NCBI GenBank assembly: GCA_024516035.1
Contig: CM044959.1
Location: forward strand, 8,995,665-9,059,664
DNA length: 64,000 bases
Origin: Bactericera cockerelli
Lineage: Eukaryota; Arthropoda; Insecta; Hemiptera; Triozidae
Reading direction: 5' to 3'
The position numbers and the translations under genes were made by a program. Positions 1 to 64,000 of this stretch are shown here, in pieces. The notes below the pieces were generated by a model that saw only the letters and a program-made list of their open reading frames with translations, did no database searches and was not told the origin of the DNA. Position 1 is the stretch's first letter; the number at the start of each line of letters is the position of its first letter.

Positions 1-389
1 TACTAGTTTGTACAAAAAGTAAAAATGTCAAAGGAGATAAGGGGAAGAGACACGCGCTTCAACTGTCTAGGGGACGCTGGGCAGAAGAGGATGTCCTGAG
101 CACAAAATCTTCGCTATAGAATATAGATAAATTAACACCAGCCTATATGCTACTAGTACAGTAAACGAATAAGAAAAAGGCCAGTACCTACTAGTTACAT
201 TAACTCGCTATTCAATTACCGCTACAATCATTGCTTACTCGTACTTAACTAGAAATAATAAATTATTATGTAAACCGTGTCTGTCTCCATGTGTTGAAAC
301 TATCACATTCACCTGCTTGAAAAAAAGATTTCCTCAGTCCTAACAAAGATCAAGCCCGATTCAGGCTGGGTGAGGCTAAATTTTCTCCC
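1..389. other. No feature recognised
   Basis: AT-rich sequence with no convincing exon. Around 355-380 a short stretch resembles the central core shared by SINE families E and F (CAGGCTGGGTGAGG), probably a fragment. Confidence 0.4.
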
Positions 390-550
390 TACTTGCTTGG
401 GTTCGAATACCAGCGGAGTCGGAATTTTTCTACTCAACTCTGTACATGGATGTTCACTATTGTTCAGGGTTTACTCGGTCCTCGTGAGGAAATATGAGTA
501 GCTGCTTTGATGTAAGTAGTGCCCAGTAGCGAAATTATGAGGCAAATGAT
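390..550 (+). mobile_element. SINE family A fragment
   Basis: It carries a pol III B-box-like GGGTTCGAATACC near 400, then the family body: a CTCTGTACATGGATG-like stretch and the CTCGTGAGGAAA...GAGTAGCTGCTTTGATG stretch. The tRNA-like 5' head is missing. Compare the fuller copies at 57474-57760 and 60855-61125. Confidence 0.65.
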
Positions 551-798
551 ATACAATTATTATTATATAATATATCATTTTTATTTATTTATACATCAAA
601 GCAAAAAGTCCTATTTCTACCCGCTAAAAATTGTATTATACATACATAATAACATAAAAATTAACATTTTTCTTATTTATCATTATTATTTTTGTCATTA
701 TTATAATTATATTTCTACATGGTAAGCGGAGATAGCACTGTTAATTAATCATGCGCTCAAATTATAATCTAAATAATACATATTAAATTGTGTGTGTA

Positions 799-1094
799 CG
801 AATTTCTTTGTGGTGAAGCACAAGGCCTCTTCACAATTTTTGTGGGTAGCGCAGCATTACTAAGAGCCTCCTTTACATTTCGAATTATTCTATTACATTA
901 ATTTCTTTTTACTCTGGTAATGCCGCCACAGGTCGTTACTCATACAAGTAACTACTCATTTTTCCTCACGAGGTATGAGAGGACCCCGAACATCCAAGTA
1001 CAGAGCAGAAAAAATCCTCCCCCGCTGGGAATCGAACCCAGGTCACCATGTGTGCAATGCCTAGCGCGCTAACTCGCTCTGCCACAGTGACTAC
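799..1094 (-). mobile_element. tRNA-derived SINE, family A, full-length
   Basis: Read on the minus strand it starts GTAGTCACTGTGGCAGAG with an A-box-like TGGCAGAGCGAG and a B-box GGGTTCGATTCCC. The family body with CTCGTGAGGAAAAATGAG follows, ending near a GCGCTACCCAC motif. The head resembles a class II (Leu-like) tRNA. Its head is almost identical to the copy at 42130-42297, suggesting a young subfamily. Confidence 0.8.
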
Positions 1095-1770
1095 TATACA
1101 TATTAAATTTATCCACGGATATTGTTTTGAGCACTCATTAACTAGTCTACTATTCATCTGACAAGGAAAAGATTGAAGAAGAAGGAGATAGAGAGAGATA
1201 GAGTGAGGAAATATTTAGCTTCAACTTGCTTTAATGATGAAGAGGGACGGAAGGGAGGGTGCAGACTCACCTGCAGTGAATAGTGATGGACTGAAGGGGT
1301 TCAGAGAAAGAGAGAGAGAGAGAGAGAGCGGAGGAGAGGGGAAATTTTTCGGTTAAACTCTGATTTCGTACTTTCACAATAATATGGTACCTACCAATTT
1401 CCGAATTTTCACTTTCTTATTGCTGTTCACTCGATGTAGACATTCCTTGTGACTGTGAATAACGAAAATTTCGAATTCTCTTTAATTGAGCGCTTCACCC
1501 TACCTGTACTTGTCTTTTAACTTATTATTTTATAATACTTTTTGCTTGTGTTTGTATAAATGAATAATAATTTGTGAATATTATTAAAAAAAATAGTTAA
1601 TAAAATTTCATTAGATACTACATATCACTTTGCTTTTCCTTTTCTCTCTGTCCTTGTGTTTTGTTTACTTGTGTTTAAATTTGAATCAGTGTAGTTAATT
1701 TTTGGTGATTAAATTATTCAAGAAAGGAAAGTTAAGAAGAAACTAGATCAAGAAAGAAAGGGTGGAAGAC
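1095..1770. other. Upstream region of the Helitron ORF
   Basis: It holds a GA tract (about 1307-1328) and an AT-rich stretch just before the ORF. No promoter or transposon 5' end could be fixed by eye. A Helitron 5' end should lie here or further upstream. Confidence 0.4.
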
Positions 1771-4700
1771 ATGGCTGTGGTTTCATTCGTGGTTCCCGGA
1801 GGGCGCAGCCAAGCTGATGCAGTGTTTGGTAAATATAGGAACTCTCAGTGTACCAGTAACTCATTTACTGCACTTTGTTTTGCTAATAGCTTTAATGTAG
1901 GTTTGTGGTCAGAAACCACAATGGATGAAATTTTAAGAGAGGGCCACAATCTTCATGTTAGGTGTTTTCCCGATAGAAAGTACAAAGAATTCAATTACTT
2001 AGCTTTTGAGGATATTGAGAAAGACTTGAATAGTGTGTCAGTGTTTGGTGAAAAGTTTACTTGTGTATCTGTACTGGACGAATGTTGTATTTCTATGCTC
2101 CAGGGTCAGATGCCTTACGCTCTCGATTCTGCAGTAGAGATGTTTTTCTCCACCTACAGTCATGGTATTTTTACAATAGGGGATATTTCATTAGCGCTGT
2201 TCAGGGATGAGACAGGATACTGTATATATGATCCTCACTCGTGTAATCCTCGCACAGGTCTGAGTGCTCACAAAGGTGTATCTGTGGTTATCGTTTGTCC
2301 GGACATCAGAAGTGTGAAATGTATGCTAAAAAAGAAGTTTGAAAAGAATAGGTCGCGTTTCTTGATTTCAGCTGTTTTGTTTGAGAGAGATCTACATGAG
2401 GGTCCAAATCATACAGATGTTCAGTGTTATGATGTGCCCATGGTATTGAGTGAAGCAGTGCTTGATACAACTAGTCCGTCGAGTACAGAAACAGTGATAG
2501 TTCCTATGGTGTCATGTGATGTTTTGATTAATGAAGGTTATAATACTATAGGGATCGAATTAGCAAAGAGTAACATTGAGGAAAATATAGAGTTGCATGA
2601 GAGTTATATTGAAGGAGTAGGGAGTTGTGAGACATATGTACCTGTATCATTTGAGATGTTAATTCATGAAGGAACTGGAAGTATTCGATGTACTGGAGCC
2701 ATGGAGGAACCATTAATGTCCACTGATAGTGATGTCACCATGCTATCGTGTGAGAAAATTATTGATGTTCAAAGGGAATTCAATGTAGAGATGGAAAAGG
2801 ATTATGAAATGAGTATATTGAATAATGAACATTTGGAATCAAGTGGGGACATTGTGGGAGACATGGGTATTATACTTATGAATAATGAACATTGTGAGAG
2901 TTATGAGCATGTCATGATGGAAGAAGATACAAATGAATATTTTAAGACTAGTTTAAATGGTTCAGTTGAAATAGAGAAGGAATCCGTTGCATTTATAAAG
3001 GTCAAAAAGAAGAAAGCAAGACGAGTGAAAATGTCCGAAAAAAAAAGAAGACAAATGATAAAAGAATCCATGAAAAAGAAACGTGAAGATGAAGAATATT
3101 CTAAGAGAGAAAATTCTAGGAATATAGAAAATATGAAGAAGAAACGCGAAGATGAAGAATATTCTAAGAGAGAAAATTTTAGAAATATAGAAAATATGAA
3201 GAAGAAACGCGAAGATGAAGAATATTCTAAGAGAGAAAATTCTAGGAATAGAGAAGACAAGAAAAAGAAACGTGAAGATGAAGAATATTCTAAGAGAGAA
3301 AATTCTAGAAATATAGAAAATATGAAGAAGAAACGCGAAGATGAAGAATATTCTAAGAGAGAAAATTCTAGGAATAGAGAAGACAAGAAAAAGAAACGTG
3401 AAGATGAAGAATATTCTAAGAGAGAAAATTCTAGAAATATAGAAAATATGAAGAAGAAACGCGAAGATGAAGAATATTGTAGAAAAGAAAAGTCTAGGAA
3501 TAGAGAAGACAAGAAAAAGAAACGTGAAGATGAAGAATATTCTAAGAGAGAAAATTCTAGAAATATAGAAAATATGAAGAAGAAACGCGAAGATGAAGAA
3601 TATTGTAGAAAAGAAAAGTCTAGGAATAGAGAAGACAAGAAAAAGAAACGTGAAGATGAGGATTACCGTGAGAAAGAAAAGTCCAAGGATACAGAAAGCA
3701 AGAAAAAGAAACGAGAAGATCCGGAGTACCTTGAAGAAGAAAGAAAAAGGCATGCTGAAAAAATGCAGGAAAAACGAAATAATTTTGAATACCGGGAGCA
3801 GGAAAATACCAGGAGAAGGTCAAACATATGTTCAGAGAGAGGAAATGATATTTTAAAATTTAGGCATAATTTTTATAATCAACTAAATAACAGGAAAAAT
3901 ACAGATGACTCACAAATTTCAAAAAATAAATTAAAATTAATTGCAGCCAGAAATGAAAACGCTGAGTTTGTTTGTTGTTGTTGTGAGGGTTTATTTTTTA
4001 AACATTCAGTTAGTTCCTTAAACTTAGAAGCTATAAGAGAAAAATTGAGTTATTGTGAAGAGGAGTTTTTAGAATTTAAGTTTAAAATTTGTAACGTGCA
4101 ATCTGGATATATGTGTAGTACATGTAAAAGTAATATAATAAAGGGTAGGGTACCAAAATTGGCAACAAGTAATGGGTTAAAGTTTGTTGAAATTCCTGAA
4201 TGTCTTAAAGACATCTCACCTTTAGAGTCAAGGCTATGTTCTCCGTATCTTCCTTTTATGTGCATAAAACCAATGAAATCATTTTCATTGAATGGTCAGT
4301 TAGGTTTGCGAGGATCCGTTGTGAATATCCCTATTGATGTAAATGAGTGTTTGACTGTGTTACCCAGAATGTTTGATGAAATGTCTACTATTCAAGTTCA
4401 GCTAAAAAGATATTTTCAGCACAAGTCGTATTATATGTTTGAGACTATTAGGCCTGCAGCTGTGTGTGATGCATTACGTTATTTAAAAGATACGCCTTTA
4501 TACTTAAAACATGGAATTAGTATTGATGAAAATTATTTAGAAAGTTATTCAGGGACGCAGGCAGTCATTGACTTTGTACTTCAGGATAGTGATTTAGAAG
4601 CAGGAGAGCCTAGGAACAATACTGTTGAACCAACTGAGGAAGAAATAGAGTCAGATGAGGATACAGGTGAGCAAGTAATGCTCTTAGATAGGAATACAGT

Positions 4701-7700
4701 AGCTCAAGATCAAGAAAATATTCACATAATAGCACCTGGACAAGATAAAAATCCTGTAGCACCTCAATTTATAGAAAATTATGACGAGTTATGCTTTCCA
4801 AAAATATTCTGCGGTTATGGTTTCAATTTATCTAAAAATATTACTTATAATGATAGGGCTAAGTCCGAGTGCAGGCGCGTGGATCGTAGGTCTTGTAATC
4901 CAGAAAGACTTTTATTTATGGCAAAACAAAAAATTGAGCGGCAAATAACGTCTAGCATTAATGTATGTTTAAGAAAAACAAAAAAGGGTTCATGCAGTAT
5001 GAAGGCATCTGATTTAGTAAATCAGGACTTTGTTACAGGTTTGATAACATATGATTCAGGGTACTCTTTTACTAAGCAAATAAGAAATTCACCTGCGTTT
5101 TTAGAAATAAAAAAGAAAGAACTATTAGCAACCATTCGAACATTAGGGAAACCGACATTTTTTTTGACATTATCTGCTGCAGAAACTAGGTGGCCAGAAC
5201 TATTAGCTTGTTTAGCGCACATGGATTCGGGTGAAAAAATTAGTTTAAAAGATGCATTGGAAATGAGCAATTTTGATAGGACAACTTTGATTAGAAATGA
5301 CCCTGTCACTTGTGCGAGGTACTTTGATCATAAAATTGGAAACTTCATGAAACTTATTAGATCACCTAATTCCATTTTTAAACATTATCATGTAGAAGAT
5401 AGCTATCAACGCGTAGAATTTCAGTTGCGAGGATCTCCACATGAACATATGTTTTTATGGCTTAAGGACGCCCCAAAGTTCGATGTAGATGAGCCGGATT
5501 CTTTAGGAAAAGTCGTAGAGTTTATAGATGAATTTATTACTTGCAAGTTTGATGATAATAACCCTTACATAGATCTTCAAAAACACAAACACACTCACAC
5601 TTGCTATAAGTCAGATGCACAGAAAAGACAACACAAGTGTAGGTTCAACATTCCGATAGCATGCATGCCAGACACTAGAATATTGCTTCCATTACCTGAA
5701 GAAGACAAAACAGAAAAAATGAAGGAAGATTTCAAAAAAATAGAAGGATTAATGAAACATTATTATATTAAGTTAGAGGATAGGTCATTTGAGTATGTAT
5801 TAGGAAAGCTAGAAATGAATGAGGATGATTATATTTTAGCGATTCGCAGCTCTCTAAAACAAGTCAGGGTATTCTTAAGAAGAGGCACGCAAGAAGTAGG
5901 TATTAACGCGTACAATAAGGATATTTTATGTTTATTCGAGGCAAATATGGATATTCAGTTTGTTTTGGAGGAATATGGATTAGCATCCTATATTGTAAAT
6001 TATATTAGTAAATGTGAAGCTGGGTTGTCAAAATTACTTAGGAATGTTTCGAAAGACATAGAGTCTGGAAATGTTAGTTTAAAGGAGAAATTTAGAAAAA
6101 TTGGTAACGTGTTTTTGAATGGATCATTGATGTCTGCGCAGGAAGCCGTGTATTATTTGTTGTGTATGCCTGTATCAAAAAATAGTAGGCGGGTAATATT
6201 TATAAATACTGGTCCGCAAGCAGAAAGAGTTAGGATGTTAAAAAGTAAGACAAAATTGAGTGCTTTGCCAGGTGATTCCAACGATGTGTTTGAGAATAAT
6301 ATTATTGAGAAATATTGTAAAAGAAAAAAATCGCTAGAGAATATTTGCCTAGCAGAATATGCAGCTTGCTATCATAGGGTTTATAAGGATATCGATGATA
6401 GGAATGATGATGAGGAAACGGATGTGGAAGAATTAAAACTTAGGAAGAAACATGCAATTCTTAGGTTTATTAGGTACAAGTTAGCAAAGGATTCCGAAAA
6501 TTATTACCGCGAAAGACTTCTTCTTTGCTTACCGTTTAGAAATGAATTAACAGAAATTGAAGGTCTTGAAAACTATGAAGAGGTATACCAAGCAAAATTC
6601 GATATTGTGAGTAGAAATGAGGATCAATTCGGTTTGAAATCAGTAGTGGACGAAAGGTTAGAAAATGCTATTGTAGAGGTTGTGAATGAGGAACAAGAAT
6701 CACAGGATGATGCGAGGGAATATGAGGTAGATCCTATGTATCAGGTGGATGTTTTTGATCAGGGAGGAATAGGACGGGGGAGCAAAGAAAATACAAAAAC
6801 TCGGTATACTATACCTAAAAGGGTTTCACCTCAGGCGCTACAAGAAATGCTCAGTAAATTAAATTTAAAGCAGGGGAAATTCGTGAATTATATATTAGAT
6901 AGATTTCAGACAGATGAACTTCCTGTTAGAATTTTTTTAAGTGGATCAGCAGGAGTAGGCAAAAGTACTGTTATTAATGCTATCTATCAAGCTGTCACAA
7001 ATTATTTCGATGAGCTACCGGGTGGGAATAATGATAAAATTGTTGTGTTATTAACAGCTTATTCAGGTAAGGCAAGTTACCTTATAGGGGGGGTTACTTT
7101 ACATACAGCATTAGCTTTACCTGTTAGTCAGTTTGGTGGGAGGATGCCTGAGTTAAGTGCGGATATTGCAAACACAATTAGGGAAAATTTGAGTCATACA
7201 AAACTGTTGATAATAGATGAAATTTCATTCATAGGAAGTACATTTTTCAGTAGAATTGATTGTAGGTTAAGGCAAATATTCGGGAAAAATGAAACTTTTG
7301 GGGGACTAAGTGTACTTGTGGTAGGGGATCTATTTCAATTGCCTCCTTTATTCGATAGGCCAATATTTCAATTTAGTATGAATGAATTTGGTAACTTGGT
7401 AGATAGAAATCCTCTTTGGAATGAGTTTTCTTTTTACGAATTAACAGAGGTAATGAGGCAAAGAGAAGATTTAGAATTTGTAGGAATTCTAAATAATATT
7501 GCGATAGGACAAGTAAATGAGAACGATGTTAGGATTATTAATACTAGGTCTGTTAGTGCAAACAATGTACCGCGCGAAGCTATTAGATTATTCAATACGA
7601 ATGCTGCTGTAGATAAATATAATAAAGAAACACTAGATGGACATGTTGGATTAGAATATAGGTACACCGCGAAAGACTTTGTTGTAGGTAATGCAACTGA

Positions 7701-8358
7701 TATTCAGAAGAGAAGGGTTTTAAATTGTGTTAAATCGATGCCACATAGGGATACGAATGGACTCTGGAATGAAATAAGATTAAAAATAGGAATCAAATAC
7801 ATGCTTACATCAAATGTTGACGTAAGTGATGGTTTGTGTAATGGAGGGACTGGGATTCTTGAAAATATTGTATTTAAACCGGGTACCACTGAGCCACTGA
7901 GGTTGTTTTTAAAATTCGATAAACTAGAAGTAGGCAAGAAGAAAAGGCAAGAACAGGAAAATTACATGTTTAGAGAAAATATCAACAAGGAATTAACACC
8001 GATAGATAGGATTAGTTGCGTTCTAAATTATTCAAATAAGTTAGAGTTTCAAGTAGTGCGGGAACAGTTTCCAGTAACATGTGCAGAAGCTATTACAATA
8101 CATAAGAGTCAGGGACAAACGTATGATCAGGTTGTAATAGATTTCAATAATTGTCCAGGACTTACGAAACAGATGTTGTATGTAGCATTAAGTAGAGTGA
8201 CTAGGTTATCAGGTTTATTTTTAATAGGAAAGTTCCCAGATAAGAAAGAGAAAAGAAAAGGAGGAAGAGCAAGAAGTAAAAACGCTGATACAGAAGTAGT
8301 TGATCCTGTAATGATGGAAATGGAAAGGTTACGCCAAGAAAAACAATTAGATTTATAA
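1771..8358 (+). CDS. Helitron transposase (Rep/helicase) with N-terminal cysteine-protease-like domain
   Basis: An intact 2,195-codon ORF encodes the rolling-circle transposase of an autonomous Helitron-class DNA transposon. The ATG at 1771 is preferred over an in-frame GTG nine bases upstream because it has G at -3 and +4. Residues 1-180 resemble a papain-fold deubiquitinase of the peptidase C76 type: QCTSNSF with putative nucleophile Cys27, and YDPHS with Asp154 and His156. Residues about 434-690 are a charged repeat. Residues about 730-900 carry CxxC pairs (CCCC, CSTC) and a GNVVNIP-like stretch typical of DUF6570. The HUH nuclease follows, with FFLTLS and GSPHEHMFLW (His1224, His1226) and the paired tyrosines YIVNYISK (Tyr1407, Tyr1411). 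The C-terminal Pif1-like helicase has Walker A GSAGVGKST (Lys1731), Walker B LLIIDEIS (Asp1816, Glu1817), GDLFQLPPL, and HKSQGQT near the end. All catalytic residues looked for are present, so the element could be active. The Helitron class is secure; the protease assignment is by-eye similarity. Confidence 0.93.
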   Translation: MAVVSFVVPGGRSQADAVFGKYRNSQCTSNSFTALCFANSFNVGLWSETTMDEILREGHNLHVRCFPDRKYKEFNYLAFEDIEKDLNSVSVFGEKFTCVSVLDECCISMLQGQMPYALDSAVEMFFSTYSHGIFTIGDISLALFRDETGYCIYDPHSCNPRTGLSAHKGVSVVIVCPDIRSVKCMLKKKFEKNRSRFLISAVLFERDLHEGPNHTDVQCYDVPMVLSEAVLDTTSPSSTETVIVPMVSCDVLINEGYNTIGIELAKSNIEENIELHESYIEGVGSCETYVPVSFEMLIHEGTGSIRCTGAMEEPLMSTDSDVTMLSCEKIIDVQREFNVEMEKDYEMSILNNEHLESSGDIVGDMGIILMNNEHCESYEHVMMEEDTNEYFKTSLNGSVEIEKESVAFIKVKKKKARRVKMSEKKRRQMIKESMKKKREDEEYSKRENSRNIENMKKKREDEEYSKRENFRNIENMKKKREDEEYSKRENSRNREDKKKKREDEEYSKRENSRNIENMKKKREDEEYSKRENSRNREDKKKKREDEEYSKRENSRNIENMKKKREDEEYCRKEKSRNREDKKKKREDEEYSKRENSRNIENMKKKREDEEYCRKEKSRNREDKKKKREDEDYREKEKSKDTESKKKKREDPEYLEEERKRHAEKMQEKRNNFEYREQENTRRRSNICSERGNDILKFRHNFYNQLNNRKNTDDSQISKNKLKLIAARNENAEFVCCCCEGLFFKHSVSSLNLEAIREKLSYCEEEFLEFKFKICNVQSGYMCSTCKSNIIKGRVPKLATSNGLKFVEIPECLKDISPLESRLCSPYLPFMCIKPMKSFSLNGQLGLRGSVVNIPIDVNECLTVLPRMFDEMSTIQVQLKRYFQHKSYYMFETIRPAAVCDALRYLKDTPLYLKHGISIDENYLESYSGTQAVIDFVLQDSDLEAGEPRNNTVEPTEEEIESDEDTGEQVMLLDRNTVAQDQENIHIIAPGQDKNPVAPQFIENYDELCFPKIFCGYGFNLSKNITYNDRAKSECRRVDRRSCNPERLLFMAKQKIERQITSSINVCLRKTKKGSCSMKASDLVNQDFVTGLITYDSGYSFTKQIRNSPAFLEIKKKELLATIRTLGKPTFFLTLSAAETRWPELLACLAHMDSGEKISLKDALEMSNFDRTTLIRNDPVTCARYFDHKIGNFMKLIRSPNSIFKHYHVEDSYQRVEFQLRGSPHEHMFLWLKDAPKFDVDEPDSLGKVVEFIDEFITCKFDDNNPYIDLQKHKHTHTCYKSDAQKRQHKCRFNIPIACMPDTRILLPLPEEDKTEKMKEDFKKIEGLMKHYYIKLEDRSFEYVLGKLEMNEDDYILAIRSSLKQVRVFLRRGTQEVGINAYNKDILCLFEANMDIQFVLEEYGLASYIVNYISKCEAGLSKLLRNVSKDIESGNVSLKEKFRKIGNVFLNGSLMSAQEAVYYLLCMPVSKNSRRVIFINTGPQAERVRMLKSKTKLSALPGDSNDVFENNIIEKYCKRKKSLENICLAEYAACYHRVYKDIDDRNDDEETDVEELKLRKKHAILRFIRYKLAKDSENYYRERLLLCLPFRNELTEIEGLENYEEVYQAKFDIVSRNEDQFGLKSVVDERLENAIVEVVNEEQESQDDAREYEVDPMYQVDVFDQGGIGRGSKENTKTRYTIPKRVSPQALQEMLSKLNLKQGKFVNYILDRFQTDELPVRIFLSGSAGVGKSTVINAIYQAVTNYFDELPGGNNDKIVVLLTAYSGKASYLIGGVTLHTALALPVSQFGGRMPELSADIANTIRENLSHTKLLIIDEISFIGSTFFSRIDCRLRQIFGKNETFGGLSVLVVGDLFQLPPLFDRPIFQFSMNEFGNLVDRNPLWNEFSFYELTEVMRQREDLEFVGILNNIAIGQVNENDVRIINTRSVSANNVPREAIRLFNTNAAVDKYNKETLDGHVGLEYRYTAKDFVVGNATDIQKRRVLNCVKSMPHRDTNGLWNEIRLKIGIKYMLTSNVDVSDGLCNGGTGILENIVFKPGTTEPLRLFLKFDKLEVGKKKRQEQENYMFRENINKELTPIDRISCVLNYSNKLEFQVVREQFPVTCAEAITIHKSQGQTYDQVVIDFNNCPGLTKQMLYVALSRVTRLSGLFLIGKFPDKKEKRKGGRARSKNADTEVVDPVMMEMERLRQEKQLDL
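3070..3825 (+). repeat. 63-bp in-frame tandem repeat inside the Helitron ORF
   Basis: Twelve 21-residue units of the form KKKREDEEYSKRENSRN plus IENM or REDK. Alternation of the two endings makes a 126-bp higher-order unit. The middle units are nearly identical at the DNA level; the last two or three diverge. Twenty-one residues equals three heptads, so a long charged helix or coiled coil is likely. Two long minus-strand open frames over this stretch are shadows of the repeat. Confidence 0.9.
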
Positions 8359-8379
8359 CAAGGTAGATGAGGAATTGTA

Positions 8380-8385
8380 AATAAA
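8380..8385 (+). promoter_or_regulatory. Polyadenylation signal AATAAA
   Basis: A canonical AATAAA lies 21 bases after the TAA stop of the Helitron ORF, followed by an (AAC)n run. It fits a pol II transcript ending just before the 110-bp satellite. Confidence 0.55.
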
Positions 8386-8416
8386 GTATTAAAAACAACA
8401 ACAACAAACAACTCAA

Positions 8417-9350
8417 CTCTTGCATGTCCTGTCTCTTTCTACTTATATCTCATAATTATTTCTTTGGTCCTGTCAGAGCGTCCAGTAGGAAATCGGAAGG
8501 TTACCCTACTACTTTGGCAGGGTCGACTCTTGCATGTCCTGTCTCTTTCTATTTATATCTCATAATTATTTCTTTGGTCCTGTCAGAGCGTCCAGTAGGA
8601 AATCGGAAGGTTACCCTACTACTTTGGCAGGGTCGACTCTTGCATGTCCTGTCTCTTTCTATTTATATCTCATAATTATTTCTTTGGTCCTGTCAGAGCG
8701 TCCAGTAGGAAATCGGAAGGTTACCCTACTACTTTGGCAGGGTCGACTCTTGCATGTCCTGTCTCTTTCTATTTATATCTCATAATTATTTCTTTGGTCC
8801 TGTCAGAGCGTCCAGTAGGAAATCGGAAGGTTACCCTACTACTTTGGCAGGGTCGACTCTTGCATGTCCTGTCTCTTTCTATTTATATCTCATAATTATT
8901 TCTTTGGTCCTGTCAGAGCGTCCAGTAGGAAATCGGAAGGTTACCCTACTACTTTGGCAGGGTCGACTCTTGCATGTCCTGTCTCTTTCTATTTATATCT
9001 CATAATTATTTCTTTGGTCCTGTCAGAGCGTCCAGTAGGAAATCGGAAGGTTACCCTACTACTTTGGCAGGGTCGACTCTTGCATGTCCTGTCTCTTTCT
9101 ATTTATATCTCATAATTATTTCTTTGGTCCTGTCAGAGCGTCCAGTAGGAAATCGGAAGGTTACCCTACTACTTTGGCAGGGTCGACTCTTGCATGTCCT
9201 GTCTCTTTCTATTTATATCTCATAATTATTTCTTTGGTCCTGTCAGAGCGTCCAGTAGGAAATCGGAAGGTTACCCTACTACTTTGGCAGGGTCGACTCT
9301 TGCATGTCCTGTCTCTTTCTACTTTTACCTCATAATTACTTCTTTTGTCC
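8417..9350 (+). repeat. 110-bp satellite, eight and a half copies
   Basis: Eight near-identical 110-bp units begin CTCTTGCATGTCCTGTCTC and end in TTTGGCAGGGTCGA. A ninth, truncated and diverged copy follows (9297-9350). Each unit carries the same 83-codon open frame by periodicity; these are not genes. The position directly after the transposase suggests that the array belongs to the Helitron 3' region, where tandem repeats are common. Confidence 0.92.
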
Positions 9351-10374
9351 TATCAGTGCGTTGATCTTTTTTAGAGTTAATTTTTTTTTATATCAATAAT
9401 TTCAAAACTTTAATAGTTAAATTGAAACTTTAAAGTTTTGACTTTATTGAGCAATCATTATCGTGTTGTGATCAGTGATTGTCTTAGACTGTATCGAATA
9501 AAATTTTCTTATTCAATGCTATGTCTAACTGATGATTACTAGCAAGTATGAAACAATCACCGATCATTCATATTTACAACGACAACATTTTCATCATAAC
9601 TACCATCTAGTAACTAGTCCACACTTAAGATGAGTGTAATTGTCATGACTAAAGAGGAAGTTATTAATGATTTTTGTTATACGAGACATCAAGTAACTGA
9701 ATAAACAATTTCATACCTGCAAAAGGTATAACAGAAAAGTGAGATAAGACAGTATCATATTTTTTGTGTCTATTTTTAAACTTAGTGTGATTCAAAGATA
9801 TATTCCATGGATAGCACACATATTTTTACTACTATACAAAAACCTAATAATTTTGAGGTTTGAGGTGCTAATCAAGAAATTGTCATTAATTTGTCCCATT
9901 GCTTGGTCTGATTCCCATTCCTTATTGGATAAGGAAAGTCGTGTGATGTTTACACCAGATTTTTTTTTATTTGTGTTTTATAACTGCTAATCTCATAGAC
10001 AAAATTTATTATTCTAGTTAATAATGTTCTTGAGATATTGAGCAAAACGTTCATCAAAAGTGTTTTTGTCAAAAAAGTGACACTTGGGTTAATGTGGCAG
10101 AAAATACGCGATATTATAAATTCATGTATTTGCCAAGACACTTCTAAAACAGTTTAGTTTGTTCAAATTGGACACACCGTTCAAGAGATAGGTTTGTGAA
10201 AATTTCGAAGATATTGAAAATATCAGGTCAAGTGTAAACTTACGAATAAATGTCGCCATTTTGTAACTCCTTAAGAGATTTTTTTAAATTTTGAAGTGAA
10301 GCTTGCTGGTGGCAATAAGAGCCTTCAAGAATGAATTGTAACAAAATTTTGCATACCTGGTCATACTTGAAGGG
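9351..10374. other. AT-rich region, possible Helitron 3' part
   Basis: No exon or recognised repeat was seen. The Helitron 3' terminus (a hairpin followed by CTRR in the classical type) was not located. Confidence 0.4.
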
Positions 10375-10382
10375 GCAATAAG

Positions 10383-11317
10383 CATGCGCGGATATAGGGG
10401 GGGGGCACGGGGGGCACGTGCCCCCCCCCAGATTTTTTCGGTAAGCGGTGTTTCTTAAATTTCATTATACCTAATCCCGTAAAAAAAAAGATCTCAATGA
10501 GTTAGGGGGGCACGGGCCCCAAAATAATTCCTAATTCTAAGACTAATCCCGTAAAAAAAAAGATCTCAATAAGTTAGAGGGGCACGGGCCCCAAAATAAT
10601 TCCCAATTCTAAGACTAATCCCGTTAACAAAAAAAGATCTCAATAAGTTAGGGGGGCACGGGACCCAAAATAATTCCCAATTCTAAGACCAATAAGAAAT
10701 AACTAAATAATAAAAATTTCAAATCCACACAGATTGTCCGAGAAACCTGAAATTTTACCTATAGGTCCATTTGGATCAGGGTTCAGCTACACGGGGTAAG
10801 GACAAAAAAAGGATAGGTGACGCTAAAAAATCACATTTTTCGACCGAAATTACATTTTTTTTTTTAATTTATCGTGACGGTGCCACGGCGGCGGCGTATC
10901 AACTCAAAAAGAGAAAGTTTTAAGCAAGGGTTCAATTTTTCATTTGAGATATCAATCACGAAATTCTGATGAGCCGTTCTTGAGCTACGTTGAGTAAGGA
11001 CATAAAATGGATGGGTAAACAAAAAGTATTTACGTTTTTTGACCTGAATGACATTTTTTCTCGAAATATGTCGTGACGAACTATCAACTCAAAGCGAGAA
11101 TTTTTTTGCAAGGGTTGGAGTGTTCATTTGACATTCTGATGAGCCATTCTTGAGCTCCAGTAAAGACAAGAAATTGATACAAAAAATATTGAAATTTGTG
11201 TGTGTATGTGTATGTGTGTGTGTGTCTGTGTGTGTGATAGGCTTGCGAAGCGGCTTGCTAGTTAGGTATATTGTGCGATTGTGCCCCCCCAGTACAAGAG
11301 GGCTATATCCGTGCATG
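10383..11317. mobile_element. Non-autonomous hAT-like DNA transposon, 935 bp
   Basis: The termini are inverted repeats: left CATGCGCGGATATAG, right reverse complement CATGCACGGATATAG (14 of 15 identical). Both are flanked by the perfect 8-bp direct repeat GCAATAAG (10375-10382 and 11318-11325). An 8-bp duplication plus a CGGATATAGGGGG-type end followed by long G/C runs fits the hAT superfamily. There is no transposase ORF. The interior holds a 72-bp triplication, an approximately 190-bp imperfect duplication (10790-10990 and 10990-11170) and a GT microsatellite near 11200-11236. Confidence 0.85.
10472..10690 (+). repeat. 72-bp tandem repeat, three copies
   Basis: Units start TAATCCCGTAAAAAAAAAG at 10472, 10544 and 10616, and each contains a GGGGCACGGGCCCC-like GC block. 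It lies inside the hAT-like element. Confidence 0.88.
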
Positions 11318-11404
11318 GCAATAAGACAGTAATGTTGACCATTTCACAAGGCAAATCTCGTTAATGATACATTTTTTTAGAAAATTTCCCAGAATATAGT
11401 TTTG

Positions 11405-11545
11405 TTAATTTTCTGCGGATCACCGCAGTCAAGAAACGTCCAGCTTCGTGATAATCGTGATGCTGGCACTCTGGCCCAAACCAGGCTGGGTGAGGTTATT
11501 ATGGCAAACAGGTTCTTTAGTTTCTTGCGAATGGTAGTTAAAATC
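11405..11545 (+). mobile_element. SINE family E (5S-derived) fragment
   Basis: It shows the ACGTCCAGCTTCGTGATAAT segment, then the core CAGGCTGGGTGAGGTTATT and TTGCGAATGG. This is the plus-orientation equivalent of the tandem unit arrayed at 12608-13042. Confidence 0.6.
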
Positions 11546-11578
11546 GGACATGAATGCTTTAATATACATTGAGCAGCA

Positions 11579-11700
11579 GCACTTTGGACATGTCCAAAGT
11601 GCTTTAATATACATTGAGCAGCAGCACTTTGGACATGTCCAAAGTGCTTTAATATATATGCAGCAGCATTTTTTTGGACATGTCTAAAGTGCTTTAATAT
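11579..11700. repeat. 45-bp tandem repeat built on a 24-bp palindrome
   Basis: Perfect palindromes occupy 11579-11602 and 11624-11647 (half site GCACTTTGGACA followed by its reverse complement). A decayed third copy is near 11666-11692. Each is followed by TTTAATATACATTGAGCAGCA or a variant. Confidence 0.85.
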
Positions 11701-12511
11701 AATTATGATATTACTAACTGTTACACCCAGTTAAAAAAGTAATAATATTTGAGGTAATAATTATTATAATGACAGAAAAAAAAAAAAAATAATAAGAAAA
11801 TCAGTTTGTCACCGTGATTTATTTTTTTTCAGAGCTACAATTAGTAATAATGTATTTCTAAAATAGAGTTAAATTTCGCTACTGGTAACGCTACTGGTAA
11901 CCCAACGATAACAGCTTCTATCGAGCTTCGTGATAATCGTGATGCTGATGGCACTCCGTCCCAACCTATGCTGGATGAGGTCGTTTGGGTAAAGTAGTTT
12001 TGTTAATTTTCCGCATCAGCACATTTGCTTTAATGTTTAAGGATATAATAATAATATTTCTTTATTGACAAGAAATATATTGACAAAGGCGTGGTTATGG
12101 CCTGAGGCTATCTCTGCCATCAAACCCATGTTTTTTTTATGTAACCTCACCCAGCCTTATATTGAACAGTCTTAGGGCTCAGGTTGAACTTTCATTATAA
12201 AGATTTCTAGAGATTCTTTTGTTAAGGCTGTGTTACTTAACCCCAGACAGCCTTTCAGACACCTTTTGGTGTCCAATTTGAACGGAACTTGTTTTATATA
12301 ACAGGAAATGTATGCCCGTCTTCGGCTATTATTATTATTATTTTGCTTCATATCATATGAGTTTTTGGCAATTTATTTCAAATATACGATAGAAGTAATT
12401 TGCGGTATCGAATTAAGGACCTCTCAGTTACACGACCTCGTGACTGACTATAAAAAAAGGTTCAAAGCATTCACCTCGCTGGACGTTGGTTAGCTTGTAA
12501 TTGTTTTGTTG
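11701..12511. other. Repeat debris
   Basis: It holds one plus-orientation unit of the 5S-SINE tandem repeat (11925-12025: CTTCGTGATAATCGTGATGC and TTTTGTTAATTTTCCGC) and a decayed LINE 3'-tail motif near 12085-12125 (GGCGTGGTTATGGCCTGAGG). No gene was recognised. Confidence 0.5.
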
Positions 12512-13042
12512 TTGGTTTAACGTCGCTTTCAACTGGATGATCATATCACGACGGAGATTTTAACTACCATTCGCAGGAAATTATAACAAACCTGCTAGCT
12601 TCAATAACCTCACCCAGCCTGGGTTGGGCCAGCATCACGATTATCACGAAGCTGGACGTTACTTAACTTCGGTGATCCGCAGAAAATTAACAAAGCTACT
12701 ACCCAAACAACCTCATCCAGCCTGGGTTGGGACGGAGTTCCAGCATCACGATTATCACGAAACTGGACGTTACTTAACTTCGGTGATACACATAAAATTA
12801 ACAAAGCTACTATCCAAACAACCTCATCCAGCCTGGGTTGGGACCGAGTGCCAGTATCAAGATTATCACAAAGCTGGACGTTACTTAACTTCGGTGATCC
12901 GCAGAAAATTAACAAAGCTACTACCCAACAACCTCATCCAGCCTGGGTTGGGACGGAATTCCAGCATCACGATTATCACGAAGCTGGACGTTACTTAACT
13001 TCGGTGATACACAGAATATTAACAAAGCTACTACCCAAACAA
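12512..13042 (-). repeat. Tandem array derived from the 5S-rRNA SINE
   Basis: A minus-strand SINE E tail (12512-12607, GTTTAACGTCGCTTTCAACT) runs into four units starting at 12608, 12711, 12822 and 12932 (103, 111, 110 and 111 bp). Each contains CTCATCCAGCCTGGGTTGGG and the 5S-derived GGACGTTACTTAACTTCGGT, plus AGAAAATTAACAAAGCTACT. Short open frames on both strands here follow the repeat and are not genes. Confidence 0.85.
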
Positions 13043-13073
13043 CCTCATGCAAAAATATTCTCTCGTTATGTAG

Positions 13074-13205
13074 GCTATTCCCGGCCCGACTCAGGCGAGG
13101 TGAGGTTCATCTGAGTAACAGGTTGATATGTTTCCTGCGAATGGGGCCGTAAAACTCTTTCGTGTTACAATACATAACCATGAAGTTGAAAGCGACGTTA
13201 ACGGT
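13074..13205 (+). mobile_element. SINE family E fragment, opposite orientation to the array
   Basis: Core and tail of the 5S-derived SINE (CCCGGCCCGACTCAGGCGAG, TTTCCTGCGAATGG, GTTGAAAGCGACGTTAAC). Together with the minus-strand tail at 12512 it flanks the tandem array as an inverted pair. Confidence 0.7.
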
Positions 13206-13757
13206 TAAATCCGATTTAAAAATATTACTACGATTTATTAATACGATAGGTATTTGCCTAGTGGTACGCATAAATATTATAGTAGGTAGTGCTTTATTTA
13301 GACTGTCGGCTTGAAACAAGAAGTCCCATTACGCTAACAGTTTATGCATAGTAATTCTCGATCAGGACTATTGAGTCCCATTAATTTAGCAGTAAGCCCG
13401 AGACGTATTAAAATCTTCTAAAAATCATATTAATCGGAGGCTAACTTGTCATGTTATCTCGGCCAGGTTGTAGGCCATAGAAAGCAAAAATTAGAATAAC
13501 AAAATATAATAATGTATCACTTTTAAAATAAATACTTGCGTCTATCAGATGAGATTGGTAAGAACGCAGTACATTGGACTTGTCGAAAGTGCTGGATCGT
13601 TATAAGATTTTCTACAAAATAATCTGCCTCGTACGTATCAAATAAACACGGGCAAATTAAGGAGTGAACACATCAAAGGAGAATATTTTGAGACACAATG
13701 AAAAACGCCTGTCGAAAGTGCTGCAATCTTATATGTAATACCTGAGGAAACTGCTGC
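13206..13757. other. No gene recognised
   Basis: It contains scattered copies of TCGAAAGTGCTG-type words (about 13574 and 13710) related to the palindromic family that follows. Confidence 0.45.
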
Positions 13758-13841
13758 TTTCTTACCTGTCACAGCATCACTTTCGACGCGTCGAAAGTGC
13801 TCCGCCTGAAGTCCAAAGTGCTGTTGTGACAGGTAAGAAAA
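13758..13841. repeat. Nested palindrome / fold-back sequence
   Basis: The outer arms TTTCTTACCTGTCACAGCA (13758-13776) and its complement with one insertion (13819-13840) enclose a perfect 22-bp palindrome at 13778-13799 (half site CACTTTCGACG). Further TCGAAAGTGCTG copies follow at about 13843-13857. Confidence 0.85.
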
Positions 13842-13912
13842 CGTCGAAAGTGCTGCTTTTAGAACAATATAATTATCTTTTTCTACATTTATGTTCTTAA
13901 TTTTGAAGTGTA

Positions 13913-14126
13913 TAATAATAATAATACTTTTAGTGGAAGGTAACCACTAGTCGAGGTTAGTGCTCAATACATTTTCTACCAACTAACCTTCAGAGTCTTA
14001 TTATTATGTGGTCACAAACACAAATTATTGAGGAAAAATTCATGCACTGGATGAGATTCGAACCAACGAATCCCTACGCTACCTGGATTACCAGACTAGC
14101 GCGTTAACCACTTGAACACCAGTGCA
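13913..14126 (-). mobile_element. tRNA-derived SINE, family C
   Basis: The minus-strand head reads GCACTGGTGTTCAAGTGG...GGTTCGAATCTCATCCAGTGC, a tRNA-like fold whose GCACTGG and CCAGTGC ends pair. It is followed by the family tail (TTAGTTGGTAGAAAATG-like, ...TCCACTAAAAG) and an (ATT)n end. Confidence 0.8.
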
Positions 14127-14943
14127 CATTAGCGATAATAATAATAAGCGATTAAGAAAATTCGCCTCACCAGAGACTATTTCAAAAAGATGGGTACGAG
14201 AATTCGCCTCCCCAAGGACTATATTTCAGGAAGAGGATTAGAGGACAGTGAAGAGAAGAGGAAGAGGACTATAACTCAGAAAGCAGAGACGAGATCTGCT
14301 GACTTGCTGATGTGATAAATTATCCCGGGTGAAACCAAACGCCGCAGAAGCCGAGATATATCATCCACAGGGTGTGACGAAAATCCCCGGAGACATAGGG
14401 TGTGACCAAAATCCTGCCAAGTGATCCCTCGGGATATGGTGTGTAAGAAAAATCTTGCCAAGTGCCTTATTTAAAAGATTAGTTGTTGTTGTAACCAGCT
14501 TGGCTACTGCTGGGGAGAGTGATGGTTTCCAGCTCTCCGGCCAACTCAAGTGGAAAAGTTGGCTCGTTCTGAACCACACATGTAGTTCTATGATCGCACA
14601 TGTATAACCATCAGCTTGGCTACAGCTGGGGTGTGTGTCTTTGTGATGGTCTTCAGCAAAATTAATTGGAAAAGTTGGCTCGTTCCAAATCACACATTTC
14701 TATGTGCGATCAACTATCGTGAGACCTTGGACTTTTTCTTTATAAGCCATTAAACCCTTGGGAAACTGCAAGCTAGCCTGGCTTGTTAGGGTTGGCTAGT
14801 CCGTTCTCTTTTTATAATTCTCTAACGAAACATAAAATGACGTAATCTAATTTATAGTACCACGGAAAATTGTGATTACATTGCTCTGATTTCTCAGACG
14901 GTAGGTAGATCTAGGTACGTACATACAAATTATATTCTTGAGT
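14127..14943. other. Internally duplicated region, possible LTR-type remnant
   Basis: Two direct duplications are visible: 14157-14235 (TTCGCCTCACCAGAGACTAT, then a diverged copy) and about 14498-14590 versus 14610-14710 (AGTGGAAAAGTTGGCTCGTT / ATTGGAAAAGTTGGCTCGTT). A short open frame ending at TGA near 14313 precedes a TGTGATAAATTATCCCGGG stretch. This could be a retroelement end and LTR, but no RT or matching second LTR was seen. Confidence 0.3.
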
Positions 14944-15010
14944 AGCTCGACCACTCAGACACCGGACTCGTAATCTGGAGGTCGAGGGTTCAAATCCTGA
15001 GCATGGATAA
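14944..15010 (+). mobile_element. tRNA-like sequence (SINE head)
   Basis: GAGTAGCTCGACCACTCAGAC...GGTCGAGGGTTCAAATCC gives A- and B-box-like motifs. The arms do not close well, and the sequence runs into unrelated DNA like a SINE, so it is not called as a tRNA gene. Confidence 0.4.
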
Positions 15011-15189
15011 TTTCAGAAAGGCAGCTTGTGTTCATCAGTGTCAGTTTTTCACTTCTTGAGGAACATTTTATGTACCAGGGAGTATGATTATTATAATGAA
15101 GGACATATATTATATAGATACATACAAATAATTACAAATTAATAATATACAAAATTGGAAACAATAAAAAGAAAAGAAAAACAGACAGA

Positions 15190-15411
15190 GTGCCCTAATA
15201 GTCAAGTCAGTCGAGTGGTTAAGGCGTCTGGTAATCCAGGTAGCGTAGGGATCCGTTGGTTCGAATCCCACCCACAGTGCATGGATTTTTCTTCATTAAT
15301 TTGAGTTTGTGACCACGTAATAATAAGGCTCTGAGGGTTTGGTGGTAGAAAATGCTTTGAGCATTAACCTCGCCAGGTGGTTACCATCCACTAAAGAGTG
15401 TTATTATTATT
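15190..15411 (+). mobile_element. tRNA-derived SINE, family C
   Basis: Its head has a small internal duplication (GTCAAGTCAGTCGAGTGG), then GGTTCGAATCCCACC, the tail with GGTAGAAAATGCTTTGAGC, and an (ATT)n end. Confidence 0.8.
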
Positions 15412-16044
15412 AAAAGAATGGACAATTTTTTTACAACAACAACAACTATAACAACAACAACAACACCCACAACTCTCATTCATTTTCTCTTCACCGCTAT
15501 AATATCCCCTAAATTCCGATATTAACAAAGCTGAAATTCGCATGAAGTTTCCTGTTAACATTTTTTTTGGAATTTCTGAGAGGAACGCTGGCTGGGGCAA
15601 AAATTTATACTGGAGCAAAAAAACACGAAATTTTCAACGTAAATTGAATAGTTGTGGCTTAAATTGGTTATATATTATAGGTACCTATATGTATAACTAG
15701 CGGGCTGTCGCCCGCTTTGCGGGCCGAGGCATGGCCGTGTAAGCAAAAAATCCTTTTTCGCCAATGGCAGGTGTTGTAGTGGGAATTTCGAAAAAAAAAA
15801 AAAAAAAAAAATTGCACATCTAGACTACAAGACAAAGCTACCTACCAAATTTCAGCTTCCTAGGACTTACGGTTTGGGCTGTAGAGCGATGATCAGTCAG
15901 TGGTCAGTGGTCAGTGGTCAGTGAGTGACTTTGACATTTATATATTAAGATATGTACTTTCATTTTTGAATGAGAGGATATTTTCAGAAACCAAATTCAC
16001 GAAAATTCCATAGTCCAGTGGTGATGCTTGATAGATATACCGTC
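15412..16044. other. Microsatellites and a GC-headed non-autonomous element
   Basis: (AAC)n lies at about 15434-15465. From about 15695 a GC-rich inverted start (GCGGGCTGTCGCCCGC, then TTTGCGGGCC) begins an approximately 260-bp repeat-like block. It contains TACCAAATTTCAGCTTCCTA and a GGTCAGT tandem run, and ends near 15955. The look is that of a dispersed non-autonomous element; the family is not identified. Confidence 0.4.
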
Positions 16045-16200
16045 CTCAGAAACTGGATCGATAAGGTGGCGGACTCTTTACCTGAAGGTCAGTAGTTCGA
16101 GTCCCAAGTTCAGCAAAAATTTAGAAAAGCGAGTTTGAGTAGTTGTGATTTCCTGATGATTATTACTATTCAACACTTTATTAGATATAGTAAATATGAC
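16045..16200 (+). mobile_element. tRNA-derived SINE, family D (decayed)
   Basis: It reads ACTGGATCGATAAGGTGGCG...GTTCGAGTCCCAAGTTCAGC, followed by the body AGCGAGTTTGAGTAGTTGTG. The anticodon region of better copies reads TGT (Thr-like). Confidence 0.65.
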
Positions 16201-16302
16201 TGATTGTGATTAGCACAAATATGACAACAACTTTGTGTTTGATAGAGATACGCGGTTAAGTGGCAGATTTTTTACACTCACCTAACTAAATTTTAAATAC
16301 AA

Positions 16303-16378
16303 TTTTTTTGTCGGCGCGCGGGTTTGAACCCGGCACCTTCCGCATGGCAAGCGAGTGCTTAACCACTGAGTTTTTTTT
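16303..16378 (-). mobile_element. tRNA-Gly-like SINE head, family J
   Basis: The minus strand reads CTCAGTGGTTAAGCACTCGC, TTGCCATGCGG and GGGTTCAAACCC, similar to tRNA-Gly(GCC). The longer copy is at 39288-39548. Confidence 0.6.
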
Positions 16379-16714
16379 TACTCGTATTATTATTTCAGTA
16401 CAACAGTACGTACAAAGGAACACGCAAAAGACAAAAAACATGTGTATTTATAATAAACATTATTATTATTATTTTCTCATTTATATGGTACATACTTACA
16501 TTTATCTATGTCCTAAAACATAGCAAACATAGATTTGTTAATAATAATTGGAGGTTTCTGAAACATCTTCATAAGCTGCAGAGAGGACAAACATAGCTTT
16601 GTGATGGTTGTAGTGAGCATAAGATGGGGCGGGACTTTCTTCTCTAGGTGCTTATAACTTTTCTAACAGTACGGCATGTTTCAAGTAACACGCTTTATTA
16701 TTATTATGACTCAC

Positions 16715-16844
16715 CATCATGAGAGTCGTACATATAGATGATGTTCTTCCACCCGTAGTACTTGACAGTGTCGATGATGGCCTGATGGTAGTCTGGACGC
16801 ATGCTGATGGCGTAGTCCAGGAACCCTGAGGAAGGCGTCAGGAC
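16715..16844 (-). CDS. AMPA-type ionotropic glutamate receptor, internal exon (downstream of the pair)
   Basis: This minus-strand 130-bp exon has a clean acceptor (TCTCAG before 16844) and donor (GTGAGT after 16715). It encodes VLTPSSGFLDYAISMRPDYH, then QAIIDTVKYYGWKNIIYMYD and SHDG. This is part of the amino-terminal (periplasmic-binding-protein-like) domain of AMPA/GluRIA-type ionotropic glutamate receptors, which are postsynaptic cation channels. It joins in phase 0 to the exon at 20739-20866 and ends in phase 1. The next exon (expected to begin with a leucine-rich LLRLQQ-like stretch) was not found to the left. GC content is clearly higher than in flanking DNA, as expected of a constrained exon. 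Confidence 0.87.
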
Positions 16845-16939
16845 CTGAGAGAAAGCAGTGAGTTGGTTAAAAATTAAATAAATTCTACAAATATTTTATT
16901 TATTTAATTACAAAATAACAGAATTCTTAAAATGTTATT

Positions 16940-17065
16940 ACAATAATAATAATAATATCGCCTTATTTATACTGCCCGATTAGGACTATTAAGCCCCATT
17001 ATTCCAGCAGTATGTGTTTCTTTGTGTTATTATATCACAATTTTAGTGGGTAGCATAGAATTATT
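16940..17065 (-). mobile_element. Joined tails of SINE families B and A
   Basis: A SINE B tail (ATCGCCTTATTTATACTGCC) stops at about 17011 and passes directly into a SINE A tail (TATCACAATTTTAGTGGGTA). Neither head is present. Confidence 0.6.
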
Positions 17066-17089
17066 ATTATTATTATACAACGCTTTATT

Positions 17090-17364
17090 AGGTATAAATG
17101 AACATTATGTACATAAAAATAATTAATGAAAATGAAAAAGAATAGAAAATATATAAAAACATAAGTCCTAACTAAAGGGCGGGGTTATTGCCTATGGCAA
17201 TCTCTTCCACCCAACCCTTATTATAGGACTTTTCAGTATCTTATATCTTAATCCTCACGAGGTATGAGTGGACCCCGAACACCCAAGTACGGAGCAGAAA
17301 AAATCCTGAACGGCTGGGAATCGAACCCAGGTTACCGTGCGTGCAATGCCTAGCGTGCTAACTT
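17090..17364 (-). mobile_element. LINE 3' tail and SINE A
   Basis: At 17160-17218 lies the recurrent LINE tail motif, which on the minus strand reads GGAAGAGATTGCCATAGGC...CCCGCCCTTTAGTTAGGAC. SINE A follows on the minus strand (17219-17364), truncated in its tRNA-like head. Confidence 0.6.
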
Positions 17365-17764
17365 CTCATAAAATTATACACCACCACCTGTATCATAAAC
17401 AATGTTGAGCCGTGTTTTTCCTTTGGATAATTTTTTTTCGAGGTTCGGTATTTCCTAATATTTCCATTTGCTTCCAAGTTTAGCTTCTCCACAATTCGTG
17501 AAAGAAAAATGCGTTTCGGTACTTTTAAAGATAAACAATGGAAAAATGAAAACTTAACCTATTAAAGAAATGGAAGCAAGAATTTTATAAATCCATTTTG
17601 GTTAACCAAACTGGAAGAAGATTTTTCCTCTTCCAAAAGAAAAATGACTTTCTTCGAGTTCGTCCATTTTATTCCATTTGAATCCACTTTGGTTGGAAAG
17701 AAAAATACAGCTTTACTGAGTCCTTTGGCGAACATCATTGCGATGGCATGTCAGTTAAATAAAT

Positions 17765-18125
17765 ATCATCATCATAGGGTGATGTCATCGTGAACGATGG
17801 TAGCCAGACAGTTGAGGAATGACTCAGCACTTCTTTTTTTTTTTAAGTGGGGTTTAACGTCGCTTTCAACTGCCATGGTCATATCACGACGGGGGTTTTA
17901 CCCTCCATTCGCAGGAAACTCACAAACCTGCTACTCACATTGACCTCACCCAGCCTGAGTGGGGCCGGGAAAAGCCAGCGTCACGAGAATTATAATTTGA
18001 ATGGTCACCCATCTCAGCACTTCTACCACTGTCTTTACAAGGAGGCTTATAATTGACAAGGGCCCCCAGAACCAAGCCAATGCTGGTCTACTCCCTGTTT
18101 ATAGTCTCCCAGCCAGACTTAAATA
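17765..18125 (+). repeat. Repeat family G, interrupted by a SINE
   Basis: It begins near a (CAT)n run with AGGGTGATGTCATCGTGAAC and continues after the SINE as ACCACTGTCTTTACAAGGAG...AATGCTGGTCTACTCCCTG. An uninterrupted copy is at about 48270-48445. Family type unknown. Confidence 0.6.
17835..18012 (-). mobile_element. 5S-derived SINE (family E), 5' truncated, with 12-bp target duplication
   Basis: It is flanked by CTCAGCACTTCT at 17823-17834 and 18013-18024. On the minus strand it starts inside the 5S box C (ATGGGTGACC) and ends in a poly(A) run. A 5' truncation with such a duplication is the signature of LINE-driven insertion. Confidence 0.85.
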
Positions 18126-18947
18126 AATATAAAAACTCAAACAAACAAAAAATATTCCAAGAAAACCCCCAGCATTGAAGAGAGTGAGTCATCCACAAAT
18201 TTCTCCGTCTTGTCTGTACCTGATCTGTGTGACTTCCCGACATTTCCGTGGCCTTTGATCTCTGCCGCCCCGACCTTCCCCCCTCAGGACGGTAAACTTT
18301 TTCTAAATCTTATAAAAGCTTCCTTTATCAACCGTACGGTTTTTCTTCAGAAGAAAAGAAAAATAAGGAAAAACAGATTTCCAGCTTTTATTCTTAGGTG
18401 AAGCCATTATAATTCTTGCCTTTGTTAGCGTAATTACGTGGAAAATGTTGTTAAACAATTTGGTGGCATTGTTCCGTTCTCCCTACTTGGTTTTGTTTCA
18501 ACCTCTCTCCATTAAATCTCTCTTGAAAGTTAAAATCAATTATCTACCTTGTGTAGACTAAATTATTTTTGGAAATTCAGTTAAGGTATGCAGTATATTT
18601 TTGTGACAAAAGACTTAAACATAACTTTGTTTAGAGTAAACTCTCTCTGGGAAATTTAGATGTACCGAGTTTTATATATTTTCTGACAAAAGACTTTTAC
18701 ATACTCGTAGACAAGACTCTTTATATTCACTAGACATAACAACTATGAATGTATGTAGTATGCATGTATGTATACATATAGTAAGTATGTATGTACTGAC
18801 TTTAAAATTAAATTATCATTACTCTTAAGAATTTAAGAGCTTTTTTAAGGATATAACATTATTGAGAGCACTTATGTAAGTACTCCAAACGACAATATTA
18901 ATGTCCTAACAGTAGTCAATATAAACCATTTAATAGAAATATTTTTT
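18126..18947. other. No gene recognised
   Basis: A pyrimidine-rich, relatively GC-rich patch at 18190-18300 has no open frame worth calling. The rest is AT-rich. Confidence 0.4.
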
Positions 18948-19100
18948 CGGGTTTAACGTCGCTTTCAACTGCATTGTCATATCACGACTGGGATGTTACC
19001 ATCCATTCGCAGGAAACTCACAAACCTGCTACCCACATTAACCTCACCCAGCCTTCGTTGGGCCGGAATGCCAGCATCCGGAAGTCTTCACCTCGCTATT
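18948..19100 (-). mobile_element. 5S-derived SINE (family E), truncated
   Basis: The minus-strand tail and core (GTTTAACGTCGCTTTCAACT, CACATTAACCTCACCCAGCC) are present. The 5S-like head is lost after TTCACCTCGCT. Confidence 0.7.
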
Positions 19101-19200
19101 ATACTTTGATACGAACATTTTCTGCTCACATTCCAGCCGGGACAGATCTCTAGAGAGATTATAGTGATCATGGTCCAGCTGAAGTGCGTTGCAGAGGGTC

Positions 19201-19237
<37 letters not shown>

Positions 19238-19540
19238 TCCATTTATTTATTACAATTATAATATGATACAGATTTTAAAATGATTGAATGGTACCCTATC
19301 TCAAAGTTAAAAAAACTGTGTTGAGAAAAGGGATAAAATAGCTCTAGTGATACAGCTCTAGTGATTGTCGCCTTGATTATTATTCTATTTTAATTATTAT
19401 TAGTAATTATGTTTAGTAAGTTAAGGATTAGGTTAATCAGGTAAGGGAACCTGAAACAGCCCCATTTTTCTTTTTAACAAATTTCACTGCTGTGGGATAC
19501 TGTAGGATTTTGAATCTTAAATCTCAAACAATTTGAACTT
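19101..19540. other. No gene recognised
   Basis: It includes a 32-base T run starting at about 19205 and AT-rich DNA. Confidence 0.4.
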
Positions 19541-19776
19541 TTTTTTCTTTTGTTTTATCCCCACTTTCAACTGCATGGTCACATCACGACGTGGACTTTG
19601 ACCCTCTCAAATTAACCTCACCCAGACTGAGTGGGTCCGGGATCACGAGGGTTCGAATTTTAATGGTCACTCATCCAAGTCCTAACCTCGCGGTGCGTTG
19701 CTTAACTTCATTGATGGAACTAGAACTGGTGTATTCGACGAGTCATCAACGCTAACACTGACTACGCTATTATGAA
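19541..19776 (-). mobile_element. 5S-derived SINE (family E), near full-length, diverged
   Basis: On the minus strand the head matches the 5S pattern (GTTGATGACTC..., CACC region decayed, GATGAGTGACCATTAAAAT). The core and tail follow. Confidence 0.65.
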
Positions 19777-20738
19777 AGAATGAAAAAATATCTCTTGTAT
19801 GAACCTCAAAAGAAAAAATAAAAATAAAAAAAACAAATCAAACAAATAAAAATAGCTATGAACCTGAAAAGAATTAATTACGACTAGGTATAAAAATAAA
19901 ATATACAATGTACTTACGATATCATAGTATGTACATGAAAAGGAACTATTTTACATTTTTTCAAAAAAAACTTAGCTACATTGCCCGAGTGACAGGCTGT
20001 GAGGGCTGATATTTTTCTCACACAAAGATTGTCTCTAGCAATGCAGCAAGTGTTCTCTTTGGATTACCAAAAGGAAAACCTTTGTGTGACTTGACCTGTT
20101 TATAATTTGAACTAAACAATACGAAGAAAAAGTGAAAAAAGCTATAAAGAATTTTGTATGTACGCCTTAAAATATGTTGATTATGCAATGTGCTAGTCAT
20201 GATAGAACAATAGCCTCTTAAATTAGTTTATTTATGCATGGATTTAAAACATACGATGTTATACTTGCTCGTAAGAAAATTGTATGTATGCCGTAAAATA
20301 GTATGATTATGCAATGTGTAGAAGAAGGGGAAAAATAAGAAGGAGAAAAAAAATAGAGAAGAACTAAATGAATATTTACCCATGTCCTAACTAGATAGAT
20401 AAAAAATAATTGTATTTATTTTTAAACAAAAAATATTACAATGGTTGGCACAAAAATACATGGTAACTTGAAATAAAAATCTGTAAAACATTAGCTAAAT
20501 AGCTCCTCTCAGACTAATCTTTTAAATTATATTACAATAATCAATGAAATTGTTTTTAAATACATATAATAATTAATAAATTTGACGAAAATCACCTAAC
20601 TATTGATTTAAAAAAACATGTCCTAACTAAAGGGCGGCGTTATTGCCTTTGGCAATCTCTTCCACCCAACCCAACTATTCATGATGATAGATGGATAGCC
20701 AGACTGCTTCCTTGTGCTCTGTGACATCTCGGACTTAC
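19777..20738. other. Intronic AT-rich DNA with LINE 3' tail
   Basis: This lies within the glutamate-receptor intron. A LINE 3' tail on the minus strand occupies about 20610-20670 (CTAACTAAAGGGCGGCGTTA). No further exon was recognised. Confidence 0.5.
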
Positions 20739-20866
20739 TTTTTCAGGAAACCAGGGTGTGACGAACGGCATTTGAAACGTGTTGCTGTAAGAGTGGAAAG
20801 TGTCAAATGAATCTGGACTGACGGCGCCCAGCATACTGAACACACCCCGTGAGAACTGGTTGCAAA
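20739..20866 (-). CDS. AMPA-type ionotropic glutamate receptor, internal exon (upstream of the pair)
   Basis: This minus-strand 128-bp exon has acceptor TTTCAG before 20866 and donor GTAAGT after 20739. It completes a split codon with two bases and then encodes 42 residues: CNQFSRGVFSMLGAVSPDSF, DTFHSYSNTFQMPFVTPWFP and EK. CxQFSRGV...GAV and the PFVTPWFP stretch are typical of the amino-terminal domain of arthropod AMPA receptors (GluRIA type). It joins in phase 0 to the exon at 16715-16844 across a 3.9-kb intron filled with SINEs. Further upstream exons would lie at higher coordinates but were not recognised. Confidence 0.87.
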
Positions 20867-20886
20867 CTGAAACATAGAAACATAAA

Positions 20887-21115
20887 ATAATAATAATAAT
20901 AATACCGCCTTATTTATACTGCCCGATTAGGACTATTCTTTCAATGGGAGTATTCAGTCTCATTATTCCAGCAGTAAGCCCAAGACGTATTACTAAGTGG
21001 TAAAAATCCCAAATGGGAAGAAAACTTGTCATGCCCCGGCTGGGTTTCGAACCCGCGACCTCTGGAATCTCTGGATTCACTGAGTGCCGCCTTAACCATT
21101 GAGCTACCGGGACCA
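20887..21115 (-). mobile_element. tRNA-derived SINE, family B, full-length
   Basis: The minus-strand head GTCCCGGTAGCTCAATGG and GGGTTCGAAACCCAGCCGGG give the A- and B-boxes. The GTCCCGG start pairs with the CCGGG region after the B-box. The tail ends GGCGGTATTATTATT. A 12-base insertion sits near 20939. Confidence 0.82.
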
Positions 21116-21404
21116 AGACAGACGAAAATGGTGTTTTTTGTTGTTGTTGAACATAACAGAGTAGGAACTACACTGGATTGTATTAATGTATAGATGTGGC
21201 AGAGTGGCATGAGTATGGTGGCATACTCATAAGTGGTCATAAAATGTTATGTTCAACAAATAAAAAATAAAACATTGTTTATAAAATTCATAGAACAAAT
21301 TGAAACATCAATACCAATGTTCATATTATAATAGAATAATAATTAAAAACTTAAAACTAATTGTTTTCCATTTGCTTTAAAGGCTTCCTTAGACAGAAAA
21401 AAGT

Positions 21405-21585
21405 GGGCACATCACGACTGGGCTGTTACTCTCCATTCATAGGAAACTCACAAATCTGCTACCCACATTCACCTCACTCAGTCTGGGTTGGGCAGGAATG
21501 CCAGCATCACGACGTCATCATCTCGCTGGACGAAATTCGGTGATCCTACGAGAACGGGTGCATTCAACGCACCATCCACGCTGGC
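21405..21585 (-). mobile_element. 5S-derived SINE (family E)
   Basis: On the minus strand it runs from GCCAGCGTGGATGGTGCGTT through TCACCGAATTTCGTCCAGCG to the core CTGAGTGAGGTGAATGTGGG. The 5S-like head is complete; the tail is degraded. Confidence 0.75.
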
Positions 21586-21814
21586 AACCACTTCTTTGAT
21601 TTGAGAATTTGACCACATAACATAATTATGTATTATAATCATAATGAAAATATGTTATTTGGTCAAATATGGTGTTAAATCCATTATTAGGCAAAATATT
21701 TTCAAATTATTATACATAATTATCATAATATGAAAACACGTTATTTGGTCATATATTGTGTTAAATTCATTATTAGGCAAAATGTTTTCAAAATAATAAT
21801 TATACAATACTCGA

Positions 21815-22160
21815 CTGACCTCCAGCCGGTTGTGACTACTGACCGTAGTCCAGAGATCCTGAGTTCAATCACCGGTCGGAGCAGACTTTTGACACAGAAA
21901 ATTCTGTTCCCTTCGTACATGTGAAGCTGGCATTTCCGGCCCTACCCAGGCTGGGTGAGGTTAATGTGGGTAGCTGGTACGATTCCCGACGAATAGAGGG
22001 TCAAATCCCCGTCCTAATCTAGGACCTAATCTATAGAATCGTTGACGTTAGGAAGGGCATCCAGGTGTAAAAATGTGCCAAAACCAACCAACCTAACCAT
22101 GAGGTTGAACAACGTCGACTCTGCTTGAGCGGGATAAGACAGAGTAAAAGAAGAAGAAAA
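21815..22160 (+). mobile_element. SINE family F (tRNA-like head, core, RTE-like tail)
   Basis: It shows a decayed tRNA-like head (GGTTGTGACTACTGACCGTA, GAGTTCAATCACCGG), the core CAGGCTGGGTGAGGTTAATG and the tail GTTAGGAAGGGCATCCAGG...TGAGGTTGAACAACGTCGAC. The AGGAAGGGCATCC tail resembles 3' ends of RTE-type LINEs. Confidence 0.75.
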
Positions 22161-22435
22161 CTCGACTGACCTCCATGTTGTAGGGCCGCTAAGCCCTTTT
22201 TTTTAAAAGGGACAAAAATACCGCATCGCAAAAATCCTAGCGTTAACAGCTAGGAATTATGTTCTCGAATAAGTGCCTAAGAAAATGCCGACAGAGGCGG
22301 CAGTAAATTACAGAAGTGACTTATTAGGGGATGAAATCTTGCCCGGGACAGCGAGTTCATATCTTTGCAATTACCAGTGAAGCACAGAGAACTGACGACG
22401 GCATTTTTGGCTCTCCTCTTTCTCTCCGTCCCTAT

Positions 22436-22608
22436 TTTTCCCCTCTCTCTCTCTCTCTCTTTCTCTATATATATATATCTCTCCCTCTCTTTCTTTCTCT
22501 CTCTCGCTTTCTCTTCCTTTATTTTTCCTTACATTATTTATCTCTCTCTTTCTCTCTACCTAGTTCTCTCTCTTTATTTCTATCCCTCGCTCTCTTTTAA
22601 TCTCTCTC
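22436..22608. repeat. CT-rich microsatellite
   Basis: Interrupted (CT)n with a short AT run. Long apparent reading frames through it are low-complexity artefacts. Confidence 0.85.
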
Positions 22609-22622
22609 TCCCTTTGTTAGTT

Positions 22623-22779
22623 AAAGTTAAGTTAAGTTATCATATTTGTGTTAATCACTTTCGTGATATCACAACTACTCAAACTCGCTTTACTAAATCT
22701 ACGCTGAAACCGGGACTTGAACCACCGACCTCCAGGTTACAAGTCCGCCGCCTTATCGATCAAGCTACTGAGGTCGGTT
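22623..22779 (-). mobile_element. tRNA-derived SINE, family D, with 14-bp target duplication
   Basis: It is flanked by TCCCTTTGTTAGTT at 22609-22622 and 22780-22793. The minus-strand head is ACCGACCTCAGTAGCTTGAT, with GGTGGTTCAAGTCCCGGTTT, a TGT (Thr-like) anticodon position, the body CAAACTCGC-complement, and a (TTAAC)n-like tail. Confidence 0.88.
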
Positions 22780-22854
22780 TCCCTTTGTTAGTTTCTCTTA
22801 CACAATACCTCCCTCTGCCCCCACATTCTTCTAATAATAATTCTCTGTAGTCTA

Positions 22855-23047
22855 AGGTAACTACCAGGCGAGGTTAATGTTCAAAGCATTTTCTACCACC
22901 TAGCCCTCAGAGTCTTATTATGTGATAAGTTGATAACACACTAAAATGAGTGAGGAAAAATTCATGCACTGGGTGGGATTCGAACCAACGGATCCCTACG
23001 CTACCTGGATTACCAGGCTAGCGCGTTAACCACTTGACTACCAGTGC
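22855..23047 (-). mobile_element. tRNA-derived SINE, family C
   Basis: The minus-strand head GCACTGGTAGTCAAGTGGTT and GGTTCGAATCCCACCCAGTG pair at their ends. The tail has GGTGGTAGAAAATGC. Confidence 0.8.
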
Positions 23048-23651
23048 ACTATTCTTCCTCATTCCTCCCTTATATTCCTCCTCATTCTTCCCTCATATTA
23101 CTCATATTCCTCATCCCTCCCTCATGTTCCTCATCCCTCCCTCATATTCCTCATCCCTCCCTCATATTCCTCATCCCTCCCTCATATTTCCTCATCTCTC
23201 CCTCATATTCCTCCTATGTTTCCATGTCCCTGGCTGGATCTTCTTTTATTTCATTTCTTAAGCTGGGTTATTTATTGCCTCCGAGAGACACGGAGGAAAG
23301 CCTTTGCAAGTGTTGAAGTCCAGCCTGGTCATTAATTTTTACTCTCTTTCCTCTCTCTTTCTTTCTTTCTTTTACACTTTGGTCTTCCTTTTTTTCTTCT
23401 TTTCTCCGAAGAGAACAGAAATTTTTTCTCTTAAACTTCTTCTAATCTATCTTTTTTCTGTTAGATTTTGTATTTTTTAAAAAAATATAAATAGGTAGGC
23501 GCCAAAATGAAAATAAATCAAATTATTCTCCATTTAATATTTTCTATACTCAGAAGTTAAATTAATGTATTTTTTTAAAAAATTCTTGAATTATTATTAA
23601 TTTAACTCTTTCGCTTTTCTTCCTCTTTTTTTCCCATCCCAATTAATCCTG
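23048..23651. other. CCTCAT-rich minisatellite and AT/CT-rich DNA
   Basis: An approximately 18-bp repeat of the form CCTCATCCCTCCCTCATATT runs from 23060 to 23215. CT- and AT-rich DNA follows. No gene was recognised. Confidence 0.6.
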
Positions 23652-23858
23652 TGCACTGGTAGTCAAGTGGTTAACGCGCTAGTCTGTTAATCCAGTTAGC
23701 GTAGGGATCACTTGGTTCGAATCCAACCAAGTGCATGAATTTTTACTAATTTATATAGTACATGAACACATAGTAATAAGACTCTGAGGGGTCTTCTGAG
23801 GGTTAGGTAGTAGAAAATGCTTTTATCATTAATCTCGCCTGGTGGTTACTTCACCAAG
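23652..23858 (+). mobile_element. tRNA-derived SINE, family C
   Basis: GCACTGGTAGTCAAGTGGTT head, GGTTCGAATCCAACC, and the tail with a short duplication (CTCTGAGGGGTCTTCTGAGG). Confidence 0.78.
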
Positions 23859-23989
23859 GTATTTTTTTATTTATCTATTCTTCGCCTTTTAGAAAGAGGG
23901 TATTCTTTTTATAATTATTCTCAATTTTCTTTTCCTCTTTTCTCAGAAAGTCAGGGTATCCTTTTTAACTCTTTCCTCTTTTCTTTTCG

Positions 23990-24262
23990 CTCTCCGTGGT
24001 CGAGTGACTGTAATTGTTACTTTGCACGGTCATGATGAAGGTTCGATCCCCAGCGGAGAACGAATGTTTCTGCTCTGCTCTTGGATGTCCGGGGTCCACT
24101 CATACCTCGTGAGGAAAAATGAGTAGCTGCTTTGATGTGAAGCAGTGACCATTGGCGGAATCATATTCAAAAAATAGAAGATATTGTATATTAAAGTGGT
24201 AAAGTCCTATGATTCTGCGCTACCCACTAAAATTGTGCCAAAATAGCAAAAAGAAAAAGCAT
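23990..24262 (+). mobile_element. tRNA-derived SINE, family A, full-length
   Basis: Head CTCTCCGTGGTCGAGTGACT, B-box GGTTCGATCCCCAGCGG, body CTCGTGAGGAAAAATGAGTA, and end TGCGCTACCCACTAAAATTG. Confidence 0.8.
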
Positions 24263-24273
24263 TATTATATTAT

Positions 24274-24360
24274 ACCTCACTCAGCCTGGGTTGAGCCAGA
24301 ATGCCTGCATCACGAAGTCTTCACTTCGCTGGACGTTGCTTAACTTCGGTGATCCTGCGC
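24274..24360 (-). mobile_element. 5S-derived SINE (family E) fragment
   Basis: It runs from the minus-strand core (CCTCACTCAGCCTGGGTTGA) to the 5S-derived ACGTTGCTTAACTTCGGTGA, where it stops and runs into a SINE A tail-like stretch. Confidence 0.65.
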
Positions 24361-24535
24361 TACTCACTAAAAATTGTGAGATAATAACACAAAGAAAAAA
24401 TATTATATATTTTCGTTCTCTCCTCTTAACTAACTATCATTTCTTTTCTGTCTCTCTCGTTCTCTTAATTTTTTCTACAAATCACACTATCCTTGCTTGT
24501 AACAGCTATCTCTTCCTACTTCTCCCTGTCTAAAA

Positions 24536-24827
24536 CTCTCTTTCTCCATCTCTCTCTCTCTCTATTTATCTCTCTCTCAATTTATCTCTCTCTCTATCTC
24601 TCTCTGTCTCTATCTCTCTCTGTCTCTCTCTCTCTATCTTCTGCTCGTGTTGCTGAGCTTTATATGAACTCTTTTCATAACAAATGTGTCTCTTCGGATT
24701 AACACTCAACTTTTTTTTCATTATAGTCAAGGGAATAGGTGAGAGAGAGAGGGATGGAAAGAGAGAGAGAAAGGGATAGAGAGAGAAAGCAGAGAGGAAT
24801 AGAAAGAAGAGAGAGAGAGATGGAGAC

Positions 24828-24864
<37 letters not shown>

Positions 24865-24936
24865 TAGAAAGAGAAAAACATAGAGAGAGAAGAGAAGGTG
24901 AAAAGAGGGAATAAAGGTAAAGGAGGAAAGGATGGG

Positions 24937-24990
<54 letters not shown>

Positions 24991-25030
24991 GCAAAGACAG
25001 AGAAAGAGAAAAAGAAAAAGAGAGGAAGAA
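24536..25030. repeat. CT tract facing a GA tract
   Basis: (CT)n at 24536-24640 and (GA)n at 24737-25030 are separated by about 95 bp of ordinary sequence. The two tracts are complementary and could fold into a long hairpin. Apparent Leu/Ser- or Arg/Glu-rich reading frames are artefacts. Confidence 0.85.
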
Positions 25031-25084
25031 AAAGATCATATTATTTGTGTATACTCGAAAAGCGTTTTTGTAATGCCAATATGA

Positions 25085-25740
25085 ACAGTATTGACAATTA
25101 TGGACACAATATTTTCTCATGATTGGTTCAGATATAAGCATTTTAGTAAAAAGATAGTGGTCAGGCGCATGGTCTCTATCACTAAGTGTAAAGTTGATTA
25201 ATTTAAAATGGGACCATCTACAGAATGTCTCCTATTTATGTTTACAAAATTTCGTCAAGCCAGCGTCGATGGCATGTTGAATACACCGGTTCCCATCAGA
25301 ACACCGAAGTTAAGCGACATCCAGCGAGGTTAAGACTTGGATAGGTGACCATTCAAATTCTAATTCTCGTGACGCTGGCTCTTCCCGGCCCCACTCAGGC
25401 TGGGTGAGGTCAATGTGAGTAGCAGGTTTGTGAGTTTCCTGCGAATGGAGGGTAAAATCCCCGTCGTGATATGACCATGGCAGTTGAAAGCGACGTTAAA
25501 CCCCACTTAAAAAAAAAAATCGTCAAAATCCGTTCTGTAGTTTCTGAGATTTGCGCGTAATGTTTTTAACAGACAGACAGACACAAAACCGAAATTGCTC
25601 AGGAGGTTATGAAACGTCCAGAAATATAAAAAAAAATTGAAATCGGAGCAAAAAAATATTATTATATTTTTCCAAAAACGAACACAATACTTCCAATTTA
25701 TAATATTGGATATTTATCGGAAGTAATAATAATATATAGA
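25085..25740 (+). mobile_element. Repeat family I, interrupted by a 5S SINE
   Basis: It begins TATGGACACAATATTTTCTC and ends with AACGAACACAATACTTCC followed by a TATCGGAAGTAA stem-loop half. An internal AACAGACAGACAGACAC stretch is present. Other copies are at 30110-30310 (minus) and 40645-40775. Confidence 0.55.
25259..25519 (+). mobile_element. 5S-rRNA-derived SINE (family E), full-length
   Basis: It is flanked by the 7-bp duplication TCGTCAA (25252-25258 and 25520-25526). The first 121 bases have 5S rRNA layout: GCCAGCGTC start pairing with GACGCTGGC, ACACCGAAGTTAAGC (5S box A region) and ACTTGGATAGGTGACC (box C). The core CAGGCTGGGTGAGGTCAATG, the tail GTTGAAAGCGACGTTAAACC and poly(A) follow. 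Confidence 0.92.
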
Positions 25741-27500
25741 TAATAGATACCTAGGTATATCATAACGATTTCTGTAATAAAATTTATTATATAATTATTA
25801 GTGCCTACCTATCGTTCGAAAGTTGCTAACGACCGAAAAAAATCTCAAGTAAAGGGTAAACTCTTACAGGTAGGCGTATTTTACGTTTTAATGAGAATAA
25901 CGAGTAGGTATACATGAAGTATGAGGATTACCTACTTACCTCAATAATGAGGTAACGGAACTGGCAAAACTTCCATTAATATTGCAGAATATGCCTACTA
26001 ATTAAATTTCTTAAAATTCTTTAGCACGGATTCTTAAAAATGAAATGGAAAATAAAAAAGAAATAGAAATAGTTCTGTAACCTTGAGGTTGGTGGTTCAA
26101 GTCCTAAGTTTAGCAAATATTTAGTAAAGCAATTGTGAGTAGGTATAGTTGTGATTTCACCAAAGTGAGTAACACAAATATGATAACTTTAACTAACTAG
26201 TAACCATGTTACTGGGAAGTAGGTAAGTAACTAAGTACCTACCTAGTTATGATTTACAATAATAAACTTAAAAGGTTGAAACAGGATGCATTTATCAAAA
26301 TTGTCAAACTAATCAAGTAATTATATTTTTAATCTTCGCTTAACTTTAGTGAATGGTTATCTTCCAATGGTTTATATTCAAAACTAGCAAATTCATGTCA
26401 TCGATAAACACCAACAGCATAGCACTTACTATTACTTTGCGCTACTCAGAGTTGTGTCACTGATAAAAAATTGACCATAAAATTTAAATTTCATAATTGG
26501 TAAATACAAAGTCGTGTGCATAATAATTTGTTATTTTGTTGTTTAAGAGGTGGTTTAACCAGTCAGTTGTATAATTTATCTTAAATTTATTATTGAATAT
26601 TACCTGATTATTGTGAAATAGATTTACCAAATTCATATTCACTATTCGTTCCTACAGTTTCTACTGCTCCACCACTGACGTTGCGCAAGTCACAAGTTCT
26701 ACCACTATTGATTACCGCACTGTGTACAACACGAGAAGTAGTTTCAAAACAGTGCCATTTGAATTATTTGAAAATTTTCAAAAAAAATAAGAAGGAAAAA
26801 AAATTACTTGAATTTTTTTGAGAAATTGGGTACAATATTTAACCCAGAATTACAATAATATCTGTCTCTGAATTCTGTTTTAGATTCTAAAATGATTTAT
26901 TTTTAATAGTAATTATTTTTTTGGTGTGTTCAATTCAACAGTCGATTCTTCACTTTTACCAAAAACACGAACCACCTAACCTCAAAATCAGCGTTTCGCT
27001 CGAAATACGCTTACTTTTTGCAAAATCAGGGATTGGCAAGAATATAAACAAAATTGTGGCGGTAATTTTAAAAAAAAAACCTTCATTATGTGAAATTGAG
27101 GCGTATTTGGTGTTTGATCATTTGTCAAATAATTAAATATAATAATCTTTACTCTATAGAAATAAACAACGAATTTAATTATTCAACAGGGTTCAACAAA
27201 CAACCATAAACATTATTTACGAAAAATTCTCTAGAATAATTCATTTTTAATTCTCATTAAACTATCCCTTTTTCTCTTTTACTTTACTACAGTCATTGCT
27301 TCCCAGCTTCATTTTTTTTATATTTCTTCATCTGTTAACTTGCCGATGAGGGCGATGAGGTAAAGTGAAGTCGCTGAGATTAATGTTTTGGAGATCGCGC
27401 ATGGCACTTGGTCTATTTTTGTGCATAAATTTAAAATCATCGAAATCGAATTTTGTTTCAACGAAATTCGGATCGCCCTAAAAGATTATTGCTTTAAACC
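25741..27500. other. No gene recognised
   Basis: AT-rich DNA with a SINE D fragment at 26078-26190 (GGTTGGTGGTTCAAGTCC). A 71-codon open frame near 26921-27136 has no recognisable motif, splice context or composition change, and is not called. Confidence 0.45.
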
Positions 27501-27502
27501 TG

Positions 27503-28017
27503 GCGGGACGCAGTCATATATATATTATATACGAATGTCAAGGAACCAAGGTCTGTCGTAATCTAGCTTGTGATCAATAAAATTGTATACTATGGACATG
27601 AAAGGAGCCTAGACATTGGATTTGGGCGTCCATATAATCCTCTCACCACCGTGATTTAGGTATCAATACCTATCTCACGGACACGGAATTATGATTATAT
27701 GTATAATTGTATACTATTTGTAAAAAAATTTGTTGTTGTAATTATTACTAAGTTACGCGCGCCCTAAAACTTTTTATATTCTTGTTGCAAATAATATTGA
27801 ATGTTATAGATGGCGGCATGCAGTCATATCCGACATTGAAGGAACTAAGATTACGACAGACGATTACAACAGACCTTTTGGTTCCTTCAATGTCGGATCT
27901 GACTGCGTGCCGTTAGATTATAATCGAGTTATTTTGCCTTAAATTACAGTCAATTGTATTTGCAACAATAATAAAAAAAGTTTTAGTGCGCGTGTAAGTT
28001 TATAATAATTACAAAAT
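27503..28017. repeat. Fold-back palindrome element
   Basis: The left arm 27732-27845 and right arm 27880-28017 are inverted copies; the right arm has about 20 extra bases. They surround a 34-bp loop. The outer arms share GTAATTATTA and CTAAAACTTTTT-type words, and the inner arms share TCCGACATTGAAGGAAC. A third, partial copy of the inner sequence is at 27503-27562 (ACGCAGTCATAT, AAGGAACCAAGGTCTGTCG). Confidence 0.8.
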
Positions 28018-28562
28018 TGATTTAAAAATTTATATCATAAAAATAGAACGCAAATGACTTCTGCTAGTAGTGGGATTATATTTACTCTGCGAGAAAAAAA
28101 CATCTTAGTTAAAAAAATCTTGTGACTGAGGTATGTATTATTAGTACCTCTATGGTAACTTCAGCAATAAGAGTTAAAATATTTTGCCGTACCCTGTAGA
28201 AATTTCGATAAAAATTTCAAGACGTTGGTAGCTTCGGGTACATTAGCTTTTCTTGTTTTTATGCTTTCTGTTTATGTTCTTGAATTTTTAAATTTTGGCG
28301 CTTTTACTTTTTTTCTACCTTTGGCGTATATCACAAAAAATACGCCAACTCCGTTTCGCGAGAGCAAAACTCTACTGGCGCTATCTTGAAGAATCCTTTG
28401 GAACTAACATTTTTCGAAAAACACGGTGTTTTTTTGTAAGTGAAGAACCCATCACAAGAATGTGTCATTCAGGACTTCATGTTCATAATTTCATCCAATA
28501 ATCATCAGATAGTCTCAACACTCTTAACTGATTTACTGGCCTGATTTGGTAAGTATACCAAT
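28018..28562. other. No gene recognised
   Basis: AT-rich. A 68-codon open frame (28295-28501) shows no recognisable motif. Confidence 0.4.
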
Positions 28563-28570
28563 TTTCCTGA

Positions 28571-28840
28571 GCCAGCGTCGATGGCATGTTGAATACACCG
28601 GTTCCCTTCAGAACACCGAAGTTAAGCGACATCCAGCGAGGTTAAGACTTGGATGGGTGACCATTCAAATTCTAATTCTCGTGACGCTGGCTTTTCCCGG
28701 CCCCACTCAGGCTGGGTGAGGTCAATGTGAGTAGCAGGTTTGTGAGTTTCCTGCGAATGGAGGGTAAAACCCCCGTCGTGATATGACCATGGCAGTTGAA
28801 AGCGACGTTAAAACCCCAATTAAAAAAAAAAAAAAAAAAA
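28571..28840 (+). mobile_element. 5S-rRNA-derived SINE (family E), full-length
   Basis: It is flanked by TTTCCTGA (28563-28570 and 28841-28848). It is nearly identical to the copy at 25259, including GAAGTTAAGCGACATCCAGC and ACTTGGATGGGTGACC, which matches the 5S box C exactly. It ends in an 18-base A run. Confidence 0.92.
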
Positions 28841-29036
28841 TTTCCTGAATTAAACAAATCAATGACACACTATGCTGTGTTTAGCAACTTGCTAAAAACA
28901 CAAAAAGGCATAAGTGCAAATTTGCTGATTTTAAGGTATGATATACCGGAGGTTCTCTGTTTGTCTCAACAACAAAAAAAAATCATAGAACTTTTATCTC
29001 AAACCATTTACAAGTTAGTTAGTTATATTGACTAAC

Positions 29037-29195
29037 TAACCTCAGTAGTTTGATTGACAACACAGTGTACTCATAATTTGGAGGTCATGGATTCAAGTCC
29101 AAAGTTAAACATAAATTTAGTAAAGCAAGTTTGATTAGTTGTGATATCATGATTGTGATCAACACAAATATGATTACTTAACTGAGTTATAATGA
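29037..29195 (+). mobile_element. tRNA-derived SINE, family D (diverged)
   Basis: AACCTCAGTAGTTTGATTGA head, GGATTCAAGTCC B-box-like, body AGCAAGTTTGATTAGTTGTG. Confidence 0.7.
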
Positions 29196-29392
29196 CCAAG
29201 CATGTTGGGTAAATCTAGTTTAACACCTTCACTGCCATATTATTTTTTGTGGCTTGTTATCCACATGAATTTTGCATCTCATTTGCCATATGCCATGAGT
29301 ATTTTAGTGAAAATATCAAAAAAGTCCAATTTACATTGTGATGGTAGATATCATTAAATTAATATTCAGTTTTTCTCTCGGTAGCTACTGTC

Positions 29393-29663
29393 TGTCTTGG
29401 TAGCTCAGTGGTAAAGGTGGCACTTTGTGAATCCAGAGATACTAGAGGTCGCAGGTTCAAAACCCAGCCAGGACATGACAAGTTATCCTCCCATTTGGGA
29501 TTTTTACCACATAATAATATGTCTTGGGCTTACTGCTGGTATAATGGGATTTGATAGTCCTAATCAGGCAGTATAAATAAGGCATAATCAAAATAATAAT
29601 CAGAATATCGCCTTATTTATACTGCCCGATTAAGACTATTAAAGTCCCATTATTCCAGCAGTA
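29393..29663 (+). mobile_element. SINE family B, tail-to-tail pair
   Basis: A plus-strand full copy (29393-29588; TAGCTCAGTGGTAAAGG, GGTTCAAAACCCAGCC) is followed at once by a minus-strand tail fragment (29595-29663). Confidence 0.78.
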
Positions 29664-30469
29664 ATAAAATTCTCTCCATAAAGTATATGTTGAGACTCCA
29701 CTTTTGCCAAGTTTGATTTTTCATTATGTTTAGTTGGTTAGCATAGAGCCAATTTTTTAATGCACATCCTTTTGTATTCAAAGCTCCCATTATTGCATGT
29801 GCTTTTGGAAATGTTTTCTTTAAATGTCTTCAAGCATGATTTCTTGATTTCCCATAATATTTCTGGCCAATAACTTGTTTAAAAAAAAAAAAAAAATGAT
29901 TTTTATATGTTTTTTTTTTGATATTTTTTAAATGAACAAAAATAATAATAATGCAACAATGTATTTATAAGCTAAATGTATCTTTCACCTAACTGCATCT
30001 CAAAGGGTTGATTGGTTTGGTTGTGGAAGAGATTTCCACAGGCAATAACCCCACCCTTAAGGTAGGACAATAGCTTTATTCTCTTTTTTGTTCTTCTTTC
30101 TGTGTTCAATCTACATTACTTCCGAGAAATTTCTAATATTAGAAATCAGAAGTATTGTGTTCGTTTTTGTAAAAAAAAATATTTTTTTGCTCTGATTCCA
30201 ATTTTTTTCATATTTCTGGACGTTTCATAACCTCCTGAGCAAATTTGGTTTTGGCACGTGTTTACAATGTGAAACAATCACGAGGAAGTATTGTGTCCAT
30301 AATTGGCAGTGTTTTTTTTTCTTTTCTCTATAATGTCATTGTATTGTCCTGTAAATATTGTATATTAGAGATTAGAGATTAGATTAGAAAATTTTAGTTG
30401 TATTGAAATAAATTTTGTTACAAGAGAAATATGTAATATAATAAATATATAAATAATATATTCATATAA
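29664..30469. other. LINE 3' tail and repeat family I
   Basis: A LINE 3' tail on the plus strand is at about 30015-30100 (GGAAGAGATTTCCACAGGCA, CCCACCCTTAAGGTAGGAC). A minus-strand copy of repeat I is at 30110-30310; its CTTCCGAGAAATTTC / GAAATCAGAAG arms form a stem-loop. No gene was recognised. Confidence 0.55.
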
Positions 30470-30590
30470 GGCGGCAGATTTTTAAACTGGAGGTCAGGGT
30501 TCAAGTCCCAAGTTCAGCAAAATTTAGTAAAGTGAGTTTGAGTAGTTGGGACATTGCAAAATTGATTAACAGAAATATGATAGCTGTTTT
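30470..30590 (+). mobile_element. SINE family D fragment
   Basis: AAACTGGAGGTCAGGGTTCA, AGTCCCAAGTTCAGC, then AGTGAGTTTGAGTAGTTG. The 5' half of the head is missing. Confidence 0.6.
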
Positions 30591-32400
30591 TTTTTTTCTC
30601 CATTTCAAAACTAAGTTTCTGTTGAAATAAATAATTTTCATGCTCTTTCTTGAAAACAATAATTTTTGTCCATATTTATATGCTTTTCAGGGTTTTTTCT
30701 AGTATTTTTAAAAATATCACAGAAAAGAACTTCAATATTGATTTATTTAGTTCATTTATTTAATTTTTAGACCCTGACTTCTTGGTTGCACTTGGTAGAT
30801 TAGAAAAATAAAATTGGTATGAAAACTACTATTTCTGCTGTTACAAATGATTTTTTTTTTAATTCTTCATGAATTATTCATGTGCTTTAAATTAATATTG
30901 AATGCATGATGTACTGTATATCCTACAAAAAGTAACTAGATTCATTCAACAACATCTTCAACAAGAAAATGTCTACATAATGTTCATGATTTTAACATTC
31001 ACATGACTTGAGTGAAGTGTCAAGAGTTGATGTGACCCCTCTCAACCTTTGAGTCTACAACCTACATCCACATACAGCGTAAGAGCAAGCACTCAAAGAC
31101 AATAAATAATTATTTTTTATTAAGAGAGCTCAGAGCTTGTTATTATTTTTTTTCCCCATCAAAACATCAAAAGCATTGTGGGTATGTGTAATAGAGTATG
31201 AAGTGGAGGCAATGTGTATGTAGTGAACAGTGTAGACTTGTTTGCTTGGAGCAAATTGCATAATTGACTTTTCCTCCTCTGCTGTAGTGTTCTTCACTTG
31301 ATACTCTGACGGCTTTATTGTGTGGGTTGCTGATTTCATGTTGTACCTATCTCATTCAGATTTTTTGCCTCCAGAATTGAAAGCAAATTAATACTGAAAA
31401 GTATTTTTTTAGTGAATGTACTTCATACTTATTTTATTAATTTTGTTCATATTAAATTAATTTAAGTACCTATTCATTTTAAATAATTTATCTATGTATA
31501 ATATTGTACATAGGTATTTCAAGCTAGATGAAATCCAGTACGTCTTCATAGATTTTTATTACATTTTAAAAATACTTTATAAATGTATTATTATTATATT
31601 TTTTACTAGTCAACAGACTATTATGTACAGCATAAATAACAAATACAAAGAAAAGGAAAAATGGAAGCAATGTAAACAATAAAAAAAGAAGTAAAAATAG
31701 ATAGATATATACACACATATGTCCTAACTAAAGTGTGGTTATTGTCTATGGCAATCCCTTTCACCCAAACCTTATACCTTCCCAAATTATACTGCCAGCA
31801 TAGAACTGAAAAGTCCCTTTTTGTCAGGAGTTCAAACAAAATCTCTTATATTTGACAGATATACAGGATATACATATAAACTTTATTGTTTCTTATTGTT
31901 AGGCAATAAATTAAAGTTTTGGTGATTTTTTAAGAAGGTACTTATGTAGGTGTTACGAAACACTGTGATCGGTCAGTAGATTTCACTATTACTTTCATTA
32001 TGACCCTTTTGTTGGTCCTATTTTATTACTTTTTGCATTTACCACTATTATTCACCATCAGCATGATCACCAGTATCTCTACCCTTGATCAAGCTTTGTT
32101 ATCTTTGTTTTTTATTGTATAGTATATTTATATCTTAGAAGCCAAAAAATGGCTTAGGATGGGTCCTCGGTATAAAAAAATAAGAAATATAAAACAAATG
32201 ATTTATTATTATTATTTGCTTCACTTTTATGAAGCTTCATCTGATGGCATCATCACCACCCTTGATCAGGCTTTGTTTATATTATTTCACAACTTGTTAC
32301 CATGTTCATTGTATAAAAAAAATGTAAATAAAGCTTGGTCCAATTGTTTATAAATAAATAAAAATAAATAAATTCAAAGAAATATTTTAATTTTTTCCAG
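30591..32400. other. AT-rich DNA with LINE tails, upstream of the RAD17-like exon
   Basis: A minus-strand LINE tail is at about 31715-31785 (CCTAACTAAAGTGTGGTTAT). Two copies of a CCCTTGATCA(A/G)GCTTTGTT motif are at about 32090 and 32258, probably another LINE 3' UTR. The last bases (TTTTAATTTTTTCCAG, ending 32400) form the splice acceptor of the RAD17-like first coding exon, so an upstream non-coding exon probably exists but was not found. Confidence 0.5.
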
Positions 32401-32757
32401 AAATACCATCATGAACTGGCCCACTGATTTTGGCTTCGAAGATTTGTGCAAACCACCTGAAAATCTACACAATCTAAATGTACCAAAAAAGCCAAATTGG
32501 ATTCGACCAAAGAAAGTTTGTGAAGTTGGATCCACGCTTTACGTTTAAAGAGCCTCTCGGTGTGAAGAAAGAGACCCAAGTGTCTTGGATTGATACATAT
32601 GAACCGAAAGTTATTCCGACTTGGTTGTCCATCCCAAAAACTGGAAGAACTTGAAACTGCCTTGAGAAACCAAGATGAGAAAATATTGCTCTTGACTGGC
32701 CCCAGTGGCTCGGTAAAACAGTCAGCTTGAAATGTATTTGCAAGAAATTGGGCATAG
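32401..32757 (+). CDS. RAD17-like checkpoint clamp loader, first coding exon (frame broken)
   Basis: The product would be RAD17, the AAA+ subunit that loads the 9-1-1 clamp at damaged DNA in the nucleus. The exon is bounded by TTTTTTCCAG (ending 32400) and AG|GTAAGT at 32757/32758, with ATG at 32411 (MNWPTDFGFEDL). Homology needs three forward frames: W-I-D-T-Y-E-P-K (like WVDKYKP of RAD17), then DLVVHPKKLEELETALRN, then ILLLTGPSG with a P-loop expected as GxxGSGKT, then CKKLGI. Frame changes fall at A runs near 32513-32515, 32607-32609 and 32636-32640, and at the GG at 32712-32713. Each looks like one missing base. Either the assembly has homopolymer errors or this is a pseudogene; the conserved splice sites and codons favour assembly errors. 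The exon ends in phase 1 and joins the 37179 exon in phase. Confidence 0.82.
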
Positions 32758-33057
32758 GTAAGTTTAATTAATGAAGAAAAAAAATTTCAATATTTTAATA
32801 ATCTGAGTGCAAATAGTGCTATGGTATTTTAATTTAATGTGGGTGTAGTAGTATTACAATGCTTCATTCTTACAAGAAATAAATAAATAAGTCACTTTTT
32901 CACCTACTACAAATTGGGCTTTTTAATAAGGCTATTTCGTAAAAGAAATCTCCTATATTGTGTTCGTCATAGATGACGTCGCAGAGGCGTAGGGGAAATA
33001 GCACGTTTAGAATCTTTCTTTCAAAAAATATGATACAGAAACGCTTTTAAATCTATT
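32758..33057 (+). other. Start of the RAD17-like intron
   Basis: GTAAGT donor, then AT-rich DNA with no other feature. Confidence 0.6.
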
Positions 33058-33288
33058 GATTTCTTTGCCTTTGCTGTTGAAACTGTTGGTTCATGGGCAG
33101 ACGAGACTTTTAACTCCATTGATAAAATTGGAAAATTGTTAACAAAGAAACAGGAGAACTGTCGAGTGAAGAATTTCATGATACAAAAAATTTCTCTCGC
33201 CATACAGAGAGGAAATATCACGTTAATCACGTTTGTCTTGGGTACCATTCCAAGTGGTGTGAAGTTTGAAGAAATATTTTATTTGTAA
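33058..33288 (+). pseudogene. LINE ORF2 C-terminal fragment, decayed
   Basis: An open stretch to TAA at 33286 encodes FAFAVETVGSWADETFNSID, then KIGKLLTKK and ISLAIQRGN...LGTIPSG. The VETxGxW and IQRGNxxxxLGTxPS motifs recur downstream of reverse transcriptase in many invertebrate LINE-like ORFs. No RT core lies upstream. It sits inside the RAD17-like intron in sense orientation. The related fragment at 54424-54605 supports a shared family. Confidence 0.5.
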
Positions 33289-34225
33289 AAAAAATATAGT
33301 AAGAAGTTGTCTAAAAAAAAAATATAGTAAAACATCTATTAATTTACGTTCCTTTGAAATTAAATTCACAAAATCAATAGACTAAATTCAACACAAAAGC
33401 AAGAGCGCTGAACTATAGAATTTTGTCAACTTTGTAGATTTTTGTGGATTTTCGTCAACTTTGTATTTTGAGAGAATTCATTTCTGCTTCTTGCAAAAAG
33501 GAAAATTCGAACAGCTTGAGGCTGTTGAACTTTTATTTCCTTGTTGCACTCACTCATATTCTCGGTAATGGTTTTCTGATTGAGTATGAAAAAGTGGCAG
33601 AGAGGAATGGGTGAGACACCCTCCTGGAGCTGATTGGAAACTTTTTCAACTTTGTGTTGATTTTATGTCACACTCATCAGCGGAAATCTGTGCAACTAGG
33701 ACAAGTTGTTTGTTTTGAGAGAAATGAGTTGACTGTTGATGTAAAGTTTTCTTGATCGTAATAATATCTCAATTGATATTATTGATGTTGAAGAATCATG
33801 AAAAAGAAAGTCACACAGAAGCATTGTCGTTTCAACCCTTCAAACTATGTCTCTGTTAGTTTTAAATTTAGTTAACTGTGCTTTAAAATTATTAAAGTAA
33901 TTATATTAATAAAAGTTTAAAAATAGTTCCTATTATTGGAAAAGGGTACATTTGAAAAATAACATTTGAAATTGACGTTGAAAAAAAAAAAGTTCTTCCA
34001 AGGCTAGTGTAAGTTTTCTTTTTTTTATGGGTTTATTAAAAAAAAAAAAAAAAAAATGAAAAAAATAGAGAAATTGTATACATGTTGTATACCTCTAAAT
34101 CTAAGTTGAAAGTATTATTAACCGACCTTAGTTCGTTTTTTAAGCTTGATGGATGAGGTAGCGGCGTACTTGATATTGGAGGTTGTTGTTGTTACATTAT
34201 TCTTGGAATTGATAATCTTTATTCC
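33289..34225. other. Intron, no feature recognised
   Basis: AT-rich intronic DNA with A-runs. No exon-like segment was seen. Confidence 0.5.
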
Positions 34226-34305
34226 ATTTATTCCTTCTTTATTCCAGGTAACAAAAAATATGTTAACCTAATTCCTTCTCTATGCCAGGAATCAAATATA
34301 ACAAC
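34226..34305 (+). repeat. Degenerate outlying units of the splice-acceptor minisatellite
   Basis: Two decayed units (ATTCCTTCTTTATTCCAGG and AATTCCTTCTCTATGCCAGG) lie upstream of the main array and are separated from it by inserted SINE C sequence. Confidence 0.75.
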
Positions 34306-34307
34306 CC

Positions 34308-34672
34308 ATAAAATAATAATACTCTTTAGTGGAAGGTAACCACCAGACGAGGTTAATGCTCAAAGCATTTTCTACCACCTAACCCTCAGCGTCTCATTAT
34401 TATGTGGTTACAAACTCAAATTAATGAGGAAAAATTCATGCACTGGGTGGGATCCCTAGGCTACCTGGATTACGAGGCTAGCGCGTTAACCACTTGACTA
34501 CCAGTAAACCAGGCGAGGTTAATGCTCAAAGCATTTTCTACCACCTTACCCTCAGAGTCATTATTATGTGGTTACAAACTCAAATTAATGAGGAAAAATT
34601 CATGCACTGGGTGGGATCCCTAGGTTACCTGGATTACCAGGCTAGCGCGTTAACCACTTGACTACCAGTGCA
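34308..34672 (-). mobile_element. Two tandem SINE family C copies sharing one deletion
   Basis: Copies at 34308-34505 and 34506-34672 both read CACTGGGTGGGATCCCTAGG. They lack the TCGAACCAACGG segment that contains the pol III B-box in other family C members. The shared deletion shows that the pair arose by tandem duplication of one defective copy. Confidence 0.8.
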
Positions 34673-34778
34673 GAAATAAGGGTGATAAGAAGAGACAATT
34701 ACTCAGGGGAGTGTGAGACAATCTAATGGCCAGGTCTACATACACATTCTTTGACACCTAATTATTTCTCCATTCCAG

Positions 34779-37178
34779 GAATGAAGGAGTGGATAACCCA
34801 ATTCCTTCTGTATTCCAGGAATCAAGGAGTGGATAACCCAATTCCTTCTGTATTCCAGGAATCAAGGAGTGGATAACCCAATTCCTTCTGTATTACAGGA
34901 ATCAAGGAGTGGACTAATTCCTTCTGTATTCCAGGAATCAAGGAGTGGATAACCCAATTCCTTCTGTATTCCAGGAATCAAGGAGTGGATAACCCAATTC
35001 CTTCTGTATTCCAGGAATCAATGAGTGGATAACCCAATTCCTTCTGTATTCCAGGAATCAAGGAGTGGATAACACCATTTCCTTCTGTATTCCAGGAATC
35101 AAGGAGTGGATAACCCAATTCCTTCTGTATTCCAGGAATCAAGGAGTGGATAATCCAATTCCTTCTGTATTCCAGGAATCAAGGAGTGGATAACCCAATT
35201 CCTTCTGTATTCCAGGAATCAAGGAGTGGATAACCCAATTCCTTCTGTATTCCAGGAATCAAGGAGTGGATAACCCAATTCCTTCTGTATTCCAGGAATC
35301 AATGAGTGGATAACCCAATTCCTTCTGTATTCCAGGAATCAAGGAGTGGATAACACCATTTCCTTCTGTATTCCAGGAATCAAGGAGTGGATAACCCAAT
35401 TCCTTCTGTATTCCAGGAATCAAGGAGTGGATAATCCAATTCCTTCTGTATTCCAGGAATCAAGGAGTGGATAACCCAATTCCTTCTGTATTCCAGGAAT
35501 CAAGGAGTGGATAACCCATTTCCTTCTGTATTCCAGGAATCAAGGAGTGGATAACCCAATTCCTTCTGTATTCCAGGAATCAAGGAGTGGATAATCCAAT
35601 TCCTTCTGTATTCCAGGAATCAAGGAGTGGATAACCCAATTCCTTCTGTATTCCAGGAATCAAGGAGTGGATAACCCAATTCCTTCTGTATTCCAGGAAT
35701 CAAGGAGTGGATAACCCAATTCCTTCTGTGTTCCAGGAATCAAGGAGTGGATAACCCAATTCCTTCTGTATTCCAGGAATCAAGGAGTGGATAATCCAAT
35801 TCCTTCTGTATTCCAGGAATCAAGGAGTGGATAACCCAATTCCTTCTGTATTCCAGGAATCAAGGAGTGGATAACCCAATTCCTTCTGTATTCCAGGAAT
35901 CAAGGAGTGGATAACCCAATTCCTTCTGTGTTCCAGGAATCAAGGAGTGGATAACCCAATTCCTTCTGTGTTCCAGAAATCAAGGAGTGGATAACCCAAT
36001 TCCTTCTGTGTTCCAGAAATCAAGGAGTGGATAACCCAATTCCTTCTGTATTCCAGGAATTAAGGAGTGGATAACCCAATTCCTTCTGTATTCCAGGAAT
36101 CAAGGAGTGGATAACCCAATTCCTTCTGTATTCCAGGAATTAAGGAGTGGATAACCCAATTCCTTCTGTATTCCAGGAATTAAGGAGTGGATAACCCAGT
36201 TCCTTCTGTATTCCAGGAATCAAGGAGTGGATAACCCAATTCCTTCTGTATTCCAGGAATCAAGGAGTGGATAACCCAATTCCTTCTGTATTCCAGGAAT
36301 CAAGGAGTGGATAACCCAATTCCTTCTGTATTCCAGGAATCAATGAGTGGATAACCCAATTCCTTCTGTATTCCAGGAATCAAGGAGTGGATAACACCAT
36401 TTCCTTCTGTATTCCAGGAATCAAGGAGTGGATAACCCAATTCCTTCTGTATTCCAGGAATCAAGGAGTGGATAATCCAATTCCTTCTGTATTCCAGGAA
36501 TCAAGGAGTGGATAACCCAATTCCTTCTGTATTCCAGGAATCAAGGAGTGGATAACCCAATTCCTTCTGTATTCCAGGAATCAAGGAGTGGATAACCCAA
36601 TTCCTTCTGTGTTCCAGGAATCAAGGAGTGGATAACCCAATTCCTTCTGTGTTCCAGAAATCAAGGAGTGGATAACCCAATTCCTTCTGTGTTCCAGAAA
36701 TCAAGGAGTGGATAACCCAATTCCTTCTGTATTCCAGGAATTAAGGAGTGGATAACCCAATTCCTTCTGTATTCCAGGAATCAAGGAGTGGATAACCCAA
36801 TTCCTTCTGTATTCCAGGAATTAAGGAGTGGATAACCCAGTTCCTTCTGTATTCCAGGAATCAAGGAGTGGATAACCCAATTCCTTCTGTATTCCAGGAA
36901 TCAAGGAGTGGATAACCCGATTCCTTCTGTATTCCAGGAATTAAGGAGTGGATAACCCGATTCCTTCTGTATTCCAGGAATTAAGGAGTGGATAACCCAA
37001 TTCCTTCTGTATTTCAGGAATCAAGGAGTGGATAACCCAGTTCCTTCTGTATTCCAGGAATCAAGGAGTGGATAACCCAATTCCTTCTGTATTCCAGGAA
37101 TCAAGGAGTGGATAACCCGATTCCTTCTGTATTCCAGGAATCAAGGAGTGGATAACACGATTTCCTTCTGTATTTCAG
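34779..37178 (+). repeat. 40-bp minisatellite of about 60 tandem 3' splice sites in the RAD17-like intron
   Basis: The unit is GAATCAAGGAGTGGATAAC plus CCAATTCCTTCTGTATTCCAG. The first 19 bases copy the start of the exon at 37179. The remainder is a pyrimidine tract ending in CAG, and GGATAAC is branch-point-like. From the first boundary (34779) to the true exon (37179) is exactly 2,400 bp, that is 60 units on average. Most are 40 bp, some are 41 bp (AACACCATTTCC or AACACGATTTCC types) and one has an internal deletion near 34913. Marker variants (AATGAGTGG followed by the 41-bp unit) recur near 35020, 35300 and 36341, spaced 281 and 1,041 bp, which indicates block duplication. Confidence 0.96.
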
Positions 37179-38357
37179 GAATCAAGGAGTGGATAACGTC
37201 CTTGAGCAAGACACCCGAGTACGACAGCGTAGAGTTCACTGACCCCAGCCTCTACTCCTCCACCAGCCAGGACTTTGAGCAGTTCCTGGTCCGCAGCAGT
37301 AGACCCCGCGTCACCAGTCGCTTCTCCCGGGACATCGTCCTGGTCAAGGACGTCCCCAACATCTTCTACAAAGATGCCTCCTTGCTGCACGACACCCTCA
37401 ACAAATTCGCCTCCACACTGAAAACCACCCTCGTTTTTATCCTGAACGACGAGAATTTGATTTACAAGCTATTCCCCGCCAATGTCATTGGTCAGTTCAA
37501 AATAAATCATGTAAAATTCAACCCTATCAATGACACAGGACTGATCAAAAACCCTGCAGAACATCCTAGCGAAGGAACGTATAGTTGCGAGTAACGACAC
37601 GGTCATCAGTATTATTCAGAACTGCAACGGGAATCTTTCGTTTGCTATTAATCAGCTGTATTTTGTTACTGTTAAGAAAGAGAAGGTGACGGGGAAACAG
37701 ACGAAGCTAACAGTGAAAATGCTCAAAGATAGCAAAGTGAGGAACCGCTCGTTGGATAAAAATAAACAAGTTAGTTATTTTCAAATCATAGGACGCGTCC
37801 TGTATCCTAAAAAAGAACCCGTAGAATGCAGTGCGTTTTACAAGCTCAAGAATCCAAGATTGGAATACAAGACGAAAGATCTTTTCAAATTCAAACACAA
37901 TCCGTCCGATTTGGTTGAGGAGTTCATAACCCAACCTAGCTCAACTGTGGACATTCTCCAAGAAAATTATGTTAGCAAGTTCAACAGCATCAAAGACATG
38001 TTGGACTCTGCCGTCATGTTCAGCAATATCGATGAGTACAGCCACAAGTTCTCTAGTCAAAGCAATAGTCACATGAACACGGAAATGTATTTGCATCTCG
38101 CCATTAGCAGCCTCATGAAGAATGATAACGTGCTCACGAGCTATGCTCCCGTTCAGAGGTCCACCAAACATAGACTACCCGACAGAAACGAAACTAATAA
38201 GTTGGTCAATGAATTGTTCGGCAATCTGTTTCCGCATGAGACCAGCTTGAATATTGTGTTTGATATTTTGTCCATCGTGAAACAAAGCAGGAATTTCATG
38301 AATTTGGAGTTCGGCATGAACCAGGTCAAATTTATTCACGATTTTACGTTTAAATGA
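37179..38357 (+). CDS. RAD17-like checkpoint clamp loader, terminal coding exon
   Basis: It begins after TGTATTTCAG with GIKEWITS (the split Gly completes the previous exon; RAD17 proteins have a comparable GIxxxEWI). Recognisable RAD17 features follow: DIVLVKDVPNIFY at the Walker B position (Lys where the human protein has Glu), LVFILNDENLIYKLFP and ISIIQNCNGNLSFAINQLYF. Next come YFQIIGRVLYPKK, VEEFITQPSSTVDILQENYV and a helical C-terminal part ending FIHDFTFK at TGA 38355. One frame change at the A run 37547-37551 (one extra A fits best, giving LIKTLQNIL) splits the exon into two open frames. With the first exon the protein would be about 510 residues, shorter than the roughly 680 of human RAD17. 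The role in the DNA-damage checkpoint is inferred from the family. Confidence 0.86.
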
Positions 38358-38573
38358 AACGCTGAAATTTTTGTTGAAACTGCAAAGTGCATAATTTGTT
38401 TCTTCTAGTCCGAACACAAAACTAGCCGTGAATAAGTTCACATCAAACAATTTTGTTAATCTATTTAAATCTACTAATTTAATTAAATTGGAGGGTGTTT
38501 TAATTAAATCCGTGTGTGGATGGTAAAACGTGGTAAGCGAAAAAAAAATCGAAATTGAGTTCGTACTATGTCT

Positions 38574-38779
38574 GTTCCGGTAGCTCAGTGGTAAAGGCGG
38601 CACTGTGTGAATCCAGAGATTCCAGCGGTCGTGGGTTCGAAACCCAGCCGGGACATGACAAGTTATCCTCCCATTTAGGATTTTTACCACATAATAATAT
38701 GTCTTGGGCTTACCACTGGAATAATGGGACTTATTTAGTCCTAATCGGGCAGTATAAATAAGGCGATATTATTATTATG
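38574..38779 (+). mobile_element. tRNA-derived SINE, family B, full-length
   Basis: GTTCCGGTAGCTCAGTGGT, GGGTTCGAAACCCAGCCGGG, tail GGCAGTATAAATAAGGCGAT and (ATT)n. It lies 216 bp after the RAD17-like stop and may be transcribed in its 3' UTR. Confidence 0.85.
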
Positions 38780-39287
38780 TGAATTCGTGCAAAGCTACAT
38801 TGGTCAATTTGTTACATTAGTTACAAATTGACAACAATAACTGGCAGCTCAAAGGCAAAAATGTTCCTGAAATAACGGGTTTCCCTCACTATTCAACAAG
38901 GGAATGCTATTTTGAGTACTTTGCCCAGTGGAAAAAATTGAAAATTTGTTGAAACTGTGATTTAAAATATTACATACATATACGGAATATTAGCTTGATT
39001 ATTATTATTGCTATTGAGTTCTCTTAGGACATATTTACAAACAAGTAATGATAAAAATTAAAAACAATATAAACAACAAAAAAAAGATGGACAACATACA
39101 TAAAATATATACAGATGTCTTATCTGAAGGGCGGGGTTATTGCTTATGGCAATCTCTTCCACCCAACCCTTATTGATGAGCTTTATTGATCAGTGTAAGC
39201 AACATTTCTCTACATTGCCGATATACTGTTACAACATATTGAAGTGGAAAAATAGCATTCTAGTTATATATATTTGAGTCATCGAGC
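38780..39287. other. AT-rich DNA with LINE 3' tail
   Basis: A minus-strand LINE tail is at about 39005-39175 (GAAGGGCGGGGTTATTGCTT, then CTCTTCCACCCAACCC). No gene was recognised. Confidence 0.5.
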
Positions 39288-39548
39288 GCACAAATAGCTC
39301 AGTGGCTAAGCACTCGCTTGCCATGCGGTAGGTCCCGGGTTCGAACCGCCGCGCCGACGAAAAACTTGTATTGAAAAATTGGTTACAGTTGTTTGTAAGG
39401 GATACCTTCCGGTGCGCTCGTGTTGACCTAGCAACTAAATAGGAAGTATTATAACACTTTTCGCCCATCAGAGGGGAGGTATACTACAGGATGGGCAGGC
39501 TACAACAGAGACCACAAGCGTCTACATTAACTGCTGTTTCATGGCTAC
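39288..39548 (+). mobile_element. tRNA-Gly-like SINE, family J, long copy
   Basis: AGCTCAGTGGCTAAGCACTC, TTGCCATGCGG, GGGTTCGAACC, then a body with GGATACCTTCCGGTGCGCTC and TTTTCGCCCATCAGAGGGGA. The body alone recurs at 60597-60752. Confidence 0.7.
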
Positions 39549-40074
39549 GAAATAAAAAAGCCTGTGAAACACTTTTTTTAAAAAAATCGAAAAACCTTTT
39601 TTCGCTGTCTTGTTTATGAAAAAAAATCGCATAACACGTTTTATCTTCCCACAGACTTTTATAGCAGATTTTGTATAGTATATACTTATCTCGTATACCC
39701 ATTTATCTATACATAAAATATATTTTAACTCATCCTTTATTTTAATATGTTCAGTAAAGTGAGCCAAATTAAATCTAAAAAGTTTTTTTTTTATGTGTAA
39801 AAAACATAAAATACTCTGTACTCACCCATATGTATGCATGTGCTCATTAATATACTCTTATCTTTCCTGTGTTCACACAAGCTGGAAACCCTGAAACCCT
39901 TTTCATTTACTAAACTGTGTAATCTTCATAAAAAAACCTTTCTAATGCTCAACATGATACTTGAAAAAAAAAAAACTTCGCACCTGTAATAATATTGAAG
40001 AATGTTATCATGTTCTTCAAATAGTTATCCTCATTAATGTAGATGCTCACAAGGTACTTTTTTGAATTTTTGTT
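39549..40074. other. No gene recognised
   Basis: AT-rich DNA. Confidence 0.4.
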
Positions 40075-40383
40075 TAATAATAATATTAATATCGCCTTAT
40101 TTATACTGCCCAATAAGGACTATTATTCCAGCAGTCAGCCCAAGACATATTATTATGTGTTAAAAATCCCAAATTATAATAATAATATCGCCTTATTTAT
40201 ACTGCCCGATTTATATTTATACTCACTATTAAAGTCCCATTATTCCAGCAGTAAGCCCAAGACATATTATTATGTGGCAAAAATCCTAAATGGGAGGATA
40301 ACTTGTGATGTTCCGGCTGGGTTTCGAACCCACGACATCTGGAACCTCTGGATTCACAGAGTTCCGCCTCTGTGACAGGGACA
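40075..40383 (-). mobile_element. SINE family B, tail fragment plus full copy
   Basis: A headless copy (40075-40174) abuts a longer one with tRNA-like head (40175-40383; minus-strand GGGTTCGAAACCCAGCCGG). Confidence 0.78.
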
Positions 40384-40384
40384 G

Positions 40385-40571
40385 ACGTCGCTTTCAACTG
40401 CATGGTCATATCACGACGGGGGTGTTACCCTCCATTCGCAGGAAACTCACAAACCTGCCACCCACATTAACCTCACCCAGCCTGCGTTGCGAAGTCTTCA
40501 CTTCGCTGGACGTTGCTTAACTTCGGTGATCCTACGAGAACCGGTGCTTTCAACGCGCCATCGACGCTGGC
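40385..40571 (-). mobile_element. 5S-derived SINE (family E)
   Basis: On the minus strand it runs from GCCAGCGTCGATGGCGCG through ACCGAAGTTAAGCAACGTCC to the core and tail GAAAGCGACGTC. Part of the 5S/core junction is deleted. Confidence 0.8.
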
Positions 40572-40644
40572 ACTAGGTACTTTTGTATTCTATTTTCCGA
40601 CGAGCGACGTTAAACCCAAATTATAGAAAATATACTTCTAATTT

Positions 40645-40775
40645 TACTATGGACACAATACTTCCTCGTGATTGGTTCACATTGTATACACTTCTAGCAA
40701 AAACATATTTTTTTTAATATACAAAAGCGAACACAATACTGTCGATTTCTCATACTAGAAATTTCGCGGAAGTAA
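40645..40775 (+). mobile_element. Repeat family I, short copy
   Basis: It starts TATGGACACAATACTTCCTC and ends AACACAATACTGTCGATTTC plus TTCGCGGAAGT. The arms around TCATACTAG form a stem-loop. Confidence 0.5.
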
Positions 40776-41329
40776 AATTGTAGTTATTAGGTATTCTCAG
40801 TAATGAATCCTATAAGACTTATTTTAAAATTAAATTTACCGTACAGTAAAATTTAGTTCGAAGAAGTTTTGATCTGATTTGGTGTGAATAATCGCTGTAA
40901 TTATTTAATAAATATAATTGTATATACATATATATTTAACTTAATTCGCTGAAATTTCTCGGAATATCCTGCTGACAAAGTTCTCAACAAATAAAACTGT
41001 TTCTGGGTAACGCACCGTTTTCGAACTATTATGAAAACCCTTCTTTATTACCAACTATTATTATTATTATCCAATAATTTTGATCAATCTTTATTTTTTT
41101 TATATACAGGTGCAGTCAAAAGTTAATGAAAGATAAACAAAGTTTGATTAAGGATGGTGATACTTGCCTTTGGCATTCTCTTCCGCACCACCCTTGATAA
41201 CAGGATGTAAAAACAGTTGGAAAGTATAATACAATTTTTTTTAAACAACATTAACCATTAAAATTTGATGGGGGGGGGAGGGGGGTATTAGCAACTTATA
41301 CCCGACCTCTATTTAGATCTATTGTGACC
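40776..41329. other. AT-rich DNA with LINE tail
   Basis: A minus-strand LINE tail-like stretch is at about 41125-41205 (TTGCCTTTGGCATTCTCTTC). A 16-base G-rich run follows near 41270-41285. Confidence 0.45.
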
Positions 41330-41531
41330 AGTTGATTCTAATGGGTTTTACCCTCCATTCGTACCAGCTACCCAACATTAACCTCACCAGCCTGTGTGGG
41401 GCCGGAAATGCCAGCCTCACGTGTTTATAGGGAACAGAATTTTCTTCGAAAAGTCTGCTCCAACCGGGTATCGAATTCGGGATCTCTGGACTACGGGCAG
41501 TATTCACAACCATTGCGCCACGGAGACTGGT
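41330..41531 (-). mobile_element. SINE family F (partial)
   Basis: The minus-strand head GTCTCCGTGGCGCAATGGTT, CGAATTCGATACCCGGTTGG, then the core with GTGAGGCTGGCATTTCCGG. The 3' RTE-like tail is lost. Confidence 0.7.
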
Positions 41532-42125
41532 CAGATCTATAAATACGGACACATGCCTCTTGAGTTAAAGGTAGACTCACATCTTCGTTCGCAATGATAA
41601 AAACATTAATGACCCCCTAATCATACTCCACATGTGAATTTAATAACTAATTACTCGCTGTTGTGTCAGCATAAGTCAGCATCAAAAGCGCCAGTCAGCA
41701 TGAATGGCGCCTCACAAGCTCTTAATTAATAGCGAGTCAGAAGAGGAAGAACTTGGAACTACCGAAAGCCAGAGGTCGAATGAAAGAGAGAGAGGGAGGA
41801 AGGGAGGGAGAGAGAGATAGAGGGAAAGAAATGGAGAGAGAGAGAAAGAGAAAGGGAGAGAGAGAGAGAGATAGAGGGAAAGAAATGGGGAAAGGGAGAA
41901 AGAGAGAGATAAATAAATAGAGGGAAAGAAATGGGGAGAGGGAGAAAGAGAGAGAGAGAGAGAAAAATAAATAGAGAGAGAGAGAAAGAAAGAGAGATAA
42001 ATAAATAGAGAGAGAGAGATAGAGGGAAAGAAATGGGGAGAGGGAGAAAGAGAGAAAATAAATAGAGAGAGATAGATAGAGGGATAGAATTGGAGAGAGA
42101 GAAAAAGAGAGATATATATATATAA
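41532..42125. other. GA-rich minisatellite
   Basis: From about 41784 to 42125: (GA)n with recurring blocks of GGGAAAGAAATGGGGAGAGG and ATAAATAAATAGAG. Confidence 0.7.
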
Positions 42126-42129
42126 TAAT

Positions 42130-42297
42130 GCTTTTTCTTTGTGTTATTATGTCACAATTTTAGTGGGTAGCGCAGGTATGAGTGGACCCCGAACATCCAA
42201 GTACAGAGCAGAAAAAATCCTCCCCCGCTGGGAATCGAACCCAGGTCACCATGTGTGCAATGCCTAGCGCGCTAACTCGCTCTGCCACAGTGACTAC
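42130..42297 (-). mobile_element. tRNA-derived SINE, family A, internally deleted
   Basis: The head matches the copy at 799-1094 (ends ...CCACAGTGACTAC). The middle is missing: GTGGGTAGCGCA joins directly to GGTATGAGTGGACC. Confidence 0.8.
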
Positions 42298-42827
42298 TAA
42301 AAAGAGAGATAGATGAAACATACGCTGGACTAATCAAAATTATTTGTTTTCAGTTGAGAGAGAAAAAAAAGAAAAAAGTTCGTGTGATTTATGTGCTCAT
42401 TTTTAACTTCTATCGCGAAGATAAAAAAAAAACGAAAAAAAAACGCCGCATTTTATTTTGATATGTGCACTCACCGAAGTTTTTTTTTTTTTTTTTCATT
42501 TACGAATAATTTCCTGGCCTTTCGTTTGAAAATCATCGTACCATCATTAACAACTATCTTTTTTTTAAACGTTTTTTATGCTTGTAATTGAACTTTGTAA
42601 CATGGCTTCCTACCATTTCTGCCTTTTGAGAGGATTTTTAATGTATGTACCTACCTTCTAGTGGTCCGTGAAGGCCCTAGCAGAAGAGGCAATTGAATAA
42701 TATATTATTATTTTTTGCAAACGGGCAGTGCTTTATATCGCGTTGTGTTTGACTCAACGGAGGTCTAGGCATGGCCGTTAAAAAAATACTCAGATTGTTA
42801 AGGCGCCCATAACAAGTGACGGACTTT

Positions 42828-42866
<39 letters not shown>

Positions 42867-43699
42867 AAATCTCTTTATTGAAATTTATTTACATAAATCA
42901 AAAAGGGCGAGATTCACAGATTGCCTTGGGCAATAATCTCTATACCATCCAACCCATGATCTTACACCACTTGGAAAATCTATACATCCTAATAGGCGCT
43001 TAGTCAGAGGGAAGGTCTTGTGAAGAAATCACTGAAATTGGGTATGCTATCTGCAAAAAAAATAAAGATGGTACAATATTTTTATTGTACATCCAATCCT
43101 CAACCTATCTTCAAGAACAGTTAAAATATATAGTAATATGAATTCGTTACCTTACAAACATGTTCTTCACACATCGGCTATCTTATATTATAAAATGATT
43201 TGTTTGTGTGTATATGTTTGTCCTCGTAAAACTCGAGAACCACAAGTCGGATTAAGCTGAAATTCTGCATGGTTACCAATGGCAGGTTCACTGGCTTTAT
43301 GCTCTAAAAAAAGTCATTGTGTATAAAAATAATCACTAAAAGCCTCGGTGACTTTTCAAGATATTTTATATTATTTTCCTTTCCGCCACTGGTACAAGAA
43401 TCTCCTCATTTTTCCTCACGAAGTATGGGTTCTACACTTCTACTCCAGAAGTGTAAACACTAATTCTAAATCAGATATTCAACGGAGACACTTTGAACAT
43501 ATTCAGAAAAGGGTTTCCTCAAATGCAAAATCCCCGATTCTTCCTTATCTTTCCAGTATCTGAACTGAATCCCAGTTATCCCAGCGGAACTGTTGAGCTA
43601 AAAACAATAAATCAAACTGGGAGAAATGTAAAAAAGTTCAAGTTATTTTTTTAATATTAAATTTAAAAGCTCATAAAAAAGTTAAGTTTCTTCTCTGAG
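42298..43699. other. No gene recognised; AGT microsatellite and LINE tail
   Basis: (AGT)n is at about 42829-42866, directly followed by a minus-strand LINE tail (42867-42960, TTGCCTTGGGCAATAATCTC). The remainder is AT-rich. A 71-codon frame at 43348-43563 has no recognisable motif. Confidence 0.45.
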
Positions 43700-44255
43700 C
43701 AATCCCTTGAGCGGCGGGCGGCTCAAGTTGGGTTTCGAAAGCCGCTAGCATCACGAGGCCGAAGGTTCAAATTTGAATTGCCACCCAACTATGTATTAAC
43801 CTCGCTCCGTGGCGTAATGGTTGTGACTACTACCCGTAGTCCAGAGATCCCGAGTTCGATCCCTGGTTGGAGCAGACTTTTCGAAGAAAATTCTGTTCCC
43901 TCCAAACACGTGAGGCTGGCATTTCCGGCTCTACCCAGGCTGGGTGAGGTTAATGTGGGTAGCTGGTACGATTCCCAGCGAATGGAGGGTAACACCCCCG
44001 TCCAGATCAGGACGTTAAAACCAAAATAAAATCGTTGGCGTTAGGAAGGGCATCCAGCCATAAAAAAACGTGGTCCACCCTACCAACCTCAACCGTGAGG
44101 TTGAACAATGCCGACTCCAAAAGCAACATAAGCTAATATGGGATAAAGGCAAGGGAGATATATATATATATTTATGTATTAACCTCTCTGGACGTTGCTG
44201 AACATCAGTGACAGGAAGAAGTGTATTTAACGTACCATTATCGACGCAACGCTGG
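43700..44255 (-). mobile_element. 5S-derived SINE (family E), split by a SINE F insertion
   Basis: The left part is 43700-43789 (decayed, CACGAGGCCGAAGGTTCAAA) and the right part 44187-44255 (TCTGGACGTTGCTGAACATC ... CGACGCAACGCTGG). Confidence 0.65.
43804..44172 (+). mobile_element. SINE family F, full-length, with 14-bp target duplication
   Basis: It is flanked by TATGTATTAACCTC (43790-43803 and 44173-44186). The tRNA-like head GCTCCGTGGCGTAATGG with B-box GAGTTCGATCCC ends in TTGGAGC, pairing with the start. The core CAGGCTGGGTGAGGTTAATG and GCGAATGGAGGGTAA is shared with family E. The tail GTTAGGAAGGGCATCCAGCC resembles RTE LINE ends, and the 3' end is an (AT)n run. Confidence 0.92.
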
Positions 44256-44623
44256 TAAATTTGTCTTTAAAGTGGTGTCTTACCAAATACGTGTGTAAAA
44301 CAGTATACCGAAGAACTCTCGAAAATGAGCTTGATATACTCACCTGAAATCAAAAAATAAATACATAATATAATAATAAATATTTTTATTTTTTTCATGT
44401 ACATTTGAATAAGAAGTACTGTTGTACTACATTACTACAACATATAATTTATTAATAAACTGAATTAAAGGGTTACAATGGAAAGAGTATTAATTTGGTT
44501 AATTTTTAATAATAATCTTGTATATTCTTCTTTAAAAAAAAAAAATAAAAAAAGTCGTTCATTATTGATATTTATAGGTACTGTTGTACCTAATATTCCA
44601 AATAAAGTTTTATTTATTATAAA
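44256..44623. other. No gene recognised
   Basis: AT-rich DNA. Confidence 0.4.
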
Positions 44624-44770
44624 GCCGACCCCAGTTGCTTGATCGATAAGGGGGCGGGCGGACTTGTAACCCGGAGGTCGGCGGTTCAAGTCCCGGTTTC
44701 AGCGTAGATTTAGTAAAGCGAGTTTGCGTATTTGTGATAACTTCGAAGTGATTGACACAAATATAATAAA
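44624..44770 (+). mobile_element. tRNA-derived SINE, family D
   Basis: GACCCCAGTTGCTTGATCGA head, TTGTAACCCGGAGG, GGCGGTTCAAGTCCCGGTTT, body AAAGCGAGTTTGCGTATTTG. Confidence 0.8.
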
Positions 44771-45361
44771 AGAACTTTTCTTTTTATTTATTATAAAAAA
44801 TACATATTTTCTTAAATGTATTTAAAAAAAAAAAAAACATTACAGATCTTCGCAGAAGCTTTCAGACGTAAAAAAGCGCAAAAGCCACCTCAGAAAGCTC
44901 TCTTATTGAATAAAAGTCAAGATCCAAGTTAAGTATTATTTCCTTGTAGTATCTGTGCTATTTCCTTGTTTCTTGTCTGTGGCCCAGACTGCTATCTTTC
45001 TACATACATAGATCCTGGTCTTATCTTTAATCTACAAGTTTTGCAGAAGGAATTTCAAGAAATTACAACTCTGATTGTATACATTTTGCAATGATTGCAA
45101 ATTTCTCGTTGACTATGCAAATGAAGGCCTAAAGTGTTTTAATGAAATCTGCAAGTGTTTTAATGACGGTGGAACACTAAAGTGTTTTCATCTTGGTGAA
45201 CACCAAGCTTCTTCTTTTTGTTCTTAGATGTTTCTGAATTATTTATTGGAGTGGACTCCTTTTTTTTGGCTTTCTTTTAAGTGGCAGGGTTCTCATATAT
45301 TATTATGTGAGCGCTTCCACTCAACTACTCCACTCCTAGGTTTTCAGATAATGTGGGATGA
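44771..45361. other. No gene recognised
   Basis: A short open frame after ATTACAG at 44850 (IFAEAFRRKKAQKPP...) is noted but not called. Around 45128-45195 repeated CTAAAGTGTTTT words occur. Confidence 0.4.
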
Positions 45362-45605
45362 AAATCTGGGATTTTTACCACATAATAATACGTCTTGGGC
45401 TTACTGCTGGAATAATGGGATTCAATACTACTCAATAGTCCTAATCGGGCAGTATAAATAAGGCAATATTATTATTATTACCATCATTATTAATATAATA
45501 ATAAGTCTATAATAATACGTCTTGGGCTTACTGCTGGAACAATGGGATTCAATACTACTCAATAGTCCTAATCGGGCAGTATAAATAAGGCAATATTATT
45601 ATTAT
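45362..45605 (+). repeat. Duplicated SINE B tail
   Basis: Two copies of the tail plus flanking TATTATTATTACCATCATTA start at about 45383 and 45507. The unit is about 120 bp and arose by tandem duplication after insertion, since both share the same TTCAATACTACTCAATAGTC variant. Confidence 0.8.
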
Positions 45606-45834
45606 TACCATCATTATTAATATTATTCGTATAATGTTTGCACCAATTTATTTCTTTACGTGTGCGAACATTTGGAACATTTTACTTTACTTAAATGTGT
45701 GTAAAGTCTTTCCTGTGCTCATATACAATTAAACATACATACAACATTACAACATACATAAGAACAAACTGTACACAAGTGTATAATACACAACACAAAA
45801 TGAATAATTACATTATTTTCACACCCCGCCATTT

Positions 45835-45999
45835 TCTCCCTCCCCCACAACTCTCCTAAACTTCCTCCCCTTTATTCTCCCTCTCCCTCCCCACCCCTCT
45901 ATTTCTACAGTCTCCTCACACATACTTTTCTGCTATTATCTTTCCCTCTCTAATGAATTTCGCACATGATAAGAATTCATTATGTCTCATTGCGGATCC

Positions 46000-46037
<38 letters not shown>

Positions 46038-46317
46038 TCTCTGTCTCTGTCTCTCTCATATTTTCTTATTCGGTCTCTGTCCTCTCTTCTTATAAGCTCT
46101 CTCTTTCTCTTTCTCTCCCTCTCTCTCTCTCTCGCTCTCCCTCCCTCTATCACTCCTCTCTCCCTCACCCTCTCTCTCTCTCTCTCTCTCTCCTCCCTTT
46201 CCTCCCCTGATATAATAGATTTTTCTGCTCTGTAATTCGAAAAGTACAGGAGGCTTTTAGTAATGCTGCGCTACCCACAAAAACTGTACTTCTCTCCCGT
46301 GACTTTTATTCTTGTGA

Positions 46318-46353
<36 letters not shown>

Positions 46354-46423
46354 ACCTCTCTCTTCCTCCCTCTCTCTCTCTTTTTCTTTCTCTCTCTCTC
46401 CCTCTCTTTCTCTCCCTTGCTCC

Positions 46424-46467
<44 letters not shown>

Positions 46468-46470
46468 CTT
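45835..46470. repeat. CT-rich microsatellites
   Basis: (CT)n blocks at 46003-46200 and 46318-46470 around an 80-bp unique stretch. Reading frames through them are artefacts. Confidence 0.85.
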
Positions 46471-46696
46471 TAATTTTTTTCACAATTCAGCAAAAGTGAA
46501 GAATTAAATTGAAATGTAGCTGGTTAAAAAACGTACACATTCAAAATTATGATTTTCAAACTACTGATGTTTTCTCACCTGTATTTTTTCCACGTTACCA
46601 ACTAAACAAAACATTATACCATAAACAGGGTATTTCAGAAATGAGTACGTAATTTACGTATTTACACTAGAGTTGACTAGAGATTCCCTGGGTCAA

Positions 46697-46891
46697 ATAA
46701 TAATAATAAAACTCTAAAGTGGAAGGTAACCACCAGGCGAGGTTAATGCTCAAAGCATTTTCTACCATCTAACCCTCAGATTCACATTATTATGTGGTTA
46801 CAAACTCAAATTAATGAGGAAAAATTTCTGCACTGGGTGGGATTCGAACCAACGGATCCCTCCGCTACCTGGATTACCAGACTAGCGCGTT
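46697..46891 (-). mobile_element. SINE family C, head truncated
   Basis: Tail and most of the head (GGTTCGAATCCCACCCAGTG) are present on the minus strand. It stops after ACGCGCTAGTCTGG, losing the first arm. Confidence 0.75.
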
Positions 46892-47084
46892 GATGCGTAA
46901 TACGCGTTGGTTGTTTACATATAGGGTTCAGAAATGGACAAGTTGACCACCCACAAAAGTGGTTCCTACTCATACGAGTCATACCTTAAAATTGAAAATC
47001 CGATTGACTAAAAAAGTTCATGGTAATTTAGGGTGGGAGAGGGATACATTGAAATGGCAATGCCCAGAACTCTACGTATAACAT

Positions 47085-47288
47085 GTCCCGGTAGCTCAGT
47101 GGTAAAGGCTCTGTCAATCCAGAAGTCGCGGGTTCGAAACCCAGCCGGGACATGCCAAGTTTTTCTCCCATTCGGGATTTTTACTACATAATAATACGTC
47201 TTGGCCTTACTGCTGGAATAATGGGACTTAATAGTCCTAATCGGGCATTATAAATAAGGCGATATTATTATTCTTATTATTATTATAT
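47085..47288 (+). mobile_element. tRNA-derived SINE, family B
   Basis: GTCCCGGTAGCTCAGTGGTA and GGGTTCGAAACCCAGCCGGG with perfect GTCCCGG/CCGGGAC closing arms. A short deletion lies in the anticodon region. Confidence 0.85.
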
Positions 47289-48177
47289 CTATATTAATTG
47301 TACCATGGCTATATGACCAAGGGAACCTCTAGTGTCAGTATTTGCACTCGTTACAGAAACACCTTGTATATAGAATCTATGCAGATGTAGGAATGAACAC
47401 ATATTTCAAATATAATTTTTTTTAAAGCATTGAATGTAGGTATGAAAATATTGATAGGCTTTACAATTTACACTTCATTGCAAGAGGATTGTTTTTTATT
47501 CATTCTCTTTATCCATCCACTCTCTCTCTCTCAGTCTCTCTCTCTCTCTCACCCTCTCACTCGCTCACTCTATCTCATTATCTCTCTCTCTCACCCACTC
47601 ACTCTATGTCTCTTTTTCAAACACACTACTTTCCATCCATTCTCTACTTTGCAATATTTTGCAAAACATATCGAAGAAAATCAAGACAAAGGGCATTAAA
47701 ACTGACATTCAGACAAAAAAGAAAAACTAGAAAAAAGTACACGAATAAAACTCGTTGTTCATCCTTGCAAAAATGATACCTATATACATAATACGTAGAG
47801 AGGTATATGAAAATTGTACATAGGCAGGTGAGGTATTTGTATATACCTACCTACATAATATGTATATAATTTTTACATAATATATAGGTAGGTATATGAA
47901 AATTGTATAGAGGCAGGTGTGGTATTGAGAAAAAAAAGAGAGAAAAAAATACCGCGGTTGATTTGTTAAAATAAATTGAAGTGCAAAAATGAAAATAAAT
48001 AAATATATAGGCGTAAATAAAAGTATTAATAATGTGATGAAGAGGTAGAGAGGCAAAAATAGGTGCTCAAGAGGCATAGTACTTAGGCATGTGTGAATAT
48101 TTATACAAAACATGGCTTTTTTAAAAAAATATTGACATTAATATTTATATTAAACTTGGGAATGTGCGAATATTTTA
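47289..48177. other. No gene recognised
   Basis: CT microsatellite at 47519-47605. The rest is AT-rich with TAGGTA-type runs. Confidence 0.45.
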
Positions 48178-48535
48178 AACTAAACATTAGCTTTTTGAAA
48201 AATATTTTTTTCTTCTATGAATAATTGAATAGGTCTGTAGTTAATTACATACTTATGTAATGTAATGTACATCATCATCATCATCATAGGGTGGCGTCAT
48301 CGTGCACGATGGTAGCCAGACAGTGGAGGAATGACTCAGCACTTCTACCACTGTCTTTAAAAGGAGGCTATTAATTGACAAGGACCCCAGAACCAAGTCA
48401 ATGCTGGTCTACTACCTGTTTATAGTCCCCCAGCCAGACTGTTAGCTTTATACTAAACATTAGCTTTAAAAAAAAAAATTCTTCTATGAATAGGTCTGTA
48501 GTTACTTACATACTTATGCAATGTAATGTACCTAC
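48178..48535 (+). repeat. Direct duplication flanking a repeat G copy
   Basis: A stretch with CTAAACATTAGCTTT and CTTACATACTTATG occurs at 48178-48268 and again at 48450-48532. Between them lies a complete repeat G copy (about 48270-48445). Confidence 0.7.
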
Positions 48536-49804
48536 ATAATGTATACTTATGTGTAAATATGAATCTGGATGACATAAAATGTTATATATACCTAGTCGAA
48601 CCTGGATATACAGGACTGGGGTCAGCAGAAAATCTGGATAAACTGATGAAAGCTCGATGAAAGCTTCATATTTTTATACCTTTCACAAGCAGGAAAGAAT
48701 AATAATAAAAATTCATTAATATTTCCTATATGATTGGCAGACGAACCATCGACCTTCAGGTTCCGATATTGGTAGGCTACTCAGGATAGGTAAAAAAATA
48801 AACTGATGTGACCCCACACGACTTTCCTTATAACTCGAAAATGGTAACTCAAAGGTAACAGTTAGATGAAAATCAGTGTCAAATTCGTAAAAAATAAAAA
48901 GTAAGTATATTATTAAGCAGAACCCTCCAAAATACCGGTAAAATAAGCCAGGTAACAAAAAGTTCAAGATATCAAAAAAATGATATAAGAGTAAACCACT
49001 ATTATTTTTTTTCATTTTAAGAAAATGTTGTTCTCTATTTTTTGTATCTTTAATACTAATCCAGAGGAACGCCCTTTGAAGAAAATTTCAACCAAGAGTT
49101 TCGTGGTACATAAAAGCAACTTCCATACCAAATTTCAAGTCTCTAGCTGTTACCATTCTCGAGATATCGTGTTTACAGACGGACGGACAGATAGACGCAC
49201 GGACCAATGGCTGAAAACAATTCTTTTGTTATTCTGAGGCTATGATTCGATTCGTCCAGAAATGTGAAAAACTGGGTAGGTCAAATTTTTCGACGAATAC
49301 AATACTACTTTCTTTATAATAGGATAAGAAAAATAAAAATATTGTATTTACGCCTTAAAATATACTAAATATGCAATGTACTATTGATGATAGAAAAATA
49401 GCTTCTTACACTAGTTTCAAAAAAAGGAATGAATTTAAAAACATACGTTGATATACTTATTTAAGAAAATTGTATGTTCGCCGTAAATATACATATAGTG
49501 ATTATGCAATGTGCTAGTTATGGTATAAGGAAAGTAAAATACTCAGGTACCAAATCTAGCAACACACTCTATGTTGTTCTAATATTTTGCCCGTGTTCCA
49601 ATCTAGAAAAGTTACTCAGCTGTAATACTGAAAGTCGACAAAGAGGACACTTGACTTTTTTTCCCTACTGCACCGGGGTGGGAGACCTGCTCTAAGCTAG
49701 ACAAGGACGTAATTTAATAGAAAAGTTAGTACATAATATACTTCAGTGAGTGCAAGAAAGAGAGAGAAATATAAAGTGAACGAGAGAGGCGAAATAAGGT
49801 AGAA
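48536..49804. other. No gene recognised
   Basis: At 48596-48660 a TCGAACCTGGATATACAGG stretch resembles ends of pogo/Tigger-type elements (weak). At 49100-49330 a CCAAATTTCAAGTCTCTAGC ... GACGGACGGACAG stretch resembles dispersed non-autonomous elements. No exon was seen. Confidence 0.4.
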
Positions 49805-50150
49805 AAAAAGGGGAAGAAACAGAGAGTTAAAGATACAGATTAAAGGTATCTTACAGAGAAGAATAGAGAGAGATAGAAATATACAGGTTAGAAATATCTT
49901 ACAGGGAAGAATAGAGACAGATAGAGAGAGAGAGTTAAAAATACAGATTAAAGGTATCTTACAGAGAAGAATAGAGAGAGATAGAGATACAGGTTAGAGA
50001 TATCTTACAGGGAAGAATAGAGACAGATAGAGAGAGAGAGAGAGAGTTAAAGATACAGATTAAAGGTATCTTACAGAGAAGAATAGAGAGAGAGAGATAG
50101 AGAGAAAGAGAGAGATACAGGTTAGAGATATCTCAATTATCTCATAAGAA
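49805..50150 (+). repeat. GA-rich minisatellite, about 110-bp unit, three copies
   Basis: Units contain AGTTAAAGATACAGATTAAAG, GTATCTTACAGAGAAGAATA and TATCTTACAGGGAAGAATAG, separated by (GA)n of varying length. Confidence 0.8.
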
Positions 50151-50368
50151 GAATAGAAAGAGAGACAAAATAAAGAGGACTATTCTAAAAAATAGCATTT
50201 CCGGACCAAATGAGGCTAATTGAGGTTCAATTTGGTGGCTGGATTACCAGCTATTAGAGGGCAGTAGTATATTTATTATCTGACATGATGGAAGTCTAGA
50301 TATTGTATCTGAGCGTCCATATGACAATATATAGAAGAAAAAATAGAGAAAGGAGATAGTGCACTTTG

Positions 50369-50586
50369 TTCACTGGTAGTCAAGTGGTTAACGCGCTAGT
50401 CTGGTAATCCAGTTAGCGTAGGGATCCGTTGGTTCGAATCCCACCCAGTGAACAAATTTTTCCTCGTTAATTTGAGTTTGTGACCACATAATAATAAGTC
50501 TCTGAGGGTTAGGTGGTAGAAAATGCTTTGAGCATTAACCTCGCCAGGTGGTTACCTTCCACTAAAGAGTATTATTATTATTATTA
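50369..50586 (+). mobile_element. tRNA-derived SINE, family C, full-length
   Basis: GTTCACTGGTAGTCAAGTGG and GGTTCGAATCCCACCCAGTG AAC give paired ends. The tail ends CCACTAAAGAGTATTATTAT. Confidence 0.85.
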
Positions 50587-50743
50587 AGATACACCGAACA
50601 GGCAAATAGTGTGTTGCAGGAGCGAGAACAGATTTCTGTTTTATTAAAATGGAGTCAAATGTACTTAGGAGGAAGCACAAACAAACGACGGAGAAGGAAA
50701 TAATACCATGCTGATGAGAAGGAAGAACGAAAATGCAAAAACT

Positions 50744-51562
50744 TTAATGAAAAATGTGATGGATAGAAAGAACACAAGTTTGTTTTGAAGAGAGATAGGG
50801 AAATGGGAGAAGTTTTGGTGGGAGATAGAGAGGGAAGAAAGATAGGAGAGATTTGGGTGGGAGAAAGGGAGAGACAAAAGAAATAGAAGAGATGGATAGA
50901 AACACACAAGTTTGTTTAGATGAGAGATAGGAAAAGATGGAGACGAAGTGGTAGAGAGGGAAATTTCTGGGTGGGAGAAAAGGATAGGAGAAATTTGGGT
51001 GGGAGATAGTGAGGGAAAAAAGATAGGAGAGATTTGGGTGGGAGAAAGGGAGAGACAAAAGAAATTGGAGAGATGGATAGAAACACACAAGTTTGTTTAG
51101 AAGAGAGATAGGAAAAGATGGAGACAAAGTGGTAGACAGGGATAATTTTGTGTGGAGGATAGTGAGAGAAAAAAGGTAGGAGGGATTTGGATGGGAGAAA
51201 AGGAGATACAAAAGAAATAGGAGAGATGAATAAAAACACAAAAGTTTGTCTAGAAGAGAGATAGGAAAATGTGGAGACAAAGTGGTAGAGAGGGAGAGTT
51301 TTCGTTGGGAGATAGGGAGAGGAGATATTTGAGTGGGAGAAAGAGAGAGATAAAGGGATAGGAGAGATGGATAAAAACACACAAGTTTGTTTAGAGGAGG
51401 GATAGGAAAAGATGGATACGAAATGGGTGAGAGAAAATGAGGGACAAAAGAGATAGGAGAAATTTGGGTGAGAGAAAGAGAGAAATAAAGAGATAGGAGA
51501 GATTTGGTTGGGAGAAAGGGAGAGACAAAAGAAATAGGAGAGATGAATGAAAACACACAAGT
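50744..51562 (+). repeat. Purine-rich minisatellite, about 140-180-bp units
   Basis: ACACAAGTTTGTTT-type anchors occur near 50766, 50905, 51085, 51234, 51379 and 51555. Between them GGAGAGATTTGGGTGGGAGA blocks repeat. Three long minus-strand frames through it are artefacts. The array ends abruptly at SINE B. Confidence 0.8.
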
Positions 51563-51566
51563 TTGT

Positions 51567-51758
51567 TATAATATTGCTTTATTTATACTGCCCGATTAAG
51601 AGTGTTAAAGTCCCATTATTGCAGCAGTAAGCCCAAGACATAATATATTATGATGTGGTAAAATCCCAAATGGGAGGGTCCCGGCCGGGTTTCGAACCCA
51701 CTACCTCTGGAATCTCTGGATTCACAGGGTGCCGCCTTTACCACTGAGCTACCGGGAC
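51567..51758 (-). mobile_element. tRNA-derived SINE, family B
   Basis: Minus-strand GTCCCGGTAGCTCAGTGGTA and GGGTTCGAAACCCGGCCGGG. It is inserted at the edge of the purine minisatellite. Confidence 0.82.
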
Positions 51759-52280
51759 AGATAGGTAAAGGAAGAAAAAATAATACAGAAAAAGGAGGTG
51801 GATTCGGCGGAAATCAAAGGGAGGGAGAAAGAGAAAAGATAGTGAATAGGTGGGATGAAATTCAAAAGGAGGAGATAAGGGGCAGAGGGAAGGAGAGATG
51901 TGGCTGCAGGGAAATTTGAAGGAAAGAAGGAACATAAGGAATGAGATATATAGGGAGCAATTACACAGAAAGTTTGGTAGGTATGGAGGAGGACGAGACA
52001 ACAGACGAAATTGGGAGGGAGAGAGAGTTTGAGCAAGAGAGAGATCAGAGAGAGGTAAGGGAAGGGGGAGAGGAGATCCCCCGGGGTTAAGTAGCAGAGA
52101 ATGCCTAAGGCATTAACTTCGCCCCGGATTACAAAACAATTGAAATTAAAAATTAATATTGTTCTTTATTTTTATTTTTTTTGTACATATTTCTAAGTTT
52201 TTTTTTAATTTATTGTTATTAATTTGTTGTTGTTGTTGTTGATTGTTTTGTAAAAAAATAAAGTTTTAAAAAGAAAAAAA
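51759..52280. other. GA-rich DNA and a LINE-like 3' end
   Basis: GA-rich to about 52070. Then GGGTTAAGTAGCAGAGAATG ... GGCATTAACTTCGCCCCGG, followed by T-rich DNA, AATAAAG (about 52258) and an A run: a plausible retroposon 3' end similar to the SINE C tail. Confidence 0.5.
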
Positions 52281-53029
52281 AATAGAATAGAGGAAGGAAA
52301 TAGATAAAGAAGAGAGAATATCAGCAAGAGAGAGATCAGAGAGAGGTCAGGGAGGAGGGAGATAAAAAAGGTAAGTAGAGAGGAGAGGGAGAGAGAGAGA
52401 AGATGAATGGATGAAGAATGAGAGAGAAAGTGAGAGATATGGGTGGGGGAGAGAAAAAGGGAGGGGGAGAGGAGAGGGAGGGAGAGGGAGAAAAGGGGAG
52501 ATGGAGCAAGAAGATGTAAAAGCAATTCAAAGAACAAAGGAATTTGTTTCTTGAAAATTTACTACATCAGCACCACTATACCTATATCTAAAGCTTAGTA
52601 CAGTGTATCCTAGGTAACAGTATCTTAGGTAATATCTACAGGGTGTTGCAATTTGAGAAATTTACCACCGAACAAATCTGAGAACATTTTGGATATTTTT
52701 TATTTATTTTTTTGACTTGTTTTTATTTTTATTTTTTAGACCATAAAGTTTGAATGAGCAACGTTAGTAATATCAGTATATAATCAGTATAAACAGAAAA
52801 GTGAGAAGTTGTACTAGATGTACTATAACGGGAAAACGAAAACAATACTTCCGATATGTGAGTGACTTGACTTTACTTGACTTTATGACTTAACTTTCTT
52901 AGTGATTTATAAGTTTTTTATTGAGGAAGGGAAAGCTCATCCCAAAAAGTGTGGGACTCAGACATGGACCGTCCGCTATCCATGGCTGTCTACTGAGGGC
53001 CTACCCTAAGTAAAACCCTCGGCTCCTAT
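52281..53029. other. GA-rich then AT-rich, no gene recognised
   Basis: GA-rich to about 52510, then AT-rich. A fragment of the repeat I end (AACAATACTTCCGATATGTG) is near 52840. Confidence 0.45.
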
Positions 53030-53258
53030 AAGTTAGTTATCATATATATGTGCTAAACACTTTCGTGATATCACATCAACTAAACTCAAATCCAAGGAGC
53101 AAGGACTCTAATTGTTAAGTCTCCTCTGTAAATAAATATCATTAAAAAAAAAAAAAAAACTCAAATCCGTTTTACTAAATCTTCCCTGAAACCGGGTCTT
53201 GAACCACCGAGCTCCAGGTTACAAGTCCGCCGACTTATCGATCAAGCTACTGAGGTCG
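53030..53258 (-). mobile_element. SINE family D interrupted by a poly(A) retrocopy
   Basis: The minus-strand head ACCGACCTCAGTAGCTTGAT is complete. At 53094-53156 a short sequence ending AATAAATATCATT plus an A run is inserted, flanked by AAACTCAAATCC (53082-53093 and 53157-53168). Confidence 0.85.
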
Positions 53259-53432
53259 GTAAGTGATAAATAACTGACCGGAAAGTTAGCAAGTATCGGA
53301 ATGAATGCACCAAAATAGAGTTAACCTTATCAATCAAGCTACTGAGGTTGGTATAAGTGTCGTAAGTGATAAATAACTGATCGAGACGTTAGCAAGTGTC
53401 GGAAGTAATACACCAGAATAGAGTTAACCCAC
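53244..53432 (+). repeat. Direct duplication next to SINE D
   Basis: ATCAAGCTACTGAGGT.GGT and AAGTGATAAATAACTGA ... AATAGAGTTAACC occur twice, offset by about 85-100 bp, and have diverged slightly. Confidence 0.7.
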
Positions 53433-53663
53433 TCTATTAAGGAAGAGAAAAAAAATGATAACAATTTGCTTGTGTTATTAATTTCTCAGGCAACGTGGCC
53501 ATCTGGCCATGTTCATGTTCAAGACGGGAGGATTACAGCCATTATTTATTTTTTCATACATACATGTTGTATACATAAATATAAATGCTCGAGGAGAAAC
53601 GCATTTTTCAAGAAAAATGCGTCATCATTTCCAGAACTATTTCATAGCGGTCTATTTTTTTTA

Positions 53664-53878
53664 TAATAATAAAAATACTCTTCTGTGGAAGGTAACCACC
53701 AGGCGAGGCTAATGCTCAAATCATTCTCTACCACCTAACCCTCGGAATCTTATTATTATGTGATCATATACGCAAATAAATAAGGAAAATTCATGCATTG
53801 GGTGGGATTCAAACCAACGAATCCCTACGCTACCTGGATTACCAGACTAGCGCGTTAACCACTTGACTACCAGTGCAC
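53664..53878 (-). mobile_element. tRNA-derived SINE, family C
   Basis: Minus-strand GCACTGGTAGTCAAGTGGTT head, TTGGTTTGAATCCCACCC, tail with GGTGGTAGAGAATG. Confidence 0.8.
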
Positions 53879-54246
53879 GTTTTTTATTTTTAATTTTTTT
53901 TTTTCATAAAAAAAATGCCTCTAAAGAGGTTCCCCCCTCCCCATTGTGTAAGTAGCTGCATGTTTTAATGTTCCCATTCACTTGCCTTAGCTTCGTTTTA
54001 AAAACTCAAACATCTCTCAAAATCACAAATTGGAAAAGTTTACAAGGAGCCTCCCCCTCTTGTTTGTGTCAATAGAAAAGCTTTCGTTCGCGAGAAGTCC
54101 TTGGGAGTGGAAAGCTTCATAACTTGACTCTCACAGGATAGGTTCAGTGATATACGGAGTACAGGGTGCTCTTGAAACTTTTCAGTGACCCTAAGGACCG
54201 AATTATAAAACAGGATTACAAGTAAGTCGAATCTAAATAAATAAAT
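53879..54246. other. No gene recognised
   Basis: AT-rich to mixed sequence with no supported exon. Confidence 0.4.
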
Positions 54247-54423
54247 GATATCGCCATATTTATACTGCCCGATTAACACTATTAAAGTCCCATTATTCCA
54301 GCAGAAAGCCCAAGACATATTATTATGTCTTGTCCCGGTCATGTCCCGGCTGGGTTTCGAACCCACGACCTCTGGGATCTTTGGATTTATAGAGTGCCGC
54401 CTTTACCACTGAGCTACCGGGAC
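54247..54423 (-). mobile_element. tRNA-derived SINE, family B
   Basis: Minus-strand GTCCCGGTAGCTCAGTGGTA, GGGTTCGAAACCCAGCCGGG, with a small ATGTCCCGG duplication near 54338. Confidence 0.8.
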
Positions 54424-54605
54424 AATCTAAGAAATGGTTAGACCATTTGGGAAAGAAATTGATCGGAATTACGGGTGATCCCCGTTCCAATCTTTTTCTT
54501 TACCAAAAAATTGGTCTAGCCAATCAAAGAGGAAATGCTTCTTGCATCCTCGGTTCCCTTCCGGAAGGACGGTCCCTGGGACAAGTTTTTTTATATAAAA
54601 AAAAA
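54424..54605 (+). pseudogene. LINE ORF2 C-terminal fragment, decayed
   Basis: The forward frame reads KKWLDHLGKKLIGITGDPRS, NLFLYQKIGLANQRGNASCI and LGSLPEG. TGDxRSxxFLxQ and QRGNAxxILGSLP are hallmarks of a region after the reverse transcriptase in invertebrate LINE-like ORFs, and match the fragment at 33058. It abuts a SINE B insertion. Confidence 0.55.
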
Positions 54606-55217
54606 CATGAATTATACTTACTTCTTAAAAAAAAACTAAGGCCCGAATTAAGAAGGAGGATTAGATTAACTAATTATACACTATCCTTAACACAACCTCT
54701 GGTGGGAATTTCAACCAATCACAGCGAATTTATATCAGCTGTTGAGTGATAGTGGAAGAAATTGCCAAATCAGAAGTTATCTAGAGGGAAAGCATACTGT
54801 TTGGCTAACGTATTAGAGCTATCCAATTCCTAATACGGCCCTAAATATCTTTGTTTTAATCCTCTTTTATTCGGCCCCTAACCTCAGTAGATTGACCCAG
54901 TATAAATATTTATCGGTGCAACTTTGATATACCTTTTTTTATTTTTTAGATTTTTAATAGTAATTATGCTAAGCATTCTGCTTATGACATAATCTCATTA
55001 AGTTATGCTCTAGCCAGAGTCTAGAATAGATAGGTACTCTAGGTATGTACAAAAAATTAATTATAATGTACATAATTATAAAATTATTTATTTTCATGTA
55101 ATTTTATTTTTTGACATTTTCCTAAAAAAATGGTTAATTTTAAAGCTTTAGAAAGTTGATAACGAACCCTGATCGAGAACTGAAGCACTCTTTCTGCATA
55201 GGAAATAGCATACACTG
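54606..55217. other. No gene recognised
   Basis: AT-rich. May hold the rest of the LINE 3' region. Confidence 0.4.
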
Positions 55218-55615
55218 CCTCAATAGAAAATGGTGGACACCATGCTAATAGCATATATGGTGTCCGCCATTTTCTATTGAGGAAATAGCATATATGGTGT
55301 TTTGAGGAAAAAACAATGCTAATAGCATATATGGTGTCCGCCATTTTCTATTGAGGAAATAGCATATATGGTGTTTTGAGGAAAAAACAATGCTAATAGC
55401 ATATATGGTGTCCGCCATTTTCTATTGAGGAAATAGCATATATGGTGTTTTGAGGAAAAAACAATGCTAATAGCATATATGGTGTTTTGAGGAAAAAACA
55501 ATGCTAATAGCATATATGGTGTCCGCCATTTTCTATTGAGGAAATAGCATATATGGTGTTTTGAGGAAAAAACAATGCTAATAGCATATATGGTGTCCGC
55601 CATTTTCTATTGAGG
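55218..55615. repeat. Dimeric 37/74-bp minisatellite with an inverted first copy
   Basis: Two 37-bp half-units begin AATAGCATATATGGTGT. One continues with CCGCCATTTTCTATTGAGG, the other with TTTGAGGAAAAAACAATGCT. Full 74-bp units start near 55244, 55318, 55392, 55503 and 55577; one half-unit is missing near 55466. At 55218-55243 part of the unit is inverted (CCTCAATAGAAAATGGTGGA). Confidence 0.9.
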
Positions 55616-55804
55616 AAGTGCTTCACATAAGATGCCCAGAGAGCATTGGGAGTTGTTTACGTTTTAATTGTTGTCTGTGTTTATATCTAGTGGCACTTTA
55701 GTATAGCTACCCACATTCATCTCACCCAGCCTGGGTAGGGTGTGGCGTTAAGGCGTTGTACTTGCAATCAAAGATTAAGCAAATATTTAGTTAATGTATG
55801 TATG

Positions 55805-56092
55805 TATGATTTTATTTGTGGTGAAGCACAAGGCCTCTTCACAATGTTTGTGGGTAGCGCAGCATTACTAAGAGCCTCCTGATGTACTTTTCGAATTCTA
55901 TTACATTAATTTCTTTTTACTCTGGTAATGCCGCCATTGGTCGTTACTCATACATGTAACTACTCATTTTTCCTCACGAGGTATGAGTGGACCCCGAACA
56001 TCCAAGTACAGACCAGAAAAATTTCTGCCCCGCTGGGAATCGAACTCAGGTCACCATGCGTGCAATGCCTAGCGCTCTAACTCACTCTGCCA
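55805..56092 (-). mobile_element. tRNA-derived SINE, family A
   Basis: Same layout as 799-1094, including the long 3' part with GTGGTGAAGCACAAGGCCTC. The head is truncated in the first arm. Confidence 0.8.
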
Positions 56093-56770
56093 AACTACCT
56101 TTAGTAATGTAATATCACAAATGTGATTAATACAAATATGTGATAACTTTAAACTTTTGAATCATATACATATTTATTCAAATTACAGAATATAAAACTT
56201 TTTAACTTTAATACATCGTTTTCTATACCTATTTTTATCTTTCTTTTCTTGTACTATGAGAGCTAAAAGCTTTAACTCAAAATAGAAATTTATTGAAAGT
56301 GTCTCTCGTAAGAACAAAGAACTTTTTGAGCTAATATGTGAGAGGCCTTTGCATTTTATCCCTCATGAGCTTACTCCCTGTTGGGGAGCAAAGTGCAAAA
56401 TTCACTTTCCAAATCATCTCTTCTCTCCCAAGAGTCCCGAGACATTAATAATCCACCCTCCCCCCCCCTATTTCAAATCCTTTCATTTTTTTTATTTTTT
56501 TTTTAGAATAAAAAAAAGTGATCGCTAAAATATTTCATAGCGTCGAGAAGAGAATATTGCTCAGGCGAAATGGAAAGGGTGCAAATGGGGGGTACGAAAA
56601 ATAATTATAAAAAAATCCTTAATAAAAAAAATCTCACTCCTCTTTCTTCGAGAGAAATAATTGCCCCATAACTCCCTGTGGGCAGATGGGCACGAACTGA
56701 CATTGTGTGGGAGGCGCGGAGAATGAGCAATAGGCTCTTTATTACTGTAGTTTTTCGTTTTGTCTGTTAT
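56093..56770. other. No gene recognised
   Basis: AT-rich with a short C run near 56461. Confidence 0.4.
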
Positions 56771-57290
56771 GAATTATGTGGAAGGTTTGGGTGGAAGAGA
56801 TTGACACAGGCAATAACCCCGCCCTTTAGGTAGGACATTAACTTCATTCTCTTTTTTTTTTGTTTTGTTCTTGTATCTTTGCTTAATCTTTTTGTTTTTC
56901 TCTTTAGTTTCATTGTATTTTACTGTATATATTTTTTGTTCTACCTTAATATAAAGCTTACTCTAATGATAATAATAATGTTGGGAGACAGATTAAAATG
57001 AACGTTTTGAAATAAGTTTCTCTGAAATAAAATAGATTCTCTGTTGAAAATGGAGAAATAAATTAAAGATAATTGAATTAAACTGACCTCGTAGCTTGAT
57101 TGTTAAAACAGTGGGATTGCCATAGGCAATAACCCCGCCCTTTAGTTAGGACATTTATGTCTATATTTTGTTTATTTTTTTCCTGTTTATAACAATTTTG
57201 TATTTTAATTTTTACCATTATTTGTTTGTATAGGTATATATGTTCTTCTAATAAAGAGTTTCATAATAATAACAATAATAATAAAGATGG
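56771..57290 (+). mobile_element. Two LINE 3' tails in tandem orientation
   Basis: At about 56783-56975 and 57110-57290 a TGCCATAGGCAATAACCCCG-like core, CCCTTTAG(G/T)TAGGACATT and a T-rich tail occur, ending AATATAAAG / AATAAAG and ATAATAATAA. This looks like the partner LINE tail seen truncated elsewhere in the window. Confidence 0.6.
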
Positions 57291-57364
57291 TTTGAGTGAT
57301 GACATCACTTCTTCTCTCTTAGTTCTCAACATGTATGAGACAATTGAGACATTGCTCATGTTCT

Positions 57365-57473
57365 ATCCTGATGGTGCCTCAGTGGTCAATGTGTGAAAAC
57401 CCAGCTGATACATGACAAGTTAATTTCCCACTTCCGATTTTGACCGCACAATGGGCCTCATTAGTGCTAATTA
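57365..57473 (+). mobile_element. SINE family B, strongly decayed
   Basis: GTGCCTCAGTGGTCAATG, AAACCCAGCTGATACATGAC and AAGTTAATTTCCCACTTCC match the family with many changes. Confidence 0.5.
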
Positions 57474-57760
57474 GTAGTCACCGTGGCAGAGTAGGTAAGT
57501 TAGCGCGCTAGGCATAGCACGCACGGTGACCTGGGTTCGATCCCCAGCGGGGCACGATTTTTTTCTGCTCTGTACTTGGGTGTTCGGGGTCCACTTTAAC
57601 CTCGCGAGGAAAAATCAGTAGCTGCTTTAATGTTAGCAGCGACCAGTGGCGGAATCATAGGCAAAAATAAGATACTGGGATATTAAAGATACGGAAAAGT
57701 CCTATAATTCTGCGCTACCCACTAAAATTGTGATAATTATAATAAAACAAAGAAACACAT
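57474..57760 (+). mobile_element. tRNA-derived SINE, family A, reference copy
   Basis: GTAGTCACCGTGGCAGAGTA head, GGGTTCGATCCCCAGCGGGG, body GCTGCTTTAATG..., end TTCTGCGCTACCCACTAAAA, then CAAAGAAACACAT. Confidence 0.85.
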
Positions 57761-58781
57761 CTATTTATTTATTATTTATTTAGTCCTAATTAGGTAGACA
57801 TTCTCTTTTATCCAGGTCTCTCTTATAATGTGATTAATTTGACTCACATTTAAATTGCAACAAATGCACTAAAAGGTCCACCTTTTCCGTATCTTAGCTT
57901 TGTGACTCGTTGCTCCCTCCGCCATCATTTTTGCCAGGGACTTTTTTGTCCTTTTATTTCGTTTTAACTGAAATTTCGATGTACTAATTAGGGAGTGTGC
58001 AAACAAAGGGACATCTATTATGTAAGACGCAGACGTAGGGAGGGTGGAAAAGTTGGAAAATTGACTTTGGAGGGGAGGGGAGAAGAGGGGAGGGGACGGG
58101 AGGGGAGGGGAGAAGAGCGGAGGTAATAGGAGAGGAAAAAGAGTTGAGTTTTTTTCATCTTTTCTGAATTTTTTCTTTACCTTTTTTTTCTAAAAATTTT
58201 CATTTTAAAGTGAATTAGAGCGACTGTGATGTTTTACCTGGGAAAAGATCAGGTTGCAAAGAAACGACAGTGTTGGGGACTGCTCCTCATTATACAGGAT
58301 AAGTAATTAATACAGTCATGTTGATAAAGACGAGAGAGAGACATGTTGTGAAAGTGCAAAGACAGAGAGAGTTGGTAACAATGTAAAAAGAAAGTTACAC
58401 AGAGAAGCAAACACAGAAAATTAGGAAGAGAGAAAGGCAAAATGAGAGATAATAGAAGAAAGAAAGAGTCAGACAGACAAACAGAAGGACAAAACTGATT
58501 GAGGTAGAACAATATAATTTTTACTAACTTCACAGAAAAATTACAGTCACAAAATTACAGAGTCCACTCACTATCAATAAGAAGGACAAAAGTTGAATAG
58601 TTTATTGTGCAAGAACAATTGAAAAGAAAAAAAAAAAATATAATTCAGAAATCAGGTTGAAAATCCGTCCTTGACGGCTTCACCAATTACATTTTTGTAA
58701 AAGTCTTAGATTAGATTTTTAGAACTTATCTGTGTTTTTTTGTGTATTTTATTAAACTTTTAGCCCTAAGTCAACTCTCAA
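57761..58781. other. No gene recognised; G-rich block
   Basis: 58068-58110 is a run of GGGGAGGGG blocks with quadruplex potential. A minus-strand 94-codon frame at 58249-58533 lies in GA-rich DNA and is not called. Confidence 0.5.
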
Positions 58782-58925
58782 CACCGACCTCAGTAGCTTG
58801 ATCGATAAGGTGGCCGACTTGTAACCTGGAGGTCGGTGGTTCAAGTGCAGGTTTAAGCGAAGATTTAGTAGTTTTAAAATCACAAAAGTGATTAACACAT
58901 GTATGATAACTTTAACTCAAATATT
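58782..58925 (+). mobile_element. tRNA-derived SINE, family D
   Basis: CCGACCTCAGTAGCTTGATC, TTGTAACCTGGAGGTCGGTG, GTTCAAGTGCAGG. Confidence 0.8.
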
Positions 58926-59454
58926 TATTGATATCTTTAACTGTTTGGCCAAACCGAAAAAAAATCTTTCTCCTTTTTTTGTTATTCCCTTTTTTTGCCC
59001 TCTCACTATTTTCTCCTCCTCTTATTCTTAATTTATTTCCTGTTCTTCTCCCTCTTCCGCTGTTCTTTATCTCTTTCTCTTTCTAATTCTTTCTCTTCCT
59101 CGTCTCCTTAATCTATATTCTCTTCTCTCCATAGGATCTCTCTTTCTTCTTTTTTTTCCTCCTTTTCCTACTCTCTCTCTCACTTCCTCCTCCTTCTATC
59201 CTTAATTTATTTCCTTTTCCCTTTCTTCTTCTGCTTCTTTTACTCGGGAGCAAATTGGTTTCCCTTTGATACCGCGAACTGATGTAATAATGATCACAAA
59301 TTAATGTGGAGGAAGAAGGGTGCGAGGGAAAGAATAATTATATTTAAATATGACGAGAAAGGAGACAATTAAGGAGATATAGAGGGAGAGAGGAAAGAGA
59401 TATAGAGAGAGAGAGAGAGCAAGAAAGAGAGAGCAAGAAAGAGAGAGAAAAGCG
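58926..59454. other. CT-rich, then GA-rich DNA
   Basis: No gene recognised. A (GA)n tract near 59370-59450 runs straight into the truncated SINE D that follows. Confidence 0.5.
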
Positions 59455-59573
59455 GTGGACTTGTAACCAGGAGGTCGGAAGTTCAAGTCCCGGTTTCAGC
59501 GTGGATTTAGTGAAACGAGTTAGAGCAGTTGTGATATCACGAAAGTGATTCACACAAATATGATATTTATCTG
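59455..59573 (+). mobile_element. SINE family D, head truncated
   Basis: It begins at GTGGACTTGTAACCAGGAGG, then AGTTCAAGTCCCGGTTTCAG. Body and tail are complete. Confidence 0.75.
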
Positions 59574-59689
59574 TATTATTAAAAAAAAAAAAAAAAAATA
59601 CAAACTTCCTAGTTCCTCCTCTATGCGTCTATGGATTAAGTAAACAAATTATTATTATATTACTTTTATTATAATCATATTAAAATAAA

Positions 59690-59840
59690 ATAAAATTGAT
59701 TGATTGATTTTATTAGGAAAAATATATAATTATGTAGATTGAACAAAGAAACAAGAACAAAAAAGAGAATAAAGCTAATGTCCTACCTAAAGGGCAGGAT
59801 TATTGCCTGTGGCAATCTCTTCCACCCAACCCAAATTAAG
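59690..59840 (-). mobile_element. LINE 3' tail
   Basis: The minus strand reads GGGTGGAAGAGATTGCCACA, GGCAATAATCCTGCCCTTTA, GGTAGGACATTAGC, T-rich tail. Confidence 0.6.
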
Positions 59841-60000
59841 TCTCTAAGTTTATGCAGTTCCAGGTCATCCAGGCTACAAGTCCCGAATGTATTTTAACTT
59901 TGCTGACTGATGCTGGCCTCATTAAAAAACAAGGTTCACTTTAAGAAAAGCACTACTTTCTCTGAGTGCACATTTTGTAATTCCACTGCTATAAAATTAC

Positions 60001-60180
60001 AAGAGAGAGAGAGGGAGAGAGAGAGAGAAGGAGAGAGAGAGGAAGAGAGAGAGAGAAAGAGAGAGAGACGAAGGGAGAAAGAGAGAGAGAGGGAGAGAAA
60101 GAGAGAGAGAGATAGTTAGAGAGAGAAGAAGAGAGAGAGATGAGAAAGAGAGAGAGATATGGAGAGAGAGTAAGGGGGAA
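60001..60180. repeat. GA microsatellite
   Basis: Interrupted (GA)n. Reading frames on both strands are artefacts. Confidence 0.85.
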
Positions 60181-60340
60181 ATTAAAGTAAATATTATTTT
60201 TTGCAATTTCGAGAGACTGGGAAAGTCAGAGCGAAAGAGGTTTCATTTTTTTTTTCGTAACATACAGAAAACGCGTTTTGAACAGCAGTTCCCAAACCTG
60301 CCGTTTCTCTAACCTCCCATAGCCGACAAAAGATTTGTAA

Positions 60341-60490
60341 AAAAAGTTATCATATTTGTGTGAATCACTTTCGTAATATCACAACTACTCACTGGCTTCA
60401 TTACTAAATCTACCCTAAAACCGGGACTTGAACCACCGACCTTCCGGTTTCAAGTCCGCCGCCTTATTGATCAAGCAACTGAGCTTGGTT
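60341..60490 (-). mobile_element. tRNA-derived SINE, family D
   Basis: Minus-strand ACCAAGCTCAGTTGCTTGAT head, GGTGGTTCAAGTCCCGGTTT, body ending ACACAAATATGATAACTT. Confidence 0.78.
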
Positions 60491-60596
60491 ATGATTGATA
60501 CTGTAACAAACCTCAAACTTTCTAGTGTACTAAAAGAGTGACTCTATAAATCCCATTTTAGTCCGCTTATGTGGCAGCAGCCCAGAAAACAATTTC

Positions 60597-60752
60597 CCAC
60601 CGGTCGGTTCGACAAAAAATTAGCATTTAAAATTTGGTAACAGTTTTTGTAAGGCTCGTGTGACCCAGCACCTAAATGGGAAGTCTTGTGTCACCTATCG
60701 CCCATCAGAGGGAAGGAGTACTAAAAGATGGGCTGCTGTTTCATGGCTGCAA
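60597..60752 (+). mobile_element. SINE family J body without head
   Basis: TTGGTAACAGTTTTTGTAAG, CTATCGCCCATCAGAGGGAA and GCTGTTTCATGGCTGC match 39288-39548. Confidence 0.65.
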
Positions 60753-60757
60753 AGACG

Positions 60758-60848
60758 AATTATTATGTTGTGGTGAAAATCCCAAATGGGAGGATAACTT
60801 GTCCTGTCCCGGCTGGGTTTCGAACCCAAGACCTCTGCAACTGGGACA
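60758..60848 (-). mobile_element. SINE family B fragment
   Basis: Minus-strand GGTTTCGAACCC-type B-box region plus the start of the tail. The head is largely deleted. Confidence 0.65.
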
Positions 60849-60854
60849 AAAAGA

Positions 60855-61125
60855 AGTCACCGTGGCCGAGTGAGTTAGCGCGCTGGGCATTGCACGCACG
60901 GTGACTTGGGTTCGATCCCCAGCGGGGCAGGATTTTTTCTGCTCTGTTCTTAGGTGTTCAGGGTCCACTCATACCTCGTGAGAAAAAATGAGTAGCTGCT
61001 TTAATGTGAGTAGCGACCAGTGGCGGAATTATAGGCAAAAAATAAGATATTAAAATATATGGAGAAGTCCTATAATTCTGGGCTACGCACTCAAAATTGT
61101 GATATAATAACACAAAGAAACACAT
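60855..61125 (+). mobile_element. tRNA-derived SINE, family A, full-length
   Basis: AGTCACCGTGGCCGAGTGAG, GGGTTCGATCCCCAGCGGGG, body CTCGTGAGAAAAAATGAGTA, end AACACAAAGAAACACATT. Confidence 0.85.
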
Positions 61126-61139
61126 TTATACATAATTAT

Positions 61140-61215
61140 ATACTGCTGGAATAATGGGACTTTAATAGTTTTAATCGGGCAGTATAAATAAGGCGATATT
61201 ATTATATTATTATTA
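61140..61215 (+). mobile_element. SINE family B tail fragment
   Basis: ACTGCTGGAATAATGGGACT, CGGGCAGTATAAATAAGGCG, (ATT)n. Confidence 0.7.
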
Positions 61216-61239
61216 TTATTTATATCGATACCTTTTTGC

Positions 61240-61725
61240 CAAAATGTGAATTGCGCCAAAATCAAATTTTTCAGGAGAGAGGTTTGAAAAAATAAAAAGT
61301 TGTTTTTTTCAAAAAAAGTTTCATTACTCAGTTGTCCTACGTACGATTTATACCAAATTTGGATATAATACTTGAAACTGTTTGCTTTAAATATTCTTGA
61401 TAATTTTAACTGCGAAATGCCTTTATTTATTGAGATAGTGTCGCTTTTCACAATTGAGAGGTTGAAAAGGAATTCGCCAAAAAGTGAAAAACTCCATCTC
61501 TCTTTGTTTAAGTATTAGCCAAAAAGTGAATTGTCCACTCTTCTTCTTCAGCCTACTAACCAAAATGTGAAAAACGCTCGATTTTTCGGGTTTTAAGTAA
61601 AGATGGTTTAGCCAAAATGTGAAAAGTCCACTCCTATTCCTCAGCCTGCTAAACCAGAATGTGAAAAACGCCCGATTTTTTGGGTTTTAAGTAAAAGTGG
61701 TTTACGTAAAATGTAAAAAGTGCCA
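61240..61725 (+). repeat. Imperfect tandem repeat with AATGTGAAAA motif
   Basis: Two approximately 97-bp units at 61531-61625 and 61626-61722 share CCACTC, CAGCCT.CTAA, AATGTGAAAAACGC and CGATTTTT.GGGTTTTAAG. Further GCCAAAA(T/A)GTGAA words precede them from 61249. The short minus-strand frame over it is not called. Confidence 0.7.
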
Positions 61726-62658
61726 TATGGAATACAATAAATTTGTGAAAAGCGACATTATAAGAAGAATAAATAGTGCATAATTTGAGCGTATAATAAC
61801 TGTAATAATGGTTATTATAAAAGAACGCGATGGCGTTCCGCAACATCAAGTCAAAAATTAAGAAGAGCGCACCAAGAGATATTATACGTCACAGCACAAA
61901 GTGCCAATTTCACGCCTCTGTATCGGAATAACTAAAAAGGATGAATGAAAACTGAAACACTAGAAAGGATGAATTATTTACTGAAAAGAAGCAAGCTTTC
62001 GAATGAAGATTTATAAGAGAATCATAAAAAACGCTTGATTTAAACCGGAGATAATCAATGGTGAAAAAAAACCATTTTTCACTTTCTGCTGCTTGATGTT
62101 CTTATTCGATCTTGACAGGGCTACAGCCTAAACCACTGGGCCAATTTTGATGTATAAATTTGATCTTGTTTTTCTCATCTTTGGTGGCAGGTATGCCTTT
62201 GAGTACTTATATAGCCCCAAAATGGGCACTTCAGTCCCATAATTCCAAAAAACCCGCTAATTAATGTACAAATATTAATAGAAATCTTATATTTTCCAGA
62301 GAACTTTACCGATATAGACGATTGAGGTGTAATTTTAATTGTAATGAAAAGTACAATTAATCAATGAGTAAAATCACACATAAAAACAGACCGACGGACA
62401 TAATTCTTTGATGTTTATAAATTTATGAGTCGCCCTTTTACTCGTAGTCAAGCACATTCATCATTAAGTACAAAAAAACATATAAACAGACAGACAGACC
62501 TGATATACAAAAGACGGACATACAGGCAGACATAATTATTTGATGGATATAACTTTAGGTGTTATTTTAATTGTAAAGTGAAGCATATTTATCACTGAGT
62601 AGACATAGACAAACAGACACCCATACAAACATACTTAAGTTCAGACATGTGAACAGAC
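61726..62658. other. No gene recognised
   Basis: AT-rich with ACAGACAGAC-type runs (62390-62660) typical of non-autonomous element flanks. Confidence 0.4.
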
Positions 62659-62900
62659 CAGGCGCGGCCGGTGCTAAGGAGCTGCGGAGCTCCAGCACCC
62701 CCAGACGAAAAATAAAAAAAGAGGATTTTCTCAAGTCGCACACAATACACAATAAAAATTATCACACATTTCTAGAATAATTAATGCATAACTATTATAA
62801 AGAGCATGGGTAATGTCTTAATTTTTTAGATAGGTACTGAAAGAAATTCTTTAGTCCGGTATGCAGTACCCCCAAAACATTTCCCCACCGGCCGCGCGTA
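62659..62900. mobile_element. MITE, 242 bp, hAT-like target duplication
   Basis: Flanked by GAACAGAC at 62651-62658 and 62901-62908. Ends: left CAGGCGCGGCCGGTG, right reverse complement TACGCGCGGCCGG. The interior is AT-rich and non-coding. Confidence 0.75.
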
Positions 62901-64000
62901 GAACAGACACATACGTACAGACATACAGGCAGACAGTTAGATAGACATACCTGTACGAACAGACTAAAATACTTTTACGTACATCGTAGGGCGATTATGC
63001 ACTGGTGTGATTGTGTGTGTATGCATTTAAGGAAGACACCTTTCTTGTCAGAAGGTGCCTGGGGGTATTTCTAATACAAACTTCAAATGTTTTATCCTAA
63101 ATGTCTCTATATTATTTCCTTTTGAAAACATACAAAAACGTGTGAAAATACTAACTACTTGATTAATACTAACATATCTCTATAAGATAGCTCTGAGTGT
63201 AGGTATGTCGAGTAGATAATAACCGATAGTACATGAGAGGATAGTAAACATGAAGCGGATCCCAAACATTATTTCAGGATATTTTTGGGCTGACGACTGG
63301 GCGGGTAATTTTTATACCGCGAAGGGGTATTTTTCTAGGGATTATTACTTTTTCATACAGGGTCCGCCAGAAAAAAGGAGCCACTCGAAATATCTAGAGA
63401 ACGGATTAAAATTTTAAAAAATGCTAAAAAAAAACCTGTACCATTATATCGAGGGGAAACCTTATCTATTAGGTTCTGATTTTTTTATCATTACCAGGGG
63501 TGGCCCCAAGGGAGTCTTTGGAATCTTAAATGAAATATACATTTTTGAAAAGAAGTTAACATTAAAATTATATTAAGACAAGTTTGAGATTTTTAATCAT
63601 AACAGGGTGGGAGATATCGTACATTTCATTTCACAGGTTTCAGTAAGTTTATAAAAGAAATTAATTGTATTTTTGTAAAAAATGTTAATGTTTTTCTCAT
63701 TGAAAAATTAAATTTTCATGACTTTTTTGATACCATTAGGTTTACCAGGGGAGCTGTCAAGGGGTCATTTTTTATTGTGTAAGAACTATTCCTTTTTTTT
63801 TATTATAATCTGTGCTAAATAGGTGTTGTTGCTTAATTTAAATTTAATACCCTTGAAAACAGGGCCAAACACTACTACTGTACGTGGGTTTCAGAATTTT
63901 CACATTCATTTGAAGTGAATCCGGCCCTGTTTTATTTTAAATTCAACATGAATCATTGCATATATTTAACACAAAAAAAAGGATGGTTTTTACATTATTG
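62901..64000. other. No gene recognised
   Basis: AT-rich. 63857-63933 has 11-12-bp inverted arms (AAACAGGGCC / GGCCCTGTTT) about 55 bp apart. Confidence 0.4.

Follow-up and report, generated by a model that had tools for sequence, protein, structure and literature searches.

Results

The RAD17 gene and its splice junction

The window analyzed here, a 64,000-nucleotide stretch of the genome of the psyllid Bactericera cockerelli, contains a gene that the initial annotation had called RAD17-like and that, judged by a Rad17 Pfam match, a match to the human RAD17 structure and psyllid orthologues along the protein, is the RAD17 gene of a psyllid. Its parts are:

32411..32757, + strand, RAD17 exon 1 from start codon to donor; the frame changes four times
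32758..37178, + strand, intron with donor G/GTAAGT, its 3' end taken up by the acceptor array, delimited by sequence and by gap-free alignment of the junction
37179..38357, + strand, last RAD17 coding exon; one frame change; stop codon at 38355-38357

The start of exon 1, MNWPTDFGF, aligns with MHWPTNFGF of Cacopsylla (P0002). One exon 1 piece gave a weak match to the Rad17 P-loop (E 0.0093, under the Pfam cut-off), and the remaining two pieces of this exon gave no Pfam match. The first part of exon 2 matched PF03215 (Rad17; E 3.5e-05, 24.3 bits, just over the cut-off of 23.8) as well as human RAD17 chain 7z6h_B (E 2.8e-09). Searching with the whole protein, with X at the frame breaks, found eight proteins, the psyllid orthologues with E values down to 2.1e-219; the best three of the eight are all from psyllids, namely Diaphorina citri (79% identity), Cacopsylla melanoneura (65%) and Cyamophila willieti (68%). 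A match of the C-terminal piece 37545-38354 to DUF1248 (E 0.0076, under the Pfam cut-off) was set aside as noise because the psyllid orthologues align along the product of this piece.

Across the splice the protein reads KKLGIG/IKEWITS here and in Diaphorina (P0001), and KKLNIG/IKEWITS in Cacopsylla (P0002), with no gap. The spliced junction is gap-free against P0001, P0002 and P0005; the psyllid orthologues spanning it are the Diaphorina and Cacopsylla proteins, the Cyamophila record beginning further on. This conservation bears out the proposal that the real acceptor is the last, 61st copy in the array, at 37178/37179. An exact 21-base pattern had no match in virus and prokaryote contig collections, where an insect gene is not expected.

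Because of five frame changes, four in the 347-bp exon 1 and one in exon 2, this RAD17 copy does not present an intact open reading frame, and it may consequently be dead or locally mis-sequenced, a point to which we return below.

Anatomy of the acceptor array

The 3' end of the intron is occupied by a tandem array with the following elements:

34779..37178, + strand, main array of 60 units of 36-41 bp, each with exon-derived bases and a 3' splice site
34899..34934, + strand, 36-bp unit, the sole carrier of CTAAT among the 60 units
35731..36158, + strand, 428-bp block, copy A, identical to 36412-36839
36412..36839, + strand, 428-bp block, copy B, identical to 35731-36158
37138..37178, + strand, last unit, 41 bp, with the real acceptor at its end and the U-richest tract of the 61

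Tandem Repeats Finder reported a single array at 34772-37197 (period 40, 60.7 copies, 96% matches, score 4487), and cutting it acceptor by acceptor yielded 60 head-to-tail units between 61 acceptors (34778 to 37178), in accordance with the earlier count of about sixty tandem copies directly upstream of the acceptor. Fifty-five units are 40 bp long, four are 41 bp and one is 36 bp; they fall into 18 types, the commonest of which accounts for 25 of the 60. The downstream exon opens with the 19 bases GAATCAAGGAGTGGATAAC (37179-37197), and, as had been claimed for the unit, these recur at its start: exactly in 39/60 units and with at most one mismatch in 59/60, the 36-bp unit being the only one to deviate further. 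The commonest unit thus comprises 21 intron bases and 19 exon bases. Units end in a pyrimidine tract followed by CAG, so that the description of a 3' splice site in every unit holds throughout the array.

The order of the unit types is itself repetitive. Four runs of identical units recur (10, 8, 8 and 7 units), the corresponding exact DNA repeats within the array measure 428, 373, 360 and 322 bp, and a non-overlapping 10-unit run was reached in none of 2000 shuffles of unit order (maximum 7). Such block repeats are the trace expected from unequal exchange, and both the internal block duplication and the growth by duplication with block exchange that had been proposed for the array agree with this non-random order. 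The AATGAGTGG marker occurs in three units that start at 35015, 35296 and 36337 and therefore begins at 35020, 35301 and 36342, within one base of each of the positions given before (about 35020, 35300 and 36341). Identical core units (25/60), block duplications, the diverged copies at 34199-34288 described below and a last unit that forms a type by itself together correspond to the pattern of concerted evolution in a core, with the edges exempt.

Older copies and a SINE-like pair at the upstream edge

The region just upstream of the main array carries three further features:

34199..34288, + strand, roughly two older, degenerate unit copies, local alignment score 91
34308..34669, no strand assigned, tandem pair of a SINE-like dispersed repeat, between the older copies and the main array
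34759..34778, + strand, region of the CTAAT branch-point motif with the first acceptor

None of 300 shuffles scored above 57, against 91 for the older copies, one of which includes CTAAT at 34268-34272. The 59 bases just 5' of the first acceptor were considered as an extra degenerate unit and rejected, as 11 of 300 shuffles reached their score. The SINE-like pair (164-bp period, two copies in the tandem repeat search) belongs to a repeat of about 210 bp with no fewer than eight locations in the window; the seven others are near 13912, 15408, 22833, 23872, 46697, 50584 and 53663, and their copies share 73-86% identity with the one inside the RAD17 intron. A search for tRNA genes in 34200-34780 found none; the repeat is called SINE-like for its dispersed copies and for general features of such elements. 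The array is thus larger and older than first described, with a homogenized core and an old upstream edge; the older copies, the SINE-like pair and the five exon frame breaks had all been absent from the initial annotation.

Other features of the window

Further upstream in the RAD17 intron lies an 84-codon open stretch (33034-33288, + strand) with no Pfam match, which looks like the end of a retroelement reverse transcriptase. At 1747-8358 (+ strand) there is an unbroken 2203-codon Helitron-type ORF with matches to Helitron_like_N, PIF1 helicase and DUF6570 and a Herpes_teg_N-like match at its N-terminus; the nearest relative of its helicase region was found in Cacopsylla (77% over the part searched), in keeping with the psyllid origin of the window. 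A 63-bp tandem repeat is located inside this ORF (3069-3720), and 58 bases past its end begins an array of a 110-bp unit (8416-9361, 8.6 copies, 99% matches), which includes a pyrimidine-rich stretch and then CAG. Tandem repeats nested in one another, with unit lengths of 37, 74, 111 bp and above, occupy 55242-55617, the 74-bp repeat stretches at 55242-55485 and 55469-55617 showing 100% matches. CT/GA-rich simple repeats are numerous (22443-22514, 24536-25024, 41782-42122, 46003-46467 and 60002-60170).

Consequences of choosing each acceptor

Joining the donor in turn to each of the 61 acceptors and reading the product showed that 59 of them lead to a stop within 15-59 codons. The exon is entered in frame from two sites only, 37178 and 37097, and the orthologous protein results from 37178 alone. 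The second site is:

37096..37097, + strand, AG of the only upstream frame-keeping acceptor, adding 27 residues

The frame is kept at 37097 owing to the 41-base length of the last unit; neither of the two psyllid orthologues covering the junction contains the 27-residue insert.

Splice signals at the first and last acceptor

AG ends every unit, preceded by 12-14 pyrimidines among 17 bases. Within the 45 intron bases before each acceptor, 59/61 sites, the last one included, lack a YTNAY branch-point motif; only the first acceptor and that of the 36-bp unit have one, in both cases CTAAT. As CTAAT is also found in the older copy at 34268, we infer that it was present in the first units; a T-to-C change in this motif would then have been spread through the array by homogenization. 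According to linear scanning, the spliceosome proceeds from the branch point to the first AG, which means that only a branch point within the last 41 bases can serve 37178, and the best candidate there appears to be the exon-derived GGATAAC.

The last tract is distinguished by its U content, with 10 U among the 17 positions from -20 to -4, compared with 8 at 53 sites and 9 at seven sites, the first acceptor having 9. Its predicted openness ranked 2, 1 and 1 of 61 in three folding settings. The last AG, by contrast, was among the less open ones (rank 53, 54 and 55), and the last site ranked 5, 4 and 1 of 61 when tract, AG and branch region were combined. Among the 61 sites, the first acceptor had the most open AG under every setting; its tract ranked first in one setting and second in two. 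Openness of the last tract decreased from 0.47 (native) to 0.32 when the commonest unit was swapped in, but barely when the array was continued in place of the exon (0.44), so that the effect is caused by the last unit's own bases. The U-rich, less paired tract of this unit may reflect selection or merely the ancestral state. With its AG predicted to be among the less open ones and the first acceptor about as open, the openness of the last tract lends weak support to a preference for the last copy; several of these measures place the first, unproductive acceptor on a par with the last or above it. If the gene is alive, avoidance of the first acceptor is a real question.

Discussion

Relation to known boundary repeats

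Minisatellites at intron-exon boundaries have been described in amphioxus as 'mirage' minisatellites for the globins BflGb6 and BflGb9, where they reportedly do not disturb splicing (PMC3087553, PMC3902484); the latter report also names Adh and troponin C as further cases and likens duplications in PGBD5 to them (PMC3902484). In these cases, minisatellite-like tandem repeats extend across an intron-exon boundary; the BflGb6 repeat consists of the 3' end of an intron and the 5' part of the exon, as in the RAD17 array, and many units carry splice signals, with a homogenized core from which the cluster boundaries are excluded. The psyllid unit likewise spans the RAD17 intron-exon boundary (19 exon plus 21 intron bases), and its copies carry potential cryptic splice signals, with YTNAY in only 2/61. 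As far as the testable features go, namely unit span, splice signals and homogenized core, we would therefore class the psyllid array as a mirage-type minisatellite. Differences concern copy number (60 units versus 6 and 3 in two BflGb6 haplotypes) and unit size (40 bp versus 150-160 bp in the amphioxus globins and 10-72 bp in Adh3), and the host is a psyllid with a broken frame rather than a cephalochordate. With a copy number far above that of the globin case, it looks like an extreme case of a known kind of boundary repeat. The amphioxus Adh3 repeat is reportedly the subject of a paper by Canestro (2002).

Other systems share single aspects. The minisatellite of human IFI6 (6-16) is said, in work by Turri (1995), to provide multiple splice donor sites; it resembles the psyllid array as a minisatellite across a splice junction that offers many similar sites, but these are donors, whereas those in RAD17 are acceptors. 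In NAGNAG tandem acceptors, neighboring AGs 3 nt apart lie at one splice site. There, too, several nearby AGs compete, although with 3-nt spacing in place of the complete 40-nt modules of the RAD17 array. For human paralogues, new introns are said to form from internal tandem repeats located at exon-intron boundaries (PMC2812944), and intron gain by duplication is the Rogers model as cited in PMC3087553. Common to these cases and to RAD17 is that tandem duplication makes extra splice signals at exon boundaries; in RAD17 a pre-existing intron was lengthened and no new intron is seen, and there are 60 repeats as opposed to 4 on average in the human paralogues. No boundary minisatellite of an insect was seen among the titles and opening lines of abstracts in the literature searched, in which subscription journals were thinly covered.

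Origin of the array and alternative explanations

We think it rather probable, on the strength of the unit composition, block order and conserved junction, that the locus holds a mirage-type minisatellite which grew by tandem duplication and unequal exchange and that productive splicing occurs at 37178/37179. A short segment running from the intron end through base 19 of the RAD17 exon would have been duplicated in tandem, and unequal exchange would then have copied blocks of units up to the present 60, the upstream copies now being intron. Provided that the gene is transcribed and spliced across the array, donor 32757 would be joined to the last copy on the real exon, a choice presumably favored by the U-rich, less paired tract, and the copied exon sequence GGATAAC would now act as the branch point. 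Most likely the array is a tolerated by-product rather than a control device.

The opposite idea, raised in the initial annotation, is that the array acts as a splicing rheostat or decoy; copy number or competing acceptors would then set the productive fraction of RAD17 mRNA. Since 59/61 acceptors give truncated products, competition would indeed lower RAD17 output, and the array contains neither a unit without AG nor one of double length, though the sites had been located by their AG. Variation among the 55 units of 40 bp is, however, confined to 8 of 40 columns, so that AG would escape it by chance with P = 0.64 and CAG with P = 0.50; acceptor signals are thus not retained beyond chance, selection on the acceptors is left unsupported, and nothing in the CAG invariance points to a rheostat. 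RNA structure as a masking device was likewise rejected. Relative to shuffles that break up the repetition, folding was slightly better for single units (z -1.7, 11/200 shuffles as good), and z was -3.2 for a 140-nt array stretch, -1.9 for the 140 nt surrounding the last site and -4.6 for 601 nt surrounding the array end (20 shuffles); when shuffled units were themselves arrayed in tandem, 114 of 500 such controls folded at least as well, and the strong folding therefore follows from repetition and not from a special structure of the unit. Our analysis of the sequence found no evidence for a function of the array. The absence of YTNAY from 59/61 acceptors and the lack of splicing disturbance reported for the amphioxus analogues (PMC3087553, PMC3902484) speak against a rheostat and also modify the statement that the spliceosome must choose among about 61 sites: such a choice is possible, but its necessity does not follow. 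We accordingly consider it improbable that competing acceptors divert RAD17 transcripts to truncated forms and that array length tunes the amount of the checkpoint protein; if they did, unequal exchange altering array length would change the dose of a DNA-damage checkpoint protein.

More serious, though still rather unlikely in our view, is the possibility that this RAD17 copy is a recent pseudogene and the array unconstrained debris that takes no part in productive splicing. The five frame changes in the exons suggest as much, all the more as sequence quality looks good elsewhere: the 2203-codon transposon ORF is unbroken despite 147 homopolymer runs of at least 4, compared with 27 such runs in the two RAD17 exons. 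Amino-acid changes private to this lineage also outnumber those of D. citri, with 37 versus 23 (Cacopsylla as outgroup), 22 versus 14 where Cacopsylla and Cyamophila agree and 5 versus 1 where Cacopsylla and Homalodisca agree, and they are slightly less conservative (mean BLOSUM62 0.68 versus 1.00; negative scores in 8/37 versus 2/23). On the other hand, 29/37 of the private changes score 0 or higher, frame changes aside, the 505 residues read piecewise are free of stops, and GC at third codon positions of exon 2 is raised (0.74 and 0.55 versus 0.27-0.43 at the other positions). Inspection of the bases by eye placed most breaks at or next to short homopolymer runs, which also attract long-read errors, and the location of four of the five in exon 1 is what poor polishing of one stretch would produce. 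Errors of another sort would be at issue if a shorter array had been misassembled into the present copy number or block order. Arrays of near-identical units pose difficulties for assembly, and that of amphioxus BflGb6 seems to have been assembled wrongly in the draft genome (PMC3087553). An artefact is nonetheless very improbable here, given 18 unit types in non-random order and block repeats whose limits fall at different units; because degenerate copies flank the main array, some array very probably exists.

Implications

If the gene is transcribed and intact, the mirage-type array would constitute a natural test of spliceosome choice among 61 near-identical acceptors within one intron. Nearly all wrong acceptor choices would betray themselves by their frame, and many by unit variants; cDNA reads would thus reveal the copies used. 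The RAD17 array would extend mirage minisatellites, reported from lancelets, to an insect, and it would suggest a route by which copied exon sequence may become a branch point.
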